Part shown: positions 1 to 64,000 of the stretch, one piece after another | Layout of the letters: each line of letters starts with the position of its first letter | Numbering within the stretch: the first letter of the stretch is position 1 | Assembly (NCBI RefSeq): GCF_000255115.2 | Contig: NC_018068.1 | Span: 4,249,977-4,313,976, forward strand | Direction of reading: 5' to 3' | Source of the DNA: Desulfosporosinus acidiphilus SJ4 | GTDB taxonomy: Bacteria > Bacillota > Desulfitobacteriia > Desulfitobacteriales > Desulfitobacteriaceae | DNA: 64,000 nucleotides | The notes under the pieces: generated by a model | Database searches by the model: none | Told to the model about the DNA's origin: nothing | Seen by the model: only the letters and a program-made list of their open reading frames with translations | Program-made: the position numbers and the translations under genes

Positions 1-1238
1 TCCGTTGCGTCCGTTTCTGATAAGATGGTCACGTTCGTGGTAGCAGCCGGACTTCCATAAGGTCCCGTGACTCTGCCAGAAAAGGTCACCGATCCTCCCG
101 CTGTAACCGTACTCTTAGAAATTTGGAAATTGATTGCTTTTTGATTACCGGCAATAACATTTAATGATTGAGTCGTTGAGGCACTGCCCGAAGAGGCAGT
201 AATGGTGAAACTGCCGCCCAGTAAAGATGTAACGCCATTGGGAACTTGTGAGTAAAAATTACCGCCGGTTGTCGTGACGATGGTCGTTGGTATATCGGCG
301 CTGTCTGAGGACGATAGTTGAACCTGAGTTCCATCAACAACGGGGTTCCCAAATTGATCTAATGCGGTGCCAATGATTTGTAGACTCTGACCAACCTGAA
401 TCGTGTTTGGCAGCTGTAAGGTTATCGTACTTGGGGCATTCGGTATGACTGTTAGCGTTGCGTTCGCTATGGCAATCCCACAAGTCCCTCCAACCGTTAT
501 CGTTCCGGGTTGGGTGAATGTCACAGAGGTTGAGAACTGACCATTCGCATCGGTCGTAATATTGTGAGCAATGCCTCCTCCAGATATTAAGACCTGCGTG
601 CCACTGGGCGCTGGGCTGGAACCGTACAAGACAGTTCCTGATACTCCCACGGGATCATTGACCATGACCGAGGATTTATCCACCTGCAGAGTCATACTCG
701 TGGCTATATTCACCGGAGCTGAGCCCGAATCGGATCCTCCTGATGCGGTTCCACCCTGGGTTCCGCTAAACTCAGTGGATACGGATGCAACGCATCCGGA
801 ATTATCACCGGTTGCACCAGGAATATACTGGCTCTGCTCACTGGGTACGCTGACTTCATAATATTTGTGCCAAATGATCGCCTTTGTTGAGGGAGCGTAG
901 AGATCAAAGTCATACCCTACCGTTAAGCTCAATCCGGTACTTCCCATAGCCTGACGATTGGTTGTAGTATTCAGATATACTTTGTTCGGATCTAATAGGT
1001 TTTTCTGTAGATACGATGTCAGCTGATTTTGAGCATTCGTGGTTAGACAACCATTGGCCACCAGGCTGCGATCAACAATTTCACCAGCGTGCGTCAAGGT
1101 AGAAGACATTCGAACGGCTAATAAGCCATAAGTACAGCCAATAAGAATCATTAGACTTAATACCAAAACAATTAAAAATTCAACATAACCTGAAAATCCA
1201 CTATCGTTTTTTAATTCTTTGGGTAAACGAAGTTTCAC
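1..1238 (-). CDS. TadE-like pseudopilin with Ig-like repeats (partial, runs off left edge)
   Basis: The frame stays open from a GTG at 1238 to the window edge, more than 412 residues, and the stop is not seen. AGGAGGGAG lies 4 nt before the GTG, which fixes the start. After about 12 polar residues comes GFSGYVEF and one hydrophobic helix (about 14-38), as in TadE/type IV pseudopilins that are anchored in the membrane with the body outside. From about residue 170 the chain is Thr/Ser/Gly/Val-rich with motifs such as VDKSSVMVNDPVGVSGTV and ALDQFGNPVVDGTQV, typical of bacterial Ig-like (invasin/Big) domains; at least three fit. It is last in the Tad gene order seen here, so a minor pilin or tip/adhesin subunit is the best guess. 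A Big-domain tail on a TadE-like head is not usual. The family call rests on topology and context. Confidence 0.75.
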   Translation of the reverse strand, partial: MKLRLPKELKNDSGFSGYVEFLIVLVLSLMILIGCTYGLLAVRMSSTLTHAGEIVDRSLVANGCLTTNAQNQLTSYLQKNLLDPNKVYLNTTTNRQAMGSTGLSLTVGYDFDLYAPSTKAIIWHKYYEVSVPSEQSQYIPGATGDNSGCVASVSTEFSGTQGGTASGGSDSGSAPVNIATSMTLQVDKSSVMVNDPVGVSGTVLYGSSPAPSGTQVLISGGGIAHNITTDANGQFSTSVTFTQPGTITVGGTCGIAIANATLTVIPNAPSTITLQLPNTIQVGQSLQIIGTALDQFGNPVVDGTQVQLSSSDSADIPTTIVTTTGGNFYSQVPNGVTSLLGGSFTITASSGSASTTQSLNVIAGNQKAINFQISKSTVTAGGSVTFSGRVTGPYGSPAATTNVTILSETDAT

Positions 1239-1261
1239 CTATCTCCCTCCTCTCATGACTA

Positions 1262-1288
1262 GAAGGGAGGCTTTAAAAGCCTCCCTTC
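1262..1288 (-). promoter_or_regulatory. Perfect stem-loop upstream of the pseudopilin gene, overlapping its ribosome-binding logic
   Basis: A 13-bp perfect inverted repeat (GAAGGGAGGCTTT and its complement around one T) lies between the 47-aa gene and the GTG start at 1238. There is no T-run, so it is not a classic terminator. Its 3' arm contains CTCCCT, which could instead pair with AGGGAG in the Shine-Dalgarno at 1242-1250. The two pairings exclude each other, so the element could tune translation, or it may simply protect the mRNA. Confidence 0.5.
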
Positions 1289-1296
1289 GTCGTTGC

Positions 1297-1440
1297 TTAA
1301 GGTGTCGGCAGTGCGGCCAACGCATTGGTTATATAATTTGAGAAGAAGTCATCAATTTGATTGGGAAATACATGATAAATTCCGACACCAGCGACGATAA
1401 CTATGGCAAGGATAATTAAAATCGTTAACCATTGATCCAT
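1297..1440 (-). CDS. 47-aa single-pass membrane peptide, possible minor pilin-like component
   Basis: ATG at 1438-1440 has GTGAGGT six to seven nt upstream. The peptide starts MDQWLTILIILAIVIVAGVG, a single hydrophobic helix (residues 5-21) followed by an acidic/aromatic tail ending ALPTP. Size, helix position and location between TadC and the pseudopilin recall Flp-type mini-pilins. No clear prepilin peptidase site (G/E-Y or GFxxxE) is visible, so a pilin is not proven; a small membrane chaperone of the Tad machine is as likely. Too short for most gene finders but the ribosome site and spacing are convincing. Confidence 0.65.
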   Translation of the reverse strand: MDQWLTILIILAIVIVAGVGIYHVFPNQIDDFFSNYITNALAALPTP

Positions 1441-1468
1441 TTTTTTACCTCACTTTCAAATTTGCGTT

Positions 1469-1600
1469 CTATATACCCATAAAATAACTTAGGTAATGCC
1501 TGAATTGTTCCGGGTCCACGGTATAAAGAAAAAAAACGGCAGCAATAAAAATTACAATACTAACTGGTAGTAGACTTATTGGAAACTCATCTCCTCCCAT
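1469..1600 (-). CDS. 43-aa membrane peptide of the Tad locus
   Basis: ATG at 1598-1600, with GAGAGGTG nine nt upstream. The product begins MGGDEFPISLLPVSIVIFIA, continues as one hydrophobic helix to about residue 27 and ends with a polar tail (VDPEQFRHYLSYFMGI). No family is recognised. It sits between tadC and another small membrane peptide and is presumably co-transcribed. Its AGGTG ribosome site is complementary to the CACCT of the upstream 19-nt motif at 1748-1766, about 140 nt away, so it may be under the same control as three other genes of the locus. Confidence 0.6.
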   Translation of the reverse strand: MGGDEFPISLLPVSIVIFIAAVFFLYTVDPEQFRHYLSYFMGI

Positions 1601-1747
1601 GTTATACACCTCTCATTTTAGGGTTTTTGAGGTTGTGCGAAACCATAACCTATTGGAAATTCACGTAGATAGTTGTGAAATTTTGGGTTTTACCCTCTCC
1701 CCCTCTTCTACGAATTTGGATTTTATAACCACATTTACTCACTATTT

Positions 1748-1766
1748 AGGTGGCATTCCCATGACA
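1748..1766 (-). promoter_or_regulatory. 19-nt Tad-locus motif, copy D
   Basis: Minus-strand sequence TGTCATGGGAATGCCACCT, starting about 20 nt after the tadC stop. It matches three other copies (6553-6571, 11275-11293, 12298-12316) at 14 positions invariant in all four. Unlike the other copies it is not close to a Shine-Dalgarno; the nearest complementary AGGTG is that of the 43-aa gene (1607-1611). Confidence 0.6.
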
Positions 1767-1784
1767 TCCTCAGACTCGATGAGA

Positions 1785-2609
1785 TTACATTTGAGTAAAC
1801 GGTGTAATGATGATCACCCAAAGGAATGGGATGATCCAGACAACGGTTGAGATTAAGCCCACTGCTCCCAAAAATGTGATGGAACCGGACATTCGTTTGG
1901 TGCGGTATTTTGCACTTTTCGCAGCAATCCTGGTTAGGTGTTCACCCATATCGCTAAACGGGTCTAACGGGGCTCCGTCGGGATCTGTAGGAAGTCCCTC
2001 ACGATGGTAGGTTTTTAGGCGCAGGATCACAGCACTCATACTTCGATCATTGATTCGGTCCATTAACCGGTCCAAGCATTCAACGATGGGCTTTCTGGCA
2101 GACATTTCACTCACGAGTCGTGTCCATTCAAGTTTCATATTTCCGTGGAGAACCGGTAAAATAGTCGTAATCGCCTGAGGTACGGTATCCCCCATAATTA
2201 AGCGTATTTTAAGCATGGTGATCAACTTCCCGATATCCGCGACGACACTGTCTTTCCATGTGTTATAGTTGAGGTAAGACTTGGCAAAATAAATAAAATA
2301 GCCAAAAATTGCCCCTATAGGAAAGGCTGCTAAACTCCAAAACCCGCCCGCAAATAAGACTGCCCCGCCTATCGCCCACAAAGCCCCACGGCTCCAATAC
2401 GATGCCAAAGATATATTCATGGTGGCCAAGCGTTTTCGTAATCCTTCTGACGAGATTTGATCAATGGAATTGAAGAAGAATTTTTTTAACGTATAATTCC
2501 TTTCACGTCCAAAGACTTCCGCACGACGGGCATCATTTTGGGAAATTCCTAAGCGAATGAATGTGTAGAGCGATAAACTGATGCTCGAGATTAAGGCATA
2601 AGCTGACAT
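1785..2609 (-). CDS. tadC: TadC-like inner-membrane platform protein (T2SSF domain)
   Basis: 274 residues. An N-terminal hydrophobic stretch is followed by a long cytoplasmic part, a hydrophobic pair at about 75-110, a helical T2SSF-like domain (about 118-235) and two closely spaced C-terminal membrane segments (about 242-272). This layout and the size fit the GspF/TadC family, which forms the membrane base of Tad pili and couples to the TadA ATPase. It lies directly after tadB with 26 nt between them and in the canonical tadA-tadB-tadC order. The call is strong on order and topology; no catalytic residues are expected. Confidence 0.82.
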   Translation of the reverse strand: MSAYALISSISLSLYTFIRLGISQNDARRAEVFGRERNYTLKKFFFNSIDQISSEGLRKRLATMNISLASYWSRGALWAIGGAVLFAGGFWSLAAFPIGAIFGYFIYFAKSYLNYNTWKDSVVADIGKLITMLKIRLIMGDTVPQAITTILPVLHGNMKLEWTRLVSEMSARKPIVECLDRLMDRINDRSMSAVILRLKTYHREGLPTDPDGAPLDPFSDMGEHLTRIAAKSAKYRTKRMSGSITFLGAVGLISTVVWIIPFLWVIIITPFTQM

Positions 2610-2635
2610 AGGTTTTCCTCCTTCCTCACGCGAGT

Positions 2636-3517
2636 CTATATCGTGACGCGGAATCGAGATAATCGTCTGAGACCGCTAAAAATGATGAAGGTTGCAACGG
2701 ATGAGGCAACAGGTACCCAACCCATGTGGCTGGGAATCTCCCGCCAAATGTCCGGCAATCCAAACCGATAAACAAAGGGACCGGCCAGCGTGATACCCAG
2801 AAAGAAAAGCAGTAAGCCCATCCAGAGACTGATTTCACCTTTTAAGTCGGCCTGTATTTCTTCCTCCTCCTGGAATTCATAGTCAAGAATTTGCAAACCT
2901 CTGCCCCCGGTACCCCCTGCCGTTTTAATGGCGGCGATTACATCGGCATAGAAATAGAAGTTTCCCATGTCCACGTTCTTGGCCATGTTCTCCGTGGCCT
3001 GTACAATCGGTACCATCCCGGCCACTTCTTCTCGGTACTGCTGGGTTATGGCCTGCATGGGGGCATCACGCATCAAGAGACTGGCAGTCTCTTGAGCGTC
3101 TGCGAGGGTTTTGCCGCCTTGTAGCATGTCGGCAACGGTACTTACAAATAGGCTCACTTGATTTCCGAGGGCATCCAGGTGACGAGAGGCCCGTTTTTCA
3201 ACCCAAAGTCCTGGAAGTTGATACCCTACTAAACTCATAACGATTCCGGCACCATAACTTTGAGTTATGAGGAGCCAGGCAATGCCAACGGCAAATGCGG
3301 AGATCCAGGACTTTATAAACAATGTATAGGGAGAGCTTCCCAAGACTTTTAAGCTTTTCAAGGTCACCTGGTTTCCTTTTCGAGCTCTCTCTTCCAGTTT
3401 GGCCCTTCGTAACGCTTTCCTTTGAGCAATCTCTTCGTCATTTTGTTCATTATTTAATGGTTTAAACCGCAGATAGGCTGCCAGGGCTAAAGCTAGGGAA
3501 CTTATCCAAGTAAGCAC
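2636..3517 (-). CDS. tadB: TadB-like inner-membrane platform protein (T2SSF domain)
   Basis: 293 residues. The chain has an N-terminal hydrophobic segment, a basic coiled linker (about 22-50), a membrane pair (about 66-100), a T2SSF-type helical domain (about 110-215, with TVADMLQGGKTLADA and AIKTAGGTGGRGL) and two C-terminal membrane segments. In GspF/TadB proteins the second soluble domain binds the ATPase and drives subunit extraction. Its start overlaps the end of tadA by 16 nt, so the two are translationally coupled. Together with tadC it forms the usual two-gene platform of Tad systems. Confidence 0.85.
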   Translation of the reverse strand: MLTWISSLALALAAYLRFKPLNNEQNDEEIAQRKALRRAKLEERARKGNQVTLKSLKVLGSSPYTLFIKSWISAFAVGIAWLLITQSYGAGIVMSLVGYQLPGLWVEKRASRHLDALGNQVSLFVSTVADMLQGGKTLADAQETASLLMRDAPMQAITQQYREEVAGMVPIVQATENMAKNVDMGNFYFYADVIAAIKTAGGTGGRGLQILDYEFQEEEEIQADLKGEISLWMGLLLFFLGITLAGPFVYRFGLPDIWREIPSHMGWVPVASSVATFIIFSGLRRLSRFRVTI

Positions 3518-4932
3518 TTTTTACTCATCTCCCCGGTACCCGTTAACTCGTGAATCAGGCCGGTCTTTCCAGGGAAAACGGGAACTTCATCCCCTTCTAA
3601 ACTCCATGTTTCACGTCGCTCCGGTTCAATATCATCAACCCATTGATACGTGTCTGTGTTTTTATCCCAGCGGAAAATATCTTTGAACTTAGGAACGTCT
3701 GGATTGTCCAGAGAATTGACTTCGACCACTCGCGAGATCCTTCGCCGTCCATCTCTTAAGCGTTTGATAAACACCATAATGTGAACCTCTTCATGAATAA
3801 AGCGCTCTAAAAATTCCTCACTCATGTTATAACCGGCTTGTCTCATTCGCATGATTAATAAGAAGACGGCTTTTCCAGGAGTACTGGCATGCATAGTGGT
3901 AATCGGGCCATCGTGACCGGCTGCACCCGTCATTAAAAAGACGGCGGCCTCAATGCCCCTGATTTCAGAAACGCACACTCTGTCCGGACGTTTTCGCATA
4001 CATTCCTCAAAAAGCTTGACCATATCGATTTTCTTCTGCCCTTGTGTAAAGGTTTGTAGGCTTAAGAATCTCTTTAAGTTGGCATTTGTTTCCCTTGTAT
4101 CTTCAATCATCAAGGTTCGCTCTTCTGGATCGAAGCCATACTCCATTAACATCCGTGCCACCGTTGTCTTTCCGGTACCTGTTGCTCCAAGAATTAACAT
4201 CGTGGCCTTCCCTCGGGCGGCGGCAAGCAAAAACTGAGCGAGTGCGCGATCTGCGCTTCCTGCAACAATATAGTCATCCGGAGTGTATTTTTTCGTTTGT
4301 ATTACACTTTTTCGGATATTCACTGTAATATGTTCGGTAATCGGTGGACAAGTCGCTTCGACTCGTTCGCCCTGAGATAATTCAACGTTAACAAAAGGAT
4401 TTGACTGGTCCAGTTTCCGTTCGATTTTCGCTCTGCGCATGAGCTGATCGGTCCAGTTTTGCAGGTCATCATCATCTCTAAACGTTGGATCGTTCTCAAC
4501 CGGTGCCTCTTCCCCTACGCGATATAGCTTTCCTCCGATTTCAACATCGATCGCCCAGGGGCTGTCGATAATGATTTCTGTAATTTGGCTATCGCGCATG
4601 TATTTTTCAATGATCCCGAATCCAAACAGTCTTTCTTTCATTTGGGTTAATACTTTGTCCTTTTCTTCTCGTGTCAACGACTTTTTATCCAGGATTATCT
4701 GGATCTCGCGCAAAATTGCGGCTTCATTGACTTCTTTATTCAACAAGAGTGACCCGTGCTTTTTTAGTAACTCTGCCTCAACCTCTTCTTGGATCGTTTC
4801 AAACAGTGATTTTTCTTTCTTGTCTGGTTTCTCCTTGGTTTCGGCTTTGCGTGCACTCAAGGCATGCATATCACTCATATTGACCGTACCCGTTTCCGTA
4901 GTAGACATGGTGTTTAAATCAAATCGTGGCAT
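3502..4932 (-). CDS. tadA: TadA/CpaF-type secretion ATPase
   Basis: 476 residues; ATG at 4932 is preceded by AAGGAG. The N-terminal about 110 residues are charged and probably regulatory. A CpaF-type N-terminal domain (about 110-235) is followed by the RecA-like motor with Walker A GATGTGKT at 249-256, Asp box near 275-280 (MIEDTRE), Walker B-like RVCVSEIRG at 318-326 and His box GHDGPITTMHAS at 339-350. All landmarks of the type II/IV secretion ATPase family are present. It would power assembly of a Tad pilus at the cytoplasmic membrane with TadB and TadC, which follow directly. Of all genes in the locus this is the most certain. Confidence 0.95.
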   Translation of the reverse strand: MPRFDLNTMSTTETGTVNMSDMHALSARKAETKEKPDKKEKSLFETIQEEVEAELLKKHGSLLLNKEVNEAAILREIQIILDKKSLTREEKDKVLTQMKERLFGFGIIEKYMRDSQITEIIIDSPWAIDVEIGGKLYRVGEEAPVENDPTFRDDDDLQNWTDQLMRRAKIERKLDQSNPFVNVELSQGERVEATCPPITEHITVNIRKSVIQTKKYTPDDYIVAGSADRALAQFLLAAARGKATMLILGATGTGKTTVARMLMEYGFDPEERTLMIEDTRETNANLKRFLSLQTFTQGQKKIDMVKLFEECMRKRPDRVCVSEIRGIEAAVFLMTGAAGHDGPITTMHASTPGKAVFLLIMRMRQAGYNMSEEFLERFIHEEVHIMVFIKRLRDGRRRISRVVEVNSLDNPDVPKFKDIFRWDKNTDTYQWVDDIEPERRETWSLEGDEVPVFPGKTGLIHELTGTGEMSKKCLLG

Positions 4933-5019
4933 AAGACAACTCTCCTTTTCATTTCGTTTGATGTTAATTAAATTCTTTAAGTTCGTTGGCTATATTTCTG
5001 GAAATTTCTATTTTCTCCA

Positions 5020-5229
5020 TCACATCTTAGGTATAACTGAAGTAAGGATATTAAATCTTTGACAAAAGAACATATAGGTGACGGCAGCCCCTAGTCCGAA
5101 GATGAATGCAACGTGTATTGAACCATCACCGCATATCATTTGATGGCCGCCAAAGGTTATGGCGAGGCCGACGAGTACTATTGAAATCAGAAGAGGGAGC
5201 CACCAATAAACAACTAAAAATGCCCACAT
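5020..5229 (-). CDS. 69-aa two-helix membrane protein of the Tad locus
   Basis: ATG at 5229 has a GGAG five nt upstream. Two hydrophobic segments (about 3-25 and 40-58) flank a short loop with a Cys; a second Cys lies after helix 2. No family recognised. It sits between the CpaE-like ATPase and tadA, about 80-90 nt from each, and shares their direction, so it is probably a small accessory membrane subunit. Nothing in the sequence says more. Confidence 0.6.
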   Translation of the reverse strand: MWAFLVVYWWLPLLISIVLVGLAITFGGHQMICGDGSIHVAFIFGLGAAVTYMFFCQRFNILTSVIPKM

Positions 5230-5309
5230 GATTATCTCCTTTCAGAATTTTAGGAGGATAAATTCTTAATAACATTCTTTAACATCCGCCATCTGAATAC
5301 CAGACGTTT

Positions 5310-6530
5310 TTACCCTAGTAACCTTTGTAACCACCCCCGTTTATTCTTCTGAATCGGTCGTTTTGCCATCAGAACTGGTGACGGATTATCCATCCCCCCT
5401 AAATTTAGATTTTGATAAATCGTGCGCCATGGAGAATCGTTTGGAATAACAAATCTTCCTTTATTGATGATGCGATCATAATGCTCTATTTCGGCCGGTA
5501 CGACTCCAAGAAGTGGGATTCCTAAGGAATCTGCCATTTCCTGAGGGTTTAGCCCGTGGTTTTCAGGTACTTTATTAACGATAAGCTTGTATTTCTGGGG
5601 CAAATCCTGCATTTTCTGAATCTCGCGACATAGCCTCAAATGTTTATCCATGGCATCCATTAACACATCCGTAGGTTCTACTACGACAATGACGTCATCC
5701 ACTTCATTCAACACGGAAAACGTCATGACATCGCGAAGCCTTGGCGGCAAGTCATAGAGGGTCAGGGCAAAGCGAGACTCTGTCCATTCATGAAGGGTAT
5801 CAACGCTTTTATCATCACACGTTAAACCATCAACGGTTCCGGTCATAGGGACAACCTGGATTCTTCCCACCGTCTGCACGATTTTCTCCATTTCTTGAGC
5901 AAATAGATGAGGATCTTCCCAAAGTTGTTTAGCCATAGAATCCAAACCAATCTTGGCGGGCATTTTTCCCAGGTACCGAAGCACCCCTCCTTTGTCCTCA
6001 TCGGTTTCCACAATCCCGACATTCCAGCGATCCTGCTCGGCCAGTTTGGCAAGATGAACGACACCGGTCGTTTTCCCGACTCCTCCCCCTGGCGACCATA
6101 TGCCGATCCGACGGTTTTTTCCTTTCCCTGAGGCTGAAGGATTGGCGTCATTGCCGGAATCATCCCACTCCAGCATGTCGCCTTGTGCATCACTCGTTAG
6201 GATATTTTCTTGATTCATCCAATCTCTGATACATCCCGGAAGGGCTCCGGTCAGAGGTCTTACTCCCTCAAACCGTTCACTCACCGGGACCGATCGGCTC
6301 CCATAAAGTACTGCGACTTTCGCTGTTTTACCCAATAGGACAACCTTGTCCCATTCGCTATCGGCAATATCATTCCGAGCAATGATATAAAGGGAGGCAT
6401 CGACCGCCTCTGCTCCGTCTAAGGTCTTTAAGGGGACTGTAGGAATATCGAATTCGAATCGTAAATAATTGTCGAGCTTTTTTCTGAGTTCATCATTTGA
6501 GATTGCTAATGCTATGCGAAACTCTATCAA
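5310..6530 (-). CDS. CpaE/TadZ-like ParA-family ATPase, intact P-loop
   Basis: The start is most likely TTG at 6530, six nt after a perfect AGGAGGTG, giving 406 residues; the longer frame upstream has no ribosome site. An N-terminal receiver-like domain without clear phospho-acceptor Asp (about 1-115) and a linker lead to the deviant Walker motif PGGGVGKTT (about 147-155), then VETDEDKGGVLRYLG and a MinD-like C-terminal half (DLPPRLRDVM; VVVEPTD). CpaE/TadZ proteins localise the Tad machine at the pole and are its earliest assembly factor. The neighbouring gene 6580-7755 is a paralog. The ribosome site is inside a hairpin with the upstream 19-nt motif. Confidence 0.85.
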   Translation of the reverse strand: MIEFRIALAISNDELRKKLDNYLRFEFDIPTVPLKTLDGAEAVDASLYIIARNDIADSEWDKVVLLGKTAKVAVLYGSRSVPVSERFEGVRPLTGALPGCIRDWMNQENILTSDAQGDMLEWDDSGNDANPSASGKGKNRRIGIWSPGGGVGKTTGVVHLAKLAEQDRWNVGIVETDEDKGGVLRYLGKMPAKIGLDSMAKQLWEDPHLFAQEMEKIVQTVGRIQVVPMTGTVDGLTCDDKSVDTLHEWTESRFALTLYDLPPRLRDVMTFSVLNEVDDVIVVVEPTDVLMDAMDKHLRLCREIQKMQDLPQKYKLIVNKVPENHGLNPQEMADSLGIPLLGVVPAEIEHYDRIINKGRFVIPNDSPWRTIYQNLNLGGMDNPSPVLMAKRPIQKNKRGWLQRLLG

Positions 6531-6536
6531 TGCTGA

Positions 6537-6571
6537 CACCTCCTCGTTGATTAGGTGGCAAACCCTTGACA
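6537..6571 (-). promoter_or_regulatory. 19-nt Tad-locus motif, copy A, with Shine-Dalgarno-sequestering hairpin
   Basis: The motif TGTCAAGGGTTTGCCACCT occupies 6553-6571, beginning 8-9 nt after the stop of the upstream ATPase gene. CACCT at its end pairs with AGGTG (6537-6541), part of the AGGAGGTG that serves the TTG start at 6530; the loop is 11 nt. The motif could act as an anti-Shine-Dalgarno arm of a translational switch. Internal palindrome CCTTGTCAAGG is also visible in this copy. Confidence 0.6.
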
Positions 6572-6579
6572 AGGCATTT

Positions 6580-7755
6580 TTAAAACACCTTGGCTTTGGG
6601 TGCCGCCAACAACTGCTTGATTAAGGGATAAATATCTTTCCGGATTCCATCCTGAGGAGACCCGCCCCGTTCTAAGGCATAATACTCTTTGCGCCGATTC
6701 ATCAATTCGGCACTGACTCTTAAACCGGTTTCATACGTAAATTGATGTTTAAGACTTGACTCCGATTGGCTCAAACACCAAATTACCTTATTCCAACCAA
6801 CCGCCATGCGCCAGGTGTCAAAGCGAACCGCTGCATCAACTCCGGAGGCCGTTCCTCGAGACAGCGCTACGATCCAGTTCGCTTGTTGTAGGGCAAGGCG
6901 AGCTAACATTGGTTCACGGTAAGCACCGGCATCGACAATAACGAAGGCTGCCTGTCTGCGAGCCCATTCAAATAGTTTTCGCCCGGTTTCTTCATCCCAG
7001 GTTCCCGAAACATCAACTTTCGATCCGGAAGTGGGAAGGACATTTAAGCCTGTGACTATAGGGATTTGACGTTCTTCAAGTCGATAGATCTCCTCAGAAT
7101 TACGAAGAACAACCGTATCCAAGCCCGCCTGAGATGGGCTTTTCCCCAAGAAGCGCAGTAAACTGCCACCGGTCGGAGAAATTTCTAAAATGAGTACTCG
7201 AAAGCCCTCTTCATGGATGAGACGACCGAGGAGAATACTGGTGCTGGTTGTTCCCACCCCTCCTTGAGTTCCCCACACGGTAATAATTTGTTGCGTGGCA
7301 ACAACGGTCTCTAAGGGTGGACCTCCCTGCCCCAAAAGCCGTGCGAAGAATGATTTGCGCTGACGAATCGTTTCTGAATACCGGTTATCGTCCTCTTTTG
7401 TTCGCTCATCGCTCCAAAGAACTTGCTGAGCTTCACAGTTAACGATGGTGACCTGTAGTTGGCCTTTCTGTTGGACACCTTCGCATTCAATCGCGACGGA
7501 ATACGGTCCACCCACGGGTAATTTAACTCGGGTATTATTAAAAGCAGCTGTAAATCGTCCGGAACTGCTTGCCGTTACATTTACTGGCGTATCGGCAATG
7601 GTCACTGTAACAAGGGCATTAACAAAAGGTTTGTGACCTTCCATGACAATCCCTGACACTCGAAATGGAGTGTCACGAGAAATGCTGATAATATCTTCGA
7701 TCTGTTGGTTTTCTAAAAGCAGCTGCAACCCTACAAAGTAAGGATTTTCCGGCAT
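6580..7755 (-). CDS. CpaE-like ATPase homolog with degenerate P-loop and N-terminal beta-sandwich domain
   Basis: 391 residues; ATG at 7755 follows GGAGGAAGAAAGG. Residues about 28-108 read as a carboxypeptidase-regulatory/Ig-like beta-sandwich (FRVSGIVMEGHKPFVNALVT and SSSGRFTAAFNN). A MinD/ParA-type domain follows, with GTQGGVGTTSTS at about 162-173 where the catalytic lysine of GGVGKT is replaced by Thr. Otherwise it parallels the next gene (LLRFLGKSPSQAGLD against VLRYLGKMPAKIGLD). Inference: a catalytically weak or dead partner of the intact ATPase, perhaps forming a heterodimer. An extracellular-type fold on a cytoplasmic ATPase without signal peptide is odd. Confidence 0.8.
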   Translation of the reverse strand: MPENPYFVGLQLLLENQQIEDIISISRDTPFRVSGIVMEGHKPFVNALVTVTIADTPVNVTASSSGRFTAAFNNTRVKLPVGGPYSVAIECEGVQQKGQLQVTIVNCEAQQVLWSDERTKEDDNRYSETIRQRKSFFARLLGQGGPPLETVVATQQIITVWGTQGGVGTTSTSILLGRLIHEEGFRVLILEISPTGGSLLRFLGKSPSQAGLDTVVLRNSEEIYRLEERQIPIVTGLNVLPTSGSKVDVSGTWDEETGRKLFEWARRQAAFVIVDAGAYREPMLARLALQQANWIVALSRGTASGVDAAVRFDTWRMAVGWNKVIWCLSQSESSLKHQFTYETGLRVSAELMNRRKEYYALERGGSPQDGIRKDIYPLIKQLLAAPKAKVF

Positions 7756-7961
7756 CCTTTCTTCCTCCTTTTTGATCTAATCCGATTCATGTGGTGATCT
7801 AACGGCAAGGGCCTGACGGTAAGGACTTTCTTAACCCCTCCCCAAGTCTCTGCGATGGTTGATGCGGCAATACAATTACGTGCGTAGCAATAGCGTTTGA
7901 CCTCAATCCCCTTTCTGGCTCCAAGATGTCCCAAACGCACAATGACGCTAAAGCATTTCAT
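7731..7961 (-). CDS. 76-aa basic protein, unknown
   Basis: ATG at 7961 overlaps the TGA of the DUF2958 gene and has AAGGAGGAG just upstream. The product is rich in Arg/Lys/Cys/His (MKCFSVIVRLGHLGARKG at the start; RSKRRKKGC near the end) and ends 25 nt inside the following ATPase gene. No domain recognised. The basic character suggests nucleic-acid or membrane-surface binding, but this is only composition. Coupling by overlap on both sides supports it being translated. Confidence 0.5.
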   Translation of the reverse strand: MKCFSVIVRLGHLGARKGIEVKRYCYARNCIAASTIAETWGGVKKVLTVRPLPLDHHMNRIRSKRRKKGCRKILTL

Positions 7962-8245
7962 GACCACTCCTCCTTTTCCTCAAGCTCTTGAGGTTTCCAA
8001 TAGATATCGAGTACGATTGGTAATCCGAATTGATTACGAAATAACGCGATTTCGATGAGGGAAAAGTATCCCCAGACCGATTCAACGTCTGAGATGATAA
8101 GACCATAACAAAGATCCTTACCGTCAAATTCAGTGACGTACCAGGCGTTGCTGCTTTGTGGGTCCCTAAACTTTACCCAAGCTTTCCTGGTTCCATGGCT
8201 AATCGTGGGGATTTGAACACGTATCGCTCCGGGAATTTGGTCCAT
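7958..8245 (-). CDS. DUF2958 family protein
   Basis: 95 residues; ATG at 8245 with AAAGGAGG upstream. The signature of DUF2958 is visible: WYVTEFDGKDLCYGLIIS (about 36-53), GYFSLIEIALFRNQFGLPI (about 60-78) and a closing DIYWKPQEL. DUF2958 proteins are usually found on plasmids, conjugative elements and phage, with unknown function. Its place inside a Tad gene cluster is unusual and is one of the hints that the cluster travels on mobile DNA. Translationally coupled to the next small gene. Confidence 0.75.
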   Translation of the reverse strand: MDQIPGAIRVQIPTISHGTRKAWVKFRDPQSSNAWYVTEFDGKDLCYGLIISDVESVWGYFSLIEIALFRNQFGLPIVLDIYWKPQELEEKEEWS

Positions 8246-8270
8246 ATTAAGCCTCCTTTCAGGGTTTTAT

Positions 8271-8822
8271 TTAAGAGCCACTTTGTCGTGTGGGATTCCA
8301 TTCGTGAGCTGGGTTATAGAAGGTATTAGAGGTAATCGTATCTTTTACCGGAATCGTCCAAGTGACATGGTTTGCAGGTAAAATGCCCTGCAAAACAGAA
8401 AGTTTTAAATTCATGATGATAAAAAGGCTTGTCCCTGGGACAATTCCTTCAAACCCTGACGGTGCCGGGTCGCCCCGATCGCTTTCACTAAACATCTGAA
8501 AACTTTGAATGCTGTAGCTGCTCTGAGGCCATTTCGACAGATACTTGGGTAAAAGTGTTTGGAAATTCTGTTGAACATTCGCCTGAAGTGCCATATCCTG
8601 TCCTCCTTGAAGGTCTGGTATAACGACTTGATCAAGAGCCTGGCGTCCTGCAGTTTCCACAGCATTATGAAGACTTGATACCGTATTATGGACATAGGCA
8701 ATTGCCCCAAACACTGCCGTCAATATCAACAGCAGGCCAATACAGATTAATCCAAAAATATAGATTGAGCCTGCCCCTTTTTCTCGTTGTTCTCGGGGCA
8801 TTTGCAGATAGTTATGAATCAT
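8271..8822 (-). CDS. TadE-like single-pass pseudopilin
   Basis: 183 residues; ATG at 8822 follows AAAGGGG. After 17 charged residues comes GAGSIYIFGLICIGLLLILT (about 17-36), a long N-terminal helix ending near 47 and followed by VHNTVSSLHNAVETAGRQALD, the amphipathic pilin-like helix typical of TadE/TadF proteins. The rest is a 110-residue exported domain with no cysteine. It lies between the propeller protein and DUF2958. Probably a minor pilin; no sequence motif fixes this beyond the N-terminal pattern. Confidence 0.65.
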   Translation of the reverse strand: MIHNYLQMPREQREKGAGSIYIFGLICIGLLLILTAVFGAIAYVHNTVSSLHNAVETAGRQALDQVVIPDLQGGQDMALQANVQQNFQTLLPKYLSKWPQSSYSIQSFQMFSESDRGDPAPSGFEGIVPGTSLFIIMNLKLSVLQGILPANHVTWTIPVKDTITSNTFYNPAHEWNPTRQSGS

Positions 8823-8837
8823 ATGAAATGCCCCTTT

Positions 8838-11234
8838 CTATTCCGAATCTCCAAATTGGACCACGGACGTTGTATAGGTATAATATTCCGTTCCGGTAAT
8901 GTTCAAAGTGTAACTGGCGGTACCGCTGGCATCATACGACCCGGTTTGCCAGATAAAAATAACGCCCGCTTTTGTAGGGATAGGCACTTGATACTCATAC
9001 GTTACATGCACGTTAAACTGAGCATAGAGATCGTCTGACTCCATGATGACAGTACCATCATCCGGAATAGGCGGCGGATAGCCAGCCCATGATTCTCTAA
9101 ATTGACAGGTTGCAGTGCTTCCCTGCGGGGTCATATTTGTAGTTGATTGAGTTATCTTTAGCAAAGGATCATTCCCCGAACCTCCTACGTTTGGGACCCC
9201 GTCTTTATGCGTAATGGATGCTTTGGTAATCGCGACGCCTGTAATGGTGGCATTAAGATACCCTGACGGTGGTGCAGGAGGATTGACTTTTAGGGTGGCT
9301 ACGAGGTAATCTCCATATTTAGCGGTTCCATCCGGAAGTTTATCTGTAAGATTTTGAAGCCCGTAGGCATCAATCTGAAGAGTTGCTGGAATAGTTCCTT
9401 GCGGATTCCATGGACCAGGGTTAACACTGAAACTAGTCGTGGCCTGGGCAGTTTCACCGCCGTTGTTGGTTGCCGTGACGGTAACGGTATACGTCGTTTG
9501 TTGGCCTGTAGTATTATTGGGTGCAACGACCATGCCGGACCACGTATCATTAGGGTTTTGGCTTAACGTAATATCGACCGGTGTGCTTTTTCCGTCTGTA
9601 ATATGGGCGGTCATGCTTTTTGTAACAGACGTTGGATAAGGTGTCGCTACGATGGTCACCGGGTTTCCTTCATCGACGATACTCGGCGTTGCCGATGCTG
9701 TAACTGAATAGGAGGCCGGAGCCCAAAGTTCTATACATCCTTGGGTATCAAGGCCGTAATTTGTCCATGCAGCTAGATAATGAAGGTCCGTTCCGCTGGG
9801 ATCTGTGCCTACATCGGCAGCAACGGAGGTATAGGGAGCCGAAACTGCACCCAGGGTTTGCCAGGTCCTTTTCCACGTTTGTTGGTTATCGGCTTGTTGA
9901 AAAGCAACCGGCAAGTTGTCGCAGCTCATCGGACTTGTTACAAGAAGGCCCGCCGTCCCTGTAGAAGCGATAAAAATAGTGTCTGTGCTGCCGTTTCTCA
10001 CCACAGCCGGAGAATCTAATCCAGAAAAACTGCTTATTTGAGTATCGCCTTGTCCAATCAAATCAACGGTCGTGGCGTTTAAGGTCGAGTGTCCATTGCC
10101 AACCCAGATGATGTTTTCTCCGTCCAATGCCAGGTTAGTGATGCAAGGATTACTCTGATCCATGGCCGAGATGTCATCGGCCAGTAAGTCTCCATTGGCG
10201 CTTAGCTGATAAATCGCTGCGCCCTGATCGGGGACATAGATTCTGCCGTCTGAAGCAACGGCTGGTGAGCTGTCGATCGGGCCATAGAAAATAGGGGAAC
10301 CACTGGAGCTATAACAGGTTTTGTAATTGCCGGTCATGGGGTCCATGAGGATGAGACGATTTTTGCCGCTTTCGGCTGCGTCAACACCGAAAACAGCAGC
10401 TCCTTGAGTTCCGACAGCCGTAGTATGGAGATTCCATGCTGGGGAGGATGTAACAATGTCGTTGGTGGCATTGGAAGAGTCATCGGTGGTTTTATAGTAA
10501 TTAGGTATTGCTAAAACATTAGCTGGAGAATAAAGTGGCTGTGAAATTACGCCGCCCGACCAACTACCAACTACAGCGAAAGGTGTTTGCCAAGTCACAG
10601 TTTGTCCGCTAGTCAAATCAGTGCCAGATGCTGTTAGTGCGGGAGTTATTAATGGAGATGCTGCAATTTGTTGAATCGCATTTCCAGAATTACCCCTAAT
10701 AGGACTGGATTGCATTTGATCGGGATGATCTATCGGCCACCAATAAAGGTATTCACCAACAGCGATTGCCAAATAACCATTAGTAATGGTTGGGCCTGAA
10801 ACACCCGCCCCGGAATTGACTTCTCCATTAGGCCCACTTGGTGGGGCGTAAAAGTTTTGAACAATTTTGGCATTTAGAGTTATCCCATTTCCTGGGGTCC
10901 AAGCGTATTGTCCGGTCGTAACTGGTTTAGTTAAGTCAACCTCCCACAAATGACCATAATCTGAATCATCGTAGGTATACTGGTAGAGTTTATTGCCTAC
11001 AACTACGGGTGTTGTGTATGAATACTGTTGATAGCCATTCCATTTAGAAATCTCGACGTAATACGGATTGCTATTGTATATAAGCCCGTTAAAAGATGAA
11101 TCGTTGACCGTATTGTCCCTTGAGATGTCCGCATCATGGGTGTAATTGTCTGCAGCTCTTACATTTGATGATGCTATGAAGAGAAAAAGCAATGTTAGAA
11201 ATGAAATTAGTCTAAACCATTTCCTATTGAGCAA
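8838..11234 (-). CDS. Secreted beta-propeller (PQQ/WD-like) protein with Ig-like C-terminal part
   Basis: The start is best placed at TTG 11234, preceded by GAGAGGTGG, giving 798 residues with a textbook signal peptide (NRKWFRLISFLTLLFLFIAS, cleavage near VRA-ADN). Residues about 30-480 contain blade-like repeats (KLYQYTYDDSDYGHLWEVDL; SPAVASDGRIYVPDQGAAIY; DGENIIWVGNG) of the PQQ/quinoprotein-type propeller. From about 520 a Big/Ig-like stretch follows (YSVTASATPSIVDEGNPVTI). There is no membrane anchor or LPXTG, so it is released or held by the Tad structure. It is next to a pseudopilin gene, suggesting a surface component of the pilus system. Substrate unknown. Confidence 0.75.
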   Translation of the reverse strand: MLNRKWFRLISFLTLLFLFIASSNVRAADNYTHDADISRDNTVNDSSFNGLIYNSNPYYVEISKWNGYQQYSYTTPVVVGNKLYQYTYDDSDYGHLWEVDLTKPVTTGQYAWTPGNGITLNAKIVQNFYAPPSGPNGEVNSGAGVSGPTITNGYLAIAVGEYLYWWPIDHPDQMQSSPIRGNSGNAIQQIAASPLITPALTASGTDLTSGQTVTWQTPFAVVGSWSGGVISQPLYSPANVLAIPNYYKTTDDSSNATNDIVTSSPAWNLHTTAVGTQGAAVFGVDAAESGKNRLILMDPMTGNYKTCYSSSGSPIFYGPIDSSPAVASDGRIYVPDQGAAIYQLSANGDLLADDISAMDQSNPCITNLALDGENIIWVGNGHSTLNATTVDLIGQGDTQISSFSGLDSPAVVRNGSTDTIFIASTGTAGLLVTSPMSCDNLPVAFQQADNQQTWKRTWQTLGAVSAPYTSVAADVGTDPSGTDLHYLAAWTNYGLDTQGCIELWAPASYSVTASATPSIVDEGNPVTIVATPYPTSVTKSMTAHITDGKSTPVDITLSQNPNDTWSGMVVAPNNTTGQQTTYTVTVTATNNGGETAQATTSFSVNPGPWNPQGTIPATLQIDAYGLQNLTDKLPDGTAKYGDYLVATLKVNPPAPPSGYLNATITGVAITKASITHKDGVPNVGGSGNDPLLKITQSTTNMTPQGSTATCQFRESWAGYPPPIPDDGTVIMESDDLYAQFNVHVTYEYQVPIPTKAGVIFIWQTGSYDASGTASYTLNITGTEYYTYTTSVVQFGDSE

Positions 11235-11241
11235 AATAAAA

Positions 11242-11293
11242 CCACCTCTCTTATAAAAATTCCTTTCATAAGAGAGGTGGCAAACACTTGACA
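11242..11293 (-). promoter_or_regulatory. 19-nt Tad-locus motif, copy B, with 13-bp hairpin that buries the ribosome site
   Basis: TGTCAAGTGTTTGCCACCT (11275-11293) overlaps a perfect 13-bp stem: CCACCTCTCTTAT on the mRNA pairs with ATAAGAGAGGTGG (plus-strand arms 11242-11254 and 11268-11280) across a 13-nt loop. The downstream arm holds the GAGAGGTGG that serves the TTG start at 11234. The loop carries an AAGGA. The strength of this stem predicts poor translation unless it is opened by a factor, a processed 5' end or an alternative fold. Confidence 0.7.
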
Positions 11294-11313
11294 ATTGTTT
11301 TAAGTTTTAAGTT

Positions 11314-12207
11314 TTAAGCAACTCGATGTCTCACATAAATCATTCTTCCGGCAACTGCTGCAAAGGCGAAGATAGTAACCGCTGCTGCAACCCATAACCA
11401 AATATTTTTTTGCGTTTGTGTTTCTTCTTTTATCGGTAACTTGGTCGGTATATTTGCCGGATTACTGCTCGGTGGATTTTGTGTGGATAATATTTTATCG
11501 GCTGCTACCATTTCCTGTGTCATTGGACCAGACGGAGTTTTCACCGTTTGACCAACCGCAGGATCAGACTGTACTGGTGATATTGACGTGTTAGCCTTGC
11601 TTTGCTGCGCTGTCATTACTGTTGCGCTACTAGATTGCTTACTAGAAGTGCTTTGAGAAGGAGGATTGTTCTGAGTTTGTGATTGCGTCACTGGGGCAGG
11701 TGTAGGCGCTTGTGTTTGTGTAGGTACGGTCTGATTCGTCGATTGAACCGAATAGCCCATCTTCTGTAGCCAGGATGTCTGATCTGAGTTAAGAGTAGTT
11801 GATGAGGGCGGAATATTCGCTCCACCAACTTGAGATGGGTTGAAATTCTGTACCTTCATAGCAGCTAAAACATTATCCGAAAATTTAATATTACTTCCAA
11901 AAGTACCGTTTGTACCTCCAAGATAATTACCATATCCTTCTTGCTCGGCTAAAAGAATTGGCCGAACATCATCAAGAGAGTGCCACGAAGAATCAAATGG
12001 TGCATCTATTTCATTAGATGCTCTAAATCCTCCCGTATATAAAAAGCTAATCACTGTATTTTTACCGCCTTGGTTTGGGCCAACGGTCCAAGCTGATAAC
12101 GTTAATCCACTTGGTACATCATTGTTATACGTCGTGGCCATGACTGCACCTGGTAATAGAGTTATTAGGATACAGAGTAATGCTAAGATCATCCCAAACT
12201 TCCTCAT
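11314..12207 (-). CDS. Exported, C-terminally membrane-anchored Ser/Thr/Gln/Pro-rich protein
   Basis: ATG at 12207 is preceded by GGAGGTGAGAAGG and starts a clear signal peptide (MRKFGMILALLCILITLLPG, cleavage near VMA-TTY), giving 297 residues. A compact domain (about 25-125) precedes a low-complexity Gln/Ser/Thr/Pro linker (about 130-250), then a C-terminal helix LWVAAAVTIFAFAAVAGRMI and a basic tail. So it is a surface stalk held in the membrane. An in-frame ATG at 12276 also has a good ribosome site (GGAGGTG) and would add 24 residues; that start lies under the copy C hairpin, so two N-termini or a leader are possible. Confidence 0.7.
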   Translation of the reverse strand: MRKFGMILALLCILITLLPGAVMATTYNNDVPSGLTLSAWTVGPNQGGKNTVISFLYTGGFRASNEIDAPFDSSWHSLDDVRPILLAEQEGYGNYLGGTNGTFGSNIKFSDNVLAAMKVQNFNPSQVGGANIPPSSTTLNSDQTSWLQKMGYSVQSTNQTVPTQTQAPTPAPVTQSQTQNNPPSQSTSSKQSSSATVMTAQQSKANTSISPVQSDPAVGQTVKTPSGPMTQEMVAADKILSTQNPPSSNPANIPTKLPIKEETQTQKNIWLWVAAAVTIFAFAAVAGRMIYVRHRVA

Positions 12208-12283
12208 CCTTCTCACCTCCAAAATATTCCTGTTGATTACATTGTAACATATTTTTGGGTAAAGTTTTAATATCATTTCTTTA

Positions 12284-12316
12284 CACCTCCATAATAAAGG
12301 TGGCAAATACATGACA
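12284..12316 (-). promoter_or_regulatory. 19-nt Tad-locus motif, copy C, with short Shine-Dalgarno hairpin
   Basis: TGTCATGTATTTGCCACCT (12298-12316) lies about 45 nt after the stop of the RCC1-type surface protein. Its CACCT pairs with AGGTG at 12284-12288 across a 9-nt loop, covering the GGAGGTG that precedes the ATG at 12276. The second start at 12207 would stay free. Confidence 0.6.
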
Positions 12317-12361
12317 ATTAATTTTTGACTTATATTGTAGCTAATTCTTGGAGGTCATAGT

Positions 12362-14599
12362 TCAGTTTGGGGGAAGATTCGAGATTTCGACGGGGATAGT
12401 AGTACCATAGGATGTCTCATTTAACGTGGCTCCTGATTTTCCGTTACCAAGTTCACCGTTAGTTCCGTTTCCCCAGGCCCAAACATGATTTGAGCTATCA
12501 GTAGCATAGCCCGTGCCCGATCCGCCAGCAATTGCGACAATATCAGCTAGGTTAGATACCTGGACTGGGACAGCTGAATTATTTTGGGCCCCGTTACCGA
12601 GATTACCGTCAGTTCCCAACCCCCAGGCCCAAACATGGCCGGAACTATCCAAAGCGTAGCCAGTGTTAAATCCACCATCAATTGCAATAATATTCGTCAG
12701 ATCAGATACTTGTACGGGGGTTGTTGTAAAGTATGGTGATAATTTTATTCCGTCTGCCGAAAATCCTGATTTTCCGTTACCAAGTTCACCATACCCCCCG
12801 TCTCCCCAAGTCCAGACATGACCCGAGTTATCAAGGGCATAACCAGTAGCAAATCCACCAGCTATTGCAATAATATTACTTAAATTAGATACTTGGACAG
12901 GGGTTGCTGAAAAATATGATCCGTTAGTTAGAGTCGATCCTGATGTCCCGTTACCAAGTTCGCCATCACCACCATTCCCCCAAGCCCATACGTGTCCTGA
13001 GCTATCAAGGGCGTAAGCAGCGTGATCTCCCCCGGTGATTGCAATAATATTCGTTAGATCAGATACTTGTACGGGGGTTGTTATAAAATATGGTTTATTT
13101 TCTGACAGCACCCATCCCGATTTTCCATTTCCAAGTTCACCACTAACTCCCCATCCCCAGGCCCAAACATGGCCGGAACTGTCCAATGCGTAACCAGTCT
13201 TTCCTCCCCCAGCGACTGCCACAATATTACTCAGGTTAGATACTTGGATGGTGGCATCTAAATTCACATGACCGTCGAGTGGGTCGTTAAGATTTCCCCA
13301 GGCCCAAACATGACCGGATGTGTCAAGGGCGCAAGCACCGCCCTCCTGTCCAGCAGCAATTGCGATAATATGGGTTAGGCTAGATTTTTGAACAGGAGTG
13401 TTCTGTGAGCCCCAAGTATAAACTGTTCCCTCTGTCGATTTAGTCGTAACCCAACCAGCCTTTCCCCATACCCAGACGTGTCCACTAGAATCTAGATAAT
13501 ATCCGTTTTTATCTCCCCCTGCGATATTGGTAAAGTCAGTAGGCGATTTTCCATCTAAAGTATTTTCTACCTCGCGGATAAGTATATCGGGAACAACAGT
13601 CCTTCCACCTAATGATTGTACATTAGGATGAATACCTGAATCGTGAAGTTTTTGTAGATAAGATTGAATAGCATAGGGAATCGTCAAAACTTGATTGTTA
13701 ACAAGAAGGATTGGGTCTCCAGTCTTAGCGGCCAAGGCACTCCCCGCCAGAGCGTCTGGGAAGTTATTTCCGTTCGCAAGATAAACAGTCTGCGGAGTTA
13801 CTGAGAACTGGTTTAACACTGTAGCATTTGTCCCAAAACAATCATCTCCAGCCAGACGTGTAACCGTCGCACCAGGAACCAAAGATTTAATTTGGTTTTC
13901 CATGTCTTGTGAAACGACACTCGTTCCTCCAGTAATATAAACCTCAGATGGATTATCTTTTGTAATATAGCTTTTTGTTTTATCTGGAAAATAATTAGCT
14001 CCAACCAAAAGAGTTGGATATTGTTTTGACCCTGAAAAGCTAGACACACTCAAAGCATCTGGAAAGTTTTCACCAGATGCAATGAAGACCGGCGTCCCTT
14101 GAGGAACATTAACATCATTGACAATAAGCATATTCGTGTCATAGCGATCAGTACCACCGAAACGTTTGATATTACTGTAACCCATGGAAGTAAGCTTTGT
14201 TTCAAAGTCTGTTCCAATTATTGATGTTCCACCAATGATATAGACAGTTCCAGTATTGGCCACATGTGCAGAGATATAATTAAAGTCTTCATTAGAAGCA
14301 GTTGCCGTTGTGCCAACCAGTAAAATAGGAGCCTGCAATTTCTTTGATAGTATGCTGGCCGACAACGCATCAGGAAAATCATTACCTGATGCAAGGATTA
14401 CATTGTCGCATGTAGAGTTATTATAAGCCTCCGCAACAACAACGGATGTTTGGTATTGGTCTTGGCCCGCTAGGCGGGATGATACGTATGGTTCACTGAT
14501 AGTTTGAGCAGACACGGGTACTACTGCCCCTGATAGAATAATCATGACCATTAGAGTTAGACTAAAAGCCCTAATTCTCATCATTTTTTTAATCCACAT
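12362..14599 (-). CDS. Cell-wall-binding-repeat (CWB2) protein fused to RCC1-like repeats
   Basis: The likely start is ATG 14599 after AAAGGA, giving 745 residues with a signal peptide (hydrophobic core about 14-28, cleavage near VSA-QTI). Three CWB2 repeats follow (RLAGQDQYQTS, RFGGTDRYDTN, RLAGDDCFGTN, each with ILASGNDFPDALS-like motifs), which in clostridia bind the wall polymer. The second half has about seven RCC1-type repeats of about 45 residues (GYALDSSGHVWAWG, GELGNGKSG, NIIAIAGG), predicted to close into a seven-bladed propeller. CWB2 gives wall attachment, the propeller probably a binding surface. The repeats are also close at the DNA level, so recombination between them is plausible. 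First gene upstream of motif copy C. Confidence 0.88.
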   Translation of the reverse strand: MWIKKMMRIRAFSLTLMVMIILSGAVVPVSAQTISEPYVSSRLAGQDQYQTSVVVAEAYNNSTCDNVILASGNDFPDALSASILSKKLQAPILLVGTTATASNEDFNYISAHVANTGTVYIIGGTSIIGTDFETKLTSMGYSNIKRFGGTDRYDTNMLIVNDVNVPQGTPVFIASGENFPDALSVSSFSGSKQYPTLLVGANYFPDKTKSYITKDNPSEVYITGGTSVVSQDMENQIKSLVPGATVTRLAGDDCFGTNATVLNQFSVTPQTVYLANGNNFPDALAGSALAAKTGDPILLVNNQVLTIPYAIQSYLQKLHDSGIHPNVQSLGGRTVVPDILIREVENTLDGKSPTDFTNIAGGDKNGYYLDSSGHVWVWGKAGWVTTKSTEGTVYTWGSQNTPVQKSSLTHIIAIAAGQEGGACALDTSGHVWAWGNLNDPLDGHVNLDATIQVSNLSNIVAVAGGGKTGYALDSSGHVWAWGWGVSGELGNGKSGWVLSENKPYFITTPVQVSDLTNIIAITGGDHAAYALDSSGHVWAWGNGGDGELGNGTSGSTLTNGSYFSATPVQVSNLSNIIAIAGGFATGYALDNSGHVWTWGDGGYGELGNGKSGFSADGIKLSPYFTTTPVQVSDLTNIIAIDGGFNTGYALDSSGHVWAWGLGTDGNLGNGAQNNSAVPVQVSNLADIVAIAGGSGTGYATDSSNHVWAWGNGTNGELGNGKSGATLNETSYGTTIPVEISNLPPN

Positions 14600-14768
14600 T
14601 AGAAAATTCCTTTCGCTTCGCCCAAAGTACAAAAACGGCAATTGTCCTAATTGTTTTGAATAATTATTTGTACCCCTAATGCTTAATACCGAGTGTTTCC
14701 GGAACCTCCAGTATAGCTGTCGCTGGTACAGCTGGCTCATAGACTTATTCAAAATAGTTAAGTCCTAT

Positions 14769-14812
14769 GTGAATTTATAGTGAATTTATAGTGAATTTAT
14801 AGTGAATTCATA
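14769..14812. repeat. 11-bp tandem repeat, four units
   Basis: GTGAATTTATA occurs three times exactly and a fourth time as GTGAATTCATA, with an 11-bp period. The array overlaps the last codons and the stop of the ParB-like gene (stop at 14797), so the repeat supplies the terminal residues NSL. It marks the boundary between the Tad locus and the toxin-antitoxin island and could be a slippage tract or a protein-binding array. Confidence 0.8.
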
Positions 14813-15888
14813 GCTAATTCATATATGTTCATACCATGTTTAGTTTCGATTCTTTCAATAAGTTGGAGACCACTCACACCTTCCCTTAACAATTCCCTAG
14901 TTTCCTCTTGACTAAACCCAATATTCTTAAATGAATTATAACAATCATGTAGAATTCTCTGAATCGAATTATTATGTCTTACCTTTTGAATAGTGATCAC
15001 GTTCTCTTCCTGTTGCTGATGTCTTGGAACCCCTTTTACAACTACTGCATAAATTTGGGGCACATTAAATCTTTTTGCAATACAGGTCCTATGTTTTCCT
15101 TCACTCGTAATATAGACACCGTCATAATCTGCTACATGAATTTGCTCATAATCATGATAGTTGATATCGTAGGTATTGTTAGTCAGCTTTTTAATAAGTT
15201 TATTGCAATGCTCAAAATGTTTGCATATATCCAAAAATCGTTTCTCTTTAGAAGTTACCGTTAGAACTTCTTCTAATGTAAAGAGCGAATATTCGCTTTG
15301 ACTATAGGCATCAACAAGATTAAGCGCATGAAAAACACTTTTGAGAATACATCCTGTCCCTGATCCTATAAGTCCTGGATAAAGAGGAATTCTTGATGTA
15401 TCTATATACCGTTTTTCTTTATCGTAAGGAAATTCCCAGTTTCGGGGTAAATTTAATCTAGTAAATCGGTCAATGTAATAATAACCCGCACAACCATTTT
15501 CAGTCCCCGATTCATAAATTAATTCATATTCATCTGGGACTGAATTATCCCATTTAGGATATTTGCCTACATCTAAATTTCGATACACTTGAATAAAATC
15601 TCTTTTGTTTTCAATAAGCAACTGGAAACTTACTACTCTATCAGAATCAAATTCTTTTTCTTTTATAAAATAAAGGATCTTGTTAAAAAATCCTTTTGGA
15701 GTAACGGATTGTTGACGAAAATAAATTCCAGGAAAAACTTCTTTATACACACTATCATCGGAAGATTCAGCGTCATATTTATAAAAATTATAAATTGACA
15801 AAAAACTAAATTCTCTATTATTAAAAACTATTTTTATTGGATCTGAAATTGTATAAACGTCATTAAATTGAAATACATTGTTTGCCAA
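14797..15888 (-). CDS. ParB/sulfiredoxin-fold domain protein, function unknown
   Basis: 363 residues with start ATG at 15888 and AGGGAG upstream. Most of the protein matches nothing I recognise. Residues about 250-285 (VADYDGVYITSEGKHRTCIA, then PQIYAVVV) reproduce the ParB-like nuclease/CTPase core, where a Gly-x-His-Arg motif follows two strands. The rest has a mixed alpha/beta look and a helical C-terminus. Low GC compared with the Tad genes beside it suggests separate acquisition. Function could be DNA modification, partition or defence; the neighbourhood of toxin-antitoxin pairs does not decide. Confidence 0.55.
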   Translation of the reverse strand: MANNVFQFNDVYTISDPIKIVFNNREFSFLSIYNFYKYDAESSDDSVYKEVFPGIYFRQQSVTPKGFFNKILYFIKEKEFDSDRVVSFQLLIENKRDFIQVYRNLDVGKYPKWDNSVPDEYELIYESGTENGCAGYYYIDRFTRLNLPRNWEFPYDKEKRYIDTSRIPLYPGLIGSGTGCILKSVFHALNLVDAYSQSEYSLFTLEEVLTVTSKEKRFLDICKHFEHCNKLIKKLTNNTYDINYHDYEQIHVADYDGVYITSEGKHRTCIAKRFNVPQIYAVVVKGVPRHQQQEENVITIQKVRHNNSIQRILHDCYNSFKNIGFSQEETRELLREGVSGLQLIERIETKHGMNIYELAMNSL

Positions 15889-15953
15889 TATTTACCTTCT
15901 CCCTCGAACTAGATTTCATTATATCAAGTTCTATCTATGGTCAAAAAATGATG

Positions 15954-16295
15954 TTAATTAGATACCCTTTTATGAACAAATTTCAATACCTTTCGAACGT
16001 CTTCTTCTGTAACGCCCCTAACTTCGCTGGGAAGAACTTTTAGCTTGCAAATATGTAAATGATGAGGGGCTGTCTCTATATCATCAAAATGGGGTGCATT
16101 ATTAAATCTATAAAATCCTTTATCACATTCCCAATGGTACGAATAGCGCCCGTTAGCATTCTGGTGAATATCAATATAACTTCCATCAAATAAAGTGAGT
16201 CGAATACGCTTACGTCTTGGATCGACAATTTCAACCTTTTCGATTAAAGACGGAAATTCGAGTTTACACAAATTGGCAATTTCTTCAATCATCAT
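15954..16295 (-). CDS. TumE-like toxin (DUF6516)
   Basis: 113 residues. The core DGSYIDIHQNANGRYSYHWE followed by FYRFNNAPHFDD and HHLHICKLKVLPSE matches the DUF6516/TumE toxin layout, with an aromatic-rich middle and a His-His-x-His cluster. It overlaps the end of the upstream antitoxin gene by 11 nt, the usual gene arrangement here (antitoxin first). TumE toxins inhibit growth by an RNA-related mechanism that I cannot infer from sequence. Intact and near the usual family length. Confidence 0.7.
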   Translation of the reverse strand: MMIEEIANLCKLEFPSLIEKVEIVDPRRKRIRLTLFDGSYIDIHQNANGRYSYHWECDKGFYRFNNAPHFDDIETAPHHLHICKLKVLPSEVRGVTEEDVRKVLKFVHKRVSN

Positions 16296-16584
16296 TTTGT
16301 TTATTTCCTCTAGAACTTGCTAAACTTTCTAGCAATTCCTTTCTATAATCTTGAAGGTTACTCCAATCTATTGTGTCTTCCCACGCTGGGTGCCCATCAA
16401 CTCGTTTGTCCTTGATCTGTTGCTCTAATATTTCTGGTGAAGATACTCCATATTTTTGAATATATCCAGCTATCTCTTGATCCGTTTTTGCTAACTCGGT
16501 CAATATCCAGCAAGATAAAGCCCGAAGCTGCAGGACTTCTTCGTCAATATTTACTTTCGAAGATAGATTCGACCAAATTGACAT
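16285..16584 (-). CDS. TumA-like antitoxin
   Basis: 99 residues; ATG at 16584 with AAGGAG upstream. The chain is mostly helical (LRALSCWILTELAKTDQEIA; ILEQQIKDKR) and has no DNA-binding motif I can name. Assignment is by position: directly upstream of and overlapping the DUF6516 toxin. Its C-terminus (DYRKELLESLASSRGNKQ) is charged and probably wraps the toxin. Confidence 0.6.
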   Translation of the reverse strand: MSIWSNLSSKVNIDEEVLQLRALSCWILTELAKTDQEIAGYIQKYGVSSPEILEQQIKDKRVDGHPAWEDTIDWSNLQDYRKELLESLASSRGNKQNDD

Positions 16585-16688
16585 TTCGTTTCACTCCTTT
16601 TAAATCCATAATATCAAATTTCTCCTAATATTAGGTAGTTCCTCCTTGCCTATGACATGAAAAGAACGAATCGTTGCCATAACCCCCG

Positions 16689-16928
16689 TTACGCATAAAA
16701 TTCCCGTCTGTGTCCAACTTTTCTTATAGTTATGGTTTTCCCTTGTTCATCGATATCAAACGCTACTCGAAAATCTCCGAACCTAATTTTAAGCCAATGT
16801 TGAGAAATATAATGCGTAGCATTCGCATATGGATCCTGAGCTAAAGCTCTTATAGATCTCCAGATTTGATCAAAATCCCTTTTTTCTAGTTGCTGAATTT
16901 CTTCTGAACCTTCCTCGGAACTAAACAT
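16689..16928 (-). CDS. RelE/ParE-type toxin
   Basis: 79 residues ending with the RelE signature W-L-K-I-R-F-G-D-F-R-V-A-F-D-I-D and IRKVGHRREFY. RelE-like toxins cut mRNA on the ribosome or inhibit gyrase; the terminal basic/aromatic residues (R, H, R, R, Y) that matter for RelE cleavage are present. The N-terminus is shorter than in most relatives and lacks the first beta-strand (no Y-x-I-x-F-x-P), so activity is uncertain. It starts inside the 3' end of the nucleotidyltransferase gene by 8 nt, which makes that gene its partner. Confidence 0.7.
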   Translation of the reverse strand: MFSSEEGSEEIQQLEKRDFDQIWRSIRALAQDPYANATHYISQHWLKIRFGDFRVAFDIDEQGKTITIRKVGHRREFYA

Positions 16929-17331
16929 CTTGTATGATGATATATCCCTCTTCTAAATCCTCCTCAAGTTCTTGTTTTATTTTCTTTTTATATACACTAA
17001 ATTCTTTTTTTGCCATTTCTATAAATTCTTTAAATAATCCTTCTTGTCGCTGATAAATTAAAAGTCCTTTCGACATGCCGTATCTCACTCCAGCATTAAC
17101 TTCATCCATATGGTGCTCGTCAGCCTCCATCTCAGAAATTAAATGACCTGGTACCGTGATTCCTTTAATAGGTCCTGCAAAGCCAATATCTAAGTCGCTA
17201 TCATCTTTTGGATCCCCATAAACTTGAGAACCATAAACAACAATCCAATCAAGGTCATTCTCTTTTGCCCATTCACGGATCCCCCAGAAATCTATATGTT
17301 GGATCAGTCTGATCACACGTTTTTTGTCCAT
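16921..17331 (-). CDS. MNT-type nucleotidyltransferase, likely partner of the RelE toxin
   Basis: 136 residues. WIVVYGSQVYGDPKDDSDLDIGF (residues 29-51, key residues G-S, D-x-D) is the pol-beta-like minimal nucleotidyltransferase site; a third Asp is not obvious. The C-terminal third is helical and strongly charged (KKIKQELEEDLEEG), as in many antitoxin tails. It overlaps the downstream RelE gene by 8 nt, so both are co-translated. Known MNT proteins pair with HEPN toxins and AMPylate them; pairing with a RelE-fold protein is unusual. Confidence 0.75.
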   Translation of the reverse strand: MDKKRVIRLIQHIDFWGIREWAKENDLDWIVVYGSQVYGDPKDDSDLDIGFAGPIKGITVPGHLISEMEADEHHMDEVNAGVRYGMSKGLLIYQRQEGLFKEFIEMAKKEFSVYKKKIKQELEEDLEEGYIIIQDV

Positions 17332-17566
17332 TTAACGTTCTCCTTCGTGCAATCGTCTAAATTTTAGCTAACTTTTGAACAACATTTTTCTTGCCTTAAT
17401 ATTTCCACCTAGAATGCGCTATTCTCAGATTTGTACATCGTCGTAACAAACAGTATCTATACGATTAAGGCTATTACTAACCAACTTAGTTTTTTCAGTT
17501 TCATGGTTCATAAACCAAACCTTTCTACCGAATACTAAGGAAAATACCCTCAAAATCGGCGAAACC

Positions 17567-17980
17567 TCATATTGAAATATCTTGTGGTTTGTAAAATTCA
17601 CAGTCTAGCTTTCTAAAATCCTTAGAGTTCCAAGTCAATATTGGCAGCTCCAAACTCCTTGATTTCTCGGCTAAGTAAACGTCTACAAAATCTACGTTTA
17701 CCTCACGAAACCGAACTAAGATTCGTTGCATCAGAATCTCTTCTTCGAGTTCAACTCCGTCAGATTCAACAAAATCCTCAAATACTTGCAAAATTGATTC
17801 TTTATCAAATCCATATACTTTACGTAAGACCCAATAGGCTTCGATTAGAACAAGTGACAGAATGCAAAACGTGGTGTCACCTTGCTCAATAAGTCGTACC
17901 AATTGTTCGATTTGAGCGTCATCATCTTTTACAAATAAACGAATCAGGATGTTGGTGTCAGCTATCATCGGCTTATTCAT
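17567..17980 (-). CDS. vapC: VapC-type PIN-domain ribonuclease toxin
   Basis: 137 residues. The PIN acidic set is visible: Asp in MIADTNILIRLF near the start, Glu in LVLIEAYWVL, Asp in DFVDVYLAE and a final TWNSKDF. PIN toxins are Mg-dependent RNases. The gene overlaps the upstream AbrB-type antitoxin by 8 nt. Full family length, no damage seen. Confidence 0.85.
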   Translation of the reverse strand: MNKPMIADTNILIRLFVKDDDAQIEQLVRLIEQGDTTFCILSLVLIEAYWVLRKVYGFDKESILQVFEDFVESDGVELEEEILMQRILVRFREVNVDFVDVYLAEKSRSLELPILTWNSKDFRKLDCEFYKPQDISI

Positions 17981-18260
17981 CTTCCGACTCCTTTAAACCA
18001 CTGGCAAGTGCTTTTGCCCGTTCTGTTATAGCTAATTCAATTGCAACATCTACATCTATAGAGGAGGTGGACTTCAATGCTCCCATTACCCCACGAATTG
18101 ACTTTTTAGTTTTAGGCTGAACTTCAATAATTCTTTCGTTCTCATCTAAGACAAAAGCTAATCTATCTCCCTCTTTAATGTTTAAAAGAGTTCTTAGTTC
18201 AACTGGAATAGTTAACTGTCCTTTGCTAGTTAACTTACCAGAGAGAAGTTGTTTTGCCAT
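17973..18260 (-). CDS. vapB: VapB-type antitoxin, AbrB/SpoVT DNA-binding fold
   Basis: 95 residues from ATG 18260, which has GGAGGGG upstream. SGKLTSKGQLTIPVELRTLL is the swapped-hairpin AbrB motif; the C-terminal half binds the toxin. It should repress its own operon, and a 13-bp inverted repeat lies just upstream (18278-18314). Coupled to vapC by an 8-nt overlap. Confidence 0.85.
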   Translation of the reverse strand: MAKQLLSGKLTSKGQLTIPVELRTLLNIKEGDRLAFVLDENERIIEVQPKTKKSIRGVMGALKSTSSIDVDVAIELAITERAKALASGLKESEDE

Positions 18261-18277
18261 TATAAATACCCCTCCGT

Positions 18278-18314
18278 TCAAAAGTATTACCTTTATTATA
18301 TGTAATACTTTTGA
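18278..18314. promoter_or_regulatory. Operator of the vapBC operon (13-bp inverted repeat)
   Basis: TCAAAAGTATTAC and its exact complement are separated by 11 nt, ending 18 nt before the vapB start and overlapping the expected promoter (an AT-rich TATAAT-like stretch lies in the spacer). Length, symmetry and place are those of an AbrB-type autoregulatory site. Confidence 0.75.
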
Positions 18315-18530
18315 GTAGGTCAAGTTACAAGTTGAATTCGCATTTAGCTATATGGATATTTATAGCAGAACATACTGGAAAAAATATACATTCCTTATTC
18401 AATACGACCTCGAAGCTATTGGAGGTAAAGGCGAATACATAATAAAAACTACTCATTATGTAGTAGAACACCATACTGGACACTCACCTTATAATACTTA
18501 ATTGAAGTCTGCTAGAAGGCAAATCACCCA

Positions 18531-19436
18531 CTACTCCCATGATATTTTCTCCACTTCGGCTTGCAAATCAGCACGGGTCGCTTTCACGTAGATCATCGTC
18601 GTATCAAGACTGTCATGACCCATAATCTGCGCTAACCTATGTAAAGGCGTGTTTCCTGCCATAACATAACCAAAACGATGCCTTAGATCATGAGCACTTA
18701 GCCCTTCGATTCGAGCGATTTTCATGTATTTTTGTATCACGTGTCTTAAAGCTCGCTCACTTAGTCTATTACCCGTTTTTTCCGAAGGAAACAAGTATAT
18801 ACTATTCTGTGAGAGTTCATTTATGTATCTTTCCAGAATAGCTCGACATGTTGAGTTTAATGGAACTTCTCTCTGTTTATTACGCTTTCCGGAACGAACG
18901 ATAAGTTGCCCGCTACGCTTCCCAATAGTTATATCGCTAGGACTTAAATTGCATACTTCCATTGAGCGTAATCCAGTATGTAACATGAGAATGATAATTG
19001 CATGGTCTCTGGTCGATCCGTTCTGCTCGGCTGCCGCGACTAATGCAGCTTCTTCTTTATCAGTCATTTGCCGTGGACTAACCTTTTCTTCCGGAACAAG
19101 CTTAACTGGCTTGGATGGATCCCGCCGAATAATACCCTCTGTAATAGCCCAATCAAAAAATCTCTTAAGGGTTATAAGCCGCCGGTTAATCGTTGCCGGT
19201 TTAAGTACAGTGATCTTTTGCATTACCTCCCGATACCGTGTTAATGTTGGAGTGGAGACATCTTCAATGTTGAAAATAATAGTTTCTTCCTTATACTCAG
19301 GAGACTCAAACCAACCGACAAACTGTTTCAGGTCACTAGCATATTCTTTTAACGTCTTTGGTTTTAAATCTTCCTGGATGCTTAACGTATTAATAAATTT
19401 AGAAATAAGCAACTCCCCTTGGACAGATAAATTCAT
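18531..19436 (-). CDS. Tyrosine recombinase (XerC/D-like integrase)
   Basis: 301 residues from ATG 19436, served by GGAGG (the longer reading from 19478 has no ribosome site). The N-terminal SAM-like core-binding domain (about 8-105) is followed by a catalytic domain with Arg157 (HTGLRSMEV), Lys near 184, His249-x-x-Arg252 (SAHDLRHRFG), His274 (MGHDSLDTT) and Tyr283. All catalytic residues are present. It points away from the RelBE pair and is flanked by repeats with TTAGCGGACAT, probably its own sites or shared operators. It could move the adjacent toxin-antitoxin cassette or resolve element multimers. Confidence 0.9.
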   Translation of the reverse strand: MNLSVQGELLISKFINTLSIQEDLKPKTLKEYASDLKQFVGWFESPEYKEETIIFNIEDVSTPTLTRYREVMQKITVLKPATINRRLITLKRFFDWAITEGIIRRDPSKPVKLVPEEKVSPRQMTDKEEAALVAAAEQNGSTRDHAIIILMLHTGLRSMEVCNLSPSDITIGKRSGQLIVRSGKRNKQREVPLNSTCRAILERYINELSQNSIYLFPSEKTGNRLSERALRHVIQKYMKIARIEGLSAHDLRHRFGYVMAGNTPLHRLAQIMGHDSLDTTMIYVKATRADLQAEVEKISWE

Positions 19437-19465
19437 TACAGCAATTCCTCCTAAGCCTTGACTTA

Positions 19466-19566
19466 CCTTAGCGGACATGATAATTTTATCTTAATCGAAA
19501 CCTTAGCGGACATCAAGATATAGTTTTGGATATATTACATAACCGCTAATGTATATTAGCGGACAT
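19466..19566. repeat. Repeated TTAGCGGACAT sites and a CCGCTAAT palindrome
   Basis: TTAGCGGACAT occurs at 19468-19478, 19503-19513 and 19556-19566. The first two, as CCTTAGCGGACAT, are 35 bp apart. The third forms the right arm of a palindrome CCGCTAAT-GTAT-ATTAGCGG (19543-19562). They lie between the divergent recombinase and relB-type genes. The palindrome with a short spacer would suit a tyrosine recombinase core or a toxin-antitoxin operator; the direct repeats would suit arm sites or iterated operators. Confidence 0.7.
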
Positions 19567-19584
19567 TAGATAGGGGGCGTTTTC

Positions 19585-19836
19585 ATGGCTATCAGTAATG
19601 ATGATTTATTTAAGCTGGTAAAGATACTCCCGGAAGAGGCTAAGCAATCTGCTTATGATTTTTTGAAGTTTTTAACAAATAGTCCTAAGCGGACAGATTG
19701 GGACGAAATTGACCTAATGGAGCCGGACGATATACCCTTGAGTGAAGAAGAAGAACGACAAATGAACAACACGGAATTCGTGTCATGGGAGGATGCAATG
19801 CATGAACTCAATTTACCAACTGACATTAAGCCGTGA
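19585..19836 (+). CDS. RelB-like/DUF2281-type antitoxin
   Basis: 83 residues from ATG 19585, which follows AGGGGGCG. The first half (LFKLVKILPEEAKQSAYDFL) is the helical DUF2281-like segment, the second is acidic and probably disordered (MEPDDIPLSEEEERQMNN). It overlaps the following RelE gene. The promoter carries the palindrome at 19543-19562, the expected autoregulatory operator. Confidence 0.7.
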   Translation: MAISNDDLFKLVKILPEEAKQSAYDFLKFLTNSPKRTDWDEIDLMEPDDIPLSEEEERQMNNTEFVSWEDAMHELNLPTDIKP

Positions 19837-20062
19837 TTCTGTTAAATTTCTTGCTAAGCAGGAAAGGGCTATTCAGGAACGTATTCGTAAAGCATTAACA
19901 GGCTTAGCCATTCGTCCACCGATTGGTGATATTAAGCCTCTAAAAGGCCGAGGAAAATTAATGCGATTACGAGTTGGTACCTACAGAGTAATTTTCGACG
20001 TTAACCATACCGAACAATTTGTCTATATATTGACTATCGACAATCGTGGTGATGTCTATTAG
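19802..20062 (+). CDS. RelE-type toxin
   Basis: 86 residues. ATG 19802 is 9 nt after GGAGG, while the ATG at 19793 touches it, so the former is chosen. IYQLTLSRDSVKFLAKQERA, IKPLKGRGKLMRLRVGTYRV and a final LTIDNRGDVY follow the RelE fold; the terminal Asn-Arg-Gly-Asp-x-Tyr is typical of the RelE/ParE superfamily. Overlaps the antitoxin gene by 35 nt. A strong terminator follows at 20078-20118. Confidence 0.8.
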   Translation: MNSIYQLTLSRDSVKFLAKQERAIQERIRKALTGLAIRPPIGDIKPLKGRGKLMRLRVGTYRVIFDVNHTEQFVYILTIDNRGDVY

Positions 20063-20077
20063 AAAGATGCAAGCACC

Positions 20078-20118
20078 AAAAAGCCATTTTTCCTTAGAGT
20101 AAGGGAAAATGGCTTTTT
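20078..20118 (+). terminator. Rho-independent terminator of the relBE-type operon
   Basis: AAAAAGCCATTTTTCC and a near-complementary GGGAAAATGGCTTTTT enclose a 9-nt loop and end in a T-run, about 15 nt after the toxin stop. Confidence 0.8.
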
Positions 20119-20276
20119 GCTTCCAATATCTGCCTTAGCGTGGGTTTTACGTTATTTTGGCCCTACCCCAATTATAGAAAGAAACGGAGGTTAATAAGGC
20201 TTATTTGGAGTATATTGATAATTAGTAAGAATTAGAATACAATACAATAAATTATTATTTATAGGAGGCCGCATTA

Positions 20277-20768
20277 ATGTCAGAAAATGTATTTTATGCA
20301 GATTTAGACATGATAAATGGTAAAGGTGTCTTAGTGACTGGGCACGGTAAAGGATTGGTACAGAGAAATTCAATTATTAATGGCGAGTACATAGCTAATG
20401 ATATGGTAAGATTGGTTATTGAAGATGGTAAACTGTTAGGTTATCAAGGTTATATTAAAAAAGAAGATGATGAATTGACAGAAATTAAATATCTTTTGTA
20501 TTTTTATGATGAATCCGAACTAAAGCAACCTTTAAAACCCACTAATATTACAGTAGACGAGTATTTAAAATTTAGTAAACATAATATTGATATAGGAAGT
20601 GAAATATCTGCTTTATTTAACTCTGGAAAGTCTTCTGTTCCCTTATGCAATACTTTCGACGAGTATGAAGATATTTTAAAAAAAGCAAATGGTGTGCGTT
20701 TCATCTCCGTTCCTTATACAGCAGACGAAAATGAAAGAGCTAGTTTTATAAATGAAATTATTAATTAA
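20277..20768 (+). CDS. Hypothetical protein, 163 aa
   Basis: ATG at 20277 has AGGAGG eight nt upstream, so translation is well supported. Soluble, acidic, AT-rich gene. It starts MSENVFYADLDMINGKGVLV and contains an all-beta-like first half (INGEYIANDMVRLVIEDGKL) and a helical second half (TFDEYEDILKKANG). No family recognised. It stands alone between the RelBE terminator and a strong inverted repeat; low GC suggests recent arrival. Confidence 0.6.
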   Translation: MSENVFYADLDMINGKGVLVTGHGKGLVQRNSIINGEYIANDMVRLVIEDGKLLGYQGYIKKEDDELTEIKYLLYFYDESELKQPLKPTNITVDEYLKFSKHNIDIGSEISALFNSGKSSVPLCNTFDEYEDILKKANGVRFISVPYTADENERASFINEIIN

Positions 20769-20790
20769 ATCACTTTTAAATTTTAATAAT

Positions 20791-20836
20791 TTGGCCCAGT
20801 ACCAGCGAAGTGACAGCTACGCTGGTACTGGGCCAA
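20791..20836. repeat. 17-bp perfect inverted repeat next to an ISL3 remnant
   Basis: TTGGCCCAGTACCAGCG and its exact complement are separated by 12 nt. It lies 22 nt after a stop codon and 50 nt before the transposase remnant. No T-run follows. It may be the end of the insertion sequence or a transcription stop that shielded it. GC-rich stem in AT-rich surroundings points to foreign origin. Confidence 0.65.
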
Positions 20837-20884
20837 AGTGTACAATTCCACCTGACATCAAACATCTACCATGCTAAGCCTTTT

Positions 20885-20998
20885 TTAAGCATCAAAGGAG
20901 TAACCTCTGCCCATGCGATTCATGACTCTTATAAGCCCATTTAAGCACTCTGTATAGGCATTGGTAATCGGATGGTCCCTTTGGCGACGATAATTGCC
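20885..20998 (-). pseudogene. ISL3-family transposase remnant (C-terminal 37 residues)
   Basis: On the minus strand 20998 to 20885 reads GNYRRQRDHPITNAYTECLN then GLIRVMNRMGRGYSFDA and a stop. This is the conserved C-terminal DDE-box end of ISL3 (IS204/IS1001/IS1096) transposases, including the Glu of T-x-C-L-N-G. Everything upstream is missing, because at 20994 the sequence switches to a DNA ligase fragment on the other strand. The insertion or deletion joint is therefore at about 20995. Confidence 0.75.
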
Positions 20999-21280
20999 TG
21001 GGCTCGATGGGATTCGCCTTCTCTATTCAACTATAGGAGATGTAAGATTCTTCTCAAGGCATAATAATGAGGTCACAGATCGCTTCCCAGAGCTTATGGA
21101 TCAACAAGTTCCGCCGGGTACGATATTAGACGGTGAAATCGTAAGATCAAGTGAAGATGGACGGCCAGATTTTAAGGACGATCTTAGCCGGTTTCAAATA
21201 ATTAACCCGAAGCGTATACCGATCCTGTCCAAGAGCAGGCCGGTAACATATTGCGTCTTTGACGTAATTTATCGGTCCTA
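20994..21280 (+). pseudogene. Fragment of an ATP-dependent DNA ligase
   Basis: The plus frame reads GLDGIRLLYSTIGDVRFFSR, then FPELMDQQVPPGTILDGEIV, PDFKDDLSRFQ and YCVFDVIYRS: motifs I (partly), III and IIIa of the nucleotidyltransferase domain of ATP-dependent (LigD-like) DNA ligases. The catalytic lysine before DGIR is lost at the transposase joint and homology ends near 21280, so neither end is intact. The frame stays open to 21329 by chance. It is a relic with no function expected. Confidence 0.8.
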
Positions 21281-21385
21281 TTGTTTTTGCTATAAATGTT
21301 GTAAACGTCCTCTCCTTTTCCTCCTCTAAGCTAATTTAGCTCATTCTCAGCATGGATATTGTCCTCGCTGATTGTTATCTTTGTT

Positions 21386-21634
21386 CTATTTTCCTTGTTT
21401 TTGACTAGATTGTATTTCCATTAGGTTGACGGGGCGAAGTGGTGATATAGTCGAAATCATTTGCTTGAAAAGCATTTGTTGCTTTCCTTCAAATTCTAAC
21501 ACTATGGTAAATATGTCATTCCCAATAATTTTACCCTTGATTTGGACGCCACTTAGTAAATGAACAATGACTGGTGTTTTTGTGGTTTGTAGTTGATCTA
21601 GGTACGCGTCTTGCAGTTTACTTTTAATTATCAT
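21386..21634 (-). CDS. hfq: Hfq-like RNA chaperone, orphan copy
   Basis: 82 residues from ATG 21634, which has GGAGG seven nt upstream. Sm1 (KSKLQDAYLDQLQTTKTPVI then VHLLSGVQIKGKIIG) and Sm2 (LFKQMISTISP) are both present; Gln of LQDAYL and the KQ/ISTI region that line the proximal RNA pore match Hfq, although the usual Tyr-Lys-His is Phe-Lys-Gln here. Length fits Firmicutes Hfq. It normally lies next to miaA/mutL; here it follows an rpoA copy by 150 nt. It could pair sRNAs of the mobile element or act on host RNAs. Confidence 0.85.
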   Translation of the reverse strand: MIIKSKLQDAYLDQLQTTKTPVIVHLLSGVQIKGKIIGNDIFTIVLEFEGKQQMLFKQMISTISPLRPVNLMEIQSSQKQGK

Positions 21635-21786
21635 TTTTGCGCCTCCAGCTATAATAATGCTCTGGCTTATAAATATAAACGTTAGAATCGCCCGTATTGG
21701 GTTAAAGGGGCCGCCCCCCTATAATATTACCAAAGTGTTTTTAAGGGCTTGAACGACCCTTTAAACGAGCGTTTGTTTTTGATTTT

Positions 21787-22731
21787 TTAGTCCTCTTCAT
21801 GCTGAAACGATAATCCCAACTCTTTAAGCTTGAAATCAATCTCTTCTAATGACTTAAGACCGAGGTTGCGAACTTTAAACATATCTGCTTTTGCCCTTCT
21901 GGTTAGATCTTTAACTGAGTTGATTCCCGCTCGTTTCAAGCCATTGTATGCACGCATGGACAAATCAAGATCTTCAATTGACATTTTAAGGTTTCTATCC
22001 TGCTTTGATTCTTTCTTTATTTCTTCTGTTGACTCACCAGTAGCAAATGCAGTATTGAGCTTCGTGAAAAGAAGTAGCTGATCGTTTAGTATTCTTGCCG
22101 CCCTACTAGTAGCTTCCTCTGGCGATATGCTGCCATTTGACCATGTTTCCAAGGTTAACCGATCATAGTCTGTAATTTGACCAACTCGCGTAGCTTCCAC
22201 CATATAGTCAACCTTATATATCGGTGTAAATATGGAGTCAATCGGAATAACTCCGTCGTCTGGAATTTTGTTTTGTTCAGCAGAAACATAGCCGTAACCG
22301 CGTTCTACCGTCATTTCTATACTCAGCCGTCCAGCATTGTCCAACGTTGCTATTTTCAAGTCTTTGTTTAGGACCACGATGTCTGAATCACAAATAATAT
22401 CTCCTGCTGTAACGACACCTGCTCCTTGGGATTCCAGACGAATAACCCTGGGTTCATTCGTATACCCCTTTAAAGCAAGAGATTTTATATTAAGAACTAT
22501 GTCAGTAATGTCTTCCATAACCCCTGGAATTTTTGAAGATGCTTTGAGTGCTCCGTCTATTTTGATGGTTGTAACTGCTGATCCTGGTAAAGAGGATAGT
22601 AAAACACGTTTCAAAGAATTACCTATTGTTATACCATATCCTCTTTCGAGAGGTTCAACGACAAATTTGGCATAAGAACCGTTCTCATAACGTTCAACAC
22701 ACTCTATTCGAGGTTTTTCCATTTCTAACAT
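21787..22731 (-). CDS. rpoA: RNA polymerase alpha subunit, orphan copy outside the ribosomal operon
   Basis: 314 residues, the full usual length, beginning MLEMEKPRIECVERYENGSY. The N-terminal dimerisation domain (GITIGNSLKRVLLSSLPG; IPGVMEDITDIVLNIK) and the C-terminal domain (LDLSMRAYNGLKRAGINSVK; KVRNLGLKSLEE) are intact; the Arg and Asn that contact UP elements are kept. In nearly all bacteria rpoA lies between rpsD and rplQ. Here neither is present and the neighbours are hfq and accessory genes. Divergences (KASSKIPGV for the usual H-E-F-S-T-I-P-G-V, Leu for Lys/Arg in NLGLKS) suggest an old duplicate. Probably a second, element-borne alpha that could retune promoter choice. Confidence 0.93.
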   Translation of the reverse strand: MLEMEKPRIECVERYENGSYAKFVVEPLERGYGITIGNSLKRVLLSSLPGSAVTTIKIDGALKASSKIPGVMEDITDIVLNIKSLALKGYTNEPRVIRLESQGAGVVTAGDIICDSDIVVLNKDLKIATLDNAGRLSIEMTVERGYGYVSAEQNKIPDDGVIPIDSIFTPIYKVDYMVEATRVGQITDYDRLTLETWSNGSISPEEATSRAARILNDQLLLFTKLNTAFATGESTEEIKKESKQDRNLKMSIEDLDLSMRAYNGLKRAGINSVKDLTRRAKADMFKVRNLGLKSLEEIDFKLKELGLSFQHEED

Positions 22732-23136
22732 TAGTTAACACCAGCTTTCTTTTTACAGTCTATCAGATTTTACCATTATTAATCATAATGTTCATAAATG
22801 AAATAATTAGCTTTCGATAATAAATTATTTAGTCTATGTCATTTTATAAATTTCAAATTCCGCACACATTTCTATTTGGTTCGATCTATTCTAATGAAAT
22901 TCCTCTTAACCGGAAATGAAGAGAGTCATGGGGCTTTTACCGAATAATTTTTCACTCTTTATAAACTTTAGATAAAAAAGGAACCTCTTATGAAGTTCCT
23001 TACATATTTTACATAGTCTTGTTAAATTAGTCCCGCTATGTCTGAAAGATGTGAAGCATTAACGTACGTAAGAGTATCCTGAGCTCTCCAACTGTATTCC
23101 ATTTCATTTACGCTTTTTTAAGGTCATGAAAATTTT
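22732..23136. other. Gap upstream of rpoA, holding its promoter region and a terminator
   Basis: 405 bp, strongly AT-rich. The part next to rpoA must hold its promoter, but only weak TATAAT-like boxes can be picked. A clear minus-strand terminator lies at 22974-23001. I see no gene in it. Confidence 0.6.
22974..23001 (-). terminator. Terminator ending the methylase-side transcript
   Basis: On the minus strand AAGGAAC, a 10-nt loop, GTTCCTT and then six T. It lies 136 nt after the stop of the 87-aa gene and separates that long minus-strand run from rpoA, which therefore needs its own promoter. Confidence 0.75.
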
Positions 23137-23400
23137 TTAGAATTTATACAGTAACCATCGACAGGTTCCATTTTCGTACTTAAACTCAGCTTGTCTTTTT
23201 TGCTCATTAACAATGCACTCACATCGGAACAGGAGCCACTTTTTCCGTCCAACTTTTTCCTCTGATTTTGTCAATACTCGATCAATATTGATGGCCACAT
23301 ATTCTCCGTTTTTGTCCTTGACTCGAAATCTCATGGGCCTGGGGGATCCATCCGTCGAAAAATAGGCGATCATATCTACTGGCTTCATAACTATGTTCAT
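23137..23400 (-). CDS. Hypothetical protein, 87 aa
   Basis: Begins MNIVMKPVDMIAYFSTDGSP then RPMRFRVKDKNGEYVAINID: a small all-beta protein with a basic middle (EEKVGRKKWLLFRCEC). The pattern recalls small proteins found next to DNA polymerase or exonuclease genes in Clostridia, but I cannot name a family. It follows the adenine methylase gene after 10 nt, so it is co-transcribed. Confidence 0.55.
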   Translation of the reverse strand: MNIVMKPVDMIAYFSTDGSPRPMRFRVKDKNGEYVAINIDRVLTKSEEKVGRKKWLLFRCECIVNEQKRQAEFKYENGTCRWLLYKF

Positions 23401-23410
23401 GTTCTTACCT

Positions 23411-24211
23411 CTAAGCAGCTATTTGGCTATTAGCTATATTGCTATTATAGTAATTCGATATAAGCAGTTCCTTTTTTAAAGTACTCTTATCTTTCCGAGA
23501 AACGGAATAGCGAAGGCTTACTTCTTCGATATTGAATCCGTTATATAACTCTCTAATATCTGGATGGTCATTAATGCTTAGTAAGTATCGGCCTTGGAGG
23601 CGAGATAAAACGTCTCTGAGCCTGATATGATCCTCTACTGTGAATACCCTACTCCCTTGGCTACTATACCCCGTCAAGCCATAATAGGGAGGATCACAGT
23701 AAAATAATGTAGAGGGTCGATCGTAACTTAAAATTAACTTCTCAAAATCCCGATTTTCAATGATGGTATTTAAGAGCCTTTCTCTAGTCTGCTTTATTTC
23801 TTGTTCCAAGGTCTTAAGGACAAGTCTAACGCCGGTAGGACTAATGATAAAACTTTGCATCCTTGCCCCAAAGCTGAAATGCACTAAATAATAGAATCGG
23901 ACGGCCCGTTCTATATCATCTAATTCTTGCGGATTTGCTCTTTTATACTCTTCGAAAATCTGCCTGGAGACCAGAAGATATTCAAATGCTCGAATAAAAT
24001 CCTGCGTTTTGTCACGAACGACTTTGAAAAAGTTAATAAGTTCTCCGTTGACATCATTCAGAACTTCTATTTTAGAGAGGGATTTTGCGAAGAGTACCCA
24101 TCCTGCTCCGCCGAATACTTCAACAAAACAAAGATGATCTTGGGGCAACATCTCTAGGATCCTATTTCTTAAGCGAAATTTTCCACCCATCCATTTTATC
24201 GGACTATTCAT
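23411..24211 (-). CDS. Dam-type (D12 class) N6-adenine DNA methyltransferase
   Basis: 266 residues from ATG 24211, eight nt after GAGGAG. SAM motif I is FVEVFGGAGWVLFA near 30 and catalytic motif IV is CDPPYY near 175; the N-terminal SPIKWMGGKFRLRNRI motif is the usual first one in MT_N6_12. Methylates adenine, probably in a GATC-like site. No restriction partner is adjacent, so an orphan methylase that regulates or protects mobile DNA is likely. Common on phage and plasmids. Confidence 0.9.
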   Translation of the reverse strand: MNSPIKWMGGKFRLRNRILEMLPQDHLCFVEVFGGAGWVLFAKSLSKIEVLNDVNGELINFFKVVRDKTQDFIRAFEYLLVSRQIFEEYKRANPQELDDIERAVRFYYLVHFSFGARMQSFIISPTGVRLVLKTLEQEIKQTRERLLNTIIENRDFEKLILSYDRPSTLFYCDPPYYGLTGYSSQGSRVFTVEDHIRLRDVLSRLQGRYLLSINDHPDIRELYNGFNIEEVSLRYSVSRKDKSTLKKELLISNYYNSNIANSQIAA

Positions 24212-24279
24212 TATCCTCACTCCTCGTAATGCTAATTATAGAACGTTTGTTTAATATATTCAAAACGTATGTTCTATAG

Positions 24280-24450
24280 TTATTTTATCAACTTCGTCTC
24301 CCACATGCAAGAAAAGCACCTCAAAAATTGTGGTGCTTTTCTTGCATAAATTATTAATTCATTTTCAGCAAGTAATTCAAAGATCGTACCGTCGATCGTC
24401 TGGACTTTTCTATAGTTTGGTGTCATAGATGTTACGGGATGCTGTGCCAT
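24280..24450 (-). CDS. Small hypothetical protein, 56 aa
   Basis: ATG at 24450 with AAGGGAG seven nt upstream and 19 nt from the preceding gene. The first 38 residues (MAQHPVTSMTPNYRKVQTID then GTIFELLAENELIIYARK) look like a real small protein. The remainder is encoded by a strong hairpin (24305-24347) and looks unnatural, so the frame may have been extended or the gene truncated. Family unknown. Confidence 0.4.
   Translation of the reverse strand: MAQHPVTSMTPNYRKVQTIDGTIFELLAENELIIYARKAPQFLRCFSCMWETKLIK
24305..24347. terminator. 16-bp stem-loop, probable bidirectional terminator
   Basis: ATGCAAGAAAAGCACC and its exact complement are separated by 11 nt. It lies between the small gene at 24450 and the methylase. 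The arm's inner T-run (GCTTTTCTTGCAT) is weak for termination, so it may only attenuate. Confidence 0.55.
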
Positions 24451-24469
24451 CTTATTCGCTCCCTTGGTT

Positions 24470-24694
24470 CTATTTCAGCCCAAATGCTTCGTCAATCTCA
24501 TTGAAGGATGCAATCCAACCCTCTTCCATTCCCCAAAACCGAACCAACTCCATGTACATTTCTCTGATTTTATTAATTTCTCGGATGTTGGCTATTTCTG
24601 CTTTAGGGCCTTGTCCCCCAATTTTCTCCATCCGAGCGATCGCCGTGTCCAGGAGCCCTTTTAGCGTCTCTTCGATTGGCTTTTTATCTCCCAT
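24470..24694 (-). CDS. Hypothetical helical protein, 74 aa
   Basis: Begins MGDKKPIEETLKGLLDTAIA, acidic and almost fully helical with a Trp-Gly motif (RFWGMEEGWIASFNEIDEAF) near the end. No ribosome site better than GGGGG about 7 nt upstream. Unknown; occurs in a run of small accessory genes. Confidence 0.5.
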   Translation of the reverse strand: MGDKKPIEETLKGLLDTAIARMEKIGGQGPKAEIANIREINKIREMYMELVRFWGMEEGWIASFNEIDEAFGLK

Positions 24695-24862
24695 TTTTAC
24701 CCCCTATGTTCGAGTCCCCTATGATTGTGTGTCCATTAACGCTCTGTTTCGAGAAAATTGCAAGAGGTTTTCTACCTGCTTTGTCTCTCAAATTCATAAT
24801 GAGGAACTCCTCAGATTATATGGTAGAAATTACTGGTAAGATTTCCAGTCAATAGTGTGTAA

Positions 24863-25273
24863 TTAAGTAGTTTCGAGTGATAACTTTTCACTTCCGCATT
24901 TTGGGCATTGACTAAAATATCCACCATTTTTATCACTTACAATATAACCGCCATCCATGCTAAGCTTAAATATCAAATCTTTCATTGTCATAGTATCTGT
25001 CATATACCCACAATCTTCGCAACAAACATATGCCTTTAAATTCCCTTGTATTTCTAAAAACTCAGGTGTGCCGGGAGTCTTAATTCTTTGTAAAGCGTCT
25101 TTGTACTCTTGAACGCGTTTATTCCAATCTACTGCCGCCAATGCTTCTGTCTTTTTCCAGTCACCACAAGCAACGTGAACACCGCAAAAATACTTCATAT
25201 TTTGATATTCAGGCTCTAGTGAACTTAATTTTGGTTGACCTCCACACTCAGGGCAAGGTAATAGGTTTTCCAT
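24863..25273 (-). CDS. Lar-like zinc-ribbon protein
   Basis: 136 residues from ATG 25273 (GGAAGGGG upstream). It starts MENLLPCPECGGQPKLSSLE, the Lar restriction-alleviation type Cys-x2-Cys-Gly-Gly ribbon completed by Cys-Gly-V-H-V-A-Cys. A second ribbon is formed by CCEDCGY and CPKCGSEKLS at the C-terminus. Lar-like proteins occur in phage and modify type I restriction; here that role is only suggested by the N-terminal motif. Confidence 0.65.
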   Translation of the reverse strand: MENLLPCPECGGQPKLSSLEPEYQNMKYFCGVHVACGDWKKTEALAAVDWNKRVQEYKDALQRIKTPGTPEFLEIQGNLKAYVCCEDCGYMTDTMTMKDLIFKLSMDGGYIVSDKNGGYFSQCPKCGSEKLSLETT

Positions 25274-25295
25274 ATTACCCCTTCCTTGTTTCGTA

Positions 25296-25874
25296 TTACA
25301 TATATTCACTGGACCGATTTATCGAATATGGGTATCGACATTCTGGGCCGGACATTAGCCCTGCCAATTCTACTTCTTCATAGGCTTGCTCAATCATCTG
25401 CTCTTTCAACCGGCTGAGCCATTCTCGATGGGGCTGCCTCTTATTAATAAATCCTGTTTGATCGGCCATGCCCCGGTACTCCATGAGCTCTCCACTCATC
25501 CAAGCACGAGGCAGATAGAGCCACCAAGGTTCATATTTAATCGAAAGCTTGTCCGCCCAACAAAGTTTATTGGGTTTCATGTTATAGCTCTGGGCATAGC
25601 TGCGGCTGTGACCAAGTACGAGCTGCCGACACTCTTCTCCGAAAAGTCGACCAGCCAATTCCGCACCAGCTTCCGGATGATTCACTCCATCGCTGCCATT
25701 CATACTTTTCTTGTGCCAGTAACCTATATCATGAAGGACTATGCAAATGGTTTCTTTCCAGCTTGGCGGGCCATAAAGCTCTCTCCACGCTAACCAGACA
25801 GTGAAAGGATGCCACAAGAACTGGTGCACTCCAAACAATAGGCTGCGGGTACCCACGGAACCTAACGTTTTCAC
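25296..25874 (-). CDS. HD-domain phosphohydrolase
   Basis: 192 residues from GTG 25874, preceded by GAGGG. Metal residues are visible: His in the first helices (WHPFTVWLAW), His-Asp in IVLHDIGYWH, His in VNHPEAGAELAG and LVLGHSRSY, and a later Asp in CWADKLSI. HD proteins hydrolyse nucleotides or phosphomonoesters. It follows a 26-codon gene by 1 nt and precedes the zinc-ribbon gene. The true substrate is unknown; a phage-like nucleotide role is plausible. Confidence 0.75.
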   Translation of the reverse strand: MKTLGSVGTRSLLFGVHQFLWHPFTVWLAWRELYGPPSWKETICIVLHDIGYWHKKSMNGSDGVNHPEAGAELAGRLFGEECRQLVLGHSRSYAQSYNMKPNKLCWADKLSIKYEPWWLYLPRAWMSGELMEYRGMADQTGFINKRQPHREWLSRLKEQMIEQAYEEVELAGLMSGPECRYPYSINRSSEYM

Positions 25875-25875
25875 T

Positions 25876-25956
25876 CTAATCCCTCTCTTCTTGAGCCCAT
25901 GTCATTGTGCCGGCCAGGGCCACCATAAGACCAATTACGATTAGAACGTGGATCAT
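25876..25956 (-). CDS. 26-aa membrane micropeptide
   Basis: ATG 25956 follows GAGGGAAAGG. The product is MIHVLIVIGLMVALAGTMTW then AQEERD, one transmembrane helix with an acidic tail. Its stop is 1 nt before the GTG of the HD gene, so it may serve as a translational leader for it. Too short for database support. Confidence 0.4.
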   Translation of the reverse strand: MIHVLIVIGLMVALAGTMTWAQEERD

Positions 25957-25981
25957 TCGCCTTTCCCTCTTTCAATAACCC

Positions 25982-26188
25982 TTAACTTATTTTTAGCAAG
26001 CCTCCATCGGTACTAATTGAGTACATAGTCACGCTGTCTCCGAAAATTGTAAACTCCGTGCAGCATTCCGCGCAGAAATAATGACTTGTTCCGATTTTTC
26101 TTACTCCACGGCTTTGACACTGAACACATTTTATTTGCTTTGCTAGAAGCGTAGTCTTCGTACTTTCGGACTTGGTAGTTTTACTCAT
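25982..26188 (-). CDS. Zinc-ribbon protein, 68 aa
   Basis: After a Lys/Thr-rich start the chain has CVQCQSRGVRKIG and YFCAECCTEF, a four-cysteine ribbon like those of transcription-associated small proteins. Probably binds one Zn and nucleic acid. In the same run as several other small ribbon proteins (24863, 29008). Confidence 0.55.
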   Translation of the reverse strand: MSKTTKSESTKTTLLAKQIKCVQCQSRGVRKIGTSHYFCAECCTEFTIFGDSVTMYSISTDGGLLKIS

Positions 26189-26599
26189 TATTTCGACCCC
26201 TCTCTATCTTTAGTGCCGGTATATTCTTTTGCAGGCACCTATTGGCATGTTATCAATGCGTTAGAGGGATTATCAAAAAGGTATCTGTCGAACTTAGCTC
26301 ATAAACTATTAAGAGTTTAAAACCAAAGTTTCCAAGCTTCACTTTCCCCCTCATATCCCCTAATCATTATACTTCTAAGCTTAGACAATTACTTGTAGTT
26401 TTAGGGAGACCCTATATTCCCCTGTGCATAGTTCTCATCATTTGGAATACGAATTTCCCCAATTCGGATACGATTTGCCCATTTTTCTCACTCGCGCCGT
26501 TTTTATCAAGCAAGTATAAGTCATCAGGCAAGTGCATCCTAAATTATTTATGAGTGTACCGTTTATGGATTATTTTGTCGTTTGCCCAGAAATACACCT
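26189..26599. other. Noncoding gap between the DnaD-like gene and the zinc-ribbon gene
   Basis: 411 bp with no credible gene. An imperfect direct repeat is visible: GGAATACGAATTTCCCC (26444-26460) and CGGATACGATTTGCCC (26465-26480). It lies beside the replication-protein gene, so an origin or a partition site is possible, but no iterons or DnaA boxes could be established. Confidence 0.4.
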
Positions 26600-27697
26600 T
26601 CAGAGATAAAAATTTGCGTACTTTTCACCCTTGAGAGCGACTCCGGAAGGCGACGCATGCCCTGTATCTCTGGTACGCCCTCTTTCTTTATTACCTCGGC
26701 GCTTGATATCTTCAACACGTGCCTTTTTACGATCCCCATCAAGTTTGGCTAATCCTGCATGATCGATAATTCCGTTAAGTCGCCAATCTTCTATGATCGA
26801 TTGGACATAGGGCAGCTTCTTGTCTGCATCAAGACTTCGCTCGATTGCTTTAATTAACATTCCATCCGGATCGCAACTACCATCTCTCGCCAAATCAAGA
26901 CAATGTTGAATAATTTTGGCCTTTTCGAATGGAACAAGGTCACGACCCCAATTTTCCATGGCGAACTCTATAGCAAGATTTCCGATTCCCGCGTCTGTTT
27001 CCATTTTCTCAGTTCGCGCGCGTGCATCATCATCATCATCAATAATAATTGGTTTATATTCTGGTACTGTTAGTGTTAGTGTTACGTTGGACGGCTCAGG
27101 ATTATTCACGGACGTCCGTTGGACGTCCGTTGGACGTACTAAAATTACAGGCTCCCCATCCAACGGAACTCCAACCGACGACCCCTTGTCATCCTTTGGA
27201 CCAATGCAGGATGATTCGTCCAAAGGCAAGGGATTTTCCTGGGACATCGAGGTATTTGGAAGTGGAATTTTTTCTGTGGATGACGATGAAGTATCTGATG
27301 GTATTTTGAAATGCTTCGTTTTTTGCAATCGTTTCTTTTCTCGATCCTCTCTCTTTCTTGCCGCATCTTCTTCGCGCTTCTCTATGAGTTTTCCAGTATA
27401 TTCCTTCCAATCATGAATATGCTTCGGTCCATCAGGATCCTCAGGATTGCCATCAATCCAGCCGGAGCTTATTAGAGCCACTGCAAACATTTTCTCATCC
27501 CCATCCCATTCAGAGGCTGCGGCAAGATCGAAAGCATCAAACTCAGTTAAATTACCGTCTTGAGCAAAATCGAGCGCCCACCACCATAAAAAATGTAAGT
27601 GCCCGACCGTTGTTGGGAGAGATACTCCTAGTAGTCTGGCTAACCGTTTAGTCTTTGGATGTCTAGCAATTTCTTGGTTACTTGGTATCCACGCCAT
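26600..27697 (-). CDS. DnaD-domain replication protein
   Basis: 365 residues from ATG 27697, 11 nt after GGGAGG. The N-terminal about 95 residues (MAWIPSNQEIARHPKTKRLA, then LHFLWWWALDFAQDG) are a winged-helix replisome-organiser domain; a Ser/Thr/Pro linker with a small repeat (TDVQRTSVN) follows. The C-terminal helical DnaB_2/DnaD domain has YVQSIIEDW, the YxxxIxxxW signature that binds DNA. Phage and plasmid proteins with this layout load the host helicase at an origin. It is the best candidate for an element-specific initiator. Confidence 0.82.
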   Translation of the reverse strand: MAWIPSNQEIARHPKTKRLARLLGVSLPTTVGHLHFLWWWALDFAQDGNLTEFDAFDLAAASEWDGDEKMFAVALISSGWIDGNPEDPDGPKHIHDWKEYTGKLIEKREEDAARKREDREKKRLQKTKHFKIPSDTSSSSTEKIPLPNTSMSQENPLPLDESSCIGPKDDKGSSVGVPLDGEPVILVRPTDVQRTSVNNPEPSNVTLTLTVPEYKPIIIDDDDDARARTEKMETDAGIGNLAIEFAMENWGRDLVPFEKAKIIQHCLDLARDGSCDPDGMLIKAIERSLDADKKLPYVQSIIEDWRLNGIIDHAGLAKLDGDRKKARVEDIKRRGNKERGRTRDTGHASPSGVALKGEKYANFYL

Positions 27698-27789
27698 TAT
27701 TTCCACTTCCTCCCGTTATGCCTTTTTTGTAGTCCTATGTTGCCGCTTTGTTAAAAAACAGTTTTGTTGAGATAAAAAGATCTTAACTA

Positions 27790-28209
27790 CTAGTGAGTAA
27801 ACTGGTGTCTATTACGGGAACTTAGTTTTTCAACTCCTTGCTCTCCCTCGTTCTTAACAAGCCTCAGCTTCGGCCTTTCTGGTGGTAATTCTCCATTTTC
27901 GTCTGACCAGTACCAAATATCCACCCAAAAATGAACTCCATGTAACCCCTTGGCATTGGTATGCCATTCCACCTTGCGAATGTTTGTGATAGTCAATGTT
28001 TTAGCTACCCCTCGCATTGTCCAGTCGGTAGTTTCCTTGCCTATTTCCGGGATGTTTATTCCAAAGGGAACGTCAAATTTTATGTTTTCGAGATATTTTT
28101 TGCAACCACGTGGATCTCGCTTGAATAGTAGGCATGGAATAGTGCTTATTTTACCCTCGCATTTTCCACCGTGGTCGTTACGAAGAAGGCAGAAATAACA
28201 CTCGTTCAT
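27790..28209 (-). CDS. Four-cysteine small protein (C-x2-C ... G-x-C ... P-C-L-x-F module)
   Basis: 139 residues beginning MNECYFCLLRNDHGGKCEGK, then STIPCLLFKRD. The cysteine pattern is repeated in the 75-aa protein at 30065-30292 (CRECSRSVYHYGQCTGRASA then TPCLIFK), so a common zinc-binding module exists. The remaining 90 residues (VEWHTNAKGLHGVHFWVDIW) look like a beta-barrel. Function unknown. Confidence 0.5.
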   Translation of the reverse strand: MNECYFCLLRNDHGGKCEGKISTIPCLLFKRDPRGCKKYLENIKFDVPFGINIPEIGKETTDWTMRGVAKTLTITNIRKVEWHTNAKGLHGVHFWVDIWYWSDENGELPPERPKLRLVKNEGEQGVEKLSSRNRHQFTH

Positions 28210-28283
28210 GACTCATCTTCCTCATAAATATAAATTCTCATTTTCTTGTCTTAATTGCATGACCTTCATTTTTTCTTCTCACC

Positions 28284-28886
28284 TTATTTTTCATAGAACA
28301 ATTGATTGTCGCCACAGATAACATTTAGCCCATAGTTTTTTGCTAAAGACAGTAAACGATCCCTTGCATCATCGCTTATAGTTAGGTAATGACCATTTTT
28401 TTCCATGATGGACTTTTCCAAATCAATGTTGGCATCTAAGATACCACACATAAACTGGAGTTGAGCAATTTGGATGCTAGCGGTAAATATTGAAATTTTA
28501 TTATTTACCTTAGCTTTGTATTGAATTTTCGTGATTGCATAAGAACTTGCTTCCTCCTTTACCTCCGAAAAACTTATTACTCTGATTTTCTTTGCCCTAT
28601 TCAATAGTGCTAAACGTTCCAAATCTTTAACGGCCAATGTATGCATGGCATACATTAGAATAGCCCCACCCTCTATGTCCTTATCTTGGGCGATACTCAA
28701 CAGATAATTTGGGTATTGAATACGCTTGATATAGTTTAACTCAGAACATATAGGCATTGGATTCAACTGAATTTTCATTGATTCATTATCTTCTGCTGTG
28801 GGTTCCAAACGTAGTAAATCTCTATTTTTCAATTCTTCTAGTGACTTTTCAATGGCATATTCACTTAAAGAAATCACCTTTTCCAT
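28284..28886 (-). CDS. Hypothetical protein, 200 aa
   Basis: Start taken as ATG 28886, nine nt after AAAGGGTG (a GTG at 28898 is too close to it). Helical N-terminus (MEKVISLSEYAIEKSLEELK), then an alpha/beta body with YAMHTLAVKDLERLALLNRA and a C-terminal RLLSLAKNYGLNVICGDNQL. No family recognised. Soluble; no cofactors visible. Confidence 0.5.
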   Translation of the reverse strand: MEKVISLSEYAIEKSLEELKNRDLLRLEPTAEDNESMKIQLNPMPICSELNYIKRIQYPNYLLSIAQDKDIEGGAILMYAMHTLAVKDLERLALLNRAKKIRVISFSEVKEEASSYAITKIQYKAKVNNKISIFTASIQIAQLQFMCGILDANIDLEKSIMEKNGHYLTISDDARDRLLSLAKNYGLNVICGDNQLFYEK

Positions 28887-29007
28887 AGCATTAATCACCC
28901 TTTCAACTGCAACAATTACGAAGATAGAATATCTTGCGCCGAAAATGCTTGTTATTGTCCTGAGTGTAGGACCGAAACCACATACTTTAAAAAGGAATTA
29001 ATATGCC

Positions 29008-29181
29008 CTATTGTTTTTGAGAAAAATAATCAATGATTACTGGATTATCTTTAACCAAATTTCCGCAGATACAACAATAATTATCTCTGCTTTGAATTCG
29101 CTCGTTTCCGCAATGCTTACATTTAAATTCTGCTTTTTCAGCCGCTTCGCTATAAGCGACATTTTTTTCTTGCTCTTTCAT
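29008..29181 (-). CDS. 57-aa zinc-ribbon protein
   Basis: ATG 29181, with GGAGG 14 nt upstream (long spacing). MKEQEKNVAYSEAAEKAEFK is followed by CKHCGNERIQSRDNYCCICG, a classic four-cysteine ribbon. Likely a small nucleic-acid or protein-interaction module. Third such protein of the region. Confidence 0.5.
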   Translation of the reverse strand: MKEQEKNVAYSEAAEKAEFKCKHCGNERIQSRDNYCCICGNLVKDNPVIIDYFSQKQ

Positions 29182-29279
29182 ATGTAGTTCTTTAACCTCC
29201 GTTCTTAATCAACCTTCTCTTCGCCGGAGAACATTACTCACAATCTCAAGTGTATCGTAAAGTGTAATCGCATAAGTAT

Positions 29280-29570
29280 TCACAACTTGTCCCCCTCACG
29301 AATTTCAAAACGTATATTGATTAGTAAGCTTGACACTGCTTTCCACTTTTTTAGAGCTGCTAATTGCTCGAGGTCCCTTAAGGCTTCGCCGAAGCTGTGC
29401 CTCCAAGGTAGATGCGTGTAACCCCGTTCCTTCTTACTGCCAAGTCTCCGATAAAACGTCTTAAAGACATCACCACCAATTCCAGGCCGGACGAAATATT
29501 CCCACCCTCGAGCATCCTGATACGTTCTAATATTTTGGCAAAGAGTCGACGCACTTTTTTCTTCAGACAT
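29280..29570 (-). CDS. Hypothetical protein, 96 aa
   Basis: Begins MSEEKSASTLCQNIRTYQDA, then WEYFVRPGIGGDVFKTFYRR: basic, with several aromatic residues; no domain recognised. It reads on the same strand and spacing as its neighbours, and the predicted secondary structure is mixed. Could be a nucleic-acid-binding protein by charge alone. Confidence 0.45.
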   Translation of the reverse strand: MSEEKSASTLCQNIRTYQDARGWEYFVRPGIGGDVFKTFYRRLGSKKERGYTHLPWRHSFGEALRDLEQLAALKKWKAVSSLLINIRFEIREGDKL

Positions 29571-29604
29571 AGTTTTAAACTCCTTATTCTTCTAAATTCA
29601 TTAG

Positions 29605-30021
29605 TTATAACCATAAAGACATTTGCTCAAATGCAATTCCTTCAGCTATCTGCTTATGTTCTAATACCAAAGTCTCTGGATCCGTATCCGTGATATTCTT
29701 CGCCACTTCTTCAGCTTTATCCCAGAAATCAAGCCAGTTTCGGGCACTATAAGCGCGTCCGTTCTCGTAATTTATAACAATGGATATCACCTCATCACCT
29801 TCAATAACTTGTATTGGGTACCAAGCTAAGTTGTAAGGAAGACTCAGAAACTCAAAACGTGCACTCCCAATGATTATGGCTATTGCATCCTTTGTTTTAC
29901 TTACCTCTAAAAGGACGTCCGAGATCCGGAAGATTTTTGAAAACTCTTCATCCAGCCTGAAAGAAGGATAATCACCAGCTTGTTTAAGTATCCGTTCGAT
30001 TTCCTTCTGGAAATTTAGCAT
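29605..30021 (-). CDS. Hypothetical protein with C-terminal clamp-binding-like motif, 138 aa
   Basis: ATG 30021 with GAGTGAG upstream. Alpha/beta soluble protein of unknown family. The last residues are EGIAFEQMSLWL: Q-M-S-L-W-L resembles the hexapeptide beta-clamp binding motif (Q-L-x-L-x-L). A comparable end (QLELF) is seen in the protein at 31192-31542. The 5'-3' exonuclease gene close by fits a replication link. Confidence 0.5.
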   Translation of the reverse strand: MLNFQKEIERILKQAGDYPSFRLDEEFSKIFRISDVLLEVSKTKDAIAIIIGSARFEFLSLPYNLAWYPIQVIEGDEVISIVINYENGRAYSARNWLDFWDKAEEVAKNITDTDPETLVLEHKQIAEGIAFEQMSLWL

Positions 30022-30064
30022 AGTCTCACTCCCAAATTTAAGAGTTTAGATTAAACTGTAAGCC

Positions 30065-30292
30065 TTACATTACAGGGTTAATAAATGCTTTTTGCTTGAA
30101 TATCAAGCAGGGCGTCGCACTGGCTCGGCCCGTACATTGGCCATAATGATAAACGCTCCTGCTGCATTCCCTACATTCTTGATTCATTTTCATCACGACC
30201 CTTAAATCATCGATATTATTCAAACTCGGCAAGTCTTTTGAATCTCTAATCATCGAAATAGAATGTATAAGGTCCTCTCGTTTCGATTTCAT
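30065..30292 (-). CDS. Four-cysteine small protein, paralog of the 27790 module
   Basis: 75 residues. The N-terminal half is helical; then CRECSRSVYHYGQCTGRASA and TPCLIFKQK follow, aligned with the start of the protein at 27790-28209: C-x2-C, G-x-C-x-G, P-C-L-x-F-K. Both probably chelate one zinc with the same four cysteines. The module is standalone here and N-terminal there. Confidence 0.5.
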   Translation of the reverse strand: MKSKREDLIHSISMIRDSKDLPSLNNIDDLRVVMKMNQECRECSRSVYHYGQCTGRASATPCLIFKQKAFINPVM

Positions 30293-30312
30293 TTCTTAAC
30301 ACCTTTTTCTGA

Positions 30313-31134
30313 TTATGCGATTTTATTCTTTACGCCAAGAATTCGTAATGTTGTTTGTGATAACGGTGACTGAACATCGACCACAAAGTTTAATGGCATT
30401 TCCAACGGTACATAACAATTAATTTTAGTAAGTTCCCAACTTAGTAACGCTTTCTCTTTGCAGTCCAATAATTTCCTTGCCGCCTTAACCGGTAGAATAT
30501 CCGGATATTCAAGAAGATTTTTTAGAGTAAGTCCTTGTTTTAATAATGGCCAAACTGTTTTTTCACCGATGCCCAAAACTCCGGGAATGTTATCGGTCGG
30601 ATCGCCAACCAGAGCTTTAAAATCCACCCATTGTCCTGGGTCAATTCCATAGATTTCTTCGTGTCTGAGCAGGGTCAACGGCTGTGGGCCTTTTCTGGCT
30701 CTAAGGTAATCGACCGTTATGTTTCGACTAATAAGTTGAAACAGATCTCTGTCTCCGGATACAATCCTAACAACATCTTCAGATTTTGAAGCGAGTGTCC
30801 CGATAATATCATCTGCTTCATAGCCATTGACTGCAATTTGGGGAATATTAAGGTTCTCCAGTGCCTTCTTAGCACGTGGAATTTGCTCTATTAATTCTGC
30901 TGGAGCAGGTTTTCTGGTTGCCTTATAGTCGGGATAAAGTTTGTGGCGAAATGTTACCCCTTCAGAATCCCAGCAGACGATAAGTCTACTAGGCCTATAA
31001 GCTGCATAATATCGTAGGACTAAATTAACGATGCCCGAAACTGCATGAATATTATGTCCTCTGGCATCAAAAACTGGTGGCCTTCCGTAAAAATATCTTG
31101 CAACCACGTTGTTGGCATCAAAAAGCAAAAGCAT
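30313..31134 (-). CDS. 5'-3' exonuclease (PolI N-terminal/FEN family)
   Basis: 273 residues starting MLLLFDANNVVARYFYGRPP. Metal-binding acids appear in LLLFDANN, GYEADDIIGTLA, SGDRDLFQLI and DPTDNIPGVLGIGEKT, in the family's order, with the helix-hairpin-helix DNIPGVLGIGEKTVW. Cleaves flaps and primer RNA at replication forks. Standalone relatives occur in phages (T5/T7-like) and small genomes. It sits with the DnaD-like protein in the element's replication gene set. Confidence 0.9.
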   Translation of the reverse strand: MLLLFDANNVVARYFYGRPPVFDARGHNIHAVSGIVNLVLRYYAAYRPSRLIVCWDSEGVTFRHKLYPDYKATRKPAPAELIEQIPRAKKALENLNIPQIAVNGYEADDIIGTLASKSEDVVRIVSGDRDLFQLISRNITVDYLRARKGPQPLTLLRHEEIYGIDPGQWVDFKALVGDPTDNIPGVLGIGEKTVWPLLKQGLTLKNLLEYPDILPVKAARKLLDCKEKALLSWELTKINCYVPLEMPLNFVVDVQSPLSQTTLRILGVKNKIA

Positions 31135-31191
31135 TTTTTCACCTCCTAAAAATCGTTACGCCTAACGTTCGCTCAGGCAACCGGTTACTTA

Positions 31192-31542
31192 TTACATTGC
31201 AAAGAGTTCTAATTGTTCTGTAGTTTCATGTTGTCTCTCTATACTTTCAACCTTGAGATCATACCGAAAAAATGGGTGAACAAGTTTCCACTGACCCTTT
31301 TCATTTTGTACGTATAATTCTTCCTCTCTGGCCAGCAAATTTCCAAGTTGTACGCAATGATCGTTACCTATCCCCTGTATGCTAATCCAGTTACGATAAA
31401 CTCCAAGAACATAAATATCTTCAATGCTCTTACGGTTAACGACCCGTTTATACATTGTTCCACTATGAAAAGCTCCCTTTGCCCATGATGACAGTTCATC
31501 AGTTGTCATTTTGAAAGGAAAACTCGTGAGTGAATTCCCCAT
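31192..31542 (-). CDS. Hypothetical protein ending in a beta-clamp-binding motif, 116 aa
   Basis: Starts MGNSLTSFPFKMTTDELSSW after GGAGG. Mixed alpha/beta, no family. The C-terminus is TTEQLELFAM: Q-L-E-L-F closely matches the clamp-binding pentapeptide (Q-L-S/D-L-F). If real, the protein is recruited to the DNA polymerase sliding clamp. Lies next to the exonuclease and the sigma-like gene. Confidence 0.55.
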   Translation of the reverse strand: MGNSLTSFPFKMTTDELSSWAKGAFHSGTMYKRVVNRKSIEDIYVLGVYRNWISIQGIGNDHCVQLGNLLAREEELYVQNEKGQWKLVHPFFRYDLKVESIERQHETTEQLELFAM

Positions 31543-31573
31543 GTTTATACCTCCTTTTGGTATGGATTATGGG

Positions 31574-32416
31574 TCAAAACAATGTTGGTGGAGGTTCTCC
31601 ACGTTGCTTAACCAGTTCAAGCGTTCGATGGGCTCTAAAGAGTAGCTGATCGATCGTGCCAACAGTACATCTCATAATTCTAGCCACTTCTCCAACCGCT
31701 AATCCTTGGCCGTGATGAAGAGTAAAGGCCTCACGTTCACGCTCACTTAAATGACCTAAGTAATATGCCAGTATTCGATTCTCTGGTAGATTACGATTGG
31801 GTCGAATGACCGACTCTCTTGAAACAAGGATTCGTTCCAGCTTCCAATCTGTCATTGAGCTAAAGAAAACTTCCCGCTGCTTTCTGCTTCTTCTTGAAAG
31901 GTCTCTCCTTAATGGCGGAGGGCTTCCAGTTTCCAAATATGTTAGAATGTCCTGTATATCAGCATAGATGACTCTCAATCTGGTACGATCCTCTAGACTG
32001 CGAACTCCTTTACGTTTCGAAGTAACCTTTACCTTCCGACGAAACGTCGTTTTGATATACTTAATAGTTCTTAGAGCCTCCCGCCCAAAATTCTGACGCT
32101 CATTCTGCTTTTCGATAAGTTTCAGCTTGCCTTCAATTGTTTTCGCCGTATTGTAATAGCTGTAATATAATTGATAACGCTCAGAATTCAGAAGACTCCG
32201 CAGGTGTATGATTTCTTGGTACAATTGATGGGACGTTCGATAGGCTGTTATTTTGACAGTTCTCCGAGACACCTGGAATTTTACGACTCTTAGTAAGATC
32301 TGATACCCAATTCGTAAATTCATTAGCTTCTTTTCAAGCTTATCGATTGCAGAAAGTAAATGTTCTACTCGAAACTTATAGTTTTGAAATCTCTGAAGTT
32401 CTTGAATACTCAACAT
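31574..32416 (-). CDS. Sigma-region-4-like/HTH protein
   Basis: 280 residues from ATG 32416 (GGGGGTGGA upstream). The N-terminal 180 residues are basic and helical (coiled-coil-like, RVEHLLSAIDKLEKKLMNLR). The C-terminal part, LSEREREAFTLHHGQGLAVG then EVARIMRCTVGTIDQLLFRA, is the helix-turn-helix of sigma region 4. There is no region 2, so it is not a complete sigma factor. It could be a late-gene activator as in phage, and it shares the region with an orphan alpha subunit. Confidence 0.72.
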   Translation of the reverse strand: MLSIQELQRFQNYKFRVEHLLSAIDKLEKKLMNLRIGYQILLRVVKFQVSRRTVKITAYRTSHQLYQEIIHLRSLLNSERYQLYYSYYNTAKTIEGKLKLIEKQNERQNFGREALRTIKYIKTTFRRKVKVTSKRKGVRSLEDRTRLRVIYADIQDILTYLETGSPPPLRRDLSRRSRKQREVFFSSMTDWKLERILVSRESVIRPNRNLPENRILAYYLGHLSEREREAFTLHHGQGLAVGEVARIMRCTVGTIDQLLFRAHRTLELVKQRGEPPPTLF

Positions 32417-32426
32417 TCCACCCCCT

Positions 32427-32807
32427 TTAAAAACCGGACCAATCTTTCGATTTGAGAGCATCTCCTAAAATGTTGGAAAATCGTTTTGATAATTCTGTTT
32501 TATAAACCGGTTCTTCCCTGATATTATCAGCGTCATTGTCAATCGCGGCTTCGATAGGCCCATGGTTTGATGGAACACATCCATTTTTTAAGAGGTTTAC
32601 GATTTGTTCTAAGCTATCCGCGATTCGTTCCAACGGATCTCTCGGTTTATAGTTAGAATTAACACTAGGAGTGGCTGCGTCTTGAAGGCGAGATTTAATG
32701 AACTTTCTTGGATCGGGTGCGGCAAGAAGCTGATCATAATATGTGTCTTTCTCTCTTGTAAAACGAATTGTCAGAGGAAAACTGCCAGGCCTGTCCTCCT
32801 TCTGCAT
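32427..32807 (-). CDS. ParR/StbB-like partition adaptor
   Basis: 126 residues from ATG 32807 (GGAGTGG upstream). First part LTIRFTREKDTYYDQLLAAP resembles a ribbon-helix-helix DNA-binding unit; a disordered acidic linker follows, and a conserved end (SKRFSNILGDALKS). Position just after the ParM-like gene (39 nt) is the strongest argument: ParM-type operons are parM-parR. It would bind a parC centromere and the filament. Confidence 0.6.
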   Translation of the reverse strand: MQKEDRPGSFPLTIRFTREKDTYYDQLLAAPDPRKFIKSRLQDAATPSVNSNYKPRDPLERIADSLEQIVNLLKNGCVPSNHGPIEAAIDNDADNIREEPVYKTELSKRFSNILGDALKSKDWSGF

Positions 32808-32846
32808 AATAACCACTCCTTGGTTCAAAATACCAAGCTACGATAC

Positions 32847-33827
32847 TTAACTGAAAAACTTTTGGGCGGCGGCTTTTTGATAATATGCCAAGACATTTGC
32901 CATAGTCGGCTCCTCTATAACTTCAGCATCATAGATACGTGAAATAGTCTCTCCGAGAACCTCAGCTCCGCCTCCCGCTAATAAGGCCAACGCTATAAGG
33001 GAATCGCTGGCCGCAAACCGCGTCTGCAATTCTCCAACGATTTGATGAGCGAATTGTTCAATGCTATCCCTTCTGACTTGTGTAAAATCATAACGTTGTC
33101 GGCGGTATATTCCGGTACCTGTTTTAAGGAGATCGTCAGCCATGAATTCAGGAATTAGGGGAAGCTCTTGCTTAGCTATTCTAAGTATCTGTTGCTTGAG
33201 GTCTCGAACTCCCACTTCAATCGAAAAGCATAGGCCTCTAATTGGCTCTAATGTGTCAGCCCGGACCGTAGCCACGTCTGTCGTCCTTTCTCCTAAATCA
33301 ATAAGGGTAACTAATCCTGAAGTTGGCCACTTTTCTGCTATAGTTTTTAAGGATAGTGCATATAACAAAGCAGCGATTCCCTGGGGTAAAAGTTCTACCG
33401 CTTTAATATGGATTTTTCGTCGGGTTCCACCTTTTTCTATCGTCAATTGTTGCCCTAACCAAGCTTTTTCTGTGATCGCTTGCTCATCTTTGAATAAATC
33501 TAAAGGTAACCCCGTGGAAAGAAAAATGTCTCCTTCTAGACTGGACTCCCACGCAGCTGCAGCCACTAAAACTTTAGCTAACTCAGTGGTCATGCGTTGA
33601 TTCTTGGCCGACGTGACAGCTGTTGGTTGATAAAGAGCATCTTTCCCAAACCAATAAGCTGTTCCATCAACAATTATTGGAGTTGACTTTGTAACTGCAG
33701 AATAAGTGTCACTCATAACGGTTTTTTCAGGGGCGATGACTGCGTTGAAAATGCCTTCGTGCTGATGGGATACATACTTTACTTTTTTGTACCCTACATC
33801 AACGGCGAGAATTGGAAGACGGTTCAA
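32847..33827 (-). CDS. ParM/StbA-like actin-fold partition ATPase
   Basis: Start taken as TTG 33827, nine nt after AAAGGAG; 326 residues beginning LNRLPILAVDVGYKKVKYVS. Actin phosphate-1 (ILAVDVGYKKVK), phosphate-2 (LVTLIDLGERTTDVATV) and adenosine (LALLAGGGAEVLG) motifs are all there. Length suits plasmid/phage ParM-type proteins. It would form filaments that separate replicated copies, implying that the element replicates as a low-copy plasmid or phage-plasmid at some stage. Longer frame upstream has no support. Confidence 0.85.
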   Translation of the reverse strand: MNRLPILAVDVGYKKVKYVSHQHEGIFNAVIAPEKTVMSDTYSAVTKSTPIIVDGTAYWFGKDALYQPTAVTSAKNQRMTTELAKVLVAAAAWESSLEGDIFLSTGLPLDLFKDEQAITEKAWLGQQLTIEKGGTRRKIHIKAVELLPQGIAALLYALSLKTIAEKWPTSGLVTLIDLGERTTDVATVRADTLEPIRGLCFSIEVGVRDLKQQILRIAKQELPLIPEFMADDLLKTGTGIYRRQRYDFTQVRRDSIEQFAHQIVGELQTRFAASDSLIALALLAGGGAEVLGETISRIYDAEVIEEPTMANVLAYYQKAAAQKFFS

Positions 33828-33983
33828 AGAGACCCAACTCCTTTCGATATTTGAGTTTTTTGATCTTCTAAAAGATGATCCGTTATGTATCTTCACGCTG
33901 TCTAAGATTGGTTCCTTAAAAAAGAGTATAGAAAATACAGCCAACACATGGTAATATGTGGCACAGAAGGAGTATTGGTCGTT

Positions 33984-34088
33984 ATGAAACTTGTTCAACA
34001 AAATCGCTGGATTATTCTCTCATTTTTCGATGGACTTATAACCTTTGCCTTTTGGTCGACTCCATCATTGGATTTATGCTATAGGTAG
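33984..34088 (+). CDS. Possible 34-aa membrane peptide on the plus strand
   Basis: ATG 33984 is nine nt after GGAG. Product MKLVQQNRWIILSFFDGLIT then FAFWSTPSLDLCYR, with one hydrophobic stretch. A stem-loop with CTTTGGTA/TACCAAGG (34102-34120) follows. It opposes the parM gene. Could be a small toxin or a chance frame; also the likely parC interval. Confidence 0.3.
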   Translation: MKLVQQNRWIILSFFDGLITFAFWSTPSLDLCYR

Positions 34089-34162
34089 AGTCCGTAAGGC
34101 TTTGGTACATTACCAAGGCGCCTTAGCACCCCTTCATGTATTTACAATGAGTACGCGATTAA

Positions 34163-34496
34163 ACTTAATACCAAGTATTCGAATCTTTGACGTGTAACCA
34201 CATCCCATCTTCAAAGTCGACTTTTACATAATTTCCGCTACCTTTGTCCCATGTGGCAGCTACTTTAACTGGAATATGCCTTTCGGAATATGACCAGCGC
34301 TTATAAAAATTATCCAGAAACGATTCCAATAGTTGCTGTTGCACTTTGGGTAGTTTCCCGAAAAACCATTCACCGACCTGAGATTTGATAAACTGTCGCC
34401 TTTATTGCTCCTCCATTTTTCAGCCCGATTTTCTTCTCCCGTCAGACACGCTGGTGAACAACAACCGCCCGGAAAAGAATCACATCCATCGCACAT
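34163..34496 (-). pseudogene. Frameshifted paralog of the 35820 gene
   Basis: The start MCDGCDSFPGGCCSPACLTG aligns with the N-terminus of the intact 109-aa protein. Around 34365 the frame slips near GGTTTTTCGGG; the other frame then continues KLPKVQQQLLESFLDNFYKR, HIPVKVAATWDKGSGNYVKV and DSNTWY to a stop at 34163. Both halves match the paralog, so a single frameshift split the gene. A recent duplication followed by decay, or a sequencing error, explains it. Confidence 0.8.
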
Positions 34497-34636
34497 AGCA
34501 TTCACCCATCATAAAGAATTTGTGGCATTTTGAAATAAAATTTCTTATATTGCATTTGGAACCAATTAGTCAATTGTAATATCACCTCCTAGGGTTAATA
34601 TCTTGCTAGGGGATATAAGATAATTAATATGTAGAG

Positions 34637-35335
34637 ATGGGAGGCGTGAGTCGAGTTTTATTACAGCAAAAAGTATTTATCATCATCTTATGTATTGGTA
34701 TCTATTTGCTTTTTTCATTTTATCTATCAATTTGGCTATCCACGTTAATTCACGAGTTAGGACACGTAATTGGAAGCCTGTTGATCGGTCAACCTGCTAA
34801 ATCCGTCAGAATTGGATCTTCTGGCCCTCATTTAAAAAGGACTTTTATAATTTGCGGTATAAAAATATCAGTTTCATTAGTTATACCGATAAAAGGGAGT
34901 CCTGGTACTACTGAGCTAGCGGATACACCTCTACCGGTCAAACATTTATTTTTTTACGTCTTGGGGGGGAGCGCCAATAACTTATTAGCAGCCTTCGTAT
35001 GTTTTGGCTTTCTTTTTACGCACTTAAGTTTAATAAACCTATCCCTGTTTTGGCAGAGCCTATTCATCTTTGTATTCCTTCTTGCGTTCATCAACTTAAT
35101 AATGCTGTTAAATCTTTTACCTTTTTTACCTGGTACTGATGGTTGGCATTCAAAAAATCTTCTGATGTTCCGAAAAAAGACAGAGATCATAATCTATCAC
35201 ACTATGCCAAGACCAGTATGGGTTCAATACGAAGGCAGGCGTGAGTATATACCTTTCCCTACTCATTCTTCCTTTATTGGATTTTTAAAGGTCATTATCC
35301 GTTTTATCATTCATGAGATTAGGGAGAAGGTTTAG
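34637..35335 (+). CDS. M50-type intramembrane metalloprotease homolog
   Basis: 232 residues. Six or so membrane segments with HELGH at 39-43 and a second site NLLPFLPGTDGW around 159-170, corresponding to the N-P-x-x-D-G motif of site-2 proteases. Zn ligands His39, His43 and Asp168 are all present. Such proteases cleave membrane-bound anti-sigma factors or regulators. Its 3' end overlaps the convergent 35285 gene by about 50 nt. Substrate unknown. Confidence 0.75.
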   Translation: MGGVSRVLLQQKVFIIILCIGIYLLFSFYLSIWLSTLIHELGHVIGSLLIGQPAKSVRIGSSGPHLKRTFIICGIKISVSLVIPIKGSPGTTELADTPLPVKHLFFYVLGGSANNLLAAFVCFGFLFTHLSLINLSLFWQSLFIFVFLLAFINLIMLLNLLPFLPGTDGWHSKNLLMFRKKTEIIIYHTMPRPVWVQYEGRREYIPFPTHSSFIGFLKVIIRFIIHEIREKV

Positions 35336-35551
35336 TAATAAGACTATCGCGCCCACAAGAACGAAAATTTTCCCTAAAGTAAGAACCGTCGGTTGTAAAA
35401 CAGATGTATCCGTTATGCCCAATGGTTTAAGAAAGTACCCTAAAAAGAACCATAATACTTCTAAGGGTTTAAGCAACATTCCTAATCCTGCGGCAACTAA
35501 CGATAATCCAGCAATTGTTAAAAGATTTAGAGCATTTTCATCCAATGTCAT
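35285..35551 (-). CDS. Small membrane protein, 88 aa
   Basis: Begins MTLDENALNLLTIAGLSLVA with two or three hydrophobic stretches (about 9-28, 31-47, 58-78). Convergent with and overlapping the protease gene; codon use of the overlap is shared. Unknown family. Confidence 0.45.
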   Translation of the reverse strand: MTLDENALNLLTIAGLSLVAAGLGMLLKPLEVLWFFLGYFLKPLGITDTSVLQPTVLTLGKIFVLVGAIVLLLNLLPNLMNDKTDNDL

Positions 35552-35819
35552 AAAGATCCTTCCTCCAACGTTATTAGTTGAAATAACAATTCTCTCTTTT
35601 GTTAAAACAGAAATTCATGAACAGCTACACTTAATCTTTTCAAAAGGTTTTTCAGTAAGAACTAAGTTTACTCATTGCGACTTTCTCCCTGGGTTTACAG
35701 ATAGACTTCAGCAACAAATTATAACTCGTTAAATCTTCTTTAATTCAAAGATAAGCAAACTTTCCCCAAGAACCCAACATACCGAGGCATATTGTAGTAA
35801 TAATTCGGCACTTAACATC

Positions 35820-36149
35820 TTAATACCAAGTATTCGGGCCTTTGACGTGGAACCATTGACCATCTTTAAAATCGACTCTCAGATATTTTCCGCTACTTTT
35901 GTCCCATGTAGCAGCTACGTTAACTGGAATATGCCTTTCAGGATATTCCCAACGTTTATAAAAGTTACTCAGGAATGACTCAAATAGCTGTTGCTGATCA
36001 TTGGTGAGTTTTTCAAATCCCTTCACCGATTCAGGATTGGTTAAACGGTCGCCTTTATAGCTCATGAATTTTTTTGCCAGATTTTCTTCACCCGTAAGAC
36101 ATTCTGGTGAACCACAACCAAGTGGGAAAGTGTCACATCCATCGCACAT
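35820..36149 (-). CDS. Small cysteine-rich protein, 109 aa, intact copy of a duplicated pair
   Basis: ATG 36149 follows GGGAG. MCDGCDTFPLGCGSPECLTG is a four- or five-cysteine N-terminus; FESFLSNFYKRWEYPERHIP and a beta-rich end (YLRVDFKDGQWFHVKG) follow. No family recognised. The other copy (34163-34496) is frameshifted. The M50 protease and a membrane protein lie between the two. Confidence 0.55.
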   Translation of the reverse strand: MCDGCDTFPLGCGSPECLTGEENLAKKFMSYKGDRLTNPESVKGFEKLTNDQQQLFESFLSNFYKRWEYPERHIPVNVAATWDKSSGKYLRVDFKDGQWFHVKGPNTWY

Positions 36150-36291
36150 AGCGTTCTTCTCCCTAATATGAATTTGTTGTGATGAGTTTGAAAAATGGGT
36201 TTATTATACTTCGGTTCATATAGTCATTAGGTGGAGTATTTAAATGATTTCTAAGTGACTGAATGGAAGAATACGGGCATTGATGATCTCC

Positions 36292-36756
36292 TTAGGCCCA
36301 AGATCTCGTTGTACGTCTTGCTGCTTTCATACCCGGCTTTAAGTCGATGGGCTCTCCCTGGTAACTAAAGAAGTAATAACCGTTTCCACGATACTCAACT
36401 CGACCAAAGTACCAGCCTGGCTCATCGTAATCTTCATGTTTATCTATGTACAATTCAATTGGCTCCCCCGATGTAAATTCATTAATTTTGCTCTTGCCAA
36501 GCGTGAACCTGCCGTTTGAATTCAGGTGCAGTGTCCCTTCTTGTCTATCTTGGGACATCACATAGGCTAAATGCCCATATAAAGTAGCGTAGTTATATCC
36601 GTCTGCATTTTCGAGCATCCGGAGTAGGTACCTGAGCTCAGACCTTTTTAATACATCTGTCTCTCGCTTATAAGCCTCATAAACTTCAGTACAAGCTTTT
36701 TCCAGCAAATCCATGGAGCCTTTTAGTGAGGTATAAAACTTATCTAAGTAAAACAC
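36292..36756 (-). CDS. DUF5348 family protein
   Basis: 154 residues from GTG 36756, eight nt after GGAAGG. Helical N-terminus (about 1-70), then the DUF5348 pattern: EGTLHLNSNGRFTLGKSKIN, TSGEPIELYI, WYFGRVEYRGNGYYFFSYQG and LKPGMKAARR. Typical of phage and conjugative elements in Clostridia; function unknown. Confidence 0.7.
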   Translation of the reverse strand: MFYLDKFYTSLKGSMDLLEKACTEVYEAYKRETDVLKRSELRYLLRMLENADGYNYATLYGHLAYVMSQDRQEGTLHLNSNGRFTLGKSKINEFTSGEPIELYIDKHEDYDEPGWYFGRVEYRGNGYYFFSYQGEPIDLKPGMKAARRTTRSWA

Positions 36757-36803
36757 AACTATCACCTTCCTTTTCCACAATTTTCATCGCTACAGAGTTT
36801 TGG

Positions 36804-37013
36804 TTATTTCCCGTATATCATAAAGTCTTTCGGCATTTCTGCAGTTTTATCAAAGGTCACCTTCAGCCCCATCGCTTCAAAAGTACTTTTAATGATATGG
36901 TGTGAAAGTAATTCTCTCTCATTATTAGAAAGGTGTTGGAGATCTTTGACCGTACCATCCGGTAATGTAACGGTGGCTTCGGTGACACTTAGTGGGGATG
37001 ATCGTTTTGCCAT
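36804..37013 (-). CDS. Small phage-type hypothetical protein, 69 aa
   Basis: Begins MAKRSSPLSVTEATVTLPDG then TVKDLQHLSNNERELL, a layout common in small phage-like proteins of Firmicutes; ends MPKDFMIYGK. ATG 37013 has GAGGAGGGAAATG-type upstream sequence. Unknown role. Confidence 0.5.
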   Translation of the reverse strand: MAKRSSPLSVTEATVTLPDGTVKDLQHLSNNERELLSHHIIKSTFEAMGLKVTFDKTAEMPKDFMIYGK

Positions 37014-37070
37014 TACATTTCCCTCCTCTTTTCTCTCTTAACAAAACGAATTTTTACGTTAAGGCACTTT

Positions 37071-37286
37071 TCATTTAAATATCTTGTCGCGCCAGAATTG
37101 ACGTTTGTTACTAGACTCGCTTTTTTCGTGATACAGAATCGCAACACTATACGGTTTTTCGTAACCATCGGTTTCATAGTCCAATTGTTTTAGCTCTATA
37201 TCTTCTTTAGACAAAAAGCTATTTACATGCTTCTCCAATACTTCTACTGATTCAGCAGCAAAGATCTTTAACCGAGTGAGTGACAT
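37071..37286 (-). CDS. Cse60-like small protein
   Basis: 71 residues. LTRLKIFAAESVEVLEKHVN, LSKEDIELKQLDYETDG and YSVAILYHEK give the beta-alpha-beta layout of the Cse60 family, sporulation-associated or phage-borne small proteins. AAAGGATG precedes the ATG. The C-terminal extension is basic. Confidence 0.45.
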   Translation of the reverse strand: MSLTRLKIFAAESVEVLEKHVNSFLSKEDIELKQLDYETDGYEKPYSVAILYHEKSESSNKRQFWRDKIFK

Positions 37287-37330
37287 AGCGATACATCCTT
37301 TCAGTGTTAATTTCGTTATGTCATGTGCAC

Positions 37331-37534
37331 CTAATGCGAATTGTCAATTAAAAAAATTTCATCTATCGAGCCGTTTACAACTTCCGCGATTTGAAGAGCC
37401 AATTCTACAGCTACATTCTTTATTTTGCCACGTTCAATTTTGTTATAGATAGTACGATCAACTCCAATCCTTTCGGCAACCTGTTCTTGTGTTAACCCAG
37501 CTCTTTTTCTGGCACTATAAAGCTCCGTTCGCAA
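37331..37534 (-). CDS. XRE-family helix-turn-helix regulator, 67 aa (Cro-like)
   Basis: SARKRAGLTQEQVAERIGVD followed by RTIYNKIERGKIKNVAVELA is a complete HTH_3 domain; start MRTELY. It is divergent from the 122-aa XRE gene across a 156-bp region with repeats, the usual lysogeny-switch layout. Smaller partner, Cro-like. Confidence 0.75.
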   Translation of the reverse strand: MRTELYSARKRAGLTQEQVAERIGVDRTIYNKIERGKIKNVAVELALQIAEVVNGSIDEIFLIDNSH

Positions 37535-37619
37535 AATTTATCACCTCAATCCTCCGTGTGCATTTCTTACACAAAGTATATGTGCATACGGTGCTCACGT
37601 CAATAGGTTTTTAGGTCTT

Positions 37620-37640
37620 TATTCGCTTTTTTTGCGAATA
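37620..37640. promoter_or_regulatory. Operator-like inverted repeat between divergent XRE genes
   Basis: TATTCGC and GCGAATA flank seven T. Additional features in 37553-37600: GTGTGCATTTCTTACAC and GTATATGTGCATAC, sharing TGTGCAT. These are probably the binding sites of the two XRE regulators that face each other here. Confidence 0.6.
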
Positions 37641-37690
37641 TGTTGAAAATCAGCACAAATAAAGCTATTCTTAATTGAGGAGTGTGAACC

Positions 37691-38059
37691 ATGGGCACAT
37701 TAGGAGACCGTTTAAGAAAGTTAAGACTAGAAAGAGAAGATAAACCTCGGCAGGAAGATGTTGCGCTAGCTATAGGTTATTCAAGAGCTACATATGCTAA
37801 CTGGGAAATTGGACGAGGAGAACCAGATCACGATGCGCTACGAGCTTTATCAAAGTATTTTAACTGCACAGCCGACTATCTCCTTGGCCTTTCAGATCAG
37901 GCAAAGCAATTTCCCTCCAAAGACGACGAAGAATTTGAATTGGATTTTAGAATTGCCGCAAATAACGAGGATGGATATGGAAAAGAGCCATCCCCTGAGC
38001 TAAAGCGGTTTATTAAAGAAATCATTCAAGAAGAATTAGATAAGGTTAAAAAAGAATGA
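37691..38059 (+). CDS. XRE-family repressor, 122 aa
   Basis: LGDRLRKLRLEREDKPRQED and YSRATYANWEIGRGEPDHDA make a helix-turn-helix, followed by a helical C-terminal tail for dimerisation (ELKRFIKEIIQEELDKVKKE). ATG 37691 has TTGAGGAG upstream. CI-like repressor; a terminator follows and then an ImmA-type protease gene, which would cleave such a repressor during induction. Confidence 0.8.
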   Translation: MGTLGDRLRKLRLEREDKPRQEDVALAIGYSRATYANWEIGRGEPDHDALRALSKYFNCTADYLLGLSDQAKQFPSKDDEEFELDFRIAANNEDGYGKEPSPELKRFIKEIIQEELDKVKKE

Positions 38060-38089
38060 AACTACCACCCATTCGGGAAGGTAGTTTCA
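38057..38089 (+). terminator. Terminator after the XRE repressor
   Basis: TGAAACTACC and GGTAGTTTCA enclose 13 nt and are followed by TTTGTTT. The first arm includes the stop codon of the repressor. Confidence 0.65.
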
Positions 38090-38143
38090 TTTGTTTACAA
38101 TACATTCGACATAAATCACTCTATTTTGACTGAAGGTGACATC

Positions 38144-38647
38144 TTGAAGAAACTTTGGGATATTATTAATAAAGAAAATATTAAAGTTCTGTATAAGGAC
38201 TTTTCTCATCTACCGGAGAATATTCATGGGCTATACTTTTATGAACAGAGAATAGGACCCTTGATTGTCCTCGATAAAAACCTGCATCACTCACATCGTT
38301 TACACCGATGTGTATTAGCTGAGGAAATTGGCCACTTTTATACAGCTGCGCGAACGAACATTCTCACAGTACATACCTCCGCGAACCTTCAAACTATAGA
38401 GAATCAAGATGAAAGGAAAGCTGCCCAGTATGCCACAGACTTACTTATTCCCGATAGTGAGCTAATAAAAGCGTTGGAATCAGGTTGTCGCAGTTGCTTT
38501 GAATTAGCGGAATATTTCGACGTTACCGAATGGTTTATGTATCGAAAGCTCGGTTTTTTAAAAATGTGCTTTCGACGGACAGGTTTAAAAGTAAAGGGAC
38601 GGGATTTATTTGATATCGCTATGCAGCCGTGTCATATAATTTCATAG
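38144..38647 (+). CDS. ImmA/IrrE-type metallopeptidase
   Basis: Start taken as TTG 38144, five nt after AAGGTG; 167 residues. CVLAEEIGHFYTAARTN is the zinc site in the E-E-x-G-H form frequent in phage-type ImmA proteins, and NQDERKAAQYATDLLIPDSE is the second conserved block (E-x-x-A). ImmA proteases cleave ImmR-like repressors; the repressor gene is immediately upstream. Together they form an induction switch. Confidence 0.78.
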   Translation: MKKLWDIINKENIKVLYKDFSHLPENIHGLYFYEQRIGPLIVLDKNLHHSHRLHRCVLAEEIGHFYTAARTNILTVHTSANLQTIENQDERKAAQYATDLLIPDSELIKALESGCRSCFELAEYFDVTEWFMYRKLGFLKMCFRRTGLKVKGRDLFDIAMQPCHIIS

Positions 38648-38692
38648 TAATGATCTGCCACGGGTAAGGGACAAATAGTCACAGATATATGG

Positions 38693-38698
38693 TATAAT
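38693..38698 (+). promoter_or_regulatory. Promoter -10 box for the type I toxin
   Basis: TATAAT with an extended TGG before it and a weak GACAAA 17 nt upstream. Located 65 nt before the toxin ATG, leaving a structured leader in the mRNA. Confidence 0.55.
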
Positions 38699-38762
38699 GT
38701 GTCTGTACAACAAAACAGGATAGCAGGGTGGGCGGCTAATCCCCTAGAAAGGGGGTGATGCC

Positions 38763-38864
38763 ATGAATCAGATGTATCAAACAATATCTTTAATGATTGC
38801 ATTTGCAACTTTGGTTGTTTTGATACTTCGATTTGCGTTTGATATAACGCAAAAGAAAAAGTAG
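38763..38864 (+). CDS. Type I toxin, holin-like membrane peptide, 33 aa
   Basis: ATG 38763 has AAGGGGGTGATGCC upstream. The peptide MNQMYQTISLMIAFATLVVL then ILRFAFDITQKKK matches the TxpA/holin-like toxins of Firmicutes phages: short N-terminus, one helix and a Lys tail. Overproduction of such peptides damages the membrane. The gene ends in a stem shared with an antisense RNA, AAAAAGTAGC / GCTACTTTTT (38855-38892). Confidence 0.7.
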   Translation: MNQMYQTISLMIAFATLVVLILRFAFDITQKKK

Positions 38865-38980
38865 CCCATCCCTGACCGGAAGCTACTTTTTCCGTATTCC
38901 TATAACCGCTCACTTTGCGGCTTGTTGTGCAAGCTAGGGTGCTGTAACATCCTAGCTTCTAATATTTATGCCATATCTTA
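38850..38980 (-). ncRNA. Candidate antisense antitoxin RNA
   Basis: A minus-strand promoter TTGAAT (39009-39014), 17 nt, TATAAT (38986-38991) points toward the toxin 3' end. The RNA would begin near 38979, form the AAGCTAGG/CCTAGCTT stem-loop (38929-38957) and run into the shared terminator stem at 38855-38892, overlapping the last toxin codons. This is the RatA-like arrangement of type I pairs. No transcript evidence. Confidence 0.6.
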
Positions 38981-39127
38981 ATTCGATTATACCTTACTTG
39001 GAAAATCAATTCAACAACAATCAAAATAAGACAGCTGACGCACCAAGAAATAGGAATGCAACTTGATATTATCTAAAGACCCTTAGATCTTTATTAAAGT
39101 TCTTATTTGAATAATGGAGAGATTACA

Positions 39128-40639
39128 ATGAAGTCTGCATGGGCATATATACGTGTTTCAACTCAAGAGCAGGGTGAATTTTCGCCCGATGCACAGTTAA
39201 GAGAAATTAAACAAAAAGCAAAGGGACAGGGACATTCTATTGTACAAGTCTTTCAGGACATTGGCGAAAGCGCAAAAATGGCTGACCGACCGGAGTTCCA
39301 GCGCATGATCAATGAGGCCAAGCGACTTGAAAAAGGTTCAGTTGATGCTATCTATGTGCATAAGATAGACCGATTTGCGAGAAACAGAGAAGACAGTGTT
39401 GTTTATAAAGCTATGCTTAGACGCGAATATGGAATACAAGTACTATCGGCTAAGGAAGATTTAGATGATGGACCCGTGGGTCGACTTATAGAAGGAATTC
39501 TCGAATGTATTGCTGAGTGGTATAGCCTTAATCTGGCCCAAGAAGTTAGAAAGGGTATGACGGAAAAGGCTATGAAAGGTGGAAATTTAACCAGGCCTGC
39601 ATTTGGATATGTACTCCCTGAAGCTGGAGAACGTTTTGAGATCGTTCCGGAACAAGCCGAGATTGTTCAACTAATTTATAAATTATATACGGAAGATAAT
39701 TGGGGTAGACGTAAGATTGCAAAATACCTGAATGAAAATATAAAAATCCGCCAACCGGAACGAGTCGCCAAAAAGGGTAAAAAGAAAGGACAAAGAATAG
39801 GCGGTAACCCATGGAACGATACTCGGATCAAATACATCTTGAATAATCCACTGTACATTGGAAAAACACGTTGGAATGTACACGATAGTACATCAGGATA
39901 TGAAAAGAAACCGGAAGAAGATTGGATTATATCCGATGGACAGCACGAACCTATTATCAACATTGATGTATGGGAAAAAGCCCAAATGAAAACAAAACGT
40001 AAAAAAGTCTCACCTGGAGAATCTTCAAATTATCTACTTAGTGGTTTGTTAAGGTGTGCTGATTGTGGTAGTTCGTTGTCGGCTAACCGCAAGCGTGAGA
40101 TTAGACAAGATACTGAGTTCTTTTTCCCGTATTATAATTGTGACAAATATAAAAATGGATCTGGTTGCCGATCCCAATTTGTTAGCGTAAGAAGAATTGA
40201 ATCTGCAATACTTGCTCACATCAAAAAAACTTCGGAAACGATCGAAAACATCTCTGTTGAGGTTCTTAAAGACAATAGTAATGAAGTTGCAGAGTTAACC
40301 TTGCTTGAACGATCCTTAGAGTCTTATAAAGAACGCTATCTTCGAATTAAACATGCCTTCGAGAGTGGCGTAGATACTCTTGAAGAATACAAGGAAAATA
40401 AGTTACGTCTCAAACACGAGGAGGAAGAAATAGAAAATCGAATTAAGCAGTTAAAAACTATAAAACCTACTTGCGACTCAACTGATTTTCGCATGCAATT
40501 AAAAAATGTCCATACACTTTTGAATGATCCAACAGTATCTATGAATGAAAAGAAGCAAGCAATAAGAAAGTATATAAAGAGTATTGAGTTTTCAAGACAT
40601 AATAATATTCTTAGAATTAATTACTGTATAAGAGATTAG
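39128..40639 (+). CDS. Large serine recombinase (integrase)
   Basis: 503 residues from ATG 39128, with GGAGAG upstream (a TTG at 39107 has no site). Catalytic domain: YIRVSTQEQ with Ser11, and the resolvase Arg block (KIDRFARNREDSV). A recombinase domain (about 155-270: GYVLPEAG, ILNNPLYIGKTRW), a zinc ribbon with CADCGSSLSANR / YYNC / GCRS and a coiled-coil (about 370-450) follow in the canonical order. Serine integrases mediate site-specific insertion of phages and ICEs. It lies at the right end of the accessory DNA, pointing outward, so the attachment site should be just downstream or upstream. Confidence 0.95.
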   Translation: MKSAWAYIRVSTQEQGEFSPDAQLREIKQKAKGQGHSIVQVFQDIGESAKMADRPEFQRMINEAKRLEKGSVDAIYVHKIDRFARNREDSVVYKAMLRREYGIQVLSAKEDLDDGPVGRLIEGILECIAEWYSLNLAQEVRKGMTEKAMKGGNLTRPAFGYVLPEAGERFEIVPEQAEIVQLIYKLYTEDNWGRRKIAKYLNENIKIRQPERVAKKGKKKGQRIGGNPWNDTRIKYILNNPLYIGKTRWNVHDSTSGYEKKPEEDWIISDGQHEPIINIDVWEKAQMKTKRKKVSPGESSNYLLSGLLRCADCGSSLSANRKREIRQDTEFFFPYYNCDKYKNGSGCRSQFVSVRRIESAILAHIKKTSETIENISVEVLKDNSNEVAELTLLERSLESYKERYLRIKHAFESGVDTLEEYKENKLRLKHEEEEIENRIKQLKTIKPTCDSTDFRMQLKNVHTLLNDPTVSMNEKKQAIRKYIKSIEFSRHNNILRINYCIRD

Positions 40640-40664
40640 AAGGGCCTATTTAAGGCCCTTTTCT
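40640..40664 (+). terminator. Terminator after the serine recombinase
   Basis: AAGGGCC, a 7-nt loop, GGCCCTT and TTC. It starts at the last bases of the recombinase stop codon region. Confidence 0.75.
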
Positions 40665-41780
40665 TAATGTATCTGATGTATATTATGGGTCCGCCCATAA
40701 TTCCAATTTTATCCATAATTACCTCTATACTTTATAATTATACATTATTTGTTCAGTTAAAGAAACTTTAGTGATAGATCCTAGGTCCCTTTTCTTTTTA
40801 AGTTTTCCATAGATATAACTTTCATGGATTGAATAATAACATCGTTATTTTACCTCAAAATCTTAATAATCGAAAACTTGCTAGTGCTTGAAATGACTAT
40901 TTTAGTTTTTGAAGCATTAAGAGTTCTGACAACTCATTAATTTTAGCACCTTCCTATGGGCTTCTGAGTTACAGCCACGGAATATCTAATCAAGAATCGG
41001 TGGTACTATGTTTAAACAAAGGAATCCCCACATGCCGGTATCCTTGGGGATCTTTTCTGAGAGTTTTAAGGAAGTACTTCTTTTCCAAAACAAAAATTCA
41101 TGCGTATTGCCGAGAGTTATTACTCACCGTTACTCGTAATTCTTGGTGAGGGCGAAGTGACATCATTAAAAACCCCGTAATGTCAAATTTTCATCTTCTT
41201 CCTTAGGTAGCTGTATCCTTATTAAATGCTGGACACTCACTTGGAAATAATTTACATCTTCCGGCATGAAATCGAAATACATTCTCCCTCCATTTCCTCC
41301 TAAGATCAACATATATATTCAAGATAAAACAAAAAGCGCCAAGTCGTCAAACCTATCGTTTCTTGTAATCATTAATTTGTATGCATATTTAGTCACGTAT
41401 CATATAGATATGCTTTACCCCTGCGCTAGTGAAGCCAGTGACCCACTAAAAAAGGGTAAACACAAATGACCTCACTTCGCCTTTAGCAAATTGAGGTCAT
41501 TTACATCGATAGTTTAAATAGAACTAATATACAGTTACGGAATAACGCGAATTAACCTCTTTTCTGTAAACTCATTGGTCTCCTACCTTCCCTAAATAAA
41601 AGATTTATGGTAGTGGAACAGAGTGTTGTTAAGAGAGGAATTTTCCGTCATCGGCTAATTCAATAAACTCCTTTGGAACCGGCTGACTGTTAGCATATCG
41701 AAAGCCTTCTTTCTAACGCATTATGAAAGGGTTGACACCAAACGTTCAACCCTTTTCAAAATTATATTTAATATAAATTT
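40665..41780. other. Noncoding region between the recombinase and the fructose operon; probable element/chromosome junction
   Basis: About 1.1 kb, low coding potential. It holds terminator-type hairpins at 41023-41055 (AATCCCCA ... TGGGGAT plus T-run) and 41464-41502 (AAATGACCTCA ... TGAGGTCATTT). The attR-type junction of the serine integrase element probably lies here, but its short core cannot be recognised without the other end. The frame 41266-41469 has no ribosome site. Confidence 0.5.
41726..41756 (-). terminator. Terminator of the fructose PTS operon
   Basis: AAAGGGTTGA and its complement TCAACCCTTT are separated by 11 nt, 25-55 nt after the ptsI stop. The T-run on the minus strand is short. 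Confidence 0.6.
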
Positions 41781-43481
41781 CTAAACGAGTTTACTTAATT
41801 GATCGATGACCTCAGAAGCTGTGGAACAAGCGAGGACGGCTTCCACTAAGGTTTGTTTTTCTTCGGCCCCAAAGTTCAGTTTGACCAAGGATCGACGGAC
41901 TTTAGGCAGCGACCCTGGCGCCATACTTAGTTCTTTGACCCCTAAAGCCGCAAAGAACGGTGACAAAACTGGGTCCCCTCCAGCTTCACCGCAGATACCT
42001 ACCCAAATGCCGGCTTTTTCAGCCGCTTGGCAAACACGGGCAATCATCCCCAAGACGGCTGGATGATAGGGCTGATATAAGTCAGCCAATGTGTTATTTT
42101 CTCGGTCAACTGCCAACATATACTGGGTCAGGTCATTCGTACCAATACTAAAAAAATCGACTTCAGCCGCTAACCTCTCGGCATTCCAGGCGGCAGAAGG
42201 AATTTCAATCATCATTCCCACTTTAAGTTCCCCCACAGCAAAGCCATCCCGTAAAACTTCCTCACGAGCTGAAGAGAGCATTTCTTTAGCCTTTAACAAT
42301 TCTTCAAGAGTTGCAATCATGGGGAACATCACTGCCGTCGGACCCACAGCCGAAGCACGCCAAATGGCCCGAAGCTGGGCAAGAAAAAGTTTTGGTCTTT
42401 GCAAGCAAAGCCGCAAAGCGCGTACCCCTAAAAAGGGGTTTTGTTCTTTGGGCAGCTTTAAGGCTGGAGCCTTTTTATCTCCGCCAATATCTAAAGTTCG
42501 TATCACTGTTAAATGAGGAGCACAGGCCTCAATCACTCTGCTGTAAGCTAAAACCTGTTCTTCCTCGGATGGCAGATCATCACTCATAAATAAAAATTCA
42601 GTCCTATAAAGACCGACTCCCTGAGCTTTAAATTTCCGGACCAACGGCAAATCCGCCGGGCTCCCAACATTAGCGGCCAAGACCATCGCACTGAGCATAC
42701 CTCCGGTCTGGCCCTCCTGCTCTTCGCGGAGATCTTGGCTAGACTTTGAACTGCTAACCCCCTCCGGCGATGGCTTAATCCAACCTTCGTCGCCGTCCAG
42801 TTCAGCCCACTGTAAGTTCGTTAATTCCTCCCAAGAACTTTCTATCCCAGTCACTGCTGGAATCCCGTAAGTCCGGGCCAGAATAGCAGCATGGGAAGTC
42901 TTTCCGCCTTTGCGCACGATAAAGCCAAGCACTCGTTCCTTGGGCAAAGAAATTGTTTGGGCAGGAGTAAGTTCATCAGCTAGGACGATCCAATTTCTTT
43001 GCTCCGGAAACGAAGCATCACTGTTCCCAACGCGGCCAGTGAGATTTTGCAGGAGTTGTTCGAACACATCTTTCACATCGACAGCGCGTTCTTGAAAGTA
43101 AGGATCTGGAATCGCTTTGAGCATTTGAATAGCTTCGGCAGCTACTTCTTTCAAGGCTTGCTCAGCTGCAATCTTCTGTGCTTCGATTCGTTTCTGGGCC
43201 TCGCCAATAAACGAAGGATCCTTGAGCAAGAGCTTGTGAGCTGTAAATATCTGAGCAAATTCTTCCCCTTTTTCAGCTCGGACTTGTTGCTCCAATTTCG
43301 TTAAGTTGTGGTCAGTGAGGTCGATCGCCTTTTGCAAACGTCCTAATTCCTGTTCCGTATCGACCTCACCGGCATGTTCATGGGGCAGGTCTGAAGAAGG
43401 AGCCCGAAGAATCCATACTCTACCCGCAGCCCGGCCTGAGGATACCCCTATACCACGCCAATTTCTTTCCTGCATATCCAT
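41781..43481 (-). CDS. ptsI: PTS enzyme I (phosphoenolpyruvate-protein phosphotransferase)
   Basis: 566 residues from ATG 43481 (AAGGTGAG upstream, 1 nt from the HPr stop). The phospho-histidine segment GGKTSHAAILARTYGIPAVT (about 187-206), the PEP-binding GVGLYRTEFLF and FSIGTNDLTQYMLAVDR blocks and the C-terminal GICGEAGGDP are all present. Enzyme I transfers phosphate from PEP to HPr. Being the last gene of a complete fructose operon, it may be the only, or a fructose-dedicated, enzyme I. Confidence 0.96.
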   Translation of the reverse strand: MDMQERNWRGIGVSSGRAAGRVWILRAPSSDLPHEHAGEVDTEQELGRLQKAIDLTDHNLTKLEQQVRAEKGEEFAQIFTAHKLLLKDPSFIGEAQKRIEAQKIAAEQALKEVAAEAIQMLKAIPDPYFQERAVDVKDVFEQLLQNLTGRVGNSDASFPEQRNWIVLADELTPAQTISLPKERVLGFIVRKGGKTSHAAILARTYGIPAVTGIESSWEELTNLQWAELDGDEGWIKPSPEGVSSSKSSQDLREEQEGQTGGMLSAMVLAANVGSPADLPLVRKFKAQGVGLYRTEFLFMSDDLPSEEEQVLAYSRVIEACAPHLTVIRTLDIGGDKKAPALKLPKEQNPFLGVRALRLCLQRPKLFLAQLRAIWRASAVGPTAVMFPMIATLEELLKAKEMLSSAREEVLRDGFAVGELKVGMMIEIPSAAWNAERLAAEVDFFSIGTNDLTQYMLAVDRENNTLADLYQPYHPAVLGMIARVCQAAEKAGIWVGICGEAGGDPVLSPFFAALGVKELSMAPGSLPKVRRSLVKLNFGAEEKQTLVEAVLACSTASEVIDQLSKLV

Positions 43482-43482
43482 C

Positions 43483-43752
43483 TTACTCACCTTGGTTTTC
43501 TAAATTATTGATCAGAGTTTCTAAGCTCTCAGCAGCTTGCTGTTCATCTTCACCATCAACAGTCAATTGAAATTGGCTTCCGGAGCTTAAACCCAACGAA
43601 AGAATTCCCAGAATGCTTTTACCATCAACCTCTGAGTTATTTGCTTTAATTTTAATACTGCTTTTGTATTGACTGGCCATTTGAACCCATAATGAAGCCG
43701 GCCTGGCATGAAGTCCAGATTTGTTAGTAATAGTCATTTCTTTGGTGATCAT
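43483..43752 (-). CDS. ptsH: PTS phosphocarrier HPr
   Basis: 89 residues. Phospho-acceptor His15 in SGLHARPASLWVQ and regulatory Ser46 in VDGKSILGILSLG are both present, so it can act both in transport and, if an HPr kinase exists, in catabolite repression. The gene ends 1 nt before the ptsI start and follows fruA by 126 nt. Good AGGA ribosome site. Confidence 0.96.
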   Translation of the reverse strand: MITKEMTITNKSGLHARPASLWVQMASQYKSSIKIKANNSEVDGKSILGILSLGLSSGSQFQLTVDGEDEQQAAESLETLINNLENQGE

Positions 43753-43877
43753 TTTGTTCCTCCATATCTATCAAGCTCTGTTTAAGTTAAGAAAGGAAAC
43801 GCGGATAATTTGCAGCCGCGTTTCCTGTTTTGTAGCGAAATCAAGAATCTTAACATTGAAAGCCATGAGGCAGACCG

Positions 43878-45248
43878 CTATTTTTCGATAGTTCTTTTAA
43901 CAACGGATAGAATCAAGGCGGTAACAACTGTCCCTGCGACAAGGGCTAAAATATAGGGCCCTAAGTTTGTTACAACATGAGGAATCGCTAACACCCATAT
44001 TCCACCATGAGGAACGATGATAGTGCTGCCAAACGCCATGGAAATAGCTCCAGTAACTGCTGAACCCGCCATGATGGAAGGAATGACTCTAAGCGGGTCA
44101 GCGGCTGCAAAAGGGATAGCGCCTTCTGTTATAAAGGATAGACCCAAGGCCCAATTGGCCTTACCGGCTTCTCTTTCTTCAAGCGTATACTTTTTCTTAG
44201 CAATAACTGTTGAAAGAGCTATGCCAAGCGGCGGGACCATTCCAGCAGCCATAACGGCAGCCATGATAGCTGAAGGTTTACCACTCGCTACTGTTGCAGT
44301 AGCAAACGCATAAGCGGCTTTATTGACCGGACCACCCATGTCAAAGGCCATCATGCAGCCTAAAATAATTCCCAAGACAACGGCATTGGCCCCGCTTAAG
44401 GACGATAACCACGCTGCTAACGTCGTGTTAAAGAACGTCATAGGTTTACCGATAACATAAACCATTAGCAATCCCATGATAGCGGTTGACAGAAATGGAA
44501 TGATTAGAATCGGCATCAATCCTTGCAGAGATTTGGGAAGTTTAATATATTTTTTAATGGCCAGCACGATATAACCGGCGGCAAAACCCGCAACCATAGC
44601 ACCCAAGAATCCCGACCCATTATTCGATGCAATGAATCCGCCAACCATACCGGGTACAATACCAGGTCTGTCAGCAATCGAATAAGAAATATAAGCTCCT
44701 AAAACAGGAATCATTAAAGCAAAAGCGGCTTTACCCGTTGAGAATAACGTTTCGCCTAAACTTCCGGGAACTTTGAAGACATAAATTCCGCCGATAGCAA
44801 ATCCTAAGGCAATTAGCAGACCCCCAGCAACCACGAAGGGAATCATAAACGATACGCCTGTCATCAGGTGCTTATAAACACCTTTCTTTGATTCTTTCCC
44901 TTCAGATTTAATAGCATTGTCAGTTACGACACGTTCACTTGAACTTGCTTTAGCATTCGCCGCCTTCGTAAGCAAGCCTTTGGCATCATTGATAGCCTCT
45001 TTTACAGAAACTTCAACGACAGCCATACCGGCAAATCTGCTCTTATCAACAGAAGTGTCCGCAGCAATAATTACAGCCTTAGCTTGAGCAAGATCCTCTT
45101 TTGTCAGAACATCTTCTGCACCAACTGACCCTTGGGTCTCAACTTTTATCTCATGACCCATTTCTTTAGCTGCCAATTGAAGTGCTTCAGCAGCCATATA
45201 GGTATGGGCAATACCTGTAGGGCAAGATGTAACGGCTACGAATTTCAT
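43878..45248 (-). CDS. fruA: PTS fructose-specific EIIBC component
   Basis: 456 residues from ATG 45248 (AGGAGGGG upstream). EIIB: MKFVAVTSCPTGIAHTYMAA with phospho-Cys9. A linker (about 100-130) leads to EIIC with about nine membrane segments (GVSFMIPFVVAGGLLIALGF; GGPVNKAAYAFATATVASGK). Transports fructose and forms fructose 1-phosphate. EIIA is a separate gene just upstream (68 nt). Confidence 0.94.
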   Translation of the reverse strand: MKFVAVTSCPTGIAHTYMAAEALQLAAKEMGHEIKVETQGSVGAEDVLTKEDLAQAKAVIIAADTSVDKSRFAGMAVVEVSVKEAINDAKGLLTKAANAKASSSERVVTDNAIKSEGKESKKGVYKHLMTGVSFMIPFVVAGGLLIALGFAIGGIYVFKVPGSLGETLFSTGKAAFALMIPVLGAYISYSIADRPGIVPGMVGGFIASNNGSGFLGAMVAGFAAGYIVLAIKKYIKLPKSLQGLMPILIIPFLSTAIMGLLMVYVIGKPMTFFNTTLAAWLSSLSGANAVVLGIILGCMMAFDMGGPVNKAAYAFATATVASGKPSAIMAAVMAAGMVPPLGIALSTVIAKKKYTLEEREAGKANWALGLSFITEGAIPFAAADPLRVIPSIMAGSAVTGAISMAFGSTIIVPHGGIWVLAIPHVVTNLGPYILALVAGTVVTALILSVVKRTIEK

Positions 45249-45316
45249 TGTTATTCCCCTCCTCTTTTTTGCAAGGTTCGACATTCACCTTGCGGTTATA
45301 GTCACTCGATCAAGAC

Positions 45317-45772
45317 TCAGCTCTCTTGAGCTTCAATCACCGCCTTTACTTCTTCTGGTGTTTTAGCTGTTCTGAGAGACTCAAGGAATGAAGCATGTAT
45401 CAGTAAACGGGCCAATTTCGAGAGTGCGCGTAGATGAATATCCTCTCCTTGGATTGGCGCCGCGATAAGGAAGAAGAGATCCGCTTGAGTGCCATCAAGA
45501 GAGTGTACATCAACTTTATTTTCAAGACGTGCCATCGCTAAGGCGGGCCTGGTTACGCCTTCTGATTTGGCATGAGGTATTGCTACACCAAACCCGACTC
45601 CGGTAGTCCCTTTCATTTCTCTAGCTTGGACATCTTCCAGATATTTCGATACATCATGAACCGCACCGATTTCCTTTAAGCTGTTAGCAAGAGCTTCCCA
45701 AACATCTTCTTTTTTTTCTGCCTTCAGATCTAATAAAATTGATTCATCTGCCAATAGTTCTGTGATCTTCAT
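45317..45772 (-). CDS. PTS fructose-specific EIIA component
   Basis: 151 residues; phospho-His in GVGFGVAIPHAKSEGV (His67), typical of the EIIA-Fru/Ntr fold, with VWEALANSLKEIGAV before it. Receives phosphate from HPr and gives it to the EIIB of FruA. It begins 3 nt after the fruK stop, so coupling is likely. Confidence 0.93.
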   Translation of the reverse strand: MKITELLADESILLDLKAEKKEDVWEALANSLKEIGAVHDVSKYLEDVQAREMKGTTGVGFGVAIPHAKSEGVTRPALAMARLENKVDVHSLDGTQADLFFLIAAPIQGEDIHLRALSKLARLLIHASFLESLRTAKTPEEVKAVIEAQES

Positions 45773-45775
45773 TCT

Positions 45776-46732
45776 TTACACCTTCAATTCTTTAATTATT
45801 ACCTTCGGTAAAAGTGTTAAAACATCTTCTAGTGGCCCCGCTTGAGTCCCCGGTTGAGCTACTGATGCAGCAGCAACAGCTGTTCCCCAGCGAACCTGTT
45901 CTTCCAAAGTCATTCCTTTAGCCTCTGCTAAAACCAAACCTGCCACTAGGGCGTCTCCTGCGCCAACTGTACTCCTTACCTGAACATCCGGAGATCGGAC
46001 CAATAATCGTTGCGCACTGTCTGCTGCTAATGACCCTTTCTCTCCTAAAGACACAACGACTTCTGATATCCCGCTGGCAATCAACTCATCAATCGCTTTC
46101 AGCACATCGGCCTCCTGCTCAAGGGGTCGTCCCATCAACTGACTCAGTTCATCGACATTCGGTTTAATTACATCCGGTTTGCCCATGATTCCGTTTTTTA
46201 AGGCATCTCCGCTGCTATCCAGAAATACTTTACAGTCATGACTCTTGATAATTCTGATGAACTCCTGATAAATATCTTTTGGTGCCCCTTCCGGCAAACT
46301 ACCGGATAAAACAAAGATCTTAGACTCATCGGCCAATTTTTTTATGGTGCTTTTTAATTCCAGTAAATTCGAAGCAGAACATTTAATGCCTGGATAGTTT
46401 ATTTCACTTACCTGCTCATTGGTCTCATCCACAATTTTTATATTTACCCTTGTAGTTCCATCAAGCTTAACAAAATGATTATTTATTTTATGAATTTGAA
46501 AATATTCTTCAAAAACACGAGAGTTTTTCCGTCCTAAAAACCCGGTAACCGTTACCTCACAACCAAGGCTATTCAAAACTTTAGCAACATTCACGCCCTT
46601 TCCGGCAGGGTCAAGGCGTATTTTGCTAACCCGGTTAACTTGTCCAACATTAAATTGGGTAAAATGGAGGGTTTGATCCACAGCTGGATTTAAAGTAACT
46701 GAAACAATCCGAGCCGATTGTTGATTATTCAT
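45776..46732 (-). CDS. fruK: 1-phosphofructokinase
   Basis: 318 residues of the PfkB family. VTLNPAVDQTLHF at the start, DPAGKGVNVAKVLNSLG (substrate site), KPNVDEL and the anion-hole/catalytic GAGDALVAG near 262-270 are present. Phosphorylates fructose 1-phosphate to the 1,6-bisphosphate. Second gene of the fru operon, after the regulator. Confidence 0.95.
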   Translation of the reverse strand: MNNQQSARIVSVTLNPAVDQTLHFTQFNVGQVNRVSKIRLDPAGKGVNVAKVLNSLGCEVTVTGFLGRKNSRVFEEYFQIHKINNHFVKLDGTTRVNIKIVDETNEQVSEINYPGIKCSASNLLELKSTIKKLADESKIFVLSGSLPEGAPKDIYQEFIRIIKSHDCKVFLDSSGDALKNGIMGKPDVIKPNVDELSQLMGRPLEQEADVLKAIDELIASGISEVVVSLGEKGSLAADSAQRLLVRSPDVQVRSTVGAGDALVAGLVLAEAKGMTLEEQVRWGTAVAAASVAQPGTQAGPLEDVLTLLPKVIIKELKV

Positions 46733-46791
46733 GAGTACATCCCTTCATCTATAGAGAATTATTTCTTAAGCCGCCAAATTTTATGCCTGGT

Positions 46792-47556
46792 TCATTTCAA
46801 CCTATCTACAACATGCACTTTAATATACTTGCTTAATCTTTTTGCATCCTCGTCATCTAACCCATCATCGGTTAGCAATAGATTGATCTCACTCAGACTG
46901 CAAATTTTACACATTGATTTTTCCCAGAGTTTAGAGTGGTCTACCACTAAAATTACTTCTTTGCCTGCTCTCACCATATGTCTTTTCGTTTCTGCTTCGG
47001 TAAGATTGGGAGTAGTAACACCTAACTCGGGATCTACAGCATTGGCCGCAAGGAATACTTTGTCAAAATGCAACCGTGATAACATTTCATTGGTTAAGAA
47101 ACCAACCAAAGAACGAATTGGTTTTCTTAAACTTCCTCCCAAAACGATCACTTCAACTTGGAGATCTTCCGAAAAAACTTGAGCAATATCCATACTATTC
47201 GTAGCAATGGTAATTGACCTTCCCCGCAGTGCATAAGCTATTTGCAGAGTCGTTGTTCCGGTATCTAAAAAAACAGTTTCTCCATCCTTAACAAGTTCAG
47301 CCGCTACCTGAGCAATCCTTTGTTTTTCATTAAAAAAACGAATCTCTTTTTCCTGGTAACTTAACTCAAAACTTGATTGGACGGAGATTGCCCCTCCGTG
47401 CGTCCTTTGAATCAGTCCGGCATTCTCCAGTTCCTGTAAATCCCTGCGTATCGTTGATTCGGAGATATCAAATCTCTGGCTCAATTCCCCAACCTTAACC
47501 GGTTTGCCACATTCCAAAAGTTGCAAAATTTCCGTTTTACGCTCTTCAGCAAACAT
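46792..47556 (-). CDS. fruR: DeoR-family fructose operon repressor
   Basis: 254 residues. The N-terminal HTH (RKTEILQLLECGKPVKVGEL, FDISESTIRRDLQELENAGL) and the sugar-phosphate sensor (FLDTGTTTLQIAYAL; VDHSKLWEKS) are both complete. It is the first gene of the operon and probably senses fructose 1-phosphate. Three direct repeats lie 60-95 nt upstream. Confidence 0.93.
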   Translation of the reverse strand: MFAEERKTEILQLLECGKPVKVGELSQRFDISESTIRRDLQELENAGLIQRTHGGAISVQSSFELSYQEKEIRFFNEKQRIAQVAAELVKDGETVFLDTGTTTLQIAYALRGRSITIATNSMDIAQVFSEDLQVEVIVLGGSLRKPIRSLVGFLTNEMLSRLHFDKVFLAANAVDPELGVTTPNLTEAETKRHMVRAGKEVILVVDHSKLWEKSMCKICSLSEINLLLTDDGLDDEDAKRLSKYIKVHVVDRLK

Positions 47557-48139
47557 ATTTTGATCCTTCCTCGAGAACTAGATTCTTGTTTGTGCTTATT
47601 TTTTTGCTCACATATGCCCGTTTATGATCATTTATGATCGTTTACGGATATTATAAGCCGTGCATTAATCATTTTCAAGCATAAAATTTCAAATAATCCG
47701 TGTTTTTATCCTGGTAATTTATGTAAGGGATTTGCTGTAAATTAAAGAAAACCCGGTTTCACCGAGCTTCAGCGAGAGTCAAACCGTTGGTTGCATTGAA
47801 GGGTCCCTAACCAAACCTCAAAACAAATCAATCTGATAGACATTCTACATGTATCTTATGGCGGAAGCGGAACCAAAAACGAGTCAGGACTTAAGGGATT
47901 TCCTTTCCCTCGGCATACTAGGAACTATATTTGGAACTACATTTAATATACACACTACCTTAGCCTGTTGAGATTTCTCAAAATGGTTTTAATAATGAGC
48001 TATTTTATGAGCTATTTAATAATAAGCCCAATTTTGGTGCACATTATTAACATGACTACTATCGAGCTTTAGCCAAAGCAATTTCGTTATTTTTATCTTT
48101 TTTAAGATGTAGAAGTTTATTGTAATACTTTAGATAGGA
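47557..48139. other. Intergenic region between fruR and the germination operon
   Basis: 583 bp. It contains the FruR-type repeats (47619-47650) and must hold both divergent promoters. The forespore-type promoter expected for the ger genes could not be confidently picked. No gene seen. Confidence 0.6.
47619..47650. promoter_or_regulatory. Three 10-bp direct repeats, probable FruR operator
   Basis: CGTTTATGAT, CATTTATGAT and CGTTTACGGA follow each other with a 10-bp period, about one helical turn, 63-94 nt before the fruR start. DeoR-type repressors of fru operons bind such direct repeats, so autoregulation is likely. Confidence 0.65.
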
Positions 48140-49759
48140 ATGAATAGAGTGTATCGTCTTATTTCCCGAAAATTACGTTTTCTACAGCTGTTAAATCGAA
48201 GTTCGTCCGAGGAAAATGGTCGAAAGATACTTTTACCAACTAATCTTTCGGATAGTCTAGCTGAGAACATAACTATGATTAAGAAAATTCTTGGCCAAAA
48301 CTTCGATTTTGTAATACGCGAGTTTGAACTTGGTTCCTCAGAACAAAATAGAGGCGCTCTAATATTTCTATCGGGCATGACTGACAAAAATATGATAAAC
48401 GAAAGTATATTAAAGCCCTTAATGCATGAAAGACGATTTAACATAAAGAATGAAAATTCAGAATTTGCCAATATGGAAATGGTCAAAATGTCCATGCTGT
48501 CCGTAGGGGAAGTCGATGAAGTTATAGCAATTGATGAGGTGGTTGATGGGTGTTTGTCCGGCAGTACTGTTTTATTGATCGATGGTGCCGCGAAAGCTTT
48601 GGTACTAAGCACGCCAGGCTGGCAAACCCGTTCCGTGGAAGAACCAACAACCGAATCTGTTGTCCGCGGACCTCGGGAAGGCTTTACGGAAAGTTTATTG
48701 ACAAACACTACTTTGTTGCGCCGCAAACTAAAAAATCCCGGATTGATCCTAGAGACCATGAGCATCGGCCGGCAAACCCGGACCAAAGTTTGTACCGCCT
48801 ATATCAAAGAGATTGCCAATCCTTGCTTAATTGAAGAAATCCGGTACCGTTTAAGCAAGATTTCCACCGATTCCATCCTGGAATCAGGTTATATTGAACA
48901 ATATATCGAAGACAACCCTTTCTCCATTTTCACTCAGGTCGGCAACAGCGAAAAACCCGATGCAGTAGCGGCGAAACTTCTGGAGGGACGGGCAGCAATC
49001 CTAGTGGACGGTACTCCGGTTGTCCTCACTGTTCCTATGCTTTTCCTGGAAGGTTTTCAAAGTGCCGAAGATTACTATTCCCGGCCCTATTTAGTCAACC
49101 TGATCCGCTTCCTAAGATTTTTAGCTTTCTTTCTCAGCATTCTGGGGCCGGCCACCTATGTCGCCTTAACAACCTTTCATCAGGAACTAATCCCTACAAC
49201 TCTTTTGTTGACAATGGTATCGGCCCAATCGGGTGTCCCTTTCCCGGCTGTAGGGGAAGCCCTGATTATGGGAATTACTTTTGAAATTCTGCGAGAAGCC
49301 GGTATCCGGTTGCCCCGTCCTGTCGGTCAGGCAATCAGTATTGTGGGAGCTTTAGTCATCGGCCAGTCGGCCGTCTCCGCCGGTCTGGTTGGAGCCCCGA
49401 TGGTTATTGTAGTCGGCATAACGGCTGTTTCCAGTTTTGTGGTTCCTGTCCACGTTGATTCCGGAAGTATACTGCGTTTAATTTTTACAATCCTGGCTGG
49501 ATTCATAGGCGGTTTTGGCATCATGATCGGGGTAGTGGGAACATTAATCCATCTCGCATCACTGAGATCTTTTGGTACTCCTTATTTGTCCCCTCTAGCC
49601 CCCCTCAGTGTCGCCGATTTGAAAGATTCTCTGATTAAAGTATCGATTTGGGCTATGTTGACCCGTCCAAGAACTATAGGCTGGCATAATACCCAGCGCC
49701 AGGACTTAAGGATTGAATCTGAGAAATCACCGGAAGAAATTGAAGAACATCAAAAATAA
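48140..49759 (+). CDS. Spore germination protein, GerA family (subunit A)
   Basis: 539 residues. The soluble N-terminal domain (about 35-290; IKKILGQNFDFVIREFELGS, AILVDGTPVVLTVP) precedes five membrane segments (about 325-500). QNFDFV, VVRGPREGFTES and YSRPYLVNLIRF are family hallmarks. A-subunits form the germinant-gated channel in the spore inner membrane. Start is ATG 48140, but a GTG at 48149 has better spacing to AGGA. With the next two genes it forms a complete receptor. Confidence 0.93.
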   Translation: MNRVYRLISRKLRFLQLLNRSSSEENGRKILLPTNLSDSLAENITMIKKILGQNFDFVIREFELGSSEQNRGALIFLSGMTDKNMINESILKPLMHERRFNIKNENSEFANMEMVKMSMLSVGEVDEVIAIDEVVDGCLSGSTVLLIDGAAKALVLSTPGWQTRSVEEPTTESVVRGPREGFTESLLTNTTLLRRKLKNPGLILETMSIGRQTRTKVCTAYIKEIANPCLIEEIRYRLSKISTDSILESGYIEQYIEDNPFSIFTQVGNSEKPDAVAAKLLEGRAAILVDGTPVVLTVPMLFLEGFQSAEDYYSRPYLVNLIRFLRFLAFFLSILGPATYVALTTFHQELIPTTLLLTMVSAQSGVPFPAVGEALIMGITFEILREAGIRLPRPVGQAISIVGALVIGQSAVSAGLVGAPMVIVVGITAVSSFVVPVHVDSGSILRLIFTILAGFIGGFGIMIGVVGTLIHLASLRSFGTPYLSPLAPLSVADLKDSLIKVSIWAMLTRPRTIGWHNTQRQDLRIESEKSPEEIEEHQK

Positions 49760-49783
49760 AGAAACTGTTTGGTGATACAAGGT

Positions 49784-50965
49784 ATGCAAAAAGAATTGAA
49801 AATAATTAAACTTACCGCTTCTCTATTGCTGCTTCTCATGACAACCGGATGTTGGAATAGCCGTGAATTAAAAGACTTAGCCATAGTTTTAGGCGTGGGA
49901 TTGGATAAGCCCCGACAGTCTGCCAAAAATATCCTGGTGACAGCGCAAATTTTCCGCCCGGCTAGTATTCAATCTCCCGGTGCTCAGGGCAGCGGAGGCA
50001 GCGGAGGAGTTCAGGATTATGAGAATATTCAGAATACGGGGAGCACCCTGTTTGACACCCTGAGAGGATTTACGCATAAATTAAGCAGCAAGCCCTATTT
50101 TCCACACATTGAAGTTTTAATTTTTGGGCGTGCCCTCGCTGAAGAAGGACTACAGAAATATATTGATTTTTTTGTACGGGATCCCGAGACCCGTCTGGGG
50201 GTAAAAGTTTTGATTGCCCAAAACAAGGCTGGTGACATTTTTAAGGAAACCCCGTTCCTGGGAACAATACCGGCGGAAGATATTGAGAAAATTATAAAAG
50301 CCCAAGAGGCAACATCCAAAACTTGCACCGTTAACTTAGAACAATTTATTACCCGCCTAATGAGCAAAACAACATCTCCCATAGCCCCTTTGGTTGAGCT
50401 TACAGGGGAAGGAGAAAAGAAAAGAGTCAGGGTTGCCGGGACGGCGGTCTTCAAAAAAGATAAGTTGGCAGGTCAATTAGACGGAACCGAGACCCGAGGC
50501 CTATTATGGGTAATCGATGAAATAAAGAGCGGGATTATTACTGTGAAATGTCCGGATGAAAAAAGTACCGCAGAATTAGAAATTATCAGGGCTCAGAGTA
50601 AGATCACGCCTGAAATCGATGGCGACAATATCCGTTTCCGGGTAAGTATCAAAGAAGAAGGAAATATCGGCACCGAATCAGGTTCGGACAATCTGGTTTT
50701 ACTGCCGGCGATTGAAGCATTGGAGAAGGCGGAAGCAGCAGTGATTCAAAGTGAAGTAATGGCCGCTGTAACTAAAGCCCAAAAACTTGACACCGATATT
50801 TTCGGCTTTGGGGAGATAATCCACCAGAGATCCCCCGCCCTGTGGAAAGACTTAGAGAATAAATGGGATGATATTTTTCCAAACATTGAGGTAGAGGTAT
50901 CCGTTCAGGCAAAACTGCGCCGGTCAGGCCGGATTGGTCCCCCTGTTTCACCGCCAAAGGAGTAA
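49784..50965 (+). CDS. Spore germination lipoprotein, GerAC family (subunit C)
   Basis: 393 residues from ATG 49784. A lipoprotein signal with lipobox TTGC (Cys about 24) is followed by WNSRELKDLAIVLGVGLDKP, the classic GerAC start. Long alpha/beta body; C-terminal VSVQAKLRRSGRIGPP. Anchored on the outer face of the spore inner membrane, it completes the receptor with A and B. Upstream of 49784 a TTG at 49769 could also serve. Confidence 0.93.
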   Translation: MQKELKIIKLTASLLLLLMTTGCWNSRELKDLAIVLGVGLDKPRQSAKNILVTAQIFRPASIQSPGAQGSGGSGGVQDYENIQNTGSTLFDTLRGFTHKLSSKPYFPHIEVLIFGRALAEEGLQKYIDFFVRDPETRLGVKVLIAQNKAGDIFKETPFLGTIPAEDIEKIIKAQEATSKTCTVNLEQFITRLMSKTTSPIAPLVELTGEGEKKRVRVAGTAVFKKDKLAGQLDGTETRGLLWVIDEIKSGIITVKCPDEKSTAELEIIRAQSKITPEIDGDNIRFRVSIKEEGNIGTESGSDNLVLLPAIEALEKAEAAVIQSEVMAAVTKAQKLDTDIFGFGEIIHQRSPALWKDLENKWDDIFPNIEVEVSVQAKLRRSGRIGPPVSPPKE

Positions 50966-50972
50966 AAGATTA

Positions 50973-52073
50973 ATGAAGCCGGAACAAGGAAAAATATCCA
51001 GTTCACAACTCATGTTTTTAATAGCCGGTTTGATCCAGGGATCTTCCCTATTAGTGGCGTTTGCCACAAAAATTACCAAACAGAACACTTGGCTGGTGGT
51101 CTTATTAGGATTCGCGATAAGCCTGGGATTAGCTTTGATCTATGTCACCCTCGCTCAAAACTTTCCCGAAAAAAACCTAATTGAAATCAATGAAATCGTC
51201 TATGGTAAATATCTGGGGAATTTGATTTCCGGGCTGTATATCTGGTTCTTCTTTTCAATAGGTTCCTTTAATCTGCGCTTTGTCGGCGATTTTTCCTTAA
51301 CCTATCTGGTTCCGGAAACGCCAATAATTGTAATTCTGGTTATGTTCGCTTTCATTTGCATCTGGGCTGTCCGGAGCGGAATTGAAGTAATCGGCCGTCT
51401 CAGTGGGATTTTCGTAATAATTACCTTAATAGAAGTCATCACAACTTCCTTACTCTTAATAAAACAAATGAAGTTAACCAACTTTTTACCTTTGTTTGAT
51501 CTTTCTCTTCAGGATTTTATACACGGTACACATACCATGACATCCATTCCTTTTGGAGAAATCATGATTTTTCTGATGATTATTCCATCTGTAAACAAGC
51601 TTAACCAAGTCAAAAGTGCTACATTATCCGGATTATGTATTGGCGGGTTTACCGTACTTTTCAGTACGTTGAGAAATACAGCTGTACTCGGAATCACTGC
51701 AACTATAATGTTTTCTCCCTCCTTTGAAGCGGTCCGTTTAATTGATATCGCTGGGGTTATTACCAGGATGGAAGTACTTGTTGCAAGTGTCCTATTAATT
51801 ACATTATTTATAAAGACGAGCCTTTTACTTTATGTCACGGTTCTTGCTCTAGCCCAACTATTTAGATTACGAACCTACCGGCCGCTAGTACTTCCCGTTT
51901 GCATTTTAATGATTAGCTTTGCTTTGCTGGCTTTTGATTCCACGATGGAAAACGCTTTAAGTGCCGCCAATGACTGGCCCATTGTTTCTATTCCGTTTAA
52001 CTTTTTGTTTCCTCTGGCTTCCTTAATTTTGATTAAAATCCGCAGATTACATCAGGGAGGGGGGGGGAAATAA
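50973..52073 (+). CDS. Spore germination permease, GerAB family (subunit B)
   Basis: 366 residues from ATG 50973 (GGAG upstream). Ten membrane segments of the APC-type fold (GKISSSQLMFLIAGLIQGSS at the start; GTHTMTSIPFGEIMIFLMII in the middle). B-subunits bind the germinant. Gene order A-C-B here instead of the common A-B-C. It overlaps the next gene by a base. Confidence 0.92.
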   Translation: MKPEQGKISSSQLMFLIAGLIQGSSLLVAFATKITKQNTWLVVLLGFAISLGLALIYVTLAQNFPEKNLIEINEIVYGKYLGNLISGLYIWFFFSIGSFNLRFVGDFSLTYLVPETPIIVILVMFAFICIWAVRSGIEVIGRLSGIFVIITLIEVITTSLLLIKQMKLTNFLPLFDLSLQDFIHGTHTMTSIPFGEIMIFLMIIPSVNKLNQVKSATLSGLCIGGFTVLFSTLRNTAVLGITATIMFSPSFEAVRLIDIAGVITRMEVLVASVLLITLFIKTSLLLYVTVLALAQLFRLRTYRPLVLPVCILMISFALLAFDSTMENALSAANDWPIVSIPFNFLFPLASLILIKIRRLHQGGGGK

Positions 52074-52294
52074 TGATATTTATATTAATCCTTGTTTTTA
52101 TTGGCATAGCTCTTGTTGAAGTTCCAGGCCTGATTAGAAAGAAATATTGGCGCGAACTTATTGTTTTCTCCACTTTCCTTTCATTTTCTTTTATCGTGGC
52201 GCTTTTACAAACGATTGGGGTGAAGCTTCCTAATCCCATGAGAGGTATAGATTATTTGATCAAAGATATCCTGCATTTAAGTTATAGCCAGTAG
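52073..52294 (+). CDS. Small membrane protein of the germination operon, 73 aa
   Basis: ATG overlaps the gerB stop (TAATG-type) and follows an AGGGAGGGGGGG run. Two hydrophobic stretches (3-19 and 33-49) with a basic loop (LIRKKYWRE). Such a fourth gene is found in some clostridial ger operons. May assist receptor assembly; unproven. Confidence 0.6.
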   Translation: MIFILILVFIGIALVEVPGLIRKKYWRELIVFSTFLSFSFIVALLQTIGVKLPNPMRGIDYLIKDILHLSYSQ

Positions 52295-52356
52295 AGCGGG
52301 AAGACCACTTATTCTTATCGAATTTCCAACCATTAAGGAATATTGTAAGCAGAAGC

Positions 52357-52992
52357 TTATATTGAAAATCCTCTCGGCCGTTCGATTTTATGCGGAATAA
52401 ATAATTCACAGAGTTGTTCTAAAATTACTTCTGGCGAATGATCACGCGTATCTCTTTGAAATGAATAGAAATCTCTGCTTAAAGCCGTGAGCAGCATATC
52501 CGCGCGAAAGACACTATTGAAATGGGTCTGCTCAGTGGCGTTCATCTCGTCAAACAGTTCCACAAAAAGTTGATGCAATTCGTTAAACAGCGGACCTTGC
52601 ATTCTTGATTTAAGCGGATTTGTTGAGGAAGATTCCTCCACCCCCGTAAGCAATTGTGCTTTTACTTCTCTAAAACGGATAAACCGGTCTAGAAGTCCTT
52701 TTAATCGTTGGCTTGGCGAATCAGATTGGCATTGTTTCAAGTAAGTTTCAATATCAGCAAAAAGTTGGTCAACGTTATCTTTTATTAAATCAAGACATAA
52801 TTCACCTTTGTTTCTGTACCGGCGATAAAGCGTCCCCGGACCGACCTGGGCTTCATTGGCGATCTGATTCATGCTAACTTGTTTGACACCATTTTGCTCA
52901 AACAGTTTAATCGCTGCATTTAATATGCGCTGACGATTCTCAGCCGCATCACGCCGTTCCGAACGAATTGGGGTTGTATCCAAACCACTCAC
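52357..52992 (-). CDS. TetR-family repressor
   Basis: 211 residues. Helix-turn-helix in the first 60 (RQRILNAAIKLFEQNGVKQV, SMNQIANEAQVGPGTLYRRY), ligand domain after. Divergent from the isochorismatase-like and MFS genes, with two GGAGA-TTCTCC palindromes between. So it probably represses both directions and is released by a compound exported by the MFS protein. Confidence 0.9.
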   Translation of the reverse strand: MSGLDTTPIRSERRDAAENRQRILNAAIKLFEQNGVKQVSMNQIANEAQVGPGTLYRRYRNKGELCLDLIKDNVDQLFADIETYLKQCQSDSPSQRLKGLLDRFIRFREVKAQLLTGVEESSSTNPLKSRMQGPLFNELHQLFVELFDEMNATEQTHFNSVFRADMLLTALSRDFYSFQRDTRDHSPEVILEQLCELFIPHKIERPRGFSI

Positions 52993-53042
52993 TTAATCAT
53001 CCCATCCTGATAATTTAATATTCCCTGTTTTAATATACCCCG

Positions 53043-53088
53043 TTGACATGCGGAGAATTCTCCTGTTATACTATATGGAGAGTTCTCC
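53043..53088 (+). promoter_or_regulatory. Promoter with two TetR-type operators
   Basis: TTGACA (53043-53048), 18 nt, TATACT (53067-53072). Palindrome GGAGAATTCTCC lies in the spacer (53052-53063) and GGAGAGTTCTCC right after the -10 (53077-53088); centres are 25 bp apart. Binding there would block RNA polymerase. Confidence 0.8.
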
Positions 53089-53126
53089 ATTTATGTTAAC
53101 ATAAAGCAAAGGAGTTGTAAAACACA

Positions 53127-53696
53127 TTGCCTAATAATTATCATAAGTCCGCCCTGTTGGTCATGGATGTACAAAATGGTATTGTATCACGTATTGCAGA
53201 AGACGAGAAAAGCCTCCTTCCCTTCCAAAAAGCTGTCGAAGCCGCGCGCATACACACGATCCCTATTATTTTTGTACGGGTCGCTTTCAGTGAAGGCTAT
53301 CCCGAAATCAATCCTCACAACAAAGCATTTTCTGCATTGTCACAAGCCCAAGGGATGACCATCTCGGATATAGGTACGCAGATTCACGAATCCCTTCATC
53401 CGGAACCAAGCGAACCAGTGGTTACAAAATTTCGGGTTAGCGCCTTCGCCGGCAGCAATCTTGAAGTTATTCTCCGGTCCCGCCAAATAGATACATTAAT
53501 CCTTAGTGGAATTTCAACAAGCGGAGTGGTTCTTTCAACCTTGCGCGAAGCGGCGGATAAAGACTATGCCCTTCAGGTACTTTCCGACGCCTGCCTGGAT
53601 CCAGATCCTGAAGTTCACCGCATTCTTACAGAAAAAGTGTTCCCTCGCCAGGCCGATGTGCTTACGGTGGACAATTGGATCCATTCCTTAGATTAA
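53127..53696 (+). CDS. Isochorismatase-like hydrolase lacking the catalytic cysteine
   Basis: 189 residues from TTG 53127 (GGAG upstream). Asp of LVMDVQNG and Lys of VVTKFRVSAFAG are in place, but the cysteine in the family motif (G-x-x-T-x-x-C-V) is Gly: ILSGISTSGVVLSTLREAAD. EntB-type isochorismatases also lack the cysteine and hydrolyse a vinyl ether, so activity is possible. Under TetR control with the MFS gene 395 nt downstream. Confidence 0.8.
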   Translation: MPNNYHKSALLVMDVQNGIVSRIAEDEKSLLPFQKAVEAARIHTIPIIFVRVAFSEGYPEINPHNKAFSALSQAQGMTISDIGTQIHESLHPEPSEPVVTKFRVSAFAGSNLEVILRSRQIDTLILSGISTSGVVLSTLREAADKDYALQVLSDACLDPDPEVHRILTEKVFPRQADVLTVDNWIHSLD

Positions 53697-54090
53697 AACC
53701 GGGAACTTATTTGGAAAAATTACAAGTGAGCGCCTTTTTGGATTTCGCCCCAAAGAGGCGCTTTGCGCTCCCTTTTTAGAGCCGGAAGCCTGCAGCTGCT
53801 TTCCACGATTTTGTATGGAAGACTATTCCGAAACTACGATCTTCCACAGGGAAATTTCTGAGTGAACTCGCTGAACACAGGGGCTTTGGTGACAAACGTG
53901 TCCTGTGGACACGTTTGCCACAAGCACCTAGCTTATAACAAATGCTATCGCGCTGAAGGATGGACCTTACCCTCACCGAAGCAGAGAACGGAATACAATC
54001 ACATTTACGCAAGAGGCAGACTCACCTTGAAAAGAATCAAAAGATATTTCAGATTGGTGTACTTCATCAATTCAAAGGAGGCTTATTATT
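53697..54090. other. Intergenic region before the MFS gene, with two inverted repeats
   Basis: A GC-rich stem at 53728-53770 (GAGCGCCT ... AGGCGCTT) may end the isochorismatase transcript. A perfect 11-bp repeat CAAACGTGTCC-TGT-GGACACGTTTG lies at 53893-53917. A long frame here (53862-54437) is a shadow of the MFS gene. The 390 bp could hold a leader RNA or a separate promoter. Confidence 0.5.
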
Positions 54091-55317
54091 ATGCCAATTT
54101 GGAAAAGAAATTTATTTGTTTGCTGGTTTGGCATGTTTGTAGCAGGTATAGGAATGAGTCAAATTGCCCCGGTATTGCCGCTTTATATAAAGCATTTGGG
54201 GATTCACAGTACTTCTTCCATCGCTCAACTTTCCGGCATTGCTTTTGGGATCACCTATATTATTTCAGCTGTATTCTCACCCATTTGGGGGCATGTTGCC
54301 GACAAAATTGGGCGAAAACCGATGATTCTGCGGGCAAGCCTTGGTATGGCTCTAATCATTGGCTGCATGGGGTTTGCGCCGAATGTGTATGTTTTGATCG
54401 GTTTAAGATTATTACAGGGCGCGATCACAGGCTATAGCACAGCTTGTACAGCCTTGATTGCAACACAGACAGATAAAGAACATGCCGGATATGCGCTGGG
54501 GACTCTCTCCACCGGCAGTATTGCCGGTTCCTTGTTAGGCCCAATTATCGGTGGCTTGATTGAAGAGTATCTTGGCTTTCAGCCTGTCTTTTTCATCACA
54601 GGGGGATTGCTGCTAATTGCCTTTGTTCTGACTGCTCTATTTGTAAAAGAATCCTTTGTCCGTCAGGATCAAAAGACCCACAGTATCAAGAAAATCTGGG
54701 AAGGTGTTCCGGAAAAGAGTTTAACAATTGTTCTCCTTGTAACCTTTTTTATTTTATCATTAGGGTTGTATTCCATAGAACCCATTGTAACCGTTTACGT
54801 TACCCAATTAACCAAAGGTACTGCTGCTGCTCATGTCGCCCTTTTAGCCGGATTGGCGTTTTCGGCTTCGGGACTGGCTAATATAATTTCAGCGCCAAGA
54901 CTGGGGAGACTATCCGATAAAATAGGCGCGCATAAAGTTGTTTTAGTTGCACTCATTGCTGCCGGTATCATTTATATACCCCAAGCATTTGTTAAAAATC
55001 CATGGCAGCTAATAGGACTGCGCTTTTTATTAGGATTAGCGATAGCTGGGCTAAACCCTTCTGTTAATACCCTTATTAAGAAAATTACACCGGATGCTCT
55101 AACCGGCAGAGTTTTCGGTTTTACCATGTCCGCTGGATATCTGGGCGTATTTGGCGGCTCTGTTTTAGGCGGGCAGGTAGCAGCCTATTTCGGCATTCAA
55201 TATGTTTTTTGGGTAACCAGCGCACTGTTGCTGATGAATGCTTTATGGGTGTATTTTAAAGTCTATAAGAAGCTTTGTCTCAAAGAAAATACTTCTCCGT
55301 TGCCCAGCAATGGTTAA
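54091..55317 (+). CDS. MFS multidrug efflux transporter
   Basis: 408 residues with about 12 membrane segments; ATG 54091 is eight nt after AAAGGAGG. Motif A between segments 2 and 3 (GHVADKIGRKPMIL) and its second-half copy (GRLSDKIGAHKVVL) are clear, as is an antiporter motif C-like GPIIGG. Drug-H+ antiporter of the DHA1 (TetA/NorA-like) type. Probably controlled by the TetR at 52357. Substrate unknown. Confidence 0.88.
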   Translation: MPIWKRNLFVCWFGMFVAGIGMSQIAPVLPLYIKHLGIHSTSSIAQLSGIAFGITYIISAVFSPIWGHVADKIGRKPMILRASLGMALIIGCMGFAPNVYVLIGLRLLQGAITGYSTACTALIATQTDKEHAGYALGTLSTGSIAGSLLGPIIGGLIEEYLGFQPVFFITGGLLLIAFVLTALFVKESFVRQDQKTHSIKKIWEGVPEKSLTIVLLVTFFILSLGLYSIEPIVTVYVTQLTKGTAAAHVALLAGLAFSASGLANIISAPRLGRLSDKIGAHKVVLVALIAAGIIYIPQAFVKNPWQLIGLRFLLGLAIAGLNPSVNTLIKKITPDALTGRVFGFTMSAGYLGVFGGSVLGGQVAAYFGIQYVFWVTSALLLMNALWVYFKVYKKLCLKENTSPLPSNG

Positions 55318-55333
55318 GGCTTTGAACAAAATA

Positions 55334-55374
55334 CAATGGCCCTTCAACGCAAAACTTACGTTGGAGGGCCATTG
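55334..55374. terminator. Bidirectional terminator between MFS and transglycosylase genes
   Basis: CAATGGCCCT-x-CAACG pairs with CGTTG-x-AGGGCCATTG across a 9-nt loop. It lies between two convergent genes. Confidence 0.75.
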
Positions 55375-55408
55375 TGCAGCAAAACGTCATCGCACCGCGT
55401 CTGTCCGG

Positions 55409-56149
55409 CTATTTTAACCTGATGGGTTGGTTCATAATTTTCTCTGCTTGAGCTTTATCAACAACTCCGTCATCAACCATACTTTGAATAACTAAACTTT
55501 GCCGTTCACGAGCAAGGGTCAAATTTTTATAAGGGTCATAAACACTGGGGGCATTGGGAAGACCGGCAAGCATTGTAAGCTCTCCATCATTTAAGCCGGA
55601 AGGGCTTTTTCCGAAATAAGTCTGAGACGCTTGGTACAGGCCAGTAGCCCCATGCCCAAAGTAAATGACGTTAGCGTAGAGCTCAAAGGTTTCCGGCTTA
55701 CTCATCGTATCGTAAAGTCCAATGGCATAAAAAGTCTCTCTTGCCTTCCATGAAAGGGATTTTGCCTCGTCGCTCAGGATCGTATTATGAATCAATTGTT
55801 GGGTAATGGTTGATCCGCCTTGACGGGGTTGTCCGCCGCTTATGTCCACAAATACTGCCCGCAAAGTTCCCATAACGTCTATCCCTTGATTGGTAAAGAA
55901 ACTGCGATCCTCAGTGGCTATCACGGCATTGCGATACATCACCGGGATCTCATCGTACTTAAGAAAGCTGACATGGTGAGCTTGTAATTGTGTGGCAACG
56001 TCATTACGCACCAAATCAGCAATTTTATAGATATGAGTAAAATAATATCCCATTCCAAACCAAAGGGCACTCATCGCTATAACCACCAAGATTAAGAATT
56101 TAACAAAACCTCTCATCAAACGTTTCACAAAAACCTCCGTTAATTTCAA
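55409..56149 (-). CDS. Monofunctional peptidoglycan glycosyltransferase (GT51)
   Basis: 246 residues with one N-terminal membrane anchor (about 16-38). GT51 motifs: AVIATEDRSFFTNQGID with the catalytic Glu, GGSTITQQLIHN, and LYANVIYFGHGATGLYQAS and LNDGELTMLAGLPNAP. Polymerises lipid II at the outer face of the membrane. No transpeptidase domain follows. Stand-alone gene. Confidence 0.92.
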   Translation of the reverse strand: MKLTEVFVKRLMRGFVKFLILVVIAMSALWFGMGYYFTHIYKIADLVRNDVATQLQAHHVSFLKYDEIPVMYRNAVIATEDRSFFTNQGIDVMGTLRAVFVDISGGQPRQGGSTITQQLIHNTILSDEAKSLSWKARETFYAIGLYDTMSKPETFELYANVIYFGHGATGLYQASQTYFGKSPSGLNDGELTMLAGLPNAPSVYDPYKNLTLARERQSLVIQSMVDDGVVDKAQAEKIMNQPIRLK

Positions 56150-56404
56150 TATGTTTTAATTATACCATCTGCTGGCGCTGCACAGCAGCATGGCGGTCTA
56201 CTAACCTGAAAAGACTGCCCCGAACACTATAGACCACAAAGGAAGGTAGCTTTGCCCACAAGAGTGAACTCATTGCAAGGAGAGGCGGTAAAGCTCACAA
56301 AGCTCTAAAATCAATAGCTAAACGCGGGCAAACATGTGCAAACTAGCTATGACATGGATAAATCATCTTATGGACAAATCACATCAACAATATCGGAGGT
56401 TATT

Positions 56405-57442
56405 ATGTCAGGGGAAACCATAGGTCTGTTATTGGCAATCAATTCAGGGATACTGTCTGTCGTTGGGCTTATTACGATCTTTATATCGATGAACAGCCAG
56501 CATAGTGTACAGCGCAGCCGGGAAATTCTCTGGGACATATTTACCTTGCCCTACAAAAAAAACCTTCTTCTCGAAAAAGGGGCAATTGGCCAAGAAGTCT
56601 TTCGCAAATTAATTTTGTACGAACAGATTATTAAAGAGAGAAACTCCTTCTTATTTAAGATTATAACCTTTTCGCAAATGGTCTTAACCTTTTCCGGTAT
56701 AATTTGGACCACAATAGTGCTCACCCTAGTCAGCAGAAATCCTTCTCAGACAAACAAAATCATCTTGTTTGCGGGCCTCAGTTTAACGCTTTGTTTTTTT
56801 CTCTATTTCATCATTAAAATCTTAGGCGATCTGAAAAACGTTAGCAAGGTGGGGCAACTGCCTACCGTTGAAGAATTACTGGATGCCAATGACCTCGCCA
56901 GCAATTTAAATGTAGTTACGCTTGCAGCAGTTTCTTCACGCTTAAAAATTCTTGATACCAACCTTTATCTTGGTTTCCCGATTCCCTTTAAGAACCTAAG
57001 GATGAAAGCAACAGTACAAAATTCCCGGGAAAAAGAGGAAAATTCACAGGATTTAAGAAATACTCTAAGTCGAGCTGCTCAAGTCAATAACTATAGAAAA
57101 CTGGACCCTGAAGAATTTATATTGCTTGACGATGATTATTGCTATTACTTAATATCAAATCTTCAGCCTTCGGGCAGCAAGCATAGTTTTTTTGCTTCAA
57201 TTGATTTATTAAGCAAGCAAGGTCTCGTCACGGCTGAGTTTTACTGTGAAGGCCTAACGAGCAGCAATCATAAAATTACCACCTTTCCCTACTCTTTTGC
57301 CGAACGATTTATCAATCGCCGGAGCGATTTAGATCCGTTTAGCAGATATCAAAAAAGACAGGGAAAAGATGATCGGTCTGATGACGCGACAGCTCAAATC
57401 AACATCGGTCAAAACTTTATGGACTTGATAGACCAAGATTAG
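56405..57442 (+). CDS. Unknown membrane protein, 345 aa
   Basis: Start taken as ATG 56405 (CGGAGG upstream; the longer reading has no site). One helix near the start (TIGLLLAINSGILSVVGLIT), a pair at about 85-145 (FSQMVLTFSGIIWTTIVLTL; FAGLSLTLCFFLYFIIKILG), then a soluble C-terminal 200 residues. No family recognised. Neighbours are unrelated; probably monocistronic. Confidence 0.6.
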   Translation: MSGETIGLLLAINSGILSVVGLITIFISMNSQHSVQRSREILWDIFTLPYKKNLLLEKGAIGQEVFRKLILYEQIIKERNSFLFKIITFSQMVLTFSGIIWTTIVLTLVSRNPSQTNKIILFAGLSLTLCFFLYFIIKILGDLKNVSKVGQLPTVEELLDANDLASNLNVVTLAAVSSRLKILDTNLYLGFPIPFKNLRMKATVQNSREKEENSQDLRNTLSRAAQVNNYRKLDPEEFILLDDDYCYYLISNLQPSGSKHSFFASIDLLSKQGLVTAEFYCEGLTSSNHKITTFPYSFAERFINRRSDLDPFSRYQKRQGKDDRSDDATAQINIGQNFMDLIDQD

Positions 57443-57749
57443 ATATGCATAAGGCTTGCTTAAATTACGCTTTGAAAATAAAATATAGATTAAGTATTAC
57501 ATTGAATAGCTGATCTTCAGATAACCTTTGTCGCTGGCAGATCTCATTTTTTAAGGTAAATTTAAGTTTCAACCTCTATACTTTCCTATTGTCAATTGAT
57601 AAACAAGAACCAAATTAAAGATGCCAATACTAAACAATTATTCTCTGACTTGTAATTATTTCGGATTTTAGACTATGTTAATGAGAAAATAATGACGTAA
57701 GATGTAATGTTTAAACTAAAAAGTTTTGAAATGCAGGTAAAAATTTACT
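57443..57749. other. AT-rich intergenic region before the glycan cluster
   Basis: 307 bp. It presumably holds the promoter for the glf-type operon. I see nothing else: no strong hairpin, no frame. Confidence 0.5.
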
Positions 57750-58910
57750 ATGAAAAAAGAACTAAGTGATTGCCTTGTAATAGGCTGCGGTATGGCAGGA
57801 TCTGTTATAGCCCGCGAGCTGGCAGAACGTGCCGGTAAAAACGTACAAATTCTTGAAATGCGCAATAATATTGGCGGAAATATGTACGATTTTAAGGACG
57901 AAAAAGGTATCCTTATCCATCGTTATGGCCCTCATATCTTTCATACAAACAGTAAGAGAGTCTTTGATTATCTCTCTCGGTTCACATCTTGGCTGAATTA
58001 TTCCCATGAAGTTGTTGGCGATATCCACGGAAAATTAATGCCTATTCCTTTTAATCTTAATTCCCTCCATTCAGCCTATGAACCAAGCAAAGCAGCGAGA
58101 ATTGAGCAGAAGCTGATCACTACCTATGGAATCAACAGCAAAGTACCTATATTAGAGCTGCGGCAGCAACTTGATCCGGAAATTGCTGAAATTGCAGAGT
58201 TCATCTACAACAACATATTCTTATACTACACCCAAAAACAATGGGGTCTCGCTCCTGACGAAATCGATTCTTTCGTTACGGCACGTGTCCCGGTTTTTAT
58301 CTCCTATGACAATCGCTACTTTCAAGATAGTTATCAGGGCATCCCTGCCGAGAGCTACACGTCACTCTTTGAAGGGATGCTCAAACATCCTAAAATTGAG
58401 CTTACTCTCAATACCGATGCGCGCAAGCGACTTAGGCTGGAGTCCGGAAGAGTATTCTTCGACGATCGCCCATTTAACGGGACTGTCATTTACACCGGCC
58501 CGCTGGACGAATTGTTCGACTGTCGCTACGGACGTCTTCCCTACCGAACTCTGGATTTTGTCTTCGAATCCCACAATACCACTTGGTACCAGCCCAAAGG
58601 GACTGTAAATTATCCCGTTGATCAAGATTATACCCGTATTACCGAATTCAAGCACCTGACGAGGCAGTTACTGAGCGGACGAACAACGATCGTCAAAGAA
58701 TATCCCCGGGCCTATACAGGTGCCGATGATGAGACTCCCTATTACCCGATCCAAAACCCGGAAAATTCGGCTCTCTACGAGTGCTATCGAAAGCTTACTG
58801 ATGAGTTTCCTAACTTTCGTGTTTTAGGCAGACTTGCCGAGTACAAATACTACAACATGGACGCAATCGCTGAGAAAGCCTTAGACCTAGCAGATACATT
58901 AATAGGTTAA
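57750..58910 (+). CDS. glf: UDP-galactopyranose mutase
   Basis: 386 residues. FAD motif VIGCGMAGSVIARELAERAG (11-30) and NIGGNMYDF, then the family blocks GPHIFHTNSKRVFDYL, QKQWGLAPDEIDSFV and RLPYRTLDFVFE are all seen. Converts UDP-galactopyranose to UDP-galactofuranose, so the following glycosyltransferases may build a galactofuranose-containing surface polymer. Confidence 0.95.
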   Translation: MKKELSDCLVIGCGMAGSVIARELAERAGKNVQILEMRNNIGGNMYDFKDEKGILIHRYGPHIFHTNSKRVFDYLSRFTSWLNYSHEVVGDIHGKLMPIPFNLNSLHSAYEPSKAARIEQKLITTYGINSKVPILELRQQLDPEIAEIAEFIYNNIFLYYTQKQWGLAPDEIDSFVTARVPVFISYDNRYFQDSYQGIPAESYTSLFEGMLKHPKIELTLNTDARKRLRLESGRVFFDDRPFNGTVIYTGPLDELFDCRYGRLPYRTLDFVFESHNTTWYQPKGTVNYPVDQDYTRITEFKHLTRQLLSGRTTIVKEYPRAYTGADDETPYYPIQNPENSALYECYRKLTDEFPNFRVLGRLAEYKYYNMDAIAEKALDLADTLIG

Positions 58911-58978
58911 AGATTCCAGGTTGTTGCAAAAATCCCGAAACTATTTGATGATTAATAACTGCAGAACGGAGCTTTAGA

Positions 58979-59998
58979 TTGAGAATAATTTCATTTGCCA
59001 TTCCATGCTATAATTCAGCTTCCTACATGAACCGCTGTGTTGATGCTCTTCTTCCCTTCGGAAATGACGTGGAGATCATCATTGTAGATGACGGTTCTAC
59101 CGATGACACCGGAAAAATTGCCGATCGGTATGCCGCCCAGCACCCTGACGTTGTCCGAGTCATTCATCAAGAAAACGGCGGCCATGGTGAAGCTGTTAAT
59201 ACCGGTATAAAAAACGCTGCCGGCCTCTATTTTAAAGTCGTAGACTCTGACGACTGGCTCGACGAACCGGGGTTGGCTGAAGTTCTGCAAACCCTCAAAA
59301 CGTTAATTGCTGACAACTCTGCTCCCGATATGATGGTCTGCAACTATATCTATGAAAAGTTGGCGGAAGGGACCAGGCACGTCATTAACTATAATAATGT
59401 CTTTCCGCGTCATCAGCTCTTTACTTGGGATGACATGAGAAAGTTCCCGCCCTGGAAGTATCTTCTCATGCATTCCCTGATTTACAAAACCCAACTCTTG
59501 CACGAATGCGGTTTGAACTTACCAAAGCATACGTTCTATGTAGACAATATTTATGCTTATCAACCACTGCCTTTTGTCAAAACTATTTATTATCTCGACG
59601 TCGATCTCTATCACTACTTTATCGGACGGGAAGATCAGTCAGTTAATGAAAGTGTCATGTTAAAAAGGATTGACCAGCAGCTCTTGGTAACCCGCATCAT
59701 GATAGGCTGTCATCAATTTCCTGGAAACATCTCCAGTAAAAGGTTGTCCAGCTATATGCTCGGCTATTTAGCTATTATGATGACCATTTGCACTGTGTTT
59801 CTGAGAATTTCCGGTACACAGGAAGCGAATACTAAAGAAAGGGAGCTTTGGTCTTTCCTTATCAGTTGTGACAACGGCCTCTACCGGCATGCGCTGATCA
59901 GGTTTCTAAGAATGGTGACAACTCTGCCTGGAAATTCCGGCAATAAAATTACCATTGGTTTATATAACATAGCACGTAAAGTCTATAAGTTTAACTAA
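58979..59998 (+). CDS. Family 2 glycosyltransferase A
   Basis: 339 residues from TTG 58979, with CGGAG upstream. GT-A fold: ISFAIPCYNSASYMNRCVDA, IIVDDGSTDDTGKIADRYAA, ENGGHGEAVNTGI and VDSDDWLDEPG (the DXD metal site). Paralogous to the enzyme at 61006, with the same HTFYVDN middle motif and a similar C-terminus. Cytosolic side of the membrane. Confidence 0.9.
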   Translation: MRIISFAIPCYNSASYMNRCVDALLPFGNDVEIIIVDDGSTDDTGKIADRYAAQHPDVVRVIHQENGGHGEAVNTGIKNAAGLYFKVVDSDDWLDEPGLAEVLQTLKTLIADNSAPDMMVCNYIYEKLAEGTRHVINYNNVFPRHQLFTWDDMRKFPPWKYLLMHSLIYKTQLLHECGLNLPKHTFYVDNIYAYQPLPFVKTIYYLDVDLYHYFIGREDQSVNESVMLKRIDQQLLVTRIMIGCHQFPGNISSKRLSSYMLGYLAIMMTICTVFLRISGTQEANTKERELWSFLISCDNGLYRHALIRFLRMVTTLPGNSGNKITIGLYNIARKVYKFN

Positions 59999-60042
59999 CT
60001 ATTTAGTCAAACTGGAGAATCTTTAATCAAGGGAGCAAATGA

Positions 60043-60975
60043 ATGCCCAATGTTACAAAACTAAAGCTCTTTTCTGGTCTGCTTATCACAGCTATTGTCA
60101 TTTATTACTCTATCGGGGCCATCAAGGATCTGCATGCAGAACAGGTTTTTCGTTCGAATATCAGTTGGGGCTTGACTATTTGTTCAGTTGTAATTTATAT
60201 CTATGCCAACTACATCCGCGGGCTTGCCTATACACGAGGCATTGACAGGGATATGGACCGAATGACGGCGTTACAAATCGTGGGGTTAGGCCATGCCGCT
60301 AATATGGTTCTGCCTTTCCATATCGGCGAGGGGCTGCGGGCTGCCTTTTTCCCGGCAAGCTACAGTGCCTTAAGGCGGACAAAGCTGTTAATTATACCGG
60401 CCTTCGCAGATTTTGCGGCCATCATGATGCTGGCAATTCCCGCAGTTCCCTTTGCCGGCTTTACGGATCAAAATCTATTAAAAGCCCTCTGGATTCTGAC
60501 CTTTCTCTGTATTGGCGCCTTTATAGTCTTCGGGGTCCTTATCGCTTTTCTTCCGCGGCTTCGCAGTTATTTCAGCGAATACTTGAATTTCGATACGGTA
60601 AAAATGATGGGGTGGGTTATCCTTTCCTGGATTCTGCTGCTCGTGTCAACTTGGATCGGACTTGTGGCCTTTGGCTTTTCCTGGTCAGCATCCGTTCGTA
60701 TGTCCTTGGCCGTCTTTGCAGCAACTAATATCATTAATTTCATACCTGCCACACCGGGAGCAATCGGCCTTTTTGAATATGGAACAATTCTGGGCCTTGG
60801 AGGTCTGGGCATTGATCAGACGACAGCCCTCTCAGCGAGCTTGTTATTGCATCTGATCCAGTACGCAGCCCTCCTGCCCTTAGGCGGTTTCCTCTACATT
60901 GCCGCCCTGCACGGACAATATGGCGGGGCACTCCGCAACATGAGACGGGCAATTCTCCAAAAAGATCCTAAATGA
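60043..60975 (+). CDS. Multi-pass membrane protein of the AglD/MprF-like flippase superfamily (UPF0104)
   Basis: 310 residues, seven or eight membrane segments. GLGHAANMVLPFHIGEGLRA and INFIPATPGAIGLFEYGTIL are the two conserved blocks of the lysylphosphatidylglycerol-synthase TM superfamily. AglD-like members work with GT2 enzymes at the membrane. Being flanked by two GT2 genes suggests lipid-linked sugar transfer or flipping. Confidence 0.85.
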   Translation: MPNVTKLKLFSGLLITAIVIYYSIGAIKDLHAEQVFRSNISWGLTICSVVIYIYANYIRGLAYTRGIDRDMDRMTALQIVGLGHAANMVLPFHIGEGLRAAFFPASYSALRRTKLLIIPAFADFAAIMMLAIPAVPFAGFTDQNLLKALWILTFLCIGAFIVFGVLIAFLPRLRSYFSEYLNFDTVKMMGWVILSWILLLVSTWIGLVAFGFSWSASVRMSLAVFAATNIINFIPATPGAIGLFEYGTILGLGGLGIDQTTALSASLLLHLIQYAALLPLGGFLYIAALHGQYGGALRNMRRAILQKDPK

Positions 60976-61005
60976 GTAAAACGCCAACTGAAAAATGAAA
61001 CTTAG

Positions 61006-62028
61006 ATGGAGATGAACAAAATTAAACTTTTATCAATTGTCGTACCGTCCTATAATTCACAGGACTATCTTGGTCACTGTCTGGATACGCTCATTCAAGG
61101 CGGACCGGAGATAGAAGTTATCGTCGTTGATGATGGTTCAACAGACAACACAGCGGCCGTCGCCCAAGAGTACTGTGATCGCTTTCCCGCAATCGTCCGC
61201 CTTGAGCAGAAAGAAAACGGCGGGCATGGTTCGGCAGTCAACCGCGGCCTAGAGGTTGCCACAGGCGAATATTTTAAAGTTGTTGACAGCGACGACTGGT
61301 TAGATCCTTCGGACTTCCTGTCGCTGCTTTCCTGGCTGCGCAGCAATCCCTCCGTGGATCTGCTGATTGCAAACTATGTTTATGAATATTCCTATAACGG
61401 CAAACAAAAAGTGATGCGCTACAGTAACGTTTTTCCCGAAGGAAAGATTATCTCCTGGGATAATATGGGTTCTTTCCGCTTCGACCAATTGATGCTCATG
61501 CATTCCATGTTTTACCGCACAGAATTATTAAGACAGTGCGGGATTAAACTGCCGGAACACACGTTTTACGTCGACAACCTTATTGCTTATTTGCCTCTTC
61601 CCTATGTTAAAAGCTTAGTTTATCTGGACCTTTCTCCCTATCACTATTTAATCGGCCGGGCAGGACAATCCGTCAGCACCCAGGTTATGATTAAGCGGAT
61701 CGACCAGCAGATTAAAGTAACGCGTATGATGATTGAGGCCTACAATGTTTTTGAGGACATTGAATATAAAAGCCTTAAGCAATACATGCTTTTCTATCTT
61801 TCGATGATGGTGGCTACCACCGTTACGCATTTGTATATTGCAGAGGACAAGACGCTCCGCCGCAAGGCAGACCAGCTTTGGGATTCGATAAAACAAAGAG
61901 ACGAAAAGCTGTATACTGAACTGCGAGGCAGTTTTATCAATCTATTTATCGACATCACCCAGAAAATCAATCCGCGCATCCTGGCACACGGCCTGAAACT
62001 AATTAAGCGTATTTATAAGTTCAGCTAA
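61006..62028 (+). CDS. Family 2 glycosyltransferase B
   Basis: 340 residues; GT-A motifs LSIVVPSYNSQDYLGHCLDT, VIVVDDGSTDNTAAVAQEYC, ENGGHGSAVNRGL and VDSDDWLDPSD. Close paralog of enzyme A at 58979 (shared HTFYVDN, MIKRIDQQIKVTRMMI). They probably add successive sugars of the same surface glycan. A terminator follows. Confidence 0.92.
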   Translation: MEMNKIKLLSIVVPSYNSQDYLGHCLDTLIQGGPEIEVIVVDDGSTDNTAAVAQEYCDRFPAIVRLEQKENGGHGSAVNRGLEVATGEYFKVVDSDDWLDPSDFLSLLSWLRSNPSVDLLIANYVYEYSYNGKQKVMRYSNVFPEGKIISWDNMGSFRFDQLMLMHSMFYRTELLRQCGIKLPEHTFYVDNLIAYLPLPYVKSLVYLDLSPYHYLIGRAGQSVSTQVMIKRIDQQIKVTRMMIEAYNVFEDIEYKSLKQYMLFYLSMMVATTVTHLYIAEDKTLRRKADQLWDSIKQRDEKLYTELRGSFINLFIDITQKINPRILAHGLKLIKRIYKFS

Positions 62029-62052
62029 ACTTAACACACACATCTCGCAATC

Positions 62053-62094
62053 AAAGAATCAGCCCAGCAGAATGAACGCCGGGGCTGATTCTTT
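62053..62094 (+). terminator. Terminator of the glycan operon
   Basis: AAAGAATCAGCCC and its exact complement GGGCTGATTCTTT are separated by 16 nt. 25 nt after the GT2 stop. Confidence 0.8.
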
Positions 62095-62237
62095 AGTCAA
62101 TTCGTTCAGCTAACGATGAATCGCGAAACTTCGACAGGGGACCCTACCCCTATTTAACATTATTTAAAAAGAACGGCCGAGGTAAGTTTTCGAACATTAT
62201 GGTTCGCTTGAATATGGTTTTTGGACTGTCGGTAATA

Positions 62238-62429
62238 TTATACTGATGTTTCCCGTTTAAGAGAAAATGCCAAGCTAAGTGAAATGCCCAGTAAAAAAAC
62301 AGCCTGCGAAACCGGGTTAGGTACCTCCCAGCTTTCAATCAGTTTGACAATGATAATCGTTAGGGTAATACCCCAGAAAATTCTCCAATCACCACAGAAA
62401 AAATCAAATATCTTCTTGAAAAAAAGCAT
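62238..62429 (-). CDS. Small two-helix membrane protein, 63 aa
   Basis: Begins MLFFKKIFDFFCGDWRIFWG; two hydrophobic stretches (about 17-32 and 42-56). Its ATG touches the stop of the upstream membrane gene, so they are co-translated, as partners. Unknown. Confidence 0.55.
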   Translation of the reverse strand: MLFFKKIFDFFCGDWRIFWGITLTIIIVKLIESWEVPNPVSQAVFLLGISLSLAFSLKRETSV

Positions 62430-63205
62430 CAGCTCTTTCCTCCTGCCATAAGTTTTGTCTTCTGCTCAATTCCATAAGGCTTTAACCACTTAATAATGAA
62501 GAAACTTAAGGCCAAATAGAAAATAATCAAAACGAACAAGAACCCATCAGCATATGGCCATCGAATTCCTAACCCCTCACCGGTCCAGAAAGTACCAAAA
62601 GTCACCAGCATAATCCCTACAGAAAACTTCAAGGTATTTTCCGGAATCTTCGTCAACGGCCCTCGAATTAACATTCCCAGGATCACAACCATGATTAACG
62701 CCAATAAAGCTCCCTCTGCCGCTGTCCAAATCCCGCTGAGCTTATCCGCAGAAACTGTAGAACCGAAGGTAATAACAATGAATGCCACTTCCAACCCCTC
62801 TAAGAGAACACTTTTATAGGAAGTAAGAAAACCAAAGCCATTAAACTTCCGAGGTTCAGCCTTCCCGTGGGCCCGAAGTTCTCGCATCCGCTCTTCATAA
62901 ATTGCTGCTTCATCATGCATGGATTTCAAACCGCTATAACGAAGCAAAGCTTTTTTAAGCCATTGCATACCAAAGAGAATCAGGATAATTCCAATGACTT
63001 GTCTCAAAACCTCAATGGGAATAAACACTACTAAGGTTGAACCAAAAACAGCCACCAAAACTGCCAGGGTCAAAGCTGCTGCCCCAGCGCCCAGGAGACT
63101 GCTCCTCCAATTAATGGTCACTCCAACAACTAATACAATCGTAAGAGCTTCAACAAATTCGACCATTGAGGCTAGAAAAGACGGTAAAATTGAAGACCAG
63201 TACAT
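62429..63205 (-). CDS. Multi-pass membrane protein (COG4280-like, possible cation transporter)
   Basis: 258 residues, about seven membrane segments. Two similar acidic helix motifs, ASMVEFVEALTIVLVVG near the start and LLEGLEVAFIVITFG in the middle, suggest an internal duplication with membrane glutamates, as in the LysE/GDT1/cation exchanger group. The gene is preceded by a perfect 42-bp palindrome. No substrate can be named. Confidence 0.65.
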   Translation of the reverse strand: MYWSSILPSFLASMVEFVEALTIVLVVGVTINWRSSLLGAGAAALTLAVLVAVFGSTLVVFIPIEVLRQVIGIILILFGMQWLKKALLRYSGLKSMHDEAAIYEERMRELRAHGKAEPRKFNGFGFLTSYKSVLLEGLEVAFIVITFGSTVSADKLSGIWTAAEGALLALIMVVILGMLIRGPLTKIPENTLKFSVGIMLVTFGTFWTGEGLGIRWPYADGFLFVLIIFYLALSFFIIKWLKPYGIEQKTKLMAGGKS

Positions 63206-63221
63206 TTCTCATTCTCCTTTC

Positions 63222-63263
63222 AGTAAGATGGCAATGTAACGTTCGTTACATTGCCATCTTACT
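63222..63263. promoter_or_regulatory. Perfect 42-bp palindrome upstream of the membrane protein gene
   Basis: AGTAAGATGGCAATGTAACG and its exact complement are separated by only two T. It lies 16 nt before the ATG at 63205 and 38 nt after the ABC gene stop. It could end the ABC transcript or, being so near the ribosome site (AAAGGAGAATG), control the membrane genes. Confidence 0.75.
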
Positions 63264-63300
63264 ATATCATATCAACTGTAACAATACATTATTTTCTTGG

Positions 63301-64000
63301 TTAACTAACTTTATAATCGACGGCCGGCTCACTATCGTCCGACATTTCTCTTAGAACCCGGCATCCTTCCGCCGGAAGCCATATTTGGATAGAATCAGTT
63401 ACTTCAATTTCTTGAGTGCTCCATACCTCAAGCTGTATGTCAGGGACTTTTTCTAATGCCACTTTGTATTGCCATGTGACTCCCTGAAAGGATCTCTGAA
63501 GAACTTTAGCCTCGAGAAGGGTCCCTGGGCCCTGACTTTGCTTGTTGATGAATATATCTCCCGAGCGAATCATAACTTTAGCCTCCTGCCCCGGTAATAG
63601 CTTTCCCATAGTATAAATGTCTAGTCCCTGACAGTTGATTAAAGAATGGTCACCGCATCGTTCAATGACCCGGCCATGAAGTATATTGGAACATCCCAGG
63701 AAATTGGCAGCAAAAACCGTAGCCGGTTCACGATAGAGCCTGGTGGGGCTATCGGCTTGTTCGATTCTTCCCCGATTCAAGAGAACCACATGATCAGCCA
63801 GACTTAAAGCCTCGGCTTGGTCATGAGTAACATAAACCGTCGTAATCCCAGCCCCTCGTACAATCCTCATGATTTCCCAACGCATTTTTTCCCTTAACTG
63901 AGCATCTAAACTGGACAAGGGCTCATCCATCAGCATGATCGACGGATGAGTAACCAAGGCTCGGGCTATTGCCACCCGCTGCCGCTGTCCTCCTGACAAT
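63301..64000 (-). CDS. ABC transporter ATPase with TOBE-like tail (partial)
   Basis: The window begins inside the signature motif SGGQRQR and the chain ends 232 residues later. Walker B (SIMLMDEPLSSLD) and the switch His (YVTHDQAEAL) are visible. The C-terminal 100 residues (NILHGRVIERCG; KVMIRSGDIFI) form a TOBE-like domain of the molybdate/sulfate/Fe3+/spermidine importer type (MalK/PotA group). The P-loop is outside the window. The imported ion cannot be inferred from this part. Confidence 0.88.
   Translation of the reverse strand, partial: LSGGQRQRVAIARALVTHPSIMLMDEPLSSLDAQLREKMRWEIMRIVRGAGITTVYVTHDQAEALSLADHVVLLNRGRIEQADSPTRLYREPATVFAANFLGCSNILHGRVIERCGDHSLINCQGLDIYTMGKLLPGQEAKVMIRSGDIFINKQSQGPGTLLEAKVLQRSFQGVTWQYKVALEKVPDIQLEVWSTQEIEVTDSIQIWLPAEGCRVLREMSDDSEPAVDYKVS

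Follow-up and report, generated by a model that had tools for sequence, protein, structure and literature searches.

The window analyzed here, a stretch of 64,000 nucleotides from Desulfosporosinus acidiphilus SJ4 (C3:4249977-4313976), contains genes of a Tad-pilus/type-IV-secretion-like locus. In minus-strand order, this locus encodes a CWB2/RCC1 surface propeller, an anchored protein, a secreted propeller and MinD/CpaE-like ATPases; TadA (T2SSE), TadB/C-like proteins, small pilins and a PilV-like Big_1/glycine-rich protein; an HTH protein, a tyrosine recombinase, CpaB (RcpC/SAF), a prepilin peptidase and a glycosyltransferase; and finally GGDEF and EAL proteins, a VirB4/TraG-like ATPase and an FtsK-like protein. 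The TadB/C, PilV, FtsK and secreted-propeller labels were assigned by inspection, and the recombinase family was assigned through its 49% identical homolog.

Four junctions between these genes carry a 19-nt motif, found with no mismatches at the positions given in the original prediction (0.23 copies expected at up to 3 mismatches). As had been claimed, 14 of the 19 positions are identical in all four copies, and the distances from the upstream stop codon to the motif (45, 20, 8 and 18 nt) agree with the proposed range of 8-50 nt. The copies and their pairing partners are as follows:

12298..12316, minus strand: copy 1 of the motif, TGTCATGTATTTGCCACCT, 45 nt past the stop codon of the RCC1/CWB2 propeller gene, preceding the anchored protein gene
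12274..12290, minus strand: Shine-Dalgarno (SD) sequence GGAGGTG and ATG, partner of copy 1, with P(SD paired) = 0.99 and P(start paired) = 0.99
11275..11293, minus strand: copy 2, TGTCAAGTGTTTGCCACCT, preceding the secreted propeller gene
11232..11281, minus strand: predicted hairpin of copy 2, with a stem of 13 bp or more, GCCACCTCTCTTAT...ATAAGAGAGGTGG, then TTTTATT
6553..6571, minus strand: copy 3, TGTCAAGGGTTTGCCACCT, 8 nt past a stop codon, preceding the MinD-like ATPase gene
6528..6541, minus strand: SD AGGTG and start codon TTG of the MinD/CpaE-like ATPase, predicted to be paired with copy 3
1748..1766, minus strand: copy 4, TGTCATGGGAATGCCACCT, 18 nt past the stop codon of the TadC-like gene, preceding the pilins and PilV
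1598..1611, minus strand: AGGTG and ATG at the head of the first pilin-like gene, the predicted long-range partner of copy 4

A search of the whole genome (4.99 Mb) with TGTCA-N6-TGCCACCT returned ten copies, nine of them exact and the tenth with one mismatch; all lie on the minus strand between C3:4224957 and C3:4262292, in a single 37-kb locus. The rest of the genome contains three scattered one-mismatch matches and no others, which is chance level. Because the window holds four of the ten copies, it represents the upstream end of a ten-copy array; the array is thus confirmed as real and is more extensive than first described. Beyond copy 4, copy 5 precedes CpaB, copy 6 the glycosyltransferase gene, copy 7 a small membrane protein gene, copy 8 a YdjM-like protein gene with the GGDEF/EAL block, and copy 9 the block containing VirB4; copy 10 lies at the end of the locus. 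The copies sit at breaks in the close packing of genes, and most of them head a module; some gaps have no copy. Most start 5-77 nt past a stop codon, and two, copy 7 and copy G031_20168 from a related genus (see below), overlap the stop codon of the upstream gene.

According to the original prediction, the CCACCT end of the motif pairs with the SD of the following gene. We found this pairing as predicted local hairpins at 11275-11293 (13 bp and a U-run), 12298-12316 and 6553-6571. At 1748-1766 the partner is present, but the pairing is long-range only: AGGTG (1607-1611) lies about 140 nt downstream, with P of about 0.5 when 175 nt are folded. In copy 1, CCACCT pairs with AGGTG and TGTCAT pairs with ATGATA, the start codon being in frame with the anchored protein gene. 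The hairpin of copy 2 and its TTTTATT tract are followed by the start codon TTG of the 798-aa secreted propeller gene; this hairpin is terminator-like and has the top score in its 20-kb stretch. Copy 3 has the weakest fold of the set (5'-shuffle fraction 0.205), with about 5 bp within the SD and further pairs with the start codon.

The same arrangement recurs in most of the 14 copies found in Desulfosporosinus (ten here, and four in congeners described below): 12 of them have 5-7 nt of SD pairing within 50 nt, and in nine the pairing spans 7 nt. A GGTG-type SD is found in five of eight motif-headed genes versus none of 28 other genes of the locus (p = 1.5e-4, with automatically assigned starts). 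To fold the leaders we assigned gene starts by a rule of thumb and used the 13 copies with an adjacent start, from both lineages. In these folds the SD is paired with P of 0.57-1.00 and the start codon with P of 0.44-1.00. For 11 of the 13 copies, no more than 5% of shuffles of the 5' part reached an equal or lower energy; copy 3 and G031_19482 did not reach significance in this test. P(SD paired) is also high for many of the 5'-shuffled sequences (mean 0.54-0.71), so the signal rests on energy, not on P(SD). Motif base 6 corresponds to the first base of the start codon in seven of nine cases, which is suggestive only and not significant. Conservation runs beyond the 19-mer into the loop, as TNNTGAR.

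About half of the copies look like intrinsic terminators. A U-run follows the stem in copies 2, 5, 6, 7, 8 and 9, in G001_3993 and in several copies of the related genus; it is absent from copies 1, 3 and 10 and from G001_4982. Copies 2, 8 and 9 are the strongest terminator-like sites of their stretches. Several copies depart from the common pattern: copy 10 has no clear hairpin, copy 9 has an SD-like arm with no adjacent standard start, and in copy 7 and one copy of the related genus, both lying over the upstream stop, the SD is outside the hairpin or degenerate.

To evaluate conservation, we searched 30 congeneric genomes, allowing one mismatch and using a sequence model in addition. This revealed four further copies in related loci of two Desulfosporosinus genomes, with nothing else above noise: three in G001:C31, which retains a remnant of the locus, and one in G004:C242 (Desulfosporosinus sp. 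SbF1). The latter lies between a recombinase gene (49% identical) and CpaB (30% identical), the same arrangement as in the D. acidiphilus locus. At the propeller junction, the hairpins of D. acidiphilus and G001 match at 61 of 62 nt; the coding DNA close by has clearly lower identity (the upstream gene has 69% protein identity), and the flanking intergenic DNA is near random and hardly alignable. Pairwise differences among the 14 copies average 0.05 at the 14 core sites, 0.37 at the five inner sites and 0.71 upstream. Because the core is nearly invariant and the inner positions vary in many combinations, the pattern looks like selection rather than recent copying: judged from these sequences, the copies appear to be maintained and not to be fresh duplicates.

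The original prediction implied that homologous loci should retain the motif or its pairing with the SD, and this expectation was half borne out. The homologous Tad loci of two congeners, G014 and G021, lack the 19-mer. At the propeller-gene junction, G021 retains a hairpin of CCACCT and AGGTGG whose upper stem is unrelated; G014 has a plain terminator there that leaves the SD free. The motif is therefore lineage-restricted and not a fixed part of Tad loci, and the presence of hairpins at this junction in both genomes indicates that the hairpin there probably predates the motif. Outside these loci, the exact motif with a hairpin occurs in GTDB genomes at chance level (three unrelated hits), and viral contigs contain at least 120 chance-like matches to the bare motif, none with a hairpin.

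The nearest relative of the VirB4-like protein (44-47% identical) is encoded in another genus of the same family, on contig G031:C52; the end of this contig repeats its positions 261-1793 exactly, which indicates that it is circular and about 109 kb long. The intercistronic regions of this contig carry a different word, TGTTGGACAAAAACCACCT, seven times (one copy with 2 mismatches), and the word is confined to that contig. The two words have in common only TGT, the 19-nt length and CCACCT, and then TGAR. Several copies occupy matching junctions: upstream of CpaB (a short region intervenes in G031), between the TadC-like gene and PilV, before the gene of a 464-aa membrane protein, and at the 3' end of that gene, across its stop codon. 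An unsupervised repeat search revealed no such element in four other Tad/T4SS-like loci (those of G014, G021 and G011 and a second locus of D. acidiphilus). In the class and phylum genomes that were searched, D. acidiphilus and G031 alone have VirB4-like relatives at E<=1e-70. Paenibacillus plasmids contain relatives at 25-29% only, and viral contigs contain none; the viral match to the G031 word has no hairpin.

These comparisons also bear on the pairing itself. Upper stems vary between copies, and between copy 2 and G021; within CCACCT/AGGTGG only G-U changes are seen, and the different 5' word of G031 is still predicted to pair. On folding, then, the conserved strand is predicted to be complementary to the SD of the downstream gene, and in the sequences compared the pairing appears to be kept through sequence change, both of which are expected of an SD-sequestering cis-regulatory hairpin.

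Long transfer and pilus operons need many parts produced jointly, and only when wanted. Considering together the copies, their confinement, their conservation, the predicted pairing and the recurrence of the arrangement with another sequence, we favor, with a probability of about 0.6, the explanation that the shared element is a lineage-specific family of cis-acting RNA hairpins that curb the translation of each gene module and, at some sites, its transcription. Each copy would form the 5' strand of a hairpin heading a module. CCACCU, common to both lineages, would pair with an AGGUGG-type SD, and the 5' part (UCAWG in Desulfosporosinus, GGACA in G031) is predicted in most folds to pair around the start codon. 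Formation of the hairpin would block ribosome entry, and where a U-run follows the stem, transcription should terminate too, so that a module would be expressed only while its hairpin stays open. The nearly invariant, partly unpaired residues (TGT, the internal loop and the apical TGAR) are most simply read as the site for one dedicated trans-acting factor, which would open all copies together and tie the expression of the modules to one another. Repression or termination by the hairpins is our inference, as is the existence of a common opener; the latter is suggested by conserved residues that have no need to pair. Such an opener is probably locus-specific, because the genome has the word at no other locus and G031 has a different one; our search for a trans-acting factor that opens the hairpins returned no candidate. 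The whole machine thus probably has, in the repeated hairpin, a shared switch of its own. The original prediction of a shared translational switch stands insofar as the GGTG-type SDs and the recurrence in another genus support one RNA-level element that hides the SD; its suggestion of a DNA-binding site is not supported, and neither is that of a small RNA in the form of a long antisense transcript, as detailed below.

The main rivals to this explanation are processive antitermination and ribosome coupling, either of which could coexist with it. The hairpins could be intra-operon terminators or attenuators of a long conjugation-type operon, bypassed by processive antitermination, with the SD overlap being secondary; we regard this as unlikely, though a serious contender. 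There is precedent in the pLS20 conjugation operon, where more than 20 internal intrinsic terminators are read through by conAn (PMC8955417). The position of the stem and U-run right before the start codon at copies 2, 5, 6 and 8 and at G001_3993 fits this explanation, as do the high terminator ranks of copies 2, 8 and 9 and the ordinary intrinsic terminators at homologous G021 and G014 junctions, where contact with the SD is not needed. However, about half of the copies lack a U-run and nevertheless keep the 19-mer and the SD pairing. In addition, in conAn-type bypass as described, the elongation complex is modified where the operon starts, with no need for a shared sequence at each terminator, and no antiterminator was identified (none of the PRD type is among the Pfam hits of the locus).

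To a similar, low degree of probability, the hairpins could mediate translational coupling: ribosomes ending the upstream gene, or a very short ORF, would open the stem and keep the modules proportional with no trans-acting factor. The placement of most copies shortly past stop codons, and of two across them, is in favor of this explanation. For coupling, however, pairing alone would suffice, and the nearly invariant, partly unpaired 5' sequence of the ten copies would be unneeded. Moreover, the 21 copies of both lineages have no consistent short ORF or SD upstream, and their frames to the conserved TGA differ; the conserved start, SD and frame through the 5' arm that would mark an upstream-ORF attenuator were not found.

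It is improbable that the motif is the target of a trans-encoded small RNA. Small-RNA regulons typically have one short target in many leaders, a design that the motif resembles; yet the complement of the whole motif at up to one mismatch occurs in the genome only as chance hits, and the loci contain only 9-13-nt complements, the longest of which (a 13-mer in G031) lies inside a coding region; this counts against a long complement, less so against a short seed. Least probable, marginally, is a DNA operator controlling internal promoters: its TGTCA-N6-TGCCA half-site pair has the spacing of CRP-family (CRP/FNR-like) sites and is conserved in 14 copies, but wherever a gene is adjacent the motif has the same orientation to it, the conservation covers both CCACCT and the SD that it pairs with, the spacing to the 3' arm varies, the start codon is predicted to be paired, the interval between motif and SD is too small for a promoter, promoter-like sites are not enriched, and the other genus keeps the pairing and not the half-sites.

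It is instructive to compare the SD-hiding hairpins with known systems. ROSE-type RNA thermometers are SD-sequestering 5' UTR hairpins before small heat-shock genes, with several per genome. The present hairpins likewise occur in several copies per genome and have a conserved 5' strand pairing with the SD; unlike ROSE-type elements, they are confined to one locus, lie between genes, precede pilus and secretion genes, are predicted to pair the start codon as well, and often carry a U-run. Their predicted energies of -11 to -29 kcal/mol seem too stable for thermometers, and Rfam gave no ROSE or fourU match. As in RAT sites (LicT/BglG family), conserved nucleotides directly precede a terminator and extend into its 5' arm; unlike RAT, the 19-nt word forms no convincing hairpin alone, and a PRD-type antiterminator is missing from the Pfam hits, as noted above. 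Conservation of the anti-SD strand is shared with SD-masking translational riboswitches, which differ in that no conserved aptamer domain lies upstream of the 19-mer. The claim that the element fits no known riboswitch class is upheld by Rfam: none of the copies reaches the gathering score of any family, and the best match in the region from a permissive search is a chance snoRNA (E = 0.41). As in pLS20-family conAn operons, a long transfer operon of a mobile element would contain many internal terminator-like hairpins, but here the hairpins share a 19-nt word and contain the SD (PMC8955417). The unusual aspect is that the hairpin is repeated through one locus, with recognition strands that are genus-specific.

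A more far-reaching version of the RNA-switch explanation, which we put forward tentatively, is that a mobile pilus/secretion locus carries its own riboregulatory code: a locus-encoded factor would read the lineage-specific word before the modules and open hairpins that block translation and transcription, switching on the whole machine together. Word and reader would have co-evolved, with replacement from one genus to the other, while the anti-SD core and the junctions persisted. If this is true, control would lie in a repeated RNA word before each module and not in one promoter, and the two genera would have different wordings at the same junctions. Finding the reader would then be a well-posed problem: it should occur together with its own word and be different in each lineage.

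Several other readings of the motif were rejected. A sigma-54 promoter has the spacing off by one and the GG missing, and for other promoters there is no -10 element at a fixed distance and the promoter scan is at background. If the motif were a recombination site of the nearby Rci-like recombinase, it would be expected inside invertible gene segments, where it does not occur at up to one mismatch. A leader peptide of the form (M/L)SxVCHLxxE, read in the frame NTG-TCA-..-CAC-CTN, has no upstream SD, the first base of its NTG is unconserved, the frame fails in G031, and the variation shows no third-position bias. In places, this frame ends at the next start codon.

To the left of the window, at C3:4244503-4251214 (genome contig coordinates; retrieved stretches L010/L011), the C-terminal segment of a PilV-like gene recurs, inverted, on the + strand at C3:4247149-4247973 and C3:4246156-4246866, beside a tyrosine recombinase, indicating that this is a shufflon-like system for phase variation of the pilus adhesin.

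CGTGACA/TGTCACG iteron-like repeats were found at two sites:
C3:4223313-4223979 (L009), beside the last motif copy of the SJ4 genome
L185 about 10175-10230, in the locus remnant of the congeneric genome G001
These repeats, and a phage-replisome-organiser-like gene near those of SJ4, raise the possibility that the Tad/T4SS-like locus is a plasmid-like element that has integrated.

A homologous T4SS/Tad locus is present on a ~109-kb circular contig of another genus (G031:C52; L221/L222/L239-L241), where a TnpB-like (OrfB_IS605) gene lies downstream of one of the motif copies. The SJ4 genome itself has another Tad/T4SS-like locus (C3:1495000-1514999, L225), which contains no hairpin/motif element; the 71-aa and 90-aa proteins encoded in the first locus have close counterparts there, at 76-77% identity.

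In the congeneric genome G004 (L026 3169-3207), a second TGCCACCT hairpin before CpaB, with its U-run present and TGTCA missing, is possibly a decayed motif copy.

A pair of small membrane proteins that resemble each other, about 65-69 aa long (MWAFLVVYWWLP... and MTILWTFLLAHWWLP...), is also encoded in the first locus:
window 5020-5229, - strand, one of the pair
C3 about 4224.7 kb, the other

The window carries two features of toxin or toxin-antitoxin type, the second upstream of the locus:
38706-38955, + strand, match to BsrG, a type I toxin-antitoxin RNA (61.9 bits), the sole gathering-level Rfam match in a scan of the whole window
15954-16295, - strand, TumE-like toxin gene (Pfam, 4e-12)
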